In this document: positions 1 to 37,476 of the stretch, one piece after another
Numbering within the stretch: the stretch's first letter is position 1
How the letters are laid out: each line of letters opens with the position of its first letter
Origin: Prolixibacteraceae bacterium
GTDB lineage: Bacteria; Bacteroidota; Bacteroidia; Bacteroidales; Prolixibacteraceae
Direction of reading: 5' to 3'
DNA: 37,476 nucleotides
Assembly (NCBI GenBank): GCA_019459525.1
Contig: JAIBEY010000064.1
Location: 1-37,476 of the forward strand
The notes under the pieces: model-generated
Database searches by the model: none
What the model was told of the DNA's origin: nothing
The model's input: only the letters and a program-made list of their open reading frames with translations
Made by a program: the position numbers and the translations under genes

Positions 1-2
1 TG

Positions 3-545
3 TCTATTGTTCAGGGTTTGCTCGATCTTATGGGTGGTAAAATCTGGCTCGAATCAGACGAAGGAAAGGGAAGTACTTTTACCTTTACATTGCCGTATCT
101 GCTTAGTAATAATTTTGTTAAGGTTCAACCTGATAGCAGGGAAGAGTTACGTATTGATATCCGGGAGGCTAAAGTTCTGATTGTTGAGGATGATGAATAC
201 AATGCTGAATATTTAAAAGAAATACTTTCAGATGTTGGCATATCTTACGTTCATACTCAGTATGGCCGTAAAGCAGTTGAGATTTGCTCTGAACAGCAAA
301 TCCATTTGGTATTAATGGATGTGAGATTGCCCGATATAACCGGATACGATGCTACCAGCCTGATCAAAAAGATTAACCCGAAAATAAAAATAATCATCCA
401 AACTGCGTATGCTACCTTGGATGATAAAGAAAAAGCATTTGATTCGGGTTGTGACGATTATCTTAGTAAACCCATTAAACGTGATTTGCTGGTGTCGCAA
501 ATTAATACGTATCTGAAAAATATAACAAACCACGTACAATCCTGA
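3..545 (+). CDS. Hybrid sensor histidine kinase, 3' end (HATPase end plus receiver domain), partial
   Basis: The reading frame is open to the left edge, so the gene begins outside the window; the first visible codons read S-I-V-Q-G-L-L-D-L-M-G-G. The segment GGKIWLESDEGKGSTFTFTL is the G2-box end of a histidine kinase ATPase domain. After a short linker comes a full receiver domain: acidic pocket VEDDE, phospho-acceptor Asp in LVLMDVRLPD, the T/A switch position in IIQTAYA, and the conserved Lys in LSKPI. By family knowledge this is a two-component phosphorelay protein in which phosphate passes to the attached receiver. The input domain and its signal are not visible. The frame ends at TGA 543-545, inside a perfect inverted repeat. 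Confidence 0.93.
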   Translation, partial: SIVQGLLDLMGGKIWLESDEGKGSTFTFTLPYLLSNNFVKVQPDSREELRIDIREAKVLIVEDDEYNAEYLKEILSDVGISYVHTQYGRKAVEICSEQQIHLVLMDVRLPDITGYDATSLIKKINPKIKIIIQTAYATLDDKEKAFDSGCDDYLSKPIKRDLLVSQINTYLKNITNHVQS

Positions 546-567
546 ACTCGCGATGTTGTACGTGGTT
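528..567. repeat. 12-bp perfect inverted repeat over the kinase stop codon
   Basis: AACCACGTACAA at 528-539 is matched by its exact complement at 556-567, with a 16-nt loop that contains the TGA stop of the kinase. No T-run follows on either strand, so it is not a textbook intrinsic terminator. It could still act as a 3' end stabiliser or a weak terminator between the kinase and the next gene. Confidence 0.6.
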
Positions 568-610
568 CATCATCAGGCTCTACTTACCGACTATAATCTT
601 TGAAAAACCT

Positions 611-946
611 ATGGAAAAATTAATTTCTTGCTGTGGATTAGACTGTGCCGGTTGCGATGCACGGATAGCTACTTTAGCCGATGATACTGATTTGCGCACC
701 AAAACAGCGGAGACGTGGAAAGTTCAGTTCGGTGCCGACATTACGCCCGAAATGATCAACTGTACCGGTTGCCGTGAAGCCGGGGTTAAATTTGCCCATT
801 GTGCGGAATGTGAAATCAGGAAGTGTGTAAATTCAAAAGGCTACGAAACCTGCGCCAATTGCGAAAAGCTGGAGAATTGCGAAATCACCAAAAGCCTGCA
901 CCAGTTTGTCCCTGAAGCTTTGTTGAATTTAAAATCGCTGAATTGA
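611..946 (+). CDS. DUF3795 cysteine-rich protein
   Basis: A 111-residue cytoplasmic protein with many cysteines arranged as CCGLDCAGCDA near the N-terminus, CTGC in the middle, and CAEC, CVNSKGYETCANC and NCEI towards the C-terminus. This pattern matches the DUF3795 family, whose members carry conserved Cys clusters and are suspected to bind zinc or another metal. The biochemical role of the family is unknown to me. It stands alone between the kinase and the oppositely oriented cold shock gene. The assignment to the family is firm; any function would be inference. Confidence 0.85.
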   Translation: MEKLISCCGLDCAGCDARIATLADDTDLRTKTAETWKVQFGADITPEMINCTGCREAGVKFAHCAECEIRKCVNSKGYETCANCEKLENCEITKSLHQFVPEALLNLKSLN

Positions 947-960
947 TTTCACATTCAAAT

Positions 961-991
961 AAAAAGAGGCTGTTTCGAAAGAAACAGCCTC
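961..991 (-). terminator. Intrinsic terminator after the cold shock gene
   Basis: GAGGCTGTTTC (966-976) and GAAACAGCCTC (981-991) form an 11-bp stem around GAAA. On the minus strand the stem is followed by a T-run (complement of the A's at 961-965), placing it 30 nt past the stop of the cold shock gene. On the plus strand there is no T-run, so it mainly serves the minus-strand gene, although the hairpin also closes the DUF3795 transcript. Confidence 0.85.
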
Positions 992-1020
992 GGGTAATAA
1001 ATGTCTTATATAGTTATAGA

Positions 1021-1212
1021 CTAAGCTAGTCTAACATTTACTGCATTTAATCCTTTACGTCCATCCTGGAGATCAAAAGTTACGTCGTCATTCTCTCTGA
1101 TCTGATCGTTTAAACCTGATACATGTACGAAATATTCGTTTCTTGATTCACCATCGGTAATAAATCCAAACCCTTTAGATTCATTGAAAAACTTTACTGT
1201 TCCTTTATTCAT
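1021..1212 (-). CDS. Cold shock domain protein (CspA family)
   Basis: A 63-residue protein starting MNKGTVKFFNESKGFGFIT, with the RNP1-like motif KGFGFI and the RNP2-like motif EYFVHVS. This is the five-stranded OB fold of bacterial cold shock proteins, which bind single-stranded RNA or DNA and melt RNA structure. An upstream in-frame extension to 1251 exists, but the ATG at 1210-1212 is the start that fits the family length and N-terminus. It lies 104 nt downstream of rlmD on the same strand. A leader of this size is compatible with post-transcriptional cold control, but I see no recognisable cold box. A weak TTG-N21-TAGCTTGC promoter candidate lies in the gap. Confidence 0.95.
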   Translation of the reverse strand: MNKGTVKFFNESKGFGFITDGESRNEYFVHVSGLNDQIRENDDVTFDLQDGRKGLNAVNVRLA

Positions 1213-1274
1213 AATAATTTTTGATAAAAAATGTGGGCGCAAGCTACACATTATATTGGATAACCTACAACTAT

Positions 1275-1308
1275 CTGAAAAATAAATATTTTTATCGAAG
1301 TTTTTCAG
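1275..1308 (-). terminator. Possible AT-rich terminator after rlmD
   Basis: CTGAAAAA (1275-1282) pairs with TTTTTCAG (1301-1308), an 8-bp stem starting 8 nt past the rlmD stop; on the minus strand the second arm is U-rich. The stem is AT-rich and the loop is 18 nt, so termination would be weak. It may let some transcription through to the cold shock gene. Confidence 0.35.
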
Positions 1309-1316
1309 TCTTCCAT

Positions 1317-2732
1317 CTACAAAATGCGTTTTTCAAGCAGCACAACATTTTCCACATGGTGCGTGTGCGGGAACATATCAACGGGTTGAATGCGGGTAAC
1401 TTTGTAGAATTCATCCATCAAAGCCAGATCGCGGGCCTGTGTAGCCGGGTTGCAGCTTACATAAACCACTTTTTCGGGAGCAGCTTCCAGAATAGTTTTT
1501 ACTACATCTTCGTCCATTCCGGCGCGCGGTGGATCGGTAATAATTACATTCGGTTTTCCATTTTTAGCTATAAAATCACTGGTCAGAATTTTCTTCATGT
1601 CACCGGCAAAAAAGCTGGTGTTCGTAATTTCGTTGAGTTCCGAATTCACATGTGCATCTTCAATAGCTTCAGGAACGTATTCAATACCTACTACTTTTTG
1701 CACATTTCGGGCAATAAAATTGGCGATGGTTCCGGTTCCGGTGTATAAATCGTAAACCACTTCGTTGCCTTTTAATCCGGCAAATTCGCGGGCTACTTTG
1801 TACAACTCGTAAGCCTGTTCGGAGTTGGTCTGGTAAAAACTTTTTGGTCCGATCTTAAATTTCAGGCCTTCCATTTCTTCCAGAATATGGTCGTTCCCTT
1901 TGTAAACCATTATTTCCTGATCCTGAATGGTATCATTCCCTTTTCCGTTGATTACATACATTAGTGAAGTAATCTGTGGAAACTCTGCAGCGATGGCCGC
2001 CAATAGCCTTTCGCGATTTTCAGTTTGCTCGCTATAGAAGCAAACAATCAGCATCAAATCGCCGGTAGTCGAGCTGCGGACAATGATGTTCCGAAGTAAA
2101 CCGGCCTGAATACGCCTGTCAAAAAATTCGAGTCCGTTTTCGTCAGCATAATTCTTTATAAAGTTTCGGATTTGGTTTGACGGGTCGCCCTGCAGCCAGC
2201 ATTTGTTGATGTTGATAATTTTATCGAACATACCCGGAACATGAAATCCCAACGCATTCACGTTGATGTCTTCCATGTCGGTACCTATTTCTTCATGAGT
2301 CAACCAGCGTTTGTTCGAGAATCCAAATTCGAGTTTATTGCGGTAATAAGTTGTTTTTGCAGAACCCAGAATCGTCGTAATTTCGGGCAGTTCAATACGC
2401 CCTATGCGCCGAAGCTGATCTGCCACCTGTTTTTGCTTGTAGTAAAGCTGTTTTTCGTAAGGAAGAAACTGCCATTTGCAACCGCCGCAAATCTCAAAAT
2501 GTTCGCAAAAAGCCGGAACACGGTCGGGCGATTCGGTAATCACGCGGGTTACCCTCGCTTCCATGTATTTTGTGCGTTTTTTAGTCACCTGCAAATCAAC
2601 CACATCGCCTGGAATAACGTGCGTAGTAAATACTACCACATCGTCAACACGTGCAATTGCTTTTCCTTCGGCACCAATATCGGTAATGGTTACACCCTGT
2701 AAAAATGGCTTATTTTTCTTGCCTCTTCCCAT
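1317..2732 (-). CDS. rlmD: 23S rRNA (uracil-C5)-methyltransferase, RlmD/RumA family
   Basis: A 471-residue SAM-dependent RNA m5U methyltransferase. An N-terminal TRAM domain (about residues 8-65) is followed by the Fe-S cysteines C76, C82 and C85 (CEHFEICGGC) and a fourth candidate, C178. The methyltransferase core has YDLYTGTGTIANF (SAM binding), DPPRAGMD, and the catalytic Cys in YVSCNPATQARDL. Family enzymes methylate U1939 (RlmD) and in some lineages U747 too; which site is used here cannot be told from sequence. The start at 2732 (MGRGKKNKPF) was chosen over an in-frame Met 13 codons upstream because the extension looks non-family. A weak hairpin follows the stop. Confidence 0.92.
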   Translation of the reverse strand: MGRGKKNKPFLQGVTITDIGAEGKAIARVDDVVVFTTHVIPGDVVDLQVTKKRTKYMEARVTRVITESPDRVPAFCEHFEICGGCKWQFLPYEKQLYYKQKQVADQLRRIGRIELPEITTILGSAKTTYYRNKLEFGFSNKRWLTHEEIGTDMEDINVNALGFHVPGMFDKIININKCWLQGDPSNQIRNFIKNYADENGLEFFDRRIQAGLLRNIIVRSSTTGDLMLIVCFYSEQTENRERLLAAIAAEFPQITSLMYVINGKGNDTIQDQEIMVYKGNDHILEEMEGLKFKIGPKSFYQTNSEQAYELYKVAREFAGLKGNEVVYDLYTGTGTIANFIARNVQKVVGIEYVPEAIEDAHVNSELNEITNTSFFAGDMKKILTSDFIAKNGKPNVIITDPPRAGMDEDVVKTILEAAPEKVVYVSCNPATQARDLALMDEFYKVTRIQPVDMFPHTHHVENVVLLEKRIL

Positions 2733-2921
2733 GATTTTCAAATTTGAGGCAAAAGTAATCAAATCGTGCAAACAACAGGAGGCGAAAAAAGAACATCAAC
2801 AAAATATGAACTTCTTCTCCAGAAACACTTAGCGTAATAAAAACAGAAAGACTCCCTTTTCTAATCCGAAATATTTATCTTCGAAACAGATTAACCCAAA
2901 CAACAAACTAAACCACGCATG
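2733..2921. other. Divergent intergenic region between rlmD and the propeller gene
   Basis: This is the left part of a 279-bp divergent gap that ends in leader copy A (2922-3011). TATCTTCG at 2876-2883 resembles the Bacteroidota -7 box TAnnTTTG with one mismatch and could drive the plus-strand gene. No RNA gene or terminator was recognised. Confidence 0.4.
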
Positions 2922-3011
2922 ATGAAACGAGCCATGAGCAGACCTTTCTCACACACGAGGATGACTGGTTGGCGAGTTCCATATGGCAATTAAAAAACAA
3001 ATTATAGACAT
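2922..3011 (+). promoter_or_regulatory. Conserved structured leader, copy A
   Basis: 5' arm ATGAAACGAGC (2922-2932), variable hairpin region of 39 nt, 3' arm GCGAGTTCCAT (2972-2982), then an A-rich tract ending at the ATG. The arms pair as ATGAAA/TTCCAT (one A.C mismatch), then C-G, tandem G.A and A.G, then G-C and C-G. The pairing extends into the variable part as CA/TG. Homologous copies are at 27785-27878 (+) and 26533-26445 (-). Sequence and pairing are seen directly; function as a regulatory RNA is inference. Confidence 0.65.
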
Positions 3012-4541
3012 ATGAAACAATCTTTAATTTTGCTTTTCTGGATGCTGTCCATCAGTTCATTTGCCCAAAAACCTATTGGTATCTTTCAAACCAGCAAAGA
3101 TATTGGTTCTCCAAAACTTGCAAGTTCTGCCACTTACGACCAAAGTACACAAACCTACACCATTAGCGGTGCCGGATACAACATCTGGTTTGAGCGTGAT
3201 GAATTTAACTACTTGTACAACAGACTAAAAGCTGACTTTATCCTGACTGCCAACTTTGCATTTGAAGGTGCCGGAACTGACCTGCACCGCAAAATAGGCT
3301 GGATGGTTCGTGCTTCTGAAGATGCCAATGCGGTACATACATCGGCAGTTTTGCACGGCGATGGATTGACCGTTTTACAATGGCGAGTGCTGCGCGGTGC
3401 ATTTATGCGCGATCCGGAAGATGAAATTTTTGCACCAAAACCCAACTATACCATCCTCCAGGTGGAGCGTTCAGGCCAGACTATTACTTTGAGGGCAGCT
3501 CATCCGGGCGAACCACTGCAAGTTATAGGCAGCCAGATAATGAACGAACTTCCGGAAGAAGTGCTCGCTGGCTTATTTATATGCTCACACAATCCGGATG
3601 TGGTGGAAACCGCTAAAATCTGGAATGTGCGAATAGATCAGCCTGTTGCTGATTCGTATAATCCAAACAAAGAAGGATGGCTCGGTTGCCGTCTGGAAAC
3701 AATGAACGTGTTCGACGGCAAACGCAAAGTAATTCTGGAAAAGGATGGACGTTTTGAGGCGCCAAACTGGATGCCTGACGGGAAAAAATTACTCTTCAAC
3801 ATGGATGGAGGTATTTACAAAATTCCGGTGGAAGGTGGTGAACTTGAAAAGCTGAATACCGGAAATGCTAACCGCAACAACAACGACCATGTCATTTCAT
3901 TCGATGGAAAAATGTTGGGAATCAGCAGTCATCGTGAGGGCTTGAATGGCGGCGGATCGACCGTTTATGTGTTACCTATTGAAGGTGGAACCCCGCAACT
4001 GGTTACCGAAGATACACCCTCTTACCTGCACGGCTGGGCTCCAAATAATAAAGAGGTTGTTTATGTGGCACAACGCAACGGAAGCAGTGTTTACAACATT
4101 TATAAAAATTCGATTAAAGGCGGAAACGAAGTGGCATTAACCAAGAATAACCCTAAAGAACATGTGGATGGATGCGAATATTCGCCCGACGGCAAATACA
4201 TTTACTACAACGGAAGCCAATCCGGAACGATGCAACTGTGGCGTATGAAACCCGATGGAACAGAAAAAGAACAGCTCACTTTCGACCAATACAACAACTG
4301 GTTTCCGCACATTTCGCCTGACGGAAAATGGATTGCGTTTATCTCTTTTGAAGAAGATATTGAATTCAACTCACATCCTTCCTACAAACGGGTAATGCTC
4401 CGGCTGATGCCCGTTTCAGGTGGCGCCCCCAAAGTAATTGCTTACCTGTATGGCGGGCAAGGAACCATTAATGTACCCTCCTGGTCGCCCGACAGCAAAA
4501 ATATTGCCTTTGTAAGCAACTCCGGAAAGAATAAGCCATAA
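3012..4541 (+). CDS. Secreted TolB-like (PD40) beta-propeller protein
   Basis: A 509-residue protein with a Sec signal peptide (about residues 1-18, ending SSFAQ). Residues about 20-210 look like a beta-sandwich of the concanavalin/laminin-G type (IGWMVRASED, VLQWR). The rest carries PD40/TolB blades with the recurring pattern APNWMPDGKKLLF, CEYSPDGKYIYYN, HISPDGKWIAF and SWSPDSKNIAFVS. TolB-like propellers usually bind protein or glycan partners; this one is not TolB itself because no Tol-Pal genes are nearby and the N-terminal domain differs. It is monocistronic, preceded by leader copy A and followed by a strong terminator. Its substrate is unknown. Confidence 0.85.
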   Translation: MKQSLILLFWMLSISSFAQKPIGIFQTSKDIGSPKLASSATYDQSTQTYTISGAGYNIWFERDEFNYLYNRLKADFILTANFAFEGAGTDLHRKIGWMVRASEDANAVHTSAVLHGDGLTVLQWRVLRGAFMRDPEDEIFAPKPNYTILQVERSGQTITLRAAHPGEPLQVIGSQIMNELPEEVLAGLFICSHNPDVVETAKIWNVRIDQPVADSYNPNKEGWLGCRLETMNVFDGKRKVILEKDGRFEAPNWMPDGKKLLFNMDGGIYKIPVEGGELEKLNTGNANRNNNDHVISFDGKMLGISSHREGLNGGGSTVYVLPIEGGTPQLVTEDTPSYLHGWAPNNKEVVYVAQRNGSSVYNIYKNSIKGGNEVALTKNNPKEHVDGCEYSPDGKYIYYNGSQSGTMQLWRMKPDGTEKEQLTFDQYNNWFPHISPDGKWIAFISFEEDIEFNSHPSYKRVMLRLMPVSGGAPKVIAYLYGGQGTINVPSWSPDSKNIAFVSNSGKNKP

Positions 4542-4560
4542 GTTAAAAAAACTGAAATCG

Positions 4561-4597
4561 AGGCCGTTTTTAATTCAGATTAGAAACGGCCTTTTTC
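4561..4597 (+). terminator. Intrinsic terminator after the propeller gene
   Basis: AGGCCGTTT (4561-4569) pairs with AAACGGCCT (4584-4592), followed by a T-rich run TTTTCTTT. It lies 19 nt past the stop. Confidence 0.85.
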
Positions 4598-4616
4598 TTT
4601 CAGGAAAAACTTTGTT

Positions 4617-4624
4617 TATCTTTG
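4617..4624 (+). promoter_or_regulatory. Bacteroidota -7 promoter element
   Basis: TATCTTTG followed by CA, a full match to TAnnTTTG, 17 nt upstream of the ATG of the DUF748 gene. Because it sits inside the longest possible reading frame, it argues for the downstream ATG at 4642. Confidence 0.65.
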
Positions 4625-4641
4625 CAGCAAACATAAAATCC

Positions 4642-6828
4642 ATGGCACGCATCAAAAAAAGATACATCGTTTTGGGAATTTTCTTGCTCCTGATCGCTGC
4701 AATTTTGTTTTTCCTTTCAACAATTACCAAAAATTATTTGGTGAAAAACAGCGAAAAACTGATCGGCCGGAAAATCGGGATCAGTGAATTGCATTTTAAT
4801 TATGCCAAGGTTGCCGTTCAGGTGAAAGGATTCGTAATGTACGAAGACAATCCATCCGAACAATTTGCCTCATTCAGCGAATTCTATATTAATCTCAACC
4901 CGTGGACTTTAATTTCCAACGAATATTCGGTATCCGAAATCCGGCTGGTCAATCCCCGGATTCAGGTTATCCAAAATGGCGAACAATTTAATTTCGATAG
5001 CCTGATCCCCAAAGAAGATAGCCTGGCAGTAAAAGACACCACACAAAATGAATCGCTAAAATTCACCATTCGCAACATTCAGTTGATTGATGGCAAAGTG
5101 TTATACAATGATCTTCAGAAGAAAAATCAGGTGGAAATGAAAAACCTGAACCTGAATTTACCGCTGATCTCGTGGAACAATGAAAAATCGGATGTTGGAA
5201 TTGATTTCAGTATGGGGCAAAAAGGACATGTTAACGTGAAGGCAACCGTTGACAACCTGAATGAAAAGTACCAGATCAACCTGAAAACTCAGGACATTGA
5301 AATACTTCCAATTACTGGTTACCTGACCGATTATTTTGACATTAAGTCGCTGAACGGATTCTTGACTTCGGACTTAAAAATTGTTGGCGACATGAATGAA
5401 GTGATTAACATTTCGGTTTCAGGTACTGGCTCAATAAATGATTTAGCAATACTCGATGGTCGCTCTGAAAAGATTATTTCCGTACCAAAACTATCAACCA
5501 GCATAAAAGATATTAACCTGAAAGACTTTCATTTTGGCTTTGGCAAAATTGAAGTTGACCAACCTCATTTATTGATGGTTGTAGATAAGGATATGACTAA
5601 TCTGGAACGGTTACTTCAGCCCTATTTCCGTAACGATTCGATCAGCATGGCTACAGCCGCGCCGACAACTACCGACGAAGCTCCGGTTACCTACAGCTTT
5701 GACACCATTCGGGTAAATAACGGGTTAATTTCGATTGCCGACAATACTCTGAACCGACCGTTTAATTATGAGCTGAATGATCTGAATATGACCATGACCG
5801 GCCTGACTGAAAGCGCCGGACAGATTCCGGTTGAATTCAGTACCAAATTGAACAACAAGGGTGAATTATCGGGCAAAATCATTTGGAGTATGGTCGATTT
5901 CATGAACATTGAAATGAACGTTCGAATGAAAAGACTGGATTTACTGAGTTTTTCGCCTTACTCGGAATATTACATTGCTTCGCCCATTACCCAGGGTTGG
6001 TTTAACTACGATCTTGGCCTCAAAATGTCGGCAACCAAGCTTACAAATACCAACGTAGTAAAAGTGGATGAACTTGAATTTGGCAAACGCACCAAAGATA
6101 CCACGGCCATGAAGGTGCCCGTTCGCCTGGCTCTTTACCTGATGAAAGATGCCAAAGACCGGATTGCTTTCGATTTACCAGTTTCAGGAAATCCATCGGA
6201 ACCACAGTTCAAATTGGGTAAGCTGATATGGAAAACCTTAGCGAACCTCATGATTAAAACGGCGGCTTCACCTTTTAATGCATTGGCCGGATTGGCTGGT
6301 ACAAATCCGGAATCGATGGAAAAATTACCCTTCGCCTTTGCTCAGGATTCGCTTGACCAGCAGCAACGCGATAAGTTAATCAACCTGGCTACTATACTGA
6401 AAAAGAAGCCGGATTTGATACTGACCATGACACAAACCACTGATCCGGAAAAGGAAAAGGGCCAGATTGCCGTTCAACTAACCAAAGTTGAATTTGCAGC
6501 CAATCAAAATGCCGGTGTGGATAGTACAAAAGTTTCTGCTACTGAAATAAAAGATGACGATCCCAATTTACTTTCGTTTATCCGGAATACGGTTCCGGCT
6601 GTAGATTCATTGGGCATTGAAACAGCCTGCATAAAACGGTTGGATTCCGGACGAATTGAAACACGCTTTCAGGAAATTCTGGCTCACCGCAACCGTGTAA
6701 TCACCGAATTTTTAACTCAAAATCAAGGTATCCCAGCAGAATTGGTTCAGGTTTCAATCGCCGATTTAAAGAACCTTCCCCAGGAATTAAAGGTTCCGCA
6801 ATTTAAAGTGGAGGTTTCGATAAAATAA
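4642..6828 (+). CDS. DUF748 / AsmA-like inner-membrane anchored periplasmic protein
   Basis: A 728-residue protein with one N-terminal membrane segment (YIVLGIFLLLIAAILFFLS), followed by a long beta-rich region beginning with the typical AsmA/DUF748 lead-in (LIGRKIGISELHFNY, EIRLVNPRIQVIQNG). Near residues 555-600 is the DUF748 signature: LPFAFAQDSLDQQQRDKL then LATILKKKPDLILTM. Members of the AsmA/DUF748 group are bridge-like proteins implicated in lipid transport or outer-membrane homeostasis; that role here is by family only. The start at 4642 (MARIKKRYI) was preferred because an upstream TTG start would overlap the -7 box. It is monocistronic, with a 191-bp gap to the next gene. Confidence 0.88.
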   Translation: MARIKKRYIVLGIFLLLIAAILFFLSTITKNYLVKNSEKLIGRKIGISELHFNYAKVAVQVKGFVMYEDNPSEQFASFSEFYINLNPWTLISNEYSVSEIRLVNPRIQVIQNGEQFNFDSLIPKEDSLAVKDTTQNESLKFTIRNIQLIDGKVLYNDLQKKNQVEMKNLNLNLPLISWNNEKSDVGIDFSMGQKGHVNVKATVDNLNEKYQINLKTQDIEILPITGYLTDYFDIKSLNGFLTSDLKIVGDMNEVINISVSGTGSINDLAILDGRSEKIISVPKLSTSIKDINLKDFHFGFGKIEVDQPHLLMVVDKDMTNLERLLQPYFRNDSISMATAAPTTTDEAPVTYSFDTIRVNNGLISIADNTLNRPFNYELNDLNMTMTGLTESAGQIPVEFSTKLNNKGELSGKIIWSMVDFMNIEMNVRMKRLDLLSFSPYSEYYIASPITQGWFNYDLGLKMSATKLTNTNVVKVDELEFGKRTKDTTAMKVPVRLALYLMKDAKDRIAFDLPVSGNPSEPQFKLGKLIWKTLANLMIKTAASPFNALAGLAGTNPESMEKLPFAFAQDSLDQQQRDKLINLATILKKKPDLILTMTQTTDPEKEKGQIAVQLTKVEFAANQNAGVDSTKVSATEIKDDDPNLLSFIRNTVPAVDSLGIETACIKRLDSGRIETRFQEILAHRNRVITEFLTQNQGIPAELVQVSIADLKNLPQELKVPQFKVEVSIK

Positions 6829-7019
6829 AACTGTCGGAAACGATCTGGGGTCGGGCAAGGTCAAGACATATCCTGACCCTACATGGTTTTGTTGACAAGT
6901 ACTCCACAAAAGTATCTGACAGTTCAGATTAATTCATCCACCTGTAAATTGAAACTTGAAATCTGGAATTCAAGTTTCCCAATGTTTGTACTATCTTTGC
7001 ACCCTCAATTTTAAGAATT
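6829..7019 (+). other. Intergenic region before the ABC-F gene
   Basis: A 191-bp gap. It contains a 7-bp inverted repeat, AACTGTC (6829-6835) with GACAGTT (6918-6924), and GGGTC/GACCC segments between them that could fold further, but no T-run, so a terminator is not convincing. The promoter of the next gene is at its right end. Confidence 0.4.
6992..6999 (+). promoter_or_regulatory. Bacteroidota -7 promoter element
   Basis: TATCTTTG followed by CACC, an exact match to TAnnTTTG, 20 nt before the ATG of the ABC-F gene. Confidence 0.65.
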
Positions 7020-8963
7020 ATGATTTCGGTTGATCAATTGGTTGTCAGTTTTGGCGGATTCGAACTTTTTAAGGGAATTTCATTGTTGGTGAGTCCCAAA
7101 GACCGGATTGGCCTGGTTGGCAAAAACGGGGCGGGAAAATCAACCCTCCTGAAAATCCTGGCAGGTCATCAACTGCCTAACGAAGGCGTTGTATCTGTTC
7201 CTTCCGATGTCCGTCTGGGATATTTGCCTCAGCACATGGAAGTTATAGACGGACGAACCGTTTTTGAAGAAGCGGTTACTTCATTCGAAGAAATTCTAAA
7301 TCTGGAACGACGTATCGAAGAAATCAACCACGAAATTTCCACCCGTACCGACTACGAATCAGAAGAATACCACCGTTTACTCGATCATGTTACCGAATTT
7401 AATGAACGGTTTCACATGTTGGGAGGCAACAATTTCGAAGCCGAGGTAGAACGAACACTCATCGGATTAGGATTTAAGCGATCGGATTTTACGCGTCAAA
7501 CTTCTGAGTTTAGCGGGGGCTGGCGTATGCGTATTGAGTTGGCCAAAATTCTGCTGAAACGTCCTGATGTGTTTCTGCTCGATGAACCTACCAACCACCT
7601 GGATATTGAGTCGATTCAGTGGCTCGAAGATTTTCTGAGAACGTACAATGGGGCTGTAGTTTTGGTTTCGCACGACCGGGCTTTTCTGGATGCTATAACC
7701 AACCGCACTATCGAAATTACACTTGGTCGCACCTACGATTTCAAATCCAATTATTCAAAATATCTTATCCTCCGCAAAGAGCTGAAGGAAAACCAGATGG
7801 CTGCGTACGTCAATCAACAAAAAATGATTGCTGACACCGAAGAGTTTATTGCCCGGTTTCGCTATCAGGCCACCAAAGCGGTTCAGGTACAGTCGCGGGT
7901 AAAAGCGCTCGAACGACTGGAACGGCTGGAAGTTGACGAGGAGGATAACTCGGCCCTCCGTATTAAATTTCCACCGGCTTTACGCTCCGGAACTGTAGTT
8001 GCCGAGGCTAAAGAGTTGACCAAAAATTACGGAAAACTGAACGTGCTCGATAAAATAGACATCATTATTGAACGGGGAGAAAAAGTGGCTTTTGTTGGTA
8101 AAAACGGCGAAGGAAAAACGACACTGGCTCGTATCATTATGAGCGAACTGGAATATGACGGAGAATGCAAACTTGGTCATAACGTTAAAATAGGTTATTA
8201 CGCTCAGGATCAAGCTAAACGATTAAACCCTGATTTAACCGTATTTGAAACCATCGACCAGATTGCGGTGGGCGAAATTCGAACCAAAATTCGCAATATT
8301 CTGGGTGGGTTTATGTTTTCGGGTGAAGATGCCGATAAAAAAGTACGGGTGCTATCCGGAGGAGAACGCTCCCGTCTGGCCATGGTCAAACTCATGCTTG
8401 AGCCGGTTAATCTGCTCGTTTTAGATGAACCAACCAACCACCTCGATATTCGTTCGAAAGAAATCCTGAAACAGGCGTTGATTGATTACGACGGAACTGT
8501 AATTGTGGTATCTCACGACCGCGAATTTTTGGACGGACTGGTAAATTGTGTGTACGAATTCAAGGAGAAAAAGGTAAAACAGCACTTGGGTGGAATCTAC
8601 GATTTCCTTCGCCGCAGGAAAATAGAATCGATGAAGGAATTGGAGAAAAAGGACTTACCTTTGAATCAGGAAGTTAAAATACAAAAAGTTGATGAAGCTG
8701 AAAAAGTTAGTTTTGAAGAGCGCAAAGAAATCAACAAAAACATCAGCAGGATCGAAAAAAGTATTGAAAAAACAGAACAGGAAATTGCCAGCCTGGAGCA
8801 AAAAATAGTGGATATGGATCAGGTGCTGGCCGAGACAAACGGATCTGATCCTGAAATTTTCAAAAAGTATGACCGCCTGAAAAAGGATCTGGAGAATAAA
8901 ATGTACGAATGGGAAATTTTACACGAGCAACTGGAAGAATTGGCAGCAAAAAAAACGTGGTAA
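7020..8963 (+). CDS. ABC-F family ATPase (two NBDs, C-terminal coiled coil)
   Basis: A 647-residue soluble protein with two ATP-binding cassettes and no membrane segments. NBD1 has Walker A GKNGAGKST (34-42), signature FSGGW, and Walker B FLLDEPTNHLD. NBD2 has Walker A GKNGEGKTT, signature LSGGERSR, and Walker B LVLDEPTNHLD. The charged linker between them (LRKELKENQMAAYVNQQKM onward) is the P-site tRNA interaction motif typical of ABC-F. A C-terminal coiled coil (about 565-645) resembles Uup/YheS-type members. ABC-F proteins bind the ribosomal E site and influence peptidyl-tRNA positioning; some give antibiotic resistance, but nothing here indicates resistance rather than housekeeping. Both ATP sites look intact, unlike the ABC-F at 9956. 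Confidence 0.93.
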   Translation: MISVDQLVVSFGGFELFKGISLLVSPKDRIGLVGKNGAGKSTLLKILAGHQLPNEGVVSVPSDVRLGYLPQHMEVIDGRTVFEEAVTSFEEILNLERRIEEINHEISTRTDYESEEYHRLLDHVTEFNERFHMLGGNNFEAEVERTLIGLGFKRSDFTRQTSEFSGGWRMRIELAKILLKRPDVFLLDEPTNHLDIESIQWLEDFLRTYNGAVVLVSHDRAFLDAITNRTIEITLGRTYDFKSNYSKYLILRKELKENQMAAYVNQQKMIADTEEFIARFRYQATKAVQVQSRVKALERLERLEVDEEDNSALRIKFPPALRSGTVVAEAKELTKNYGKLNVLDKIDIIIERGEKVAFVGKNGEGKTTLARIIMSELEYDGECKLGHNVKIGYYAQDQAKRLNPDLTVFETIDQIAVGEIRTKIRNILGGFMFSGEDADKKVRVLSGGERSRLAMVKLMLEPVNLLVLDEPTNHLDIRSKEILKQALIDYDGTVIVVSHDREFLDGLVNCVYEFKEKKVKQHLGGIYDFLRRRKIESMKELEKKDLPLNQEVKIQKVDEAEKVSFEERKEINKNISRIEKSIEKTEQEIASLEQKIVDMDQVLAETNGSDPEIFKKYDRLKKDLENKMYEWEILHEQLEELAAKKTW

Positions 8964-9043
8964 ACGAGTTGCGAGTTCCGGGATACGTGTTTCGAGAAAT
9001 AACCCGCAACGTTAAATGATAATTTATAAATAATAAATAACAA

Positions 9044-9811
9044 ATGTTTAAAAGAGAAGATAAACCCGCCGACGATCTGGTATTTGGTATTCGTGCCGTC
9101 ATCGAAGCCATTCAGGCCGGAAAAGAAATAGATAAAGTATTGATCAAAAAGGGCTTGGTCGGCGAGTTATTCAAAGAACTCTTTGATCTGATCCGCATTC
9201 GGCAGATTGCGTTTCAGTATGTTCCGATTGAAAAAATCAACCGCATTTCGCGTAAAAACCATCAGGGAGTGTTGGCTTTTGTATCGCCGGTGGCGTTGCA
9301 ACGAATTGAAGACATCATCCCAACCATTTACGAAGAAGGCAAAACTCCATTTGTACTGGTACTCGATCAGGTGACCGATGTGCGTAACTTTGGAGCTATT
9401 GTGCGTTCGGCCGAATGTGCCGGAGTAAATGCCATTGTTATTCCCGACAAAGGTTCAGCCAGAATCAATGCCGACGCTGTAAAAACTTCAGCCGGAGCCT
9501 TGCACCTGGTGCCGGTTTGCCGCTCCAGAAGCCTGAAAGAAACTGTTTCGTTTTTGAAAGAATCGGGACTTAAACTGGTCGCCGCCACCGAAAAGGCAAC
9601 CACCGTTTATACCGACGTTCCATTGACCGGCCCCATCGCTTTCATTATGGGTTCTGAAGATACCGGAATTGATCAGCGTTTGCTGGCATTGGCCGACGAA
9701 CAGGTTAAAATTCCGATTCTCGGAAAAATTGAATCGCTCAATGTTTCGGTAGCCTCAGGATTATTGATTTATGAAGTAATCAGGCAACGGGGATTGAGTA
9801 CTGAAGCCTAA
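9044..9811 (+). CDS. rlmB: SpoU/TrmH-family rRNA 2'-O-methyltransferase (RlmB-like)
   Basis: A 255-residue protein with an N-terminal substrate-binding domain (about 10-85: LVFGIRAVIEAIQAGKEIDKVLI) and a C-terminal SPOUT knot. The three SpoU motifs are NFGAIVRSAECAGV, FIMGSEDTGI and SLNVSVASGLLIYEVIRQR. RlmB makes Gm2251 in the 23S rRNA P loop; paralogues act on tRNA or other rRNA sites, so the exact nucleotide is inferred. The gene lies 80 nt after the ABC-F gene on the same strand, with no terminator seen between, so the two may be cotranscribed as a ribosome-linked pair. Confidence 0.88.
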   Translation: MFKREDKPADDLVFGIRAVIEAIQAGKEIDKVLIKKGLVGELFKELFDLIRIRQIAFQYVPIEKINRISRKNHQGVLAFVSPVALQRIEDIIPTIYEEGKTPFVLVLDQVTDVRNFGAIVRSAECAGVNAIVIPDKGSARINADAVKTSAGALHLVPVCRSRSLKETVSFLKESGLKLVAATEKATTVYTDVPLTGPIAFIMGSEDTGIDQRLLALADEQVKIPILGKIESLNVSVASGLLIYEVIRQRGLSTEA

Positions 9812-9909
9812 AATGATTTCCATGTTGGCCCGTAACGGGCATCTGCCCCAGCCAACTGACCTTTAAAGATTTATTAACCCAAAACATACTATTGACGCGC
9901 AGATAATAC

Positions 9910-9917
9910 TAACTTTG
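9910..9917 (+). promoter_or_regulatory. Bacteroidota -7 promoter element
   Basis: TAACTTTG followed by CGCCCC matches TAnnTTTG. A TTG at 9892-9894 may be the -33 element, although the 15-nt spacer is short. It is 38 nt upstream of the YbiT-like ABC-F start. Confidence 0.55.
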
Positions 9918-9952
9918 CGCCCCAGTAAAATCAAGAATAAAAAAATATTTAG

Positions 9953-11569
<1,617 letters not shown>

Positions 11570-11582
11570 TCAACTTCATATA

Positions 11583-11620
11583 TGCTTTTATCCGATGATT
11601 TGGAGTCGTCGGATAAAGCA
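11583..11620. terminator. Hairpin between convergent genes, possible terminator
   Basis: Arms 11583-11598 and 11606-11620 (TGCTTTTATCCGATGA against TCGTCGGATAAAGCA) pair over about 15 bp, with one bulged T and one wobble, around a 7-nt loop. No long T-run follows on either strand. It sits in the 130-bp gap between the convergent YbiT-like and GlcG-like genes. Confidence 0.5.
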
Positions 11621-11699
11621 TTGGAAAACCATTTTTAGGTTGTTGCTATTCAAATATCTACAAGAGAAACAAAAAAATGTTGGGTTTTCTTTGTTGGTA

Positions 11700-12134
11700 T
11701 CATCCGTTTACTTTCTCCAACGCCTTCTGCACAATCTCCAAATCACTGGTTCCCCGGAATCCGCTAAATCCAACTGCCAGTTTTGTGCCATCAGGAAGGG
11801 TGATTGGTTGTCCACCTTCGTAACCAACCAAATCGGGCAGGCTGATGCCAAAGGTGTGGTAATCCATTTGGTCGGTAAAGATCATTCGCTCGTATTCGTT
11901 GGTTTTGTAGCCGGTTATCCATACCTGGCTGGCTTTTGTCCAGGCTATTCTATACGAATCGCGGCCCCGAAGCTTATCCGTTCCAAATATTTTTCCGTAA
12001 ATACGGCCATCTTCGCTTATGATGCAAACCGATGCTACGCCTTTTGATTTGGCATAATCCTCAGGAATAACCATATAAACCGGGACAAGCGCTTCGATGT
12101 GGGCTAATAATTCTTCGATAAGTGTGTGTGACAT
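11700..12134 (-). CDS. GlcG/HbpS-like (heme-degrading family) protein
   Basis: A 144-residue cytoplasmic protein. The segments SKGVASVCIISEDGRIYG, DSYRIAWTKASQVWITGY, GGQPITLPDGTKLAVGFSG and DLEIVQKAL follow the order of the GlcG/HbpS fold (Haem_degrading, PF03928), a PAS-like alpha/beta domain. Members include corrinoid- and heme-binding proteins and many of unknown use; heme binding here is inference. The gene is monocistronic and divergent from the rhamnosidase. Two in-frame starts are not an issue because MSHTLIEELL begins the conserved helix. Confidence 0.75.
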   Translation of the reverse strand: MSHTLIEELLAHIEALVPVYMVIPEDYAKSKGVASVCIISEDGRIYGKIFGTDKLRGRDSYRIAWTKASQVWITGYKTNEYERMIFTDQMDYHTFGISLPDLVGYEGGQPITLPDGTKLAVGFSGFRGTSDLEIVQKALEKVNG

Positions 12135-12200
12135 ATGGTGTCATTTAAATTTAAAATCGTTTTTTGAAACAACGGATTAAAGTTAAACAATATTTATGGG

Positions 12201-12230
12201 TTGTTATTTTTCAAAAACAAGCTAAGTTTA
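12201..12230 (+). promoter_or_regulatory. Candidate promoter of the rhamnosidase gene
   Basis: TTG at 12201-12203, a 19-nt spacer, and TAAGTTTA at 12223-12230 (one mismatch to TAnnTTTG). The ATG follows 28 nt later. Confidence 0.4.
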
Positions 12231-12258
12231 CAGGCAGAACTACTAAAACCAACATTTC

Positions 12259-14937
12259 ATGAAACGATCCAAATTAATTGGCATTTTGCTATTTGTGCTG
12301 ATTGCCATTCAAACCCAGGCTCAATCTGGCCAACCCATTCATTTACAATGCGAATATCTACTCAATCCGATTGGCTTGGATTCCCCTTCTCCTCGTTTGC
12401 ATTGGCAAATGCTCGACAATCGCGAAGGTGCGCTTCAAACGGCTTATCAGATAATTGTTGGAACCGATTCGGTTCAGGTTGCCGCCGGAAAAGGCAACAA
12501 CTGGGATTCCGGAAAAATTTTAGGAGCGAACAGGCTGGTTTCATACCAGGGAAAAGCTTTGCTGCCGTTTACCAAATATTACTGGTCGGTAATTTTATGG
12601 GACAAAGACCAACAGAAATCTGCTCCCGCAAAAATAGCCAGTTTCGAAACCGGAATGATGCAAATCAGCAACTGGAAAGGCGAGTGGATTTCAGATTCAA
12701 AAGACATTGCCCTGAAACCGGCTCCGTATTTTCGTAAACAATTTCAGCCTTCGGGAAAAGTAAAAAGCGCCCGTATTTATATGGCTGCTGCGGGTTTATA
12801 CGAACTTTCGATCAATGGCCAGCGCGTTGGCGATCACCGGCTCGATCCGATGTACACTCGTTTCGACCGCCGTACGTTGTATGTGACTTACGATGTGACT
12901 TCGCTGGTTGATGCCAAAGAGGTGGCGCTGGGCGTTTTGCTCGGAAATGGCTGGTACAACCACCAGTCAACGGCTGTTTGGTATTTTCACGAAGCTCCGT
13001 GGCGCGACCGCCCCAAATTTTGTCTCGATCTGAGAATCACTTACGAGGATGGCCGCGAAGAGGTTGTTTCTTCGGGAACCGATTGGAAAACCTCGTTAAG
13101 CCCGATTATTTTCAACAGCATTTATACAGCCGAACACCACGATGCACGGCTCAGTCAGCCCGGTTGGGATAAAGCCGGATTCGACGATTCGAAATGGAAA
13201 AACGTCATTCCGGTGAATGCTCCTTCGCAAAATATAGTGGCTCAGCAATTGCACCCGATTCGTTTTGTGGAAGAGATTAGTCCGGTAAGTGTAAATAAAA
13301 TGACTGAACTGAAGGCAGTTTATAATTTGGGGCGTAACATTGCCGGAATCAGCCGCATCAGCGTAAAAGGGGAACGTGGAACGACGATTCGCCTGAAACA
13401 TGCCGAAATGATTTTCAAAGATGGAAATGTAAACATGTCGAACATTGATGTGCATTATCGCCCGACTGATGATAAAGATCCGTTTCAAACCGATATTTAT
13501 ACTTTGAGTGGCGACGGCGTGGAAACGTTCTGGCCACATTTTAACTACAAAGGCTTTCAGTACATCGAAGTTACCAGCGATCGTCCGGTGGAAATCCAGA
13601 GCCTTACCGGAGTTTTCATGCACAGCGACGTTCCTACGGTTGGTCAGGTAAGCAGCTCGAACGAAACGCTGAATAAAATCTGGAAAGCAACCAATGTTTC
13701 CTATCTGTCGAACCTGTATGGTTACCCAACCGATTGCCCGCAGCGCGAAAAGAATGGTTGGACCGGCGATGCGCACATTGCCAGCGAAACAGGCCTGTAT
13801 AATTTTGACGGGATTACCGTTTACGAAAAATGGCTGGCCGATCACCGCGACGAGCAACAACCCAATGGTGTTTTACCCAATATTATTCCAACCAGCGGAT
13901 GGGGCTATACCTGGGCCAACGGCCCCGACTGGACCAGCACCATCGCCATTATTCCCTGGAATATTTACCAGTTTTATGGTGATTCGAAATTGCTGGCCGA
14001 TACTTACGACAACCTCAAAAGATATGTCGATCACATTACCGATGTCAGTCCGAGTGGTTTGACGGACTGGGGTTTGGGCGACTGGGTTCCGGTAAAATCA
14101 GTTACTCCCAAAGAGCTGACTTCATCGATTTATTATTTTGTGGATGCAGATATTCTGGCCAAAGCGGCCAGATTATTCGGAAAAGAAGATGACCATCGGA
14201 GATATTCCGCTTTGGTAACCAAAATAGTATCGGCAATCAATACCAAATACCTGAATCGGGAAACCGGAATGTATGGAACCGGCTTACAAACCGAATTGAG
14301 CGCACCGCTTTTCTGGGGAATTGTTCCTGAAAACCTGAAAGCGAAAGTGGCTGAAAACCTTGCCAAAAGGGTGATTGCAGATAACAAGCATCTGGATGTT
14401 GGTTTGCTGGGAACGAAAACCATCCTGAATGCATTGAGCGAAAATGGGTATGCTGATCTGGCTTATGAAGTGGCGGCTCAGGAAACATTTCCATCGTGGG
14501 GCTGGTGGATCGTGAACGGGGCAACCTCGCTATACGAAAACTGGCCGATTGATGCCACCCGTGATATTTCGCTCAATCACATCATGTTTGGCGAAATAGG
14601 AGCGTGGTATTACAAAGCTTTGGGCGGACTGAAACCGGATCAGAAAAATCCGGGTTTTGGAAATGTGTTGCTCGAACCACATTTTGTAAAAGGCTTGAAT
14701 TCGTTCCAGGTTAGTCATGCCGGACCTTACGGCGAGATTCAGTCATCGTGGAAACGCGAAGGTAAAAAGGTAGTTTATCGGGTAGTCATTCCTGCGAATA
14801 GCACGGCTACGTTAAAACTTTCCGGATCAAAAATCAGCCAAAACGGTAAAGTTGTTTACACGCAGCCAAAATCAGGTAATACTGGTTATTTGGCCAATCT
14901 GGCTGCGGGTACTTACGAGTTTGTTGTGGCGCCATAA
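12259..14937 (+). CDS. Secreted alpha-L-rhamnosidase, GH78
   Basis: An 892-residue protein with a Sec signal peptide ending QTQAQ. Domain order follows GH78: an N-terminal Fn3-like domain (PIHLQCEYLLNPIGLDS, about 25-120), the Bac_rhamnosid_N beta domain with FRKQFQPSGKVKSARIYM, a second beta domain, the (alpha/alpha)6 catalytic barrel and a C-terminal beta domain. In the barrel, DCPQREKNGWTGD (492-504) lines up with the Bacillus RhaB acidic residues D567, E572, W576 and D579. The later acid is E760 in TSLYENW. It releases terminal L-rhamnose from plant or bacterial glycans, probably in the periplasm. No SusC/D pair or other glycosidase is beside it, so it is an orphan rather than part of a full polysaccharide locus. 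Confidence 0.95.
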   Translation: MKRSKLIGILLFVLIAIQTQAQSGQPIHLQCEYLLNPIGLDSPSPRLHWQMLDNREGALQTAYQIIVGTDSVQVAAGKGNNWDSGKILGANRLVSYQGKALLPFTKYYWSVILWDKDQQKSAPAKIASFETGMMQISNWKGEWISDSKDIALKPAPYFRKQFQPSGKVKSARIYMAAAGLYELSINGQRVGDHRLDPMYTRFDRRTLYVTYDVTSLVDAKEVALGVLLGNGWYNHQSTAVWYFHEAPWRDRPKFCLDLRITYEDGREEVVSSGTDWKTSLSPIIFNSIYTAEHHDARLSQPGWDKAGFDDSKWKNVIPVNAPSQNIVAQQLHPIRFVEEISPVSVNKMTELKAVYNLGRNIAGISRISVKGERGTTIRLKHAEMIFKDGNVNMSNIDVHYRPTDDKDPFQTDIYTLSGDGVETFWPHFNYKGFQYIEVTSDRPVEIQSLTGVFMHSDVPTVGQVSSSNETLNKIWKATNVSYLSNLYGYPTDCPQREKNGWTGDAHIASETGLYNFDGITVYEKWLADHRDEQQPNGVLPNIIPTSGWGYTWANGPDWTSTIAIIPWNIYQFYGDSKLLADTYDNLKRYVDHITDVSPSGLTDWGLGDWVPVKSVTPKELTSSIYYFVDADILAKAARLFGKEDDHRRYSALVTKIVSAINTKYLNRETGMYGTGLQTELSAPLFWGIVPENLKAKVAENLAKRVIADNKHLDVGLLGTKTILNALSENGYADLAYEVAAQETFPSWGWWIVNGATSLYENWPIDATRDISLNHIMFGEIGAWYYKALGGLKPDQKNPGFGNVLLEPHFVKGLNSFQVSHAGPYGEIQSSWKREGKKVVYRVVIPANSTATLKLSGSKISQNGKVVYTQPKSGNTGYLANLAAGTYEFVVAP

Positions 14938-14943
14938 TTTATG

Positions 14944-15011
14944 AACACAAAGACACGAAGTCACAAAGAAATATATTTCCTTTTTTTTGTGTCTTCGTGT
15001 CCTTGCGTGCC
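14944..15011. repeat. Imperfect inverted repeat of the CACGAAG/CACAAAG type
   Basis: ACACAAAGACACGAAG near 14945 is roughly complementary to CTTCGTGTCCTTGCGTG at about 14993-15009, around an AT-rich centre. The pattern is a low-complexity intergenic filler common in Bacteroidota genomes. It sits in the convergent gap between the rhamnosidase and rhuM genes and may end transcripts from either side. Confidence 0.5.
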
Positions 15012-15051
15012 ATTTACGTTACAACCTATTCCCGACTTTATTAGATAGTGT

Positions 15052-16038
15052 TCAATGTTTTTTACCAAGCTGTTTCAACTCATTGTTCAGGTTTTCCAGA
15101 GACTTCATGTCATCAGTAGCTATTCGTTGTTGGTTGTATTTCTCGTACTCGGTTTCGGCTAGTTCCAATGCCAGTTCGTGCGAGATTTTGCCAGCGTGTT
15201 CCAGTATTTCGTTTTCGTTGATGGTCAGAATATCGTTCAGCTTTTTGATCCAATCGCTCATGTACATCTCCTTTTTCTGGCGTGCCTGATTTTCTGCAAA
15301 GGCCAGAAATTGCTCTACCAATAAATTAAGCTGGCTAAGTTCAGGTTCACTGAGGTAGTTTTTGGCGATGATGGCATCAGTTTTTCTGATTTTGGCTCCC
15401 TGCCATGCCGTTAAACCCATGTTTTTTTCGTTAGCATTGGCTCTGATGGCAATCAATTCGGCAGCAGTATGTTGGTGAATTGCCCAATGAAGTTTATTCT
15501 GGACAGTGGCAAAAAAGTCTTTTGCGTGATTAGTTTTTGGATCATAGTCGATGCTCAGGGTAAAAATATCTTTTACTTTTTGGTAGAAAATACGCTCGGA
15601 GCTACGAATATCGCGAATTCGTTCCACCAATTCATCGAAATACCGAATTTGTCCTGCGGCTTTTAATCGCTCGTCATCGAGCGTGAATCCTTTGATAATG
15701 TATTCTTTGAGTCGTTGTGTAGCCCAGATGCGAAATTGTGTGCCACGGTGCGATTTTACCCGATACCCAACTGAAATAATAACATCGAGGTTGTAGTATT
15801 TATTCCTGTATTTTTTGCCATCGGCGGCAGTTGTCAAGTATTCCTTGACAACTGAATCTTCCCGAAGTTCACCTTCTTTGAAGATATTGATGACATGTAA
15901 ACTAATGTTTTGTTTGGATGTCTGGAATAACTCAACCATTTGAGCCTGATTGAGCCAAACGGTATCATTTTCGAGCCTGACATCAATTTGAGTATTTCCG
16001 TCTTCGGTCTGGTAAATTATAATTTGACTATCTGCCAT
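15052..16038 (-). CDS. rhuM: RhuM family protein
   Basis: A 328-residue protein with the full RhuM layout: IIIYQTEDGNTQIDVRLEND, TVWLNQAQMVELFQTSKQNIS (a helix-turn-helix-like segment), EYLTTAADGKKYRNKYYNLD, VIISVGYRVKSHRGTQFRIWA, and the C-terminal helical part with NHAKDFFATVQNKLHWAIHQHTA. RhuM was named from a Salmonella pathogenicity island gene. The family is widespread, often near restriction-modification genes, and its molecular function is unsettled. Here it has its own -7 box and no restriction gene beside it. DNA binding is suggested by the N-terminal half but not shown. Confidence 0.9.
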   Translation of the reverse strand: MADSQIIIYQTEDGNTQIDVRLENDTVWLNQAQMVELFQTSKQNISLHVINIFKEGELREDSVVKEYLTTAADGKKYRNKYYNLDVIISVGYRVKSHRGTQFRIWATQRLKEYIIKGFTLDDERLKAAGQIRYFDELVERIRDIRSSERIFYQKVKDIFTLSIDYDPKTNHAKDFFATVQNKLHWAIHQHTAAELIAIRANANEKNMGLTAWQGAKIRKTDAIIAKNYLSEPELSQLNLLVEQFLAFAENQARQKKEMYMSDWIKKLNDILTINENEILEHAGKISHELALELAETEYEKYNQQRIATDDMKSLENLNNELKQLGKKH

Positions 16039-16070
16039 ATCAGGATTTGTATAAAATATTTCAGGATATT

Positions 16071-16078
16071 CAAATATA
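16071..16078 (-). promoter_or_regulatory. Bacteroidota -7 promoter element for rhuM
   Basis: On the minus strand TATATTTG followed by AATA matches TAnnTTTG exactly, 32 nt upstream of the rhuM ATG. Confidence 0.55.
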
Positions 16079-16128
16079 CAGCATTGGAACTATAAAATTG
16101 GGACAAGTTTTGTTAAATGATTTCGGGA

Positions 16129-18501
16129 TTACAGCATATTTCCGATTTTTATCCCGAAGTAAACAGTCCGGGGTTGAGTAGGGCCATACATGTAAGCGGG
16201 ATCGCGGTCGGCTCCACTGTCGAAATCAGATTGATAGGCATTGAAAATATTCTTGATTCCTCCCAGGAACTGAAGTTTAGCACCGTTTAGTTTCACGGTG
16301 TAAGTCAGTTTGGTGCCCCAGTCGAAGAATGTGTCGGATCGGTGCAGTTCTCCCAAATCGGGATCGGCCAACGGGCCAAAATAGGGAACCAGCATTTTAC
16401 CGGTATAGTTACCGGTTGCCGAAAGGCAAAAATCTTCCAGAAAGTCCCAGTCCAAAGCAAAAAATCCATAATTATCCGGAGTCCTGAAAAACCTGCGTTC
16501 GCCAAATTCCTGCGAATTGTCGTATTTCGAAGTTTGAACAGTGAAACCCGAAGTCAGCGAAAAATCGGCTGCCGGTTTTAGTTTTAGTTCGATGTTTACA
16601 CCCTGAACAGCAGCACCGTCTTCCGCATTTTTACGGGTATAAAGTACCGTCCCGTTTTCGTCGGGAGTACCAATTTCGTTTACAAACGGATGGTCGAGCC
16701 GCGTGTAAAAACCTTCAAGCAGCAAACCGGTGTGTACTTTACCAATCAGCTTGTTAAAATCGAGCGAAACCATTACCGAGTGGCTGCTTTCCTGCTTCAG
16801 GTTCGGATCGTTTACATTGATCACCTGACGCGAACCGGAAGTCTCGATATGCAAATCTTCGTCGAAAATCTGTGGAGCGCGGTAACCCTGTGAGTAGCTG
16901 GCCCGGGCCTGAAGCGATTCGGTTAGTTCCTGCATCAGGCTGATTCGCGGACTAAATACATTGCCGTTTTTTTTGTTGGCCAGCTTGGCGTAATCTTCTA
17001 TTTTGTATGTGTCGAATCGCCCGCCTGCAGTTATTTTGGTCTTGTTGAATTTCAACTCATACTGCGCAAAAATCCCGGTTGTAACGGTCGATTGATCGGA
17101 CACCAACGTGTTTTCGGTATGCGGTATGGAAACGATTTTACCATCGACGATCACTGCATTGTCGTAATCCGGATAACCCAGTTTCATGTCGGTAAGGAAG
17201 CCTCCGGTGTTTTCAATTCCGGCGATCAGGCTAGAATTACCCAGCGCAGCTTTGTACTGAACGCCCATGTTGTAGGTTTTATCTTTTGAATTTCCGTAGT
17301 CGCTCAACGAATGATTGGCTCCGTAATACGAATCGCGATTCAGAAATTGGCCTGAAGCATAAACCGAAAGCATATCGTATTCGCGCACAAACTGATCGTA
17401 AGTGAAAGCCACCGTTTTAATGTCGTGTTTCACTGCTTCGGCTACATCGCGTTCATGGAGCGGGTAGTCGTGCTTGTTACCACCATCGCGTTCTTCCCTG
17501 ATGTTGAAAAAGTCGATGGCCATTTTGCTGCGATGTCCGAACCGGTGAAAGAAACGCGTTCCCATCGTGATATTTTTCATCGGGGCTTGTTCCGAAAAAC
17601 CATCGTTGTTGGCATCGAACATTTTGCGTTCACGCGAAAACCCATAAACCGCAACACCAGTTTTTCGGTCATCTGAAACGAGCGAAGTATTAAAATTAAC
17701 CGAATAATCGGCTGCCGAACCTCCCGAATTATTCAGTCCAACGCCGGTTAAACCGGTATTGGCGCCGATTTCGTACGCATTGCTGACCGGATCTTTCAGG
17801 ATAATATTGATGGTTCCGGCAATGGCATTTCCACCAAAGAGGGCAGAACCGCCGCCGCGAACCACTTCTACGCGTTCAATCATGTTCGATGGAATCAGTT
17901 CCAATCCGTAAACACCTGCCAATCCGCTAAAAATGGGCCGACTATTAATCAGGATTTGTGAATAAGGGCCTTCCATGCCGTTCATACGAACCTGCGTAAA
18001 ACCACAGTTTTGGCAATTGTTTTCGAGGCGAAGTCCGGGGCAGAAATTCAACCCGTCGCCCAGTGTGGCCGATTGGGTGGTCATAAATAATTTGGGAGAT
18101 ATGGTGTTGACAATCATCGGGGCTTCGGTACGCTTTTGTTCACTTCTATCGGACGAAACAACTACTTCCGAAATGTTAAAAGCATCCTCCTCCAGATCGA
18201 ATTTAATTTCGTTGGTTTTTCCAAGTTCTACGACTACCGGTTTTTCCTGAGTTTTATAGCCCAGACTACTTGCCGATAAGATGTAACTTCCGGGAGGACA
18301 ATTGACGAGTTGGAAGTGCCCGGTCTCATCAGTTAAAGTACCAATAGTGGTTCCTTTCAGGCTAACATTGGCATAGGGTAAGTGGGCGCCATTATTGGTA
18401 ACATGCCCTACTATATTGGCATCGGTTTTAGCTTTTTGAGCAAAGCTAATGCTGGAAACTGACATGATTATTCCTGTCAGCATGATAACTATTTTGTTCA
18501 T
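16129..18501 (-). CDS. TonB-dependent outer-membrane receptor with carboxypeptidase-like N-terminal domain
   Basis: A 790-residue receptor: signal peptide ending ISFAQ, a CarboxypepD_reg-like domain (about 20-105: VGHVTNNGAHLPYANVSLKG), a plug (about 115-230, with VRMNGMEGPYSQILINSRPI and ERVEVVRGGGSALFGGNAIA), then a 22-strand barrel ending in the C-terminal aromatic-type strand PRTVYFGIKIG. The plug carries NNCQNCGFTQ, a CxxC motif. No SusD follows, so it belongs with small-ligand or metal receptors rather than glycan SusC. The start at 18501 (MNKIVIML) gives a standard signal peptide; an 11-residue extension is unlikely. The His-rich gene lies 101 nt upstream on the same strand. Confidence 0.92.
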   Translation of the reverse strand: MNKIVIMLTGIIMSVSSISFAQKAKTDANIVGHVTNNGAHLPYANVSLKGTTIGTLTDETGHFQLVNCPPGSYILSASSLGYKTQEKPVVVELGKTNEIKFDLEEDAFNISEVVVSSDRSEQKRTEAPMIVNTISPKLFMTTQSATLGDGLNFCPGLRLENNCQNCGFTQVRMNGMEGPYSQILINSRPIFSGLAGVYGLELIPSNMIERVEVVRGGGSALFGGNAIAGTINIILKDPVSNAYEIGANTGLTGVGLNNSGGSAADYSVNFNTSLVSDDRKTGVAVYGFSRERKMFDANNDGFSEQAPMKNITMGTRFFHRFGHRSKMAIDFFNIREERDGGNKHDYPLHERDVAEAVKHDIKTVAFTYDQFVREYDMLSVYASGQFLNRDSYYGANHSLSDYGNSKDKTYNMGVQYKAALGNSSLIAGIENTGGFLTDMKLGYPDYDNAVIVDGKIVSIPHTENTLVSDQSTVTTGIFAQYELKFNKTKITAGGRFDTYKIEDYAKLANKKNGNVFSPRISLMQELTESLQARASYSQGYRAPQIFDEDLHIETSGSRQVINVNDPNLKQESSHSVMVSLDFNKLIGKVHTGLLLEGFYTRLDHPFVNEIGTPDENGTVLYTRKNAEDGAAVQGVNIELKLKPAADFSLTSGFTVQTSKYDNSQEFGERRFFRTPDNYGFFALDWDFLEDFCLSATGNYTGKMLVPYFGPLADPDLGELHRSDTFFDWGTKLTYTVKLNGAKLQFLGGIKNIFNAYQSDFDSGADRDPAYMYGPTQPRTVYFGIKIGNML

Positions 18502-18602
18502 GATGTGATTTAAGGATAAACAAGGTTCTGCCATTCAGTCATTTAAAATGAATGTCAGCAACCGAAATGTTGATTTTGATTATTTTACGGGAATGTTTTG
18601 GC

Positions 18603-18968
18603 TTACAGAAATACAGGAGGGGCGCGTCCGTGAAGCTGCGAGAGATGAAATGAAGTATAATCTGAAGCAGGCCTGTGAAAGACAGGAGCCGATTGAATGT
18701 GTATAAAGCTAAAAAAACTCAATACTGCCGAAAGGAAAAGAAGGTCGAGGTTTTCGTAAAAGAAAAACGCTGCTTTGGTGTGATGATGTGTTTTAAACGG
18801 CTGTGAATCACCTGAACTCTCGCAAGGATGTGCATGAGTAACGATTGTTCCGTCATCCAAAATATGACTATGCAAAAAAATAGCCTTGTTGATGATCATT
18901 AAACCCATCAGGCCAATGATCAGATAAATAATCTGCTTTTTTGCTGTATGTTGAATGCTTAACATCAT
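18603..18968 (-). CDS. Small His-rich membrane protein ending in RAPPVFL
   Basis: A 121-residue protein with a hydrophobic segment at about 12-31 (IIYLIIGLMGLMIINKAIFL), a His/Cys-rich stretch (HSHILDDGTIVTHAHPCESS, then THHHT), a second hydrophobic segment at about 68-90, and a C-terminus RAPPVFL. I do not recognise a named family. The layout resembles the short metal-linked proteins (DUF2946-like) that end in RAPP and sit beside TonB receptors in proteobacteria. Its place directly upstream of a TonB receptor with a CxxC plug fits a copper, zinc or similar metal role; this is inference. The promoter and a palindrome lie just upstream. Two adjacent ATGs are possible starts. Confidence 0.75.
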   Translation of the reverse strand: MMLSIQHTAKKQIIYLIIGLMGLMIINKAIFLHSHILDDGTIVTHAHPCESSGDSQPFKTHHHTKAAFFFYENLDLLFLSAVLSFFSFIHIQSAPVFHRPASDYTSFHLSQLHGRAPPVFL

Positions 18969-18972
18969 GCAA

Positions 18973-18980
18973 CAAAGGTA
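18973..18980 (-). promoter_or_regulatory. Bacteroidota -7 element of the His-rich/TonB operon
   Basis: TACCTTTG on the minus strand, an exact TAnnTTTG, ends only 4 nt before the first ATG. Transcription starting about 4-7 nt downstream would give a leaderless or nearly leaderless mRNA. Confidence 0.6.
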
Positions 18981-19001
18981 GTCGGATTACCAGCTTTAGA
19001 A

Positions 19002-19019
19002 ATCCCCAAATATGGGGAT
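19002..19019. promoter_or_regulatory. Palindrome ATCCCCA-N4-TGGGGAT, candidate operator
   Basis: Perfect 7-bp arms at 19002-19008 and 19013-19019 with an AATA spacer. It lies 12 nt past the topB stop and about 20 nt upstream of the -7 box of the His-rich gene, where a -33 region would be. An operator for a dimeric regulator is my preferred reading; a weak terminator for topB is the alternative, but no T-run follows. Confidence 0.5.
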
Positions 19020-19031
19020 ATTGTAAAAACT

Positions 19032-21389
19032 TTACTTTTTAGTAAACTGAACCTGAAACTGATTGTCGAAACGAAAAAGTCCTGTCAGTTTTTCACCCGA
19101 GGTTTCGTCAGTACTGGTAAATGGGCGGGTTTGTCCTTTTAATACCAATTGTGCCATTTGGCTTTCGTTGATTTTTTTGCCCTGAAGTTCAAACGGAATG
19201 CGAAGTTTACAGCCTCCCTTGTAATTTGTGCAACCCCATGCAGTGTTGCCTTTTACGATTTCTCCAATCTTGCACGATGGGCAAATCAGCTTTTCCGGTT
19301 CTGCTTCTGAAAATGCGATTTTGAAATCTTCGGTTAGCTCCAAAAAACCGTCAGCCGAATCCTCATCCCGCTTGAACCCCTTTATCAGTGCGGTTTTTCC
19401 TTTTTCAGCCAGCCGTTTGATTTGCGCATCGGTAAGTTTCTTTCCCATAAATTCAAACGGAATAACAAAACGGCAACCGTCTTTCCAATCAGAGCAGCCC
19501 CATGCATTTTTGCCTTTCTTCAGGATTCCCTTTTTACAGGCGGGGCATGTTGTTTCGGTTGGTTCTGCCGGAGCTGCCTTTTCTTTTTTCTCCGGAACGG
19601 CCTGTTCTTCAGGTGCCATGGCGATGGCTTTCCCTTGTGACCGCTTCACCTGATTGACGACCTCGGTGACCATCTGCTTCATTTCATCCATAAAAAGAGT
19701 GACATCGTACTGCCCCAACTCAATCATCCGGAGTTTCTTTTCCCATTGGCCGGTAAGTTCGGCTGATTTGAGCAGTTCGTTTTCAATGGTGTCAATCAGG
19801 TCGATTCCGGTTTGGGTGGCAACCAGCCGTTTGCCCTCTTTCTTCACGTATTTTCTCCGGAAAAGTGTTTCGATGATGTTGGCACGCGTAGAAGGTCGGC
19901 CAATTCCATTGTCTTTCATCAGTTCGCGCAATTCTTCATCGTCCACACTTTTTCCGGCAGTTTCCATTGCGCGGAGCAAAGTTGCTTCATTCAGGTATTT
20001 GGGTGGTTGGGTAAATTTTTCGAGCAGCCCGGGTTCATGCGGGCCGTGCTCGCCGGTTACAAAAATCGGCAATATGTTTTCGTCGCTCTGAACCGGATTT
20101 TTTTCGTTCATGTAAACTGCGCGCCATCCGGGCGAAAGGATTTGTTTTCCGGTTGCTTTAAAGTCGTGCGAGCCGACCTTGGCTTCAACCGTGGTGTTGG
20201 CGACTTTACAATCAGGATAGAAAACCGAAATAAACCGTTTGGCCACCATGTCGAAAACCTGTCTTTCCGTCTGGTTTAAATCGGCACGGTACTGGCCGGT
20301 GGGAATAATGGCATGGTGATCGGTAATTTTTTTATCGTCGAAAACTTTGTTGGTTTTGCGTATTTTCTCCTGAAGCAGTGGTGCTGTCAGTGTTTCGTAG
20401 CCTTTCAGGTTTTTCAGGATGCCCGGAACTTTGGGGTAAATATCATCCGAAAGATAAGTGGTGTCCACGCGCGGATAGGTGGTCAGTTTCTTCTCGTACA
20501 GCGACTGAATGGTTCGCAACGTATCTTCGGCACCCATGTTGAATTTCCGGTTACAATCCACCTGTAAGGATGTCAAATCGAACAGGCGTAAAGGTGCTTC
20601 AGTACTGTTTTTAGTTTCAATTTTGCCAATGACCAGCTCGAAACGACTGATTTCTTCCAATACCTGTGCTGCATCTTCACGGTTTTGGAAACGTCCGGAA
20701 GCCGCCGAAAAAGTGGCTTCGCGGTAGATGGTTTTGATTTCGAAATACGGTTCAGGCTTAAAGGCATCGATTTCTTTTTGCCGGTTGACGATGATCGCGA
20801 GGGTAGGGGTTTGCACGCGCCCGATCGACAAAACCTGCCTGTTTCGTCCATATTTCAGGGTGTACAGGCGAGTGGCATTCATTCCCAGCAGCCAGTCTCC
20901 AATGGCACGGGCGCTTCCGGCAGCATAGAGGTTATCAAACTTTCCTCCAGGCTGTAAATGAGAAAAACCTTCGCGGATGGCTTCTTCGGTAAGAGATGAA
21001 ATCCATAAACGTTTTACCGGGGCTGTGCATTTGGCTTTCGACATCACCCAACGCTGAATCAATTCCCCTTCCTGGCCAGCATCACCACAGTTTATAACCT
21101 CTTCGGCAGCCTGCATCAGTTTTTCGATGGTGGCAAACTGTTTTTTTACACCGTCATCCTCAATGAGTTTGATGCCAAATTTGGCCGGAATCATAGGCAA
21201 ATGGTGGATATTCCAGAATTTCCAGTTTTCGGTATAGTCGTTGGGCTCTTTAAGGGTACACAAATGCCCGAACGTCCAGGTTACCTGATACCCGTTTCCT
21301 TCAAAATAGCCATCGCGACGGACGTTGGCGCCCAGAATCTGCGCCAGTTCTTTTGCTACACTGGGCTTTTCGGCAATACAAACTTTCAT
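19032..21389 (-). CDS. topB: DNA topoisomerase III (type IA)
   Basis: A 785-residue type IA topoisomerase. The Toprim domain has KVCIAEKPSVA with catalytic Glu7 and NCGDAGQEGELIQRW. The active-site Tyr is Y305 in KLTTYPRVDTTYL, followed by the family motif NGIGRPSTRANIIETL. At the C-terminus are two zinc-ribbon-like repeats, TCPACKKGILKKGKNAWGCS and ICPSCKIGEIVKGNTAWGCT, each followed by an IPFEF/IPFEL...GKK segment (topoisomerase C-terminal repeat). It relaxes and decatenates DNA. The adjacent genes give no sign of an integrative element, so this appears to be the resident copy. Confidence 0.95.
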   Translation of the reverse strand: MKVCIAEKPSVAKELAQILGANVRRDGYFEGNGYQVTWTFGHLCTLKEPNDYTENWKFWNIHHLPMIPAKFGIKLIEDDGVKKQFATIEKLMQAAEEVINCGDAGQEGELIQRWVMSKAKCTAPVKRLWISSLTEEAIREGFSHLQPGGKFDNLYAAGSARAIGDWLLGMNATRLYTLKYGRNRQVLSIGRVQTPTLAIIVNRQKEIDAFKPEPYFEIKTIYREATFSAASGRFQNREDAAQVLEEISRFELVIGKIETKNSTEAPLRLFDLTSLQVDCNRKFNMGAEDTLRTIQSLYEKKLTTYPRVDTTYLSDDIYPKVPGILKNLKGYETLTAPLLQEKIRKTNKVFDDKKITDHHAIIPTGQYRADLNQTERQVFDMVAKRFISVFYPDCKVANTTVEAKVGSHDFKATGKQILSPGWRAVYMNEKNPVQSDENILPIFVTGEHGPHEPGLLEKFTQPPKYLNEATLLRAMETAGKSVDDEELRELMKDNGIGRPSTRANIIETLFRRKYVKKEGKRLVATQTGIDLIDTIENELLKSAELTGQWEKKLRMIELGQYDVTLFMDEMKQMVTEVVNQVKRSQGKAIAMAPEEQAVPEKKEKAAPAEPTETTCPACKKGILKKGKNAWGCSDWKDGCRFVIPFEFMGKKLTDAQIKRLAEKGKTALIKGFKRDEDSADGFLELTEDFKIAFSEAEPEKLICPSCKIGEIVKGNTAWGCTNYKGGCKLRIPFELQGKKINESQMAQLVLKGQTRPFTSTDETSGEKLTGLFRFDNQFQVQFTKK

Positions 21390-21526
21390 GAAGTCAGTTC
21401 AAAGTTCCAAGTTTCAGGTTCCAGGTCAGGTCCCAAAATTGGATATTGGTTATTGAATATTGGGTGTTGGATATTTTTGATTGTTTACCACAAGTTGACT
21501 CTGAGTTAACTCGTGAATACAGTTTG
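21390..21526. repeat. Degenerate short-repeat intergenic region
   Basis: The stretch 21398-21480 is made of decaying short repeats (GTTCCAAGTTTCAGGTTCCAGGT, then TTGGATATTGGTTATTGAATATTGG-like units). This is low-complexity filler of a sort often seen between Bacteroidota genes. No RNA gene is recognised. Confidence 0.5.
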
Positions 21527-22018
21527 TTATTTCTTCAATTTTATGGGTATCCAGATTTCTTCTTCCGAAGCGGGATCGTCTCCTTTGTATTTTTCTCCCA
21601 TCACTTCGAAATGTGCCCGCTGATCCAGTAGATATCCGGATTGAGGCAACCATGTTCCAAAAATATACTGGAAAAACGAAGCAGAGTTGTTTGCTGCTCC
21701 CTGGTAAATAAATACGGCGTAAAGCCCTTCAGTTAAGGTGAATGCTTCCATTCCGGCAGGAACTGTGTCAAATTCAGAGACTTCAATCGCGGCCCACTTT
21801 TCGAATTCTGTAGTTGGGTTAAAATCATTAAAATCAAGATTTTGATCGTAAACTTCAATTGAAAATAAATCAGCGTTCTTTTTATTCCTGATTTCTTTTC
21901 GACCAGGCATAAACGATTGCCAAAGTTCAGCAGTGAGGTTGGCCGATAATGACATCCGGATTCGTTTGCCGACTAGTTTTTTTTCTGAAATTGTTATGAA
22001 TCGTGGTTCCATTGTCAT
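21527..22018 (-). CDS. GyrI-like small-molecule-binding domain protein
   Basis: A 163-residue single-domain protein of the GyrI-like/AraC effector-binding fold (SHS2 type). Recognisable points are ITISEKKLVGKRIRMSL at the N-terminus, WAAIEVSEFDTVPAGMEAFTL, YAVFIYQGAA, FQYIFGTWLPQSGYLLDQRAHFEV, and EEEIWIPIKLKK at the end. Stand-alone members bind hydrophobic small molecules or modulate partners; the ligand is not deducible. Starts at 22018 or 22012 are both possible. It is downstream of cvfB on the same strand, with a terminator-like hairpin ending 5 nt before its start. Confidence 0.85.
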   Translation of the reverse strand: MTMEPRFITISEKKLVGKRIRMSLSANLTAELWQSFMPGRKEIRNKKNADLFSIEVYDQNLDFNDFNPTTEFEKWAAIEVSEFDTVPAGMEAFTLTEGLYAVFIYQGAANNSASFFQYIFGTWLPQSGYLLDQRAHFEVMGEKYKGDDPASEEEIWIPIKLKK

Positions 22019-22023
22019 TTTAT

Positions 22024-22060
22024 CAAAAAAATCATCGGGTGAATAAGAATCCTCCGATGA
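22024..22060 (-). terminator. Terminator-like hairpin between cvfB and the GyrI-like gene
   Basis: CCGATGA/TCATCGG arms (plus-strand 22054-22060 and 22032-22038) with a 15-nt loop and, on the minus strand, seven T's immediately after (22024-22031). It looks like an intrinsic terminator or attenuator placed right before the next start codon. Confidence 0.7.
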
Positions 22061-22078
22061 GTAGCGAATCTTATATTT

Positions 22079-22918
22079 TTATTCGGAAACAAGCAACCTG
22101 ATTCCGTTTTCTTCCAGTGTAATCATTCGTTTTTTGTAGAGTGCGCCGATTGCAGCTTTGAAGTTTTTCTTGCTGAATTTGAATGTTTTATAAATTTCTT
22201 CCGGAGTGCTTTTATCAGTTAAAGGAAGGAATCCTTTGGCCTTTTCGAGTTCCGAAATAATTTTATTGGCAAACGAACTGATTTTTTCGTACCCGGCTTT
22301 TTGCAGACAAAGGTCAATTTTGCCGTCGGTTCGGATTTTTTTGATGTATCCCTGCACTTTATCGCCCGGATTAAGTGGTTGAAAAACCTCGTTTTTGAAG
22401 ATCACTCCGAGATGGCTGTTGTCTATAATGGCGTTGTAGCCCAAATCGGTTTCATTCACAATAATAAGGTCAACTTCCTCGTCAATGTCATAGTCAACCG
22501 GGATATTATCGAGGTAATGTTCAATTTTTGATGAGGCGGCAATACGTTTGGTGTTGGTATCTACATACACATAAACCAGGTATTTCCGGCCTTGTTCCAT
22601 AGGCTGGCGCTGCTCGCGGAACGGAACAAACAGGTCTTTAGGCAATCCCCAGTTGAGGAATGCGCCAACCGGAGTTACCGAAACTACTTCGAGCAAGGCA
22701 AATTCTTCGACCATGGCCAGCGGTTTCTCCGTAGTGGCCACCAAACGGTCTTCCGAATCGAGGTAAATGAACGCATCCAGATGATCACCGGGCATCGTTC
22801 CTTCCGGAACATAGCGTTTGGGCATCAGGATTTCGCCCAGATCGCCTCCATCGAGGTAAATACCAAAGTCAACTTCTTTAACTACCTCTAAATGATTTAT
22901 TTTTCCTATTTCAGTCAT
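22079..22918 (-). CDS. cvfB: CvfB/YitL-like S1-domain RNA-binding protein
   Basis: A 279-residue cytoplasmic protein with three tandem S1-like OB domains (about 5-65, 68-140 and 150-212; the second has VVSVTPVGAFLNWGLPKDLFVP and the third has KKIRTDGKIDLCLQ). It ends in a winged-helix domain (about 225-279: TPEEIYKTFKFSKKNFKAAI). This is the CvfB family order. CvfB in Staphylococcus binds RNA and affects virulence gene expression; the Bacteroidota role is not known to me. The gene is 22 nt downstream of the winged-helix-like gene, so it probably belongs to the operon starting at the LutA-type gene. Confidence 0.9.
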   Translation of the reverse strand: MTEIGKINHLEVVKEVDFGIYLDGGDLGEILMPKRYVPEGTMPGDHLDAFIYLDSEDRLVATTEKPLAMVEEFALLEVVSVTPVGAFLNWGLPKDLFVPFREQRQPMEQGRKYLVYVYVDTNTKRIAASSKIEHYLDNIPVDYDIDEEVDLIIVNETDLGYNAIIDNSHLGVIFKNEVFQPLNPGDKVQGYIKKIRTDGKIDLCLQKAGYEKISSFANKIISELEKAKGFLPLTDKSTPEEIYKTFKFSKKNFKAAIGALYKKRMITLEENGIRLLVSE

Positions 22919-22940
22919 AATCGAGTTCCAAGTTTAATGT

Positions 22941-23300
22941 TTAAAGTTTCGGGCAAACCATTTTATTTGGAGTGTCATGTTGAACTTGTCTCAGCGTCTC
23001 AAATTGTATTTCCAAGTTCAGTAAGATCTTCTGTAGGAACTTTGTATTTTGAGATGCATTTTCATACACGAGTTTCCCTTCGGAAGTTAATAAATACATT
23101 TTTGCATGCTTAACTACGAGTCCTTGTTTACTTAACCACGAAAATGATATTTGCAATTCTTTTTGAGTTGGAACAGCATGATTGATGCCGTCAGCAACAT
23201 TAGAAATTCCAAAAATACTTGCTGGTTCAGTTTGTGAAGCAAGGGCTGTTGCTAAAAATATCCATGCAAAAGTGTGCTCTTGTTTAATAAGATTATCCAT
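22941..23300 (-). CDS. Small winged-helix-like protein of unknown function
   Basis: A 119-residue protein with no family I can name. The segment INHAVPTQKELQISFSWLSK, then QGLVVKHAKMYLLTSEGKLV, has the helix-turn-helix followed by the GLI...YLLT.EG wing pattern of winged-helix domains. The last 20 or so residues (about LRQVQHDTPNKMVCPKL) are encoded by a dispersed intergenic repeat, so the ancestral C-terminus was probably shorter. The ATG at 23300 is chosen over a TTG three codons upstream. The gene is 13 nt after the LutA-type gene and 22 nt before cvfB, so cotranscription is likely. Confidence 0.65.
   Translation of the reverse strand: MDNLIKQEHTFAWIFLATALASQTEPASIFGISNVADGINHAVPTQKELQISFSWLSKQGLVVKHAKMYLLTSEGKLVYENASQNTKFLQKILLNLEIQFETLRQVQHDTPNKMVCPKL
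22972..22995. repeat. Dispersed REP-like repeat, copy 1
   Basis: GTGTCATGTTGAACTTGTCTCAGC shares the core TGAACTTGTyTCAGC with 29632-29646. The consensus CTGAACTTGTTTCAG is an imperfect palindrome, often seen intergenically in Bacteroidota. Here it forms the 3' end of the 22941-23300 gene. Confidence 0.6.
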
Positions 23301-23313
23301 AATCTTCAATCAT

Positions 23314-24042
23314 TTATCCTTCCCAACCCGCTGCCAGAATGTCGGCAATGTGGATTGGTTTGATCGGTAAATTATTTTTCAGAATGTATCCTTCCAGGTT
23401 CATAATACACGATGATTCGGTTGAAATGATGTATTCGGCTCCGGTTTTCAGGGCATTTTCCACTTTCTGTTCGGTCATCGCCGATGAAATAGCGGTAAAT
23501 TTAGCCGAAAAAGTTCCTCCAAATCCGCAGCAGGTTTCGGTATCTTCCATTTCAACCAGTTCCAGTCCTTTTACTTTCGAGAGCAAAATGCGCGGTTCTT
23601 TACGGATTCCGTATTCGCGCAGCGCCGTGCAGGCATCGTGGTAACACACCTTGTGCGGAAATTCAGCTCCAAAATCGGTAAAATTCAAATGATTGACCAG
23701 ATAATCCGTCAGCTCAAAAATATTTCGGTTGAGTCGCTGGTAATCTTCAAAACCAGCCTGACCCGTTTTAAACAGGTCGGGATAATAGTTTTTAATGAAG
23801 CCGGTACACGAAGCCGACGGACTAACAATGTGCCGGTCGTTCGGGAAATCGAGGATGAATTTTTTAGCCAGCGTTTTGGTTTCGTCCCAGTAGCCACTGT
23901 TGAAAGCAGGTTGCCCGCAGCAGGTTTGCTCCGGATTGTAGTTCACTACCAGCCCGGCTTTCCGGAGCAATTTTACGGTATTAAAAGCCGTATCAGGATA
24001 AATCTGATCGATAAAACAGGGTATAAAAAGATCAACCGTCAT
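23314..24042 (-). CDS. lutA: LutA-type (Fe-S)-binding oxidoreductase subunit (CCG domain)
   Basis: A 242-residue protein with two cysteine-rich CCG domains: C9 then EQTCCGQPAFNSG (C41, C42), and CYHDACTAL then DTETCCGFGGTFSAKF followed by SSCIMNLEG. This matches LutA/GlpC-like proteins, which carry iron-sulfur or related redox centres and act with LutB and LutC in lactate oxidation. No lutB or lutC is present in the window; the downstream genes on this strand are the winged-helix-like gene and cvfB. Start MTVDLFIPC at 24042 fits the family; the longer frame runs into the tRNA. A TTTG-N19-TAACTTGA promoter-like match lies in the gap between the tRNA terminator and this start. Confidence 0.85.
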   Translation of the reverse strand: MTVDLFIPCFIDQIYPDTAFNTVKLLRKAGLVVNYNPEQTCCGQPAFNSGYWDETKTLAKKFILDFPNDRHIVSPSASCTGFIKNYYPDLFKTGQAGFEDYQRLNRNIFELTDYLVNHLNFTDFGAEFPHKVCYHDACTALREYGIRKEPRILLSKVKGLELVEMEDTETCCGFGGTFSAKFTAISSAMTEQKVENALKTGAEYIISTESSCIMNLEGYILKNNLPIKPIHIADILAAGWEG

Positions 24043-24087
24043 TTCTTTTGAATTTGGGTTCAAGTTACCAAAGACTTTTCTTAAAAC

Positions 24088-24115
24088 AAAAAAAGCTGCC
24101 CGAAAGAGCAGCTTT
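24088..24115 (-). terminator. Intrinsic terminator of tRNA-Trp
   Basis: AAAGCTGC (24092-24099) pairs with GCAGCTTT (24108-24115); on the minus strand the stem is followed by a long T-run. It begins 1-2 nt after the tRNA 3' end. Confidence 0.85.
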
Positions 24116-24116
24116 G

Positions 24117-24189
24117 CACGGGAGGAGCGACTCGAACGCCCGACACCTGGTTTTGGAGACCAGTGCTCTACCAACTGAGCTACACCCGT
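24117..24189 (-). tRNA. tRNA-Trp (anticodon CCA)
   Basis: On the minus strand the 73-nt sequence starts ACGGGTG-TAGCTCAGTTGG and has the anticodon arm CTGGT-CTCCAAA-ACCAG with CCA as anticodon. The T arm is GGGCG-TTCGAGT-CGCTC and the 3' end is CTCCCGT-G. The acceptor stem has one U-U mismatch at pair 6. The 3' CCA is not encoded. It has its own promoter and terminator. Confidence 0.95.
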
Positions 24190-24205
24190 ATCCGTTTTGC
24201 GAGTG

Positions 24206-24213
24206 CAAATATA
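24206..24213 (-). promoter_or_regulatory. Bacteroidota -7 promoter element of tRNA-Trp
   Basis: TATATTTG followed by CAC on the minus strand, an exact TAnnTTTG, 16 nt before the tRNA 5' end. A TTG at 24229-24231 may be the -33 box, with a short 15-nt spacer. Confidence 0.65.
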
Positions 24214-24373
24214 ATAATTAGTTTTTCACAACCTAGAGAAAATAACACTCCTGGCATAAAAAATATACCCGATTTCAAGCTTTTCAAAGGCAAATGAAGT
24301 CTGACTTTTTCATAATCAACCGGATAAAGTGATTCCTGTTTCCTAAAAAATTGTCAACGATAAAATCACGAAT

Positions 24374-24406
24374 AAAAAAAGTGCCATTTGGAACATTCCA
24401 AATGGC
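24374..24406 (-). terminator. Intrinsic terminator after the serine hydrolase gene
   Basis: GCCATTTGGA (24383-24392) and TCCAAATGGC (24397-24406) make a perfect 10-bp stem with an ACAT loop. On the minus strand it is followed by seven T's. Confidence 0.9.
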
Positions 24407-24454
24407 AACTAAATGTGAATAATTCTTGTAGGCGGTTCGACGTTATTTTTTCAA

Positions 24455-25525
24455 TTAATTTATTACTGCATTTATTTTCTCCCAAAGTGCATTATCAAAA
24501 CCTGATACAGCAAAATTTGAATTTGTTGGGTCAGACGCATCTCCCATTCTTATTACCACCATTTTTTTACTTGGGATTACATAAATTCGTTGGTCGTTTG
24601 CACCCATTGCAGCATACATATCCACTGGTGCATTTGGTATTAAAAAGCCTTGATAAACTGTTTGCTCGTTAGGAATCATATAATTTGTTTTTCCGTTTAA
24701 CCACCATAAGTATCCATATGAAGGATTGATATTTTGTGAAGTAGTTATACTCTCATTAAAAAATGATTCATTTACTATCTGTTCGTCATTCCATTTTCCC
24801 TTATTCAATGCAAAAAGTCCAAATCTTGCCATACTTTTTGTAGTGCTGTGGTAAATGGTGAAAATTATTCCAAAATTCCAATATCCATCCATTCCTATTT
24901 TACTCTTTAATTTTTCATTGAAATAGGTTTCAAATGATTTACCACTTGCATTGGCAACTACATCAGTTAATCTTTGGAAAATATTACTATAAGCCCATCT
25001 TGCCCCAGCATCGGCCACATAAGTCAGATTCGGTTTTATAACCAATTGTTTTGTGTCATCATTGCCTGAAGTCATTGTTAGCAAATGTCTTACGGTAATT
25101 AGATTTTCTTTAGGCAATGGCATACTGGTCCATTCTGTCCCCAAATAATCAGATGCTTTGTTATTAATGTTCAATAAACTCTCTTGTTGTGCAATTCCTG
25201 TTGTTGTGGCAACTAAGGTTTTACCAGCACTATTCCATTCCCAAGTTTTGGTTGCTGTGTGACCATTGAAATACTCTTCCATTACAATTCTACCATTAAC
25301 AAGAATCATAAAAGATTTTGTGTTTTTTTGAATAAGAAAATCTTTCAATGATTGAATAGCGTTTTGATTCCAGCCCAAACTCGAAAGAGATTTGGTTTCC
25401 CAGATAGAACCTGTATTAGAAGGGAAATACATAGATTCTGTTGGTGTTGGTTGGATTTCATCGTCATTTTTACTGCAACTTACAATTGATAAGAAAAGCA
25501 GTAAATAGAGTGTCAAATTTCGCAT
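24455..25525 (-). CDS. Beta-lactamase-like serine hydrolase, lipoprotein
   Basis: A 356-residue protein with a lipoprotein signal (LSIVSC, Cys17). The class C beta-lactamase/DD-peptidase fold is shown by S99-x-x-K102 (WNSAGK), Y179-S-N (RWAYSN), MTSGND, and a C-terminal IYVIPSKKMVVIRMGD. The usual HxG/KTG box is replaced by AMGAND. Family members are esterases, D-aminopeptidases or peptidoglycan enzymes; the substrate is not predictable and true beta-lactamase activity is unlikely from sequence alone. By eye the gene looks richer in A+T than its neighbours, a possible sign of transfer. It follows the broken lipoprotein gene by 91 nt on the same strand. Confidence 0.88.
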   Translation of the reverse strand: MRNLTLYLLLFLSIVSCSKNDDEIQPTPTESMYFPSNTGSIWETKSLSSLGWNQNAIQSLKDFLIQKNTKSFMILVNGRIVMEEYFNGHTATKTWEWNSAGKTLVATTTGIAQQESLLNINNKASDYLGTEWTSMPLPKENLITVRHLLTMTSGNDDTKQLVIKPNLTYVADAGARWAYSNIFQRLTDVVANASGKSFETYFNEKLKSKIGMDGYWNFGIIFTIYHSTTKSMARFGLFALNKGKWNDEQIVNESFFNESITTSQNINPSYGYLWWLNGKTNYMIPNEQTVYQGFLIPNAPVDMYAAMGANDQRIYVIPSKKMVVIRMGDASDPTNSNFAVSGFDNALWEKINAVIN

Positions 25526-25616
25526 ATATTAAATTTATTATTGGACCTATAATTTGTCAAAAAAGTTAAACTACATTTTAGCTTTATTTACAAAGTGTCG
25601 CACTTACAATGACCGC

Positions 25617-26444
25617 CTAGCGGATTCTGATTTCTTTGGTTTTATCGCCAATGGTTAGCGTAGCTTTGTTGTCGCATTCACCATTTCCGAAGTCGATGGT
25701 CCAGCTTTTGTCGTTACCGGAAGTAAATGAAACGATTCCACTTACGATATGGTGGCAGGTAGTCTTAAAAACCAGCGGATTTTCTGCCGCAACAATTTTG
25801 GTTACTTTAACTCCTGAAACCCTTGTAAATTCAACTGTTCCACAGCTTACTGCCTGGTTATCTTAGCGGTTTGACAGGGTGTTACGCTGGTACTGGCGGG
25901 TTAGGTTTGCAACCCGGGTCGCTTTTCCTTCCCCATCAGGAAAAGTAATGGTGATATTCTCCTTGATTACTGCGGTGCGGATGTTGTTTTCCTGATCTTT
26001 CGTAATGGTTTTGGTTACGCTTCCTTCGATCTTTTTACCGTCAACAAAGTAGTTGTCGAATGATTTATCCCTGACAGACGGAAATGTGGTAAAAGAGGCC
26101 GAAGTCACAACGATTTTCCCTGAACGAACTTTTCCGTCTTTTCCGGTGCAGGCAGTTCCAAAATCGATGGTCATAACCTGTGGTGTTGCTGTTTTGTTGA
26201 CTGTAATTACCGGACAATCGCTAAGGTAAAAAGAACCTTCTGTACTGGCAGATTTGAGTGAGCCGAAGTTTATATCCAGAGCTTCATCAACCATAAGATC
26301 AACATCTGCACCCATTTCTTCAGCTTGTGTTTCCTGCTGACTTAATTGAATCTCATCAAAAACGGCGGCAACTTCATCTTTCTGGCATGAATGGAATGCC
26401 AGATACATCAGGCTTAAAGCGAAAATCATTTTTAATCGTTTCAT
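25617..26444 (-). pseudogene. Lipoprotein gene interrupted by an in-frame TAA
   Basis: The first part, 26444-25866, encodes 193 residues: a lipoprotein-like signal (LMYLAFHSC, then QKDE) and a beta-rich domain with CPVITVN and MTIDFGTACTGKDGKVRSG. It ends at TAA 25863-25865. The same frame then stays open for 81 codons to TAG 25617-25619, reading CGTVEFTRVSG, TCHHIVSGIVSFTSG, WTIDFGNGECDNKATL and a final KEIRIR. The second part repeats the first part's IDFG..C module and matches the usual C-terminal domain of this kind of Bacteroidota lipoprotein as I remember it. A nonsense change, readthrough or a sequencing error are the options. The gene starts at leader copy C. Confidence 0.8.
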
Positions 26445-26533
26445 ACGTGAATAATTTGTTTGTTTAATTGTCGTATGGAACTCGCATGTCGATATTTTCA
26501 TATTAATGTAAGTATTTTACATGCTCGTTTCAT
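26445..26533 (-). promoter_or_regulatory. Conserved structured leader, copy C
   Basis: On the minus strand: 5' arm ATGAAACGAGC (26533-26523), 37 nt of variable sequence with a TGTAA...TTACA hairpin, 3' arm GCGAGTTCCAT (26485-26475), then CAATTAAACAAACAAATTAT running to the ATG at 26444. The pairing extends into the variable part as ATGT/ACAT, different from copies A and B in sequence but still paired. Confidence 0.65.
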
Positions 26534-26720
26534 AAGGCAAAATTTTTAGAAATTAAATTGATTACCCTTAAGAAGCGGTTGTTATCGAAAAGTTAAATCG
26601 GAAGATGATTTTTTTTGCGAAAAGGAAAAATACATTTTCTGAAAATAATCCATTGGTGGATTTAACTTTCAGCTACTTTTAACATCCAAAGCGTAAACCG
26701 GTCATTCCTGAATCTGATTA
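26534..26720 (+). promoter_or_regulatory. Divergent promoter region of the sigma-factor operon
   Basis: A TTG at 26653-26655, an 18-nt spacer and TACTTTTA at 26674-26681 (one mismatch to TAnnTTTG) form a candidate promoter 39 nt before the sigma-factor ATG. The rest of the region is AT-rich with no RNA gene seen. It is shared with the divergent broken lipoprotein gene. Confidence 0.4.
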
Positions 26721-27269
26721 ATGAACGAAACGTCTGACGCATATTTGTTTTCCCTTATCAAAAAACCTGCTTCGAAAGATAAAGGCTTTTTGCAACTGAT
26801 GGATATCTATAAAAAGCCACTTTACTGGCATATCCGGAGGTTGGTGGTATCGCACGAAGATGCGGAAGATATTTTGCAGGAAACGTTTATTAATGTTTAC
26901 CGCTTTGCCGATTCGTTTAAAGGCGAAAGCAAAGTGTTTACCTGGCTGTACCGCATTGCAACCAACGAATGCACCAAACATTTCAGGAAAAATAAAAACT
27001 GGTTGAAAAATGCGGAGTTGATTACCGACAAAATGATGAGTGATCTTTCCGGAAATGATTCTGACGACAGCGAAGCCATGCTGATAAAGTTTCAGCAGGC
27101 AATACTGAAACTTCCGGAGAAACAACGGATGGTTTTTAACCTGCGGTACTACGACGAACTAAGTTACGAGGAAATCAGCCAGATTCTGGATTCTTCGGTG
27201 AATACGCTGAAAACGAATTATCACTATGCCTCCGAAAAAATCAGGCAATATTTGATTGAACAAGCTTAA
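26721..27269 (+). CDS. ECF sigma-70 family RNA polymerase sigma factor
   Basis: A 182-residue sigma factor. Region 2 spans about 20-95 (LMDIYKKPLYWHIRRLV, DAEDILQETFINVYR, VFTWLYRIATNECTKHFRK) and region 4 about 120-178 (LPEKQRMVFNLRYYDELSYE, EISQILDSSVNTLKTNYHYA). There is no region 3, as in ECF factors. It probably directs a small envelope-response regulon. The one-TM protein 2 nt downstream is the likely anti-sigma and the Spy-like protein a likely output or sensor. Autoregulation is usual for the family but not shown here. Confidence 0.94.
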   Translation: MNETSDAYLFSLIKKPASKDKGFLQLMDIYKKPLYWHIRRLVVSHEDAEDILQETFINVYRFADSFKGESKVFTWLYRIATNECTKHFRKNKNWLKNAELITDKMMSDLSGNDSDDSEAMLIKFQQAILKLPEKQRMVFNLRYYDELSYEEISQILDSSVNTLKTNYHYASEKIRQYLIEQA

Positions 27270-27271
27270 CA

Positions 27272-27766
27272 ATGAACAAAGACATCAACGATATGAAGCA
27301 ACCGGATGAATTTCCAGGAATAGGTAAAAAATTACCTTACAGTGAGCCTGTCGGATTTTTTGAGAGGTTTTCGGAAAAAACACTTGAGCAGGCAAAACTC
27401 AGGGAGCAAAATCGCAAAAGAAGTTTGGTTCTCTGGCGCACGGTGGCGGTGGCTGCATCCGTTTCAGCCTTAGCGTTGCTTGGTTATTTTATGTTTGAAC
27501 CGGAATTGCCGGAATCACCCCAGATTGTTCAGGAAAAACAACCGGTTGAACAACCGTTAATTAAAGAACCGGAAATTGCAAAACAACCTGAAATCGGGAC
27601 CGAAATCAAGAAAATGGCTACTGAAAAAGTGCCGGAGAAGTTTATAGCAGAAGAAAAGGACATGGAGGAGATAGGCGATGTTTTAGCCGACCTGTCTGAC
27701 GAAGAATTGCAGCAATTGGCCGCAATGTACAAAGCTGATCCTTTTATTAGCGAATCAGAACAATAA
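27272..27766 (+). CDS. Single-TM protein, putative anti-sigma factor
   Basis: A 164-residue protein with a cytoplasmic N-terminus (about 1-45, FPGIGKKLPYSEPVGFFERF), one membrane segment (about 52-69, TVAVAASVSALALLGYFM), and a Pro/Glu/Lys-rich periplasmic tail ending in an acidic helix (DVLADLSDEELQQLAAMY). No zinc HxxxCxxC motif is present. Position 2 nt after the ECF sigma gene and this topology suggest an anti-sigma factor or its membrane partner; this is inference from context. Starts at MNKDIND or the Met at residue 8 are both possible. Confidence 0.75.
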   Translation: MNKDINDMKQPDEFPGIGKKLPYSEPVGFFERFSEKTLEQAKLREQNRKRSLVLWRTVAVAASVSALALLGYFMFEPELPESPQIVQEKQPVEQPLIKEPEIAKQPEIGTEIKKMATEKVPEKFIAEEKDMEEIGDVLADLSDEELQQLAAMYKADPFISESEQ

Positions 27767-27784
27767 CTGTTAAAATTAATCGAG

Positions 27785-27878
27785 ATGAAATGAGCATGAT
27801 TCTCGGAAACATCAACAGTAATGAATGTTTCCTATCATGCGAATTCCATTCGACAACTAAAAAACAAATTATACACGA
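27785..27878 (+). promoter_or_regulatory. Conserved structured leader, copy B
   Basis: 5' arm ATGAAATGAGC (27785-27795), 43 nt of variable sequence, 3' arm GCGAATTCCAT (27839-27849), then CAACTAAAAAACAAATTAT to the ATG. Here the C-G pair of copies A and C is T-A. The stem extends through ATGAT/ATCAT, and an inner hairpin GGAAACAT (27805-27812) / ATGTTTCC (27825-27832) follows. The copy starts 18 nt after the stop of the upstream operon gene, with no recognisable promoter between. Confidence 0.7.
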
Positions 27879-28334
27879 ATGAAAACGATACTATCAACCT
27901 TACTTTTAGTTTTTACGCTGTGCATTAGTTTTAGTGCAGAATTGCAGAATTCCGATCGTTTCCCAAGACTGCGAGAAAGGATTGTCCAAGCAAAACTACG
28001 CGAAATCAGGCTTGAATTGAATCTTGATCAGGCTACTTTTGATCGGTTTAGACCGGTTTACCTAAGGTATGAGAGAGAAGGTTCTGTCATTGACTTTAAA
28101 GATTTGGCCAGGCTGATGAAGGTTGATGCAGACAGTTTATCGTCAGAAGAAGCCGATAGATTGATTATTAGTCAGTTGGAGACGTCGAAAAAACTAATTC
28201 ACATCCGCGAAAAATACTACAAGGAATTCAGGACAGTAATTACTCCGCAGCAGATCATTAAACTTTACCAGACGGAGGCCGAGTTGCGCAAAAAAGTATT
28301 GCAGGAAATGAAAAGACGAATGATGAGCCGGTAA
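27879..28334 (+). CDS. Spy/CpxP-like periplasmic helical protein
   Basis: A 151-residue protein with a Sec signal peptide (cleavage near residue 20, SFSAE). The mature part is all helix and highly charged, with LTxxQ-like segments LNLDQATFDRFRPVYLRYE and ITPQQIIKLYQTEAELRKKV, and a basic end KRRMMSR. This is the Spy/CpxP-like pattern of periplasmic chaperones and stress sensors. It is third in the sigma/anti-sigma operon, suggesting an envelope-stress circuit. Identity is by pattern and context; sequence similarity to Spy itself is low. Confidence 0.72.
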   Translation: MKTILSTLLLVFTLCISFSAELQNSDRFPRLRERIVQAKLREIRLELNLDQATFDRFRPVYLRYEREGSVIDFKDLARLMKVDADSLSSEEADRLIISQLETSKKLIHIREKYYKEFRTVITPQQIIKLYQTEAELRKKVLQEMKRRMMSR

Positions 28335-28374
28335 ATTGCTACTTTAGTCGTATCAATTCACTAGTCCTGAAATT

Positions 28375-29559
28375 ATGTCCAAGCCCAATTCGCCCGGCAT
28401 CGAAAAGAACATGATTATTATTTTTGGTGTCACGCTCATCGCCGTTATGGGAATTGCCAGTATTACCCCGGCTTTTCCCGGAATTATTAAATATTTCGGC
28501 ATTTCGACCCAGCAAGTGGGCTGGCTGATTGCAGCTTTCACGCTTCCCGGAATATTTTTAACTCCCGTTTCCGGAATTCTGGCCGATCGTTTGGGGCGTA
28601 AACTCGTGCTGGTTCCTTCGCTTTTTATATTCGGGATAGCCGGTTTTCTCTGTTCTTTTATGCGCGATTTTCATTCGCTGCTGGCCCTTTTATTTATTGA
28701 AGGTATTGGAGCTGCCGGGCTTTCGAGCATCAACATTACCCTGATCGGCGATTTATATTCAGGCGAAAAGCGAACGGCGCTGATGGGCTACAATGCCAGT
28801 ATTTTAAGTATCGGAACGGCGGCTTACCCGGCGTTGGGCGGGTTTATCGCCGCTTTCGGGTGGCAATACATTTTTTACCTTCCACTTCTTGCTCTTCCGT
28901 TGGGCATCTTCGTCATTTTTGGCCTGAATAATCCTGAACCCAAAGACCATCAGGGAATTGGCGAGTATTTCCGTCGCATCTGGAAAAACATCAATCAGCG
29001 AAGTGTCTGGGGACTGTTTCTGGTCAATATGTTGGTATTTGTTCTGCTTTACGGTTCTTACCTTACCTATTTCCCGATTTTGCTTTCCGAGCGATTACAG
29101 GCAACTTCAGTTCATATTGGCCTGATGATGTCTATCATGTCACTGGTTACAGCCGCCACCTCTTCGCAATTGGGGCGCTTCAATAAACGGTTTCAATCTA
29201 AAACAATACTGTTGTTTGGAGCCGGGTTCTATTTTCTATCCATGCTTTCGTTGCTGGTTAGCCAGAGTTGGATACAGGTGGTTTTGTCGATCATGGTTTT
29301 TGGTCTGGGACATGGTTTGTTGATTCCTTCCATACAGAATTTGCTGGTTGGCTTTGCTTCGATCAAAGAGCGCGCAGCATTTATGTCAGTTAGCAGCATG
29401 GTTCTTCGCATTGGTCAAACCATTGGCCCATTGCTGATTGGTGTATTTTATGCTATCGGAAGCCTGCAAGCTTCGTTTATTGCCGGAGCAGTTGTGGCGT
29501 TAGTGATGTTCAGTGTTATCGCGGGAATGGTGAAGAATGCAAATGAGAGTAGGCCATGA
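28375..29559 (+). CDS. MFS transporter (DHA1-type drug/metabolite exporter family)
   Basis: A 394-residue protein with 12 predicted membrane segments in two halves. The MFS loop motif GILADRLGRKLVLV lies between TM2 and TM3, and the TM5-type segment reads ILSIGTAAYPALGG. It looks like the 12-TM DHA1 group that includes Bcr/CflA-like multidrug exporters. The substrate cannot be told. It lies 40 nt downstream of the Spy-like gene on the same strand, so readthrough from the sigma operon is possible, and it ends before a strong bidirectional terminator. Confidence 0.88.
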   Translation: MSKPNSPGIEKNMIIIFGVTLIAVMGIASITPAFPGIIKYFGISTQQVGWLIAAFTLPGIFLTPVSGILADRLGRKLVLVPSLFIFGIAGFLCSFMRDFHSLLALLFIEGIGAAGLSSINITLIGDLYSGEKRTALMGYNASILSIGTAAYPALGGFIAAFGWQYIFYLPLLALPLGIFVIFGLNNPEPKDHQGIGEYFRRIWKNINQRSVWGLFLVNMLVFVLLYGSYLTYFPILLSERLQATSVHIGLMMSIMSLVTAATSSQLGRFNKRFQSKTILLFGAGFYFLSMLSLLVSQSWIQVVLSIMVFGLGHGLLIPSIQNLLVGFASIKERAAFMSVSSMVLRIGQTIGPLLIGVFYAIGSLQASFIAGAVVALVMFSVIAGMVKNANESRP

Positions 29560-29631
29560 AATGATCCTGAAATAAATTCAGGCTGACAGAGTGCATGCCC
29601 TTTTGGTTAAGTGGTGCTCGAAGCGATATAC

Positions 29632-29653
29632 TGAACTTGTTTCAGCATGACAC
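29632..29653. repeat. Dispersed REP-like repeat, copy 2
   Basis: TGAACTTGTTTCAGCATGACAC shares the core TGAACTTGTyTCAGC with 22981-22995. It lies between the MFS stop and the terminator, in non-coding DNA. Confidence 0.65.
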
Positions 29654-29662
29654 TTTGAGAAT

Positions 29663-29700
29663 AAAAAAAGCAAATACCTCGTCCGAAGTATTTGCTTTTT
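29663..29700. terminator. Bidirectional intrinsic terminator
   Basis: AGCAAATAC (29669-29677) pairs with GTATTTGCT (29688-29696); T's follow on the plus strand (29697-29700) and the A-run at 29663-29669 gives T's on the minus strand. It ends the convergent MFS and speA transcripts. Confidence 0.9.
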
Positions 29701-29721
29701 AGTATAGTCGAAATCAAATTA

Positions 29722-31614
29722 TTATTCCAGATAAGTGTAACCGTACAAGCCGGAGCGGTAGTTCGATAAAAACTCTTTTCCTTCTTCGGCAGTAATGATT
29801 CCGGATTTCACAGAGGTCGTAACCCAGGTTTCAACGGTGCGAACCAGCTTTTTAGCGTTGTATTGTACGTAGTCGAGCACTTCTGCAACGGTCTCACCAT
29901 CAATAATCTGATCGATACTGTAGCCTTTATTATCAACAGAAATGTGTACGGCATTGGTATCGCCAAACAGGTTGTGCAAATCGCCCAGTATTTCCTGGTA
30001 AGCGCCCACTAAAAATACGCCAATGTAATACGGCTCTTTGGCCTTTAGTGAATGAACGGGCAGGTAATATGAGAAATTACGGGTCGAAATAAAGTTGTCA
30101 ATTTTTCCGTCCGAATCACAGGTAATATCTTGTAAAGTGGCCGATCGTTCCGGTTTTTCGTCTAACCGCTGAATGGGGATGATCGGGAAAATCTGATCGA
30201 TTGCCCATGAATCGGGTAGAGACTGAAACAGCGAGAAGTTGCAGAAATATTTATCAGACAATAATTTAGGTAAATAGGTAAGTTCTTCTGGAATGTGTTT
30301 TAGTTCTCCGGTCATCTGGTGAATCTCTTTGGTGATTGACCAGAACAATCGTTCGATTTGAGCGCGTGTTTTCAGGTCGAGCATACCGAGGCTAAACAAA
30401 TCGAGCGCTTCTTCGCGTATTTGCTGGGCATCGTGCCAGGTTTCGAGCATACGCGACTGGTTGATCTGTTCCCATAACGAGAACAACTCGCGTACCAGCT
30501 CATGATCATCCTCTTTCGATTCTTCTTCTTCGCCCATCGTTGGCAGTGTGGTTGTTTCCAGTACCTCAAAAATCAACACAGAGTGGTGTGCAGTGAGCGA
30601 ACGGCCCGATTCGGTGATGATGTTGGGATGCGGAATGTTGTTTTTGTCGCTGGCGTCAACCATGGTTGCAATAGCGTCGTTCACGTATTCCTGAATGCTG
30701 TAATTTACACTGCTTTCACTGCTCGAAGAGCGGGTTCCGTCGTAGTCAACTCCTAATCCGCCACCAATATCTACAAATTCAACGTTAAATCCTTTCAGGT
30801 AAAGCTGCACGTAGAATTGGGAAGCTTCGCGCATGGCCAGTTTGATGCGGCGTATTTTGGTAACCTGGCTGCCAATATGGAAATGAACCAGTTTAAGGCA
30901 ATCCTGCATTTCCTTTTTCTCCAGAATATCAAGGGCTTCCAATAGCTCACTTGAAGTTAAACCGAACTTGCTGGCATCACCTCCAGAGTCTTCCCATTTG
31001 CCACTTCCGGAGCTGGCTAGTTTGATGCGAATGCCGATGTTTGGCTTAATTTTAAGACGGTGCGCAATCTTGATGATCAGTTTAAGCTCGTTGAGTTTCT
31101 CAACGACCAGGTAAATGCGCCGTCCCATTTTTTGAGCCAGCAGTGCTAGTTCAATGTAGCTTTCATCTTTGTAGCCGTTACAGATAATCAGCGAGTCGTT
31201 ATCGGTATTGATAGCAATTACGGCATGCAATTCGGGCTTTGAACCCGCTTCCAAACCGATGTTGAATTTCTTACCGTGACCAACAATTTCTTCGACCACC
31301 GGACGCATTTGATTGACCTTAATCGGGTATATGATAAAATTTTGTGCTTTGTAGTTGTACTCTTCAGCAGCAATTTTAAAGCAACTGGCCATTTTTTCAA
31401 TCCGGTTATCCAGAATGTCGGGGAAACGAAGCAACATAGGTGCTGAAACGTCCCGAAGCTGAAGTTCTTCAACCAATTCGTGCAGGTCAACCTGTATGCC
31501 GTCTTTTTTGGGAGTTACGGTTACATGACCTTTTTCGTTGATAGAAAAGAAGTTGATACCCCACCCGTTGATGTTGTAGAGTTCAGCCGAGTCTTCGATG
31601 CGCCATTTTCTCAT
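29722..31614 (-). CDS. speA: Biosynthetic arginine decarboxylase
   Basis: A 630-residue PLP enzyme of the fold III (alanine racemase-like) SpeA family. The PLP Lys is K99 in IIYPIKVNQMRPV. Other conserved parts are LLRFPDILDNRI, LVHFHIGSQ, EFVDIGGGLGVDYDG, ITESGRS and IGVFLVGAYQEILGDLHNLFGD. It turns arginine into agmatine, the first step of putrescine and spermidine synthesis. The start MRKWRIEDSAELYNI fits the Bacteroidota family; an in-frame extension of 20 codons runs through a palindrome and is unlikely to be translated. It appears monocistronic; no agmatine deiminase gene is in the window. Confidence 0.95.
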   Translation of the reverse strand: MRKWRIEDSAELYNINGWGINFFSINEKGHVTVTPKKDGIQVDLHELVEELQLRDVSAPMLLRFPDILDNRIEKMASCFKIAAEEYNYKAQNFIIYPIKVNQMRPVVEEIVGHGKKFNIGLEAGSKPELHAVIAINTDNDSLIICNGYKDESYIELALLAQKMGRRIYLVVEKLNELKLIIKIAHRLKIKPNIGIRIKLASSGSGKWEDSGGDASKFGLTSSELLEALDILEKKEMQDCLKLVHFHIGSQVTKIRRIKLAMREASQFYVQLYLKGFNVEFVDIGGGLGVDYDGTRSSSSESSVNYSIQEYVNDAIATMVDASDKNNIPHPNIITESGRSLTAHHSVLIFEVLETTTLPTMGEEEESKEDDHELVRELFSLWEQINQSRMLETWHDAQQIREEALDLFSLGMLDLKTRAQIERLFWSITKEIHQMTGELKHIPEELTYLPKLLSDKYFCNFSLFQSLPDSWAIDQIFPIIPIQRLDEKPERSATLQDITCDSDGKIDNFISTRNFSYYLPVHSLKAKEPYYIGVFLVGAYQEILGDLHNLFGDTNAVHISVDNKGYSIDQIIDGETVAEVLDYVQYNAKKLVRTVETWVTTSVKSGIITAEEGKEFLSNYRSGLYGYTYLE

Positions 31615-31652
31615 TAAGGAAAAGTTAATTGTTTGTTCATACTTGTTTTTAA

Positions 31653-31668
31653 GGCCTGAATTCAGGCC
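31653..31668. promoter_or_regulatory. 16-bp perfect palindrome in the speA leader
   Basis: GGCCTGAATTCAGGCC is fully self-complementary, 38 nt upstream of the speA ATG. With no spacer it is better explained as a protein-binding operator than as an RNA hairpin. Confidence 0.5.
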
Positions 31669-31965
31669 AATCACTCCAATTAAACCTTTGAAAAATTGAT
31701 TTTGGAATGTGAATGGAAGTTGCTGTAATTAGTTGCAGGATTCAGTATTAAAAAACGTAACCCCAAATACTGCTGAAAGCCGCGCCACTCCTAATAGCCC
31801 AAAGATTTTTCAAACGGGGTAAATGTAATAAAATAATGAAAATGATTTTATTTTTTTTGAACGGTGAAAAATTAGGGAAATGGAAATTTTATAGGACTAC
31901 GTTACTCTTCTTCCTAATGCTTTTCCATTTCGGGGCTTTGCCCCTTTATTTGTTGATAAGTCCTT

Positions 31966-32005
31966 GTAAAAACACAGGATGCAGAGAAACGAACCCCTGT
32001 GTTTT
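31966..32005 (-). terminator. Probable terminator after the ABC exporter gene
   Basis: AAAACACAGG (31969-31978) pairs with CCTGTGTTTT (31996-32005) in a perfect 10-bp stem with a 17-nt loop. On the minus strand the stem itself ends in four T's. It lies about 18 nt past the stop. Confidence 0.6.
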
Positions 32006-32022
32006 GGAAATAGCTACTGATT

Positions 32023-33843
32023 TTAAAACATCTGCATACTGTGCAGGCGTTTGTAACGACCATCCAGTTCAATAAGTTCATCGTGGGTGCCACGCTCCAC
32101 AATTTCCCCATCGTGGAAAACACAGATTAAATCGGCATTCCTTACCGTTGACAGGCGGTGGGCAATTACCACCGAGGTGCGGTTTTTCATCAGGTTTTCC
32201 AGTGCGTCCTGAACGAGTCGTTCCGATTCGGTATCCAAAGCCGAGGTAGCTTCATCGAGAATCAGGATGGGTGGGTTTTTCAGGATGGCACGTGCAATAC
32301 TCAACCGTTGACGTTGGCCTCCGGATAGTTTGCTTCCCCGGTCACCGATTATAGTGTCGTATCCATGTTCGGTTTCAATGATAAAATCGTGGGCATTGGC
32401 TACTTTGGCGGCTGCAATCACTTCAGTCATCGATGTGTTTTCTACACCAAATGCGATATTGTTATAGATGCTGTCGTTAAATAGAATGGCTTCCTGGTTC
32501 ACATTGCCCATTAAGTCGCGCAAATCGTGTAATTTCAGGTCTCGGATATCGACACCATCAATCAGGAGTTGGCCGCTGTTTACATCGTAGAACCGGGGCA
32601 ACAAATCAACGAATGTGGTTTTTCCGCTTCCCGATTGACCAACCAAAGCGATGGTTTTACCTTTTTTAATTTCCAGAGAAACGTTGTTCAGCACCACTTT
32701 TTCGTCGTAGGCGAAAGTTACGTTCCGGTATTCAATTGAATCTTTCAGGGTGCTTACCGCTTGTGCATAAGGAGCTTCAGGAATGGTGACGTCGGCCAGC
32801 AGGATTTTGTCTATACGGTCCATTGAGGCCAATCCTTTCTGAATACTGTACAATGCTGTGGTAAAAGCTTTAGCCGGATTGATGATCTGGTAGAAGATGG
32901 CGAGATAGGCAATGAATTCAGTGCCTGTTAGTTCACTGTTTTTATCTAAAATTAAGGAGCCTCCATACCATACCACTATAATAATTACAATTGTTCCGAG
33001 TAATTCACTTAACGGATGTGCCAGTTCGCGACGGCGCATCAGGCGGTTCATGATGTGCCGGTAATCGTGTAGCTCAGCATTGAAGCGGGCATCCATTTTC
33101 TTTTCAGCATTGAAAGCTTTGATAATACGCAGTCCACCGAGTGTTTCTTCAACGACAGTTAAAATAACGCCCATTTTGTCCTGACCTTCGCGCGATACTT
33201 TTTTCAGCGATTTTCCTACACGACCAATAATGAACCCGGCAATGGGAAGTACAAGAAAAATGAAAAGGGTCATACTCGGGCTCATAACCAGCATGGAGGC
33301 CAGCAATACAATGATGATGATGGGATTTTTCAGGAACATATCGAGTGACGACATGATCGAGTTTTCCACTTCAGTAACATCGCCGGTAATGCGTGAAATG
33401 ATATCGCCTTTTCGTTCTTCGGAAAAGAAGGGAAGCGCGAGTTTGAGTATTTTGTGGTAGATCTGTTCGCGCATATCCTTAACCACACCATTCCGGATGA
33501 AAACAGCTTCGTAGGCAGCCATGTAAGCAAAGCCAACTTTGAGCATGGTGGCTAAAACAACAAAAAGGCCGATGAGTAAAAGCGCAAGCCCTGGCCCATG
33601 AGTATCTTTAATGAGAGTAATATAGTATGAAAGATTGTGTTTAGCCACATCCAGATTGATTTCCCAGGGCAGTAAATCATGCACCGCCTTGGATTGATCA
33701 AACAGGATGTCCAGAATGGGGATCATCATGGTTACTGAAAAGACTGTGAACAAGGCCGAAAGCAGGTTGAACAGGAAATTGAGAATCAACTGCTTTTTAT
33801 AAGGTGGAATAAAACGCTTTAAAATCTGAAAAAAATCCTTCAT
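32023..33843 (-). CDS. MsbA-like ABC transporter (fused TMD-NBD half transporter)
   Basis: A 606-residue type IV ABC exporter half-transporter. Six membrane helices occupy about residues 15-325 and the NBD follows: Walker A GQSGSGKTT (402-410), Q-loop NVNQEAILFND, signature LSGGQRQRLS, Walker B ILILDEATSALD, and H-loop IAHRLST. It acts as a homodimer. The length and full layout match MsbA-type lipid flippases, which in Bacteroidota are common near housekeeping genes; a lipid A role is plausible but unproved. It follows purB by 68 nt on the same strand without a visible terminator, so the two are probably cotranscribed. Confidence 0.92.
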   Translation of the reverse strand: MKDFFQILKRFIPPYKKQLILNFLFNLLSALFTVFSVTMMIPILDILFDQSKAVHDLLPWEINLDVAKHNLSYYITLIKDTHGPGLALLLIGLFVVLATMLKVGFAYMAAYEAVFIRNGVVKDMREQIYHKILKLALPFFSEERKGDIISRITGDVTEVENSIMSSLDMFLKNPIIIIVLLASMLVMSPSMTLFIFLVLPIAGFIIGRVGKSLKKVSREGQDKMGVILTVVEETLGGLRIIKAFNAEKKMDARFNAELHDYRHIMNRLMRRRELAHPLSELLGTIVIIIVVWYGGSLILDKNSELTGTEFIAYLAIFYQIINPAKAFTTALYSIQKGLASMDRIDKILLADVTIPEAPYAQAVSTLKDSIEYRNVTFAYDEKVVLNNVSLEIKKGKTIALVGQSGSGKTTFVDLLPRFYDVNSGQLLIDGVDIRDLKLHDLRDLMGNVNQEAILFNDSIYNNIAFGVENTSMTEVIAAAKVANAHDFIIETEHGYDTIIGDRGSKLSGGQRQRLSIARAILKNPPILILDEATSALDTESERLVQDALENLMKNRTSVVIAHRLSTVRNADLICVFHDGEIVERGTHDELIELDGRYKRLHSMQMF

Positions 33844-33911
33844 GAATGTTGAGATAATCAGTATAATTAACTGTATCTAAAACTTTAATTAATAGGTATT
33901 TATTGTTTGTG

Positions 33912-35258
33912 TTAGAATATTCCGGTGTAATTTTGCGGAGTAATCTTTTTTAGTTCTGTTTTTAAAACCTCAGTAATATCAAGGGTATCAATAAATTCGT
34001 GAATAACCTCCTGATCAATCTTTCGGTTGACACGCGTTAGGTTACGAAGGGCTTCGTATGGGTTGGGATAACCTTCCCGTCGCAAAATGGTTTGGATGGC
34101 TTCGGCAACTACCGGCCAGTTTTTTTCCAGGTCAGCATCAATGGCATCTTTATTCAGCAAAAGTTTGCTCAGCCCACGCATGGTCGAGTTTACCGAAATT
34201 AAAGTGTGAGCAAAAGGAACTCCAATATTCCGCAATACGGTTGAGTCTGTTAAGTCGCGCTGTAAGCGGGAAACCGGAAGTTTGGCCGATAAATGTTCGA
34301 AAATGGCATTAGCCAGGCCAATATTTCCTTCCGAATTTTCAAAGTCAATCGGGTTAACTTTATGCGGCATGGCCGACGAACCGACTTCACCAGCTTTAAT
34401 TTTTTGCTTGAAATATTCCATCGAAATGTAAGTCCACATGTCGCGGTTCAAATCCATGATCACGTTGTTAACGCGTTTCATGGCATCAAAAATAGCCGCA
34501 TGGTTGTCGTAATTAGCGATTTGTGTGGTGTATTGCGACCGTTCCAGACCCAAATATTTTTTAAGAAAATGATTGCCAAACGCTTTCCAGCTAATTTCAG
34601 GATAGGCAATCTGATGGGCATTAAAATTCCCCGTTGCCCCCCCAAATTTGGCATCGCACGAAATGGCTTTTAATTGCTCCAACTGGCCTTTAATGCGTTC
34701 AGAAAATACCCGGATTTCTTTACCCAGATTTGTCGGGGAAGCTGGTTGTCCGTGGGTTTTAGCCAACATCGGGATGTTTTTCCACTCGTCAGCCATTTCG
34801 TCTAGCTTGTCAACCAAATCGTTAATGGCCGGAAAATATTCGTTATCCAACGCATCGTGAATAGATTTGGGGACGGCTGTATTGTTGATGTCCTGCGATG
34901 TCAATCCGAAGTGGATAAATTCTTTGTAAGCCTGAATGTTGAGTTTGTCGAATTCTTCCTTCAGGAAATATTCCACAGCTTTTACGTCATGATTGGTTAC
35001 TTTTTCAATGTCTTTAATCCGTTGGGCATCTTCAATCGAGAAGTTGGCCACTACATCCCGTAACGGATTGAACAGATTATGGTCGAAAGCGGCCAGTTGG
35101 GGTAAGGGTAATTCGCACAGGGAGATAAAGTATTCGACCTCAACCAGCACGCGGTATTTAATTAGTGCAAATTCAGAAAAATAGAGCTGAAGGTTTTCAA
35201 CTTTTGAACGGTAACGGCCATCAATGGGCGATATAGCTGTGAGTAAATTTAATTCCAT
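33912..35258 (-). CDS. purB: Adenylosuccinate lyase
   Basis: A 448-residue member of the fumarase/aspartase superfamily of the E. coli PurB type (starts LTAISPIDGRYRSKV). Conserved regions are LTSQDINNTA (119-128), KTHGQPASPT with His169, and the signature loop SSAMPHKVNPIDFENSEG (294-311) containing the catalytic Ser. It removes fumarate from SAICAR and from adenylosuccinate in purine synthesis. A TACCTTTA box lies just upstream. The MsbA-like gene follows on the same strand. Confidence 0.96.
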   Translation of the reverse strand: MELNLLTAISPIDGRYRSKVENLQLYFSEFALIKYRVLVEVEYFISLCELPLPQLAAFDHNLFNPLRDVVANFSIEDAQRIKDIEKVTNHDVKAVEYFLKEEFDKLNIQAYKEFIHFGLTSQDINNTAVPKSIHDALDNEYFPAINDLVDKLDEMADEWKNIPMLAKTHGQPASPTNLGKEIRVFSERIKGQLEQLKAISCDAKFGGATGNFNAHQIAYPEISWKAFGNHFLKKYLGLERSQYTTQIANYDNHAAIFDAMKRVNNVIMDLNRDMWTYISMEYFKQKIKAGEVGSSAMPHKVNPIDFENSEGNIGLANAIFEHLSAKLPVSRLQRDLTDSTVLRNIGVPFAHTLISVNSTMRGLSKLLLNKDAIDADLEKNWPVVAEAIQTILRREGYPNPYEALRNLTRVNRKIDQEVIHEFIDTLDITEVLKTELKKITPQNYTGIF

Positions 35259-35278
35259 GTTTTAATTTTTTCGAGCCG

Positions 35279-35286
35279 TAAAGGTA
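35279..35286 (-). promoter_or_regulatory. Candidate -7 element of purB
   Basis: TACCTTTA on the minus strand has one mismatch to TAnnTTTG and lies 20 nt before the purB ATG. Confidence 0.4.
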
Positions 35287-35327
35287 GGAAAATTTGTGAT
35301 TGGGTAGAAGTGGTCGTTTTACTCCAT

Positions 35328-35342
35328 GGGTGACTTGAAGTC
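35328..35342. repeat. Flanking element GGGTGACTTGAAGTC, left copy
   Basis: Matches the element at 37459-37473 in 14 of 15 positions, in the same orientation. The two copies enclose the lipocalin and rSAM/lipoprotein genes. Confidence 0.6.
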
Positions 35343-35419
35343 TCGTAATACGTGAAAAAGATGATGCTTCTTTCGAAAGATTATTTTGGCAAACAGGCAA
35401 GGTATGTTGTTATATTAAG

Positions 35420-35427
35420 TAAATTTG
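35420..35427 (+). promoter_or_regulatory. Bacteroidota -7 promoter element of the lipocalin gene
   Basis: TAAATTTG followed by AAC, an exact TAnnTTTG, 23 nt before the lipocalin ATG at 35451. It lies inside the longest possible reading frame and so supports the downstream start. Confidence 0.55.
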
Positions 35428-35450
35428 AACAGCCCAAAACAATCCAGACT

Positions 35451-35987
35451 ATGTTAAAACCTCGCTTATTGCTGATATTAAGTTTCTTATTTGTTTTGAG
35501 TTGTACAAAAACCAATAGTCAGATGATTGATCAAACTACGGTAAAAGAACTCGACCTGAACCGATACCTCGGAACCTGGTACGAAATTGCGCGTTTCCCT
35601 CATTCGTTCGAGAAAAATCTGGTAGGCGTTACAGCTACTTATAGTTTGCGCGAAGATGGTAAAATAAAAGTGTTGAATCAGGGCTATAAAAATACGCTGG
35701 ATGGGGAACTTTCTGTGGCAGAAGGGAAAGCCAAAATTCCGGATAAATTGCAACCCGGAAAGCTGAAAGTTTCTTTCTTCTGGATTTTTTATGGCGATTA
35801 CCATGTGTTGGAACTGGACGAGAATTACCAGTATGTTATGCTTGGAAGTTCATCGGACAAATACTTCTGGATTTTATGCCGCACGCCGCAAATGGATTCG
35901 GCTACCTACGAAATGCTGCTCGAAAAAGCCCGCAAACGTGGTTATAATCTGGACAAGTTGTATAAAGTTCCACAAAAAACGAATTAA
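35451..35987 (+). CDS. Lipocalin family lipoprotein (Blc-like)
   Basis: A 178-residue protein with a lipoprotein signal (LLLILSFLFVLSC) and a bacterial lipocalin barrel: SCR1 motif LGTWYEIARFPHSFEKNL, the NxG turn in VLNQGYKN, GKLKVSFFWIFYGDYHVLEL, and the SCR3-like YFWILCRTPQMD. Blc-type lipocalins bind fatty acids or lysophospholipids at the outer membrane. The longer frame (from 35352) was rejected because the -7 box and signal peptide fit the ATG at 35451. It is 12 nt upstream of the small lipoprotein gene, so it is probably the first gene of a three-gene operon with the rSAM pair. Confidence 0.92.
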   Translation: MLKPRLLLILSFLFVLSCTKTNSQMIDQTTVKELDLNRYLGTWYEIARFPHSFEKNLVGVTATYSLREDGKIKVLNQGYKNTLDGELSVAEGKAKIPDKLQPGKLKVSFFWIFYGDYHVLELDENYQYVMLGSSSDKYFWILCRTPQMDSATYEMLLEKARKRGYNLDKLYKVPQKTN

Positions 35988-35999
35988 AATTAGGAGAAA

Positions 36000-36365
36000 A
36001 TGAAACGAAATTGGACACGAAAGCTTATTGGAGGTTTGAGTTTTACCTCTGCCATGTTTGTATTTCAGGCCTGTTACGGTACGCCGCAGGATTTTGGACT
36101 CGATATTTTGATTGAGGGTCAGGTGAAATCTAAGGTAACAGGCTTACCTGTAAAGGGAATTAAAGTTTCGGTAGAAGAAAACATGCAATACGATTTTACC
36201 AATGATGAAGGTAAATTTTCATTTTATACCGAACCCGTTAATAGTTTGAAGATTAAGTTTGAAGATATTGATTTCGCTCAATATGGCACTTTTGTGAATA
36301 AGGACACCATTCCTGCGATTGCTGATAAAAGAGTTTATTTGAATATTGTATTGGACTCCAAATAG
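36000..36365 (+). CDS. Radical SAM-associated putative lipoprotein
   Basis: A 121-residue lipoprotein: signal to about residue 24, lipobox VFQAC (Cys25), then YGTPQDFG directly after the Cys. The rest is one beta-sandwich of the carboxypeptidase-regulatory type (GQVKSKVTGLPVKGIKVSVE, DFTNDEGKFSFY). The family is, as I recall it, the lipoprotein half of the TIGR04133/TIGR04134 rSAM/lipoprotein system of Bacteroidota. An unusually good Shine-Dalgarno, TAGGAG, sits just upstream. The stop codon directly abuts the rSAM ATG, so translation is coupled. The YGTP motif next to the lipidated Cys is a natural candidate for modification, which is unproved. Confidence 0.85.
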   Translation: MKRNWTRKLIGGLSFTSAMFVFQACYGTPQDFGLDILIEGQVKSKVTGLPVKGIKVSVEENMQYDFTNDEGKFSFYTEPVNSLKIKFEDIDFAQYGTFVNKDTIPAIADKRVYLNIVLDSK

Positions 36366-37442
36366 ATGTATCAAATCATCAGGAAGCATATTTTTCGGCG
36401 ATTCAAAAAAACAGAAACAAAGATTCATGAATTGAATTATCTGTTTTGGGAATGTACAACCAGGTGCAATTTAAGTTGTTTGCATTGTGGCAGCGATTGC
36501 TCGAAAGATAACTCTATCGGCGATATGCCTTTGGGAGATTTTCTAACAGCTCTCGATACTATAAAATCAAAATCAGAAAAATTCATCGTTGTTCTAACCG
36601 GTGGCGAACCGCTTTTGCGCAATGACATTGAAATCTGCGGTCGCGAAATCAGAAGTAGGGGAGTACGATGGAGTATGGTAACCAATGGTTATTTGTATAA
36701 CGAGCAAAAACATATTTCGCTGCTCAATGCCGGTTTGGGAGCATTGACGATTAGTTTGGATGGATTGGAAAATACGCATAACTGGCTGCGCAATAAAAAG
36801 GATAGTTTTTCGAAAGTTGACCGGGCTATAGATTTGGCTGCAAGTTCATCGCGCCTGAATTTTGATGTGGTTACCTGTGTAAATAGCCGAAATTGGCACG
36901 AACTTCCTGCTTTGTATGATTATTTGATTCAGAAAAAGGTAAAAGCATGGCGCTTGTTTACAATTGTTCCGATCGGTCGGGCAAAAGACAATCCGGAGCT
37001 ATTCCTGACTGATCTTCAGTTTAGGGAATTGATGGATTTTATCAGCGAAAAGCGAAAACTGAAATTACTGGATGTCAAATTCAGTTGCGAAGGCTATGTT
37101 GGATCGTACGAATCGAAAGTTCGGGACCAACCTTTTTTTTGCAGGGCCGGAATTAATATCGGTTCTATTTTAATTGATGGTTCTATATCAGCTTGTCCAA
37201 ATATTGACCAGAGTTTAGCTCAGGGAAACATTTATCAGGATAACTTTGCTGAAATCTGGGAAACTAACTATCAGGCATTTCGCGATCGGAGTTGGACTAA
37301 ACGTGGGCAATGTGCAGAATGTGCTGATTATACCGATTGCCAGGGAAATGGATTGCATAACTGGCACGGAAACAAAGAAAATGTATTAATTTGCCACAAG
37401 GGAAAAATCGAACGAGCAACAAAATCTAATTCATATCTTTGA
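36366..37442 (+). CDS. Radical SAM enzyme of the rSAM/lipoprotein system (SPASM-like C-terminus)
   Basis: A 358-residue enzyme. The radical SAM cluster motif is C34-NLS-C38-LH-C41 (CTTRCNLSCLHCGSDC), followed by LTGGEPLLR (GGEP 79-82) and SLDGLENTHNWLRN. The C-terminal SPASM/twitch-like region has FFCRAGINIGSILIDG, SACPNIDQS, GQCAECADYTDC and LICHKGK, enough cysteines for auxiliary Fe-S clusters. Such enzymes usually modify peptides. The preceding lipoprotein, immediately adjacent with zero spacing, is the likely partner or substrate, but the reaction is not known. Full length for the family. Confidence 0.93.
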   Translation: MYQIIRKHIFRRFKKTETKIHELNYLFWECTTRCNLSCLHCGSDCSKDNSIGDMPLGDFLTALDTIKSKSEKFIVVLTGGEPLLRNDIEICGREIRSRGVRWSMVTNGYLYNEQKHISLLNAGLGALTISLDGLENTHNWLRNKKDSFSKVDRAIDLAASSSRLNFDVVTCVNSRNWHELPALYDYLIQKKVKAWRLFTIVPIGRAKDNPELFLTDLQFRELMDFISEKRKLKLLDVKFSCEGYVGSYESKVRDQPFFCRAGINIGSILIDGSISACPNIDQSLAQGNIYQDNFAEIWETNYQAFRDRSWTKRGQCAECADYTDCQGNGLHNWHGNKENVLICHKGKIERATKSNSYL

Positions 37443-37458
37443 AAATATTCTAGTCAGC

Positions 37459-37476
37459 GGGTGACTTTAAGTCACC
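37459..37476. repeat. Flanking element, right copy, with full palindrome
   Basis: GGTGACTTTAAGTCACC (37460-37476) is an 8-bp inverted repeat around a central T, running to the window edge. It shares GGGTGACTTkAAGTC with 35328-35342. It could end the rSAM transcript. Confidence 0.6.

Follow-up and report, generated by a model that had tools for sequence, protein, structure and literature searches.

In IS200/IS605 elements, a guide of four nucleotides located immediately 5' of the foot of the hairpin contacts the target and the right end; a guide of this type is also found in REP sequences, as described in an excerpt of PMC6006769. According to part of the text of PMC3733652, the REP elements of RAYT bear a GTAG or CGTC tag at the foot. 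This tag is not universal, since a Bacteroidetes subclass displays atypical structures (same excerpt of PMC6006769).

The window, i.e., the whole stretch of 37,476 nucleotides that was analyzed (Prolixibacteraceae bacterium, contig JAIBEY010000064.1), contains three copies of a tiny (~90-base) mobile DNA element of Bacteroidota, which the first-pass annotation had described as leaders of three genes. The repeat is organized as ATGAAA-YGAGC-hairpin-GCGARTTCCATNNGRCAAYTAAA-A-rich-CN'N'-ATGAAA. The six bases at its right end generally serve as the first two codons of the gene that follows. Very probably, it is a non-autonomous element of ~90 bp that inserts at ATGAAA, often a gene start. The left ATGAAA would be the former start, and the right one either the end of the element or a duplicated target. 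The gene would thus keep its start codon, its Lys codon and its frame, and an A-rich initiation region of Bacteroidota type would be supplied.

The three copies of ~90 nt are present where they had been annotated. Their 3' half, GCGARTTCCATNNGRCAAYTAAA, searched with up to 3 mismatches, has 3 occurrences in the window vs. 0.01 expected, a count attained in 0 of 100 shuffles; taken by itself, the 5' arm is less convincing (8 matches vs. 1.85 expected, at 1 mismatch). The limits of the unit must be corrected: it had been ended before the gene, and the conserved repeat includes the start and second codons (2922-3017, 27785-27884 and 26533-26439). Copy 1 (2922..3017, + strand) has its left ATGAAA, the putative former start codon, at 2922-2927 and its right ATGAAA at 3012-3017, where the gene 3012-4541 (+) presently starts. 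The 3' arm of its first stem, P1 (GCGAGTTCCAT, 2972..2982, +), pairs with 2922-2932 (ATGAAACGAGC). The final bases of this arm double as part of a second stem, P2, of which the 5' arm CATATG (2980..2985, +) has for partner CATATG at 3009-3014, containing the start codon 3012-3014. Copy 2 (27785..27884, +) extends from the left ATGAAA 27785-27790 to the right ATGAAA 27879-27884 and leads the gene 27879-28334 (+, 151 codons); its P2 pairs CATTCG 27847-27852 with CGAATG 27876-27881 (+). Copy 3 (26439..26533, - strand) extends from the left ATGAAA 26533-26528 to the right ATGAAA 26444-26439, at which a gene of 193 codons starts (-); its P2 pairs CATACG 26477-26472 with CGTATG 26447-26442 (-). The longest ORF of the copy 3 gene begins in frame at 26501, an ATG inside the element. 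Gene callers may thus misplace starts at element sites, as with 26501 in the mechanical ORF list.

The own genome (5.5 Mb) gives 52 matches to the 3' half pattern, and 0 to the reversed control. In a set of 46 of these own copies, nearest-neighbour identity has a median of 0.92 and is 0.98 at most. Copies recognised at both ends number 165 and come from the own genome, relatives and named public genomes (i.e., 200 core matches minus 35 lacking a left arm or a right ATG within set limits). The median unit length, counted from the left ATGAAA up to but not including the right one, is 90. ATGAAA stands at the left end of 154/165 copies, the search favouring GTGAAA among left variants since a first-base G is not penalized; at the right end, it is found in 160/165.

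The unit carries two covarying stems. P1 holds in 160 unique elements as it had been annotated, i.e., with its arms, A.C mismatch, Y-R pair, tandem G.A/A.G and inner covariation. The A.C mismatch is present in 157/160 unique elements; in the tandem, G.A is found in 149/160 and A.G in 159/160. The Y-R pair is C-G in 132, T-A in 26 and T-G in 2. The inner pairs switch: GC (114) or CG (11) at pair 10, AT (74) or CG (69) at pair 12, AT (61) or TA (49) at pair 13. Pairing is looser inwards, standard pairs accounting for 74% at pair 13 and 67% at pair 14. The annotation of a single stem was right for P1 and missed P2 (CATNNG:CN'N'ATG), which holds the start codon itself. P2 is the only stem reported by RNAalifold when used unaided on 73 diverse copies (drawn from the 165; length 85-115, similarity under 0.88). 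Its NN is complementary in 143/165 copies, and its two middle pairs are changed on both sides in 38 and 14 sequences.

Covariation was assessed by pair counting on the 73 sequences. For the four alignable P1 pairs plus P2, 96.6% of the cells are paired vs. 86.0 in shuffled data, the covariation score is 0.291 vs. 0.104, and double-changed cells number 74 vs. 22.1; 0 of 500 shuffles reach any of these values. Further pair types are 15 vs. 12.8 (reached by 8 of 500 shuffles), and pairs changed on both sides, of which there are 4, are no more numerous than in shuffles (425 of 500 reach 4). When partners are slid out of register, at most 38% are paired. The RNA fold z values of the three window copies are −2.3, −4.1 and −2.5, and P1 and P2 are both present in all three minimum-energy folds. 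P2 and a P1 prolonged to the ATG compete for one CAT. In the mRNA, the new start codon is predicted to lie in the weak P2 hairpin, which may tune translation, a rather doubtful proposal at this stage.

That the element itself is mobile appears almost certain. At empty sites, congeners keep the same flanks with one ATGAAA (a few with ATGAAG), and the joins are base-precise. The 2922 site is empty in 8 congeners (G022, G018, G003, G012, G019, G004, G014, G010), the 27785 site in 8 (G022, G007, G002, G018, G009, G013, G010, G019), the 26533 site in 10 (G022, G013, G007, G017, G010, G002, G009, G006, G018, G019) and one rlmN site in 4. Only congeners with an alignment across the junction were scored, and the counts omit L285 (own genome) and L083 (G012), both filled. 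At the rlmN locus, 86 bp through ATGAAA are identical between the empty G003 and the filled G000. At the rlmN site of G021, the same ATGAAA is followed by a different sequence (L307:1955-2060) which resembles a degenerate copy of the element.

Turnover is seen with G012, a congener with a one-contig genome, which is filled at 26533 and 27785 and empty at 2922. Out of its 37 copies, 36 were compared by both flanks with the 52 own copies, the short-flank one being left out. Only 2 of these 36 comparable copies, the 26533/27785 pair, are at loci occupied here and 34 are at loci not occupied here, at a setting (blastn 1e-8 over 80 bases) that would miss more diverged flanks. Identity to G012 is 92% around this pair (26000-29600), 81% at 2500-3700 and 85% at rlmN; the shared pair may thus reflect exchange between lineages. 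Insertion is the simple reading and loss may also have occurred at single sites; the direction is read from the empty sites, which outnumber the filled ones. Copies also stack in tandem, sharing one single ATGAAA. The tandem neighbours of L339 differ in sequence, which indicates successive insertions; the L170 pair looks identical and could be a duplication. In L336, L136 and L139, other palindromic repeats split or enlarge copies of the element.

The bases around the two hexamers are informative about the target. In the left flank, A reaches 70% at −12 and at −11 (164 copies), as expected if the left ATGAAA had been a start codon. Left flanks of copies without ORF are A-rich too, to a less extent (55% at −12/−11, 29 copies). 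Within the element, A amounts to 96% at −12/−11, 81% at −13 and 71% at −6 (165 copies). In Flavobacterium johnsoniae, initiation is favoured by adenines at −13, −12, −6 and −3 (excerpt of PMC6847099), determinants with which the adenines of the element agree. Position −3 of the element is C in 95% of the 165 copies, not the favoured A. This C pairs with G in P2, thus the pairing is kept and the favoured base sacrificed.

The right ATGAAA opens an ORF of ≥60 codons in 38 of the 52 own copies, and that of the window at 27879 is one more. Other copies hit an early stop though ATGAAA is kept, which suggests that ATGAAA is part of the element. None of the 46 own copies with both ends clearly interrupts a gene. 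At L033, 80 codons are open upstream in frame and an N-terminus may have been cut there; at L001 and L035, it is a different frame that stays open longest across the joint. Of the 52 ATGAAA hexamers in the window, 11 qualify as ORF starts by a lenient test. Starts are over-represented among insertions through target choice, purging of harmful insertions, or both.

Two other functions of the unit were considered and rejected: (i) a leader peptide, the frame of the left ATG ending inside the element in 127/165 copies, overlapping the right ATGA in 28 and reading on in 10; (ii) a promoter inside the element, TAHHTTTG being found in 0/46 own copies and within 200 nt upstream in 9/46.

Further copies in related genomes, as anticipated by the first-pass annotation, do occur: with up to 3 mismatches, 37/61 relatives match, including 23/23 of the genus (lone matches at 3 mismatches may be chance, the control giving 0-2 per genome). 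An exact scan of named genomes matched at least 110 stretches. Among the matches listed (80 stretches), there are 83 matches, 72 of them with a complementary CN'N'ATG; the carriers in this list include Labilibacter (Marinilabiliales), Aquimarina (Flavobacteriales), Marivirga (Cytophagales) and Niabella (Chitinophagales), the Niabella match having a variant 5' arm. Labilibaculum, Labilibacter and Aquimarina are carriers available in culture. Two Bacillus matches in the same list have neither arm nor complement and were discarded as chance. When 247 genomes were drawn across the phylum (up to 1 mismatch), only 3 matched: the own genome and two more, each of these two having a single weak match. 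The element is thus abundant in the genus and patchy elsewhere. Plasmid and phage records gave no match to copy 1. A contig of a viral collection, only putatively viral, has a copy near its end (L325:184-281).

Covarying stems, a fixed position, a start codon held in a stem and the ORFs behind 38/52 own copies are what would be seen if the repeat were a cis-regulatory leader RNA common to a regulon, of riboswitch or protein-binding type. This origin is nevertheless most improbable: orthologous genes have empty sites, copies turn over and stack in tandem, some are not located before a gene, and the products are unrelated. Among the downstream products, 24/39 have a Pfam match (first 330 residues scanned for long products). 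The matches are diverse and only SusD is found twice; the others include DUF6807, kinase-PPPase, GH65, GH43, GH3, ApbE, OsmC, M48 peptidase, LacI, IspD, phosphoglycerate mutase, ABC ATPase, GldH, PIN, RlmN-type radical SAM and sodium/proton exchanger. A regulon was rejected on this ground. Export of the products, annotated as a shared feature, is common (hydrophobic N-terminal stretch in 26/38 downstream proteins, crude scan) and is not a rule, since IspD, RlmN-like, OsmC and LacI proteins follow copies. As had been annotated, no Rfam family corresponds: at the gathering threshold the window gives one tRNA only, and the matches of L176, L152 and L127 at E<=5 do not overlap the element. The conserved structured leader of the first-pass annotation is thus retained as a structured, covarying family and abandoned as a vertically conserved cis-regulatory leader. 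Its location in leaders is explained by its target, the start codon.

Concerning the way it moves, the element would travel as a folded single strand, with an enzyme supplied in trans. Read on the strand opposite to the gene, the order is TTTCAT / N'N'G, T-rich linker, CNNATGGAA, hairpin, TTTCAT / (slashes stand for boundaries). The TTTCAT at either boundary can pair with an internal ATGGAA adjoining the 5' side of the hairpin foot; this candidate ATGGAA:TTTCAT pairing would follow the guide logic of IS200/IS605 and REP elements. Such a guide-paired single-strand route, IS200/IS605/REP-like, is considered the most likely mechanism, unproven and put forward tentatively. Folded as DNA, this strand has z values of 0.26 for copy 1 (no better than shuffles) and of −2.8 and −2.2 for copies 2 and 3.

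The enzyme was sought beside the copies. Out of 393 loci examined (some overlapping), 235 have the element, 57 have a Y1-transposase match and 0 have both. The Y1 loci cover all four Y1 genes of the own genome and, in fetched flanks only, a genus sample (33 loci of 139 matches plus 18 further loci). Three full-type TnpA loci (L226, L227, L248) are without element. Around Y1 (RAYT-like) genes of the genus (L112-L115, L226-L254, L342-L351), short palindromes with several unrelated sequences are seen by eye, e.g., GGTGCRGAGCACC, GGCTTTAGCC and GCCCTGAAAGGGC. No enzyme recurs as a neighbour in 192 element loci, the largest protein clusters resembling (by eye) common Bacteroidota families. An autonomous long copy was also looked for and rejected: among 36 left arms found with one pattern (G000 + G012), 3 have no nearby 3' half, of which L336 is an element split by another palindrome and two are probably fortuitous. 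A second short palindromic repeat, AACCACATAGACACATAG...CTATGTGCCTATGTGGTT, lies just upstream of many congener start codons, sometimes directly after ATGAAA (L037:1906-1985; L315-L324; L298, L308).

These data bear on three other readings. One is a REP-type repeat moved by a resident Y1 (HUH) transposase of the RAYT/IS200 superfamily. The mismatched hairpin and the guide-like ATGGAA 5' of its foot agree with it, as do Y1_Tnp matches in 23/23 genus genomes and Y1 genes in 10/10 chosen element-bearing genomes, which make a role in trans possible. It is unlikely all the same, given that the fetched flanks of the own four Y1 genes and of the genus sample have no copy, that the flanks inspected (30/33 loci and 6 genes) show other short palindromes as judged by eye, and that TnpB (PF07282) is found in 0/23 genus genomes. 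Another recombinase (tyrosine recombinase or transposase), duplicating or exchanging a 6-bp ATGAAA core, would explain why ATGAAA borders the element on either side and is single in the empty site, a pattern that fits target duplication and core exchange equally. Its probability is low: the alignment shows no terminal inverted repeats, a duplicated target is not expected to be one fixed hexamer in 154/165 copies, and no recurrent enzyme stands beside the copies. This last point also counts against an element acting at the RNA level, i.e., a leader excised, reversed into other ATGAAA sites and copied into DNA. The copies are sense-oriented in leaders, each ATGAAA end has a pairing partner in the internal TTCCAT and the RNA folds exceed shuffles, all in its favour; ~90 nt is far below the size of the self-splicing introns described, and we judge this reading very improbable.

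Keeping to guide pairing, a broader and slightly more speculative proposal is a class of mobile element present in several Bacteroidota orders, of which the internal guide would pair with ATGAAA to find start codons, the host start and initiation region being replaced, with a dedicated enzyme. If true, the same start-codon hairpin has been installed before dozens of unrelated genes, i.e., a ready substrate for translational control. The repeat would enter a gene where its own design makes the insertion harmless, rebuilding what was hit. The element also points to an enzyme that genetics can seek. Structured 5' leaders can be produced in large numbers by mobile DNA, and a covarying «leader RNA» is then explained without a regulon. 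This is a warning for RNA-motif discovery: a motif that covaries and keeps a fixed position in front of genes is not necessarily a regulatory RNA.

No start-codon-targeted element of this kind was found in the open-licence PMC literature, subscription papers and preprints being outside its scope. The comparison with described systems is as follows. Some integrating elements rebuild the tRNA gene they enter; the present element is alike in that its target is inside a gene and function is restored by the element's own end, and differs in that the start codons of many genes are hit, with neither integrase nor cargo. Structured leader RNAs (Rfam Cis-reg type) also have covarying stems upstream of genes and a start codon in a stem; in contrast, the element has no Rfam match, is absent at orthologous genes and has no common downstream function. 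Unlike a MITE of a cut-and-paste transposase, it has no terminal inverted repeats visible at the aligned unit ends.

The other two systems compared are the families with guides. Like IS200/IS605 and their non-autonomous derivatives, the element has a fixed short target, precise empty sites and boundaries able to pair with a candidate internal guide, ATGAAA on both sides making a duplicated target indistinguishable from an element-borne end. It differs from them by one hairpin instead of two ends, by Y1 genes not associated with copies, and by no parent element or TnpB in the genus. With REP/BIME and TnpA-REP (RAYT), it shares its short size, many copies, an imperfect hairpin, guide-like bases 5' of the foot and an intergenic location. 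It differs from REP/BIME in that (i) it is ~90 bp long, inserted at and flanked by ATGAAA start codons in one orientation, and supplies the initiation region; (ii) it has no linked transposase (0/57 Y1 loci carry it); (iii) its foot reads ATGGAAYTCGC (alignment of 73 copies), without a GTAG or CGTC tag. Because the linkage and tag tests failed and no parent IS200/IS605 element was found, it is filed under neither REP nor IS200/IS605. The element is a short non-autonomous mobile repeat, i.e., a known kind, in a new form.
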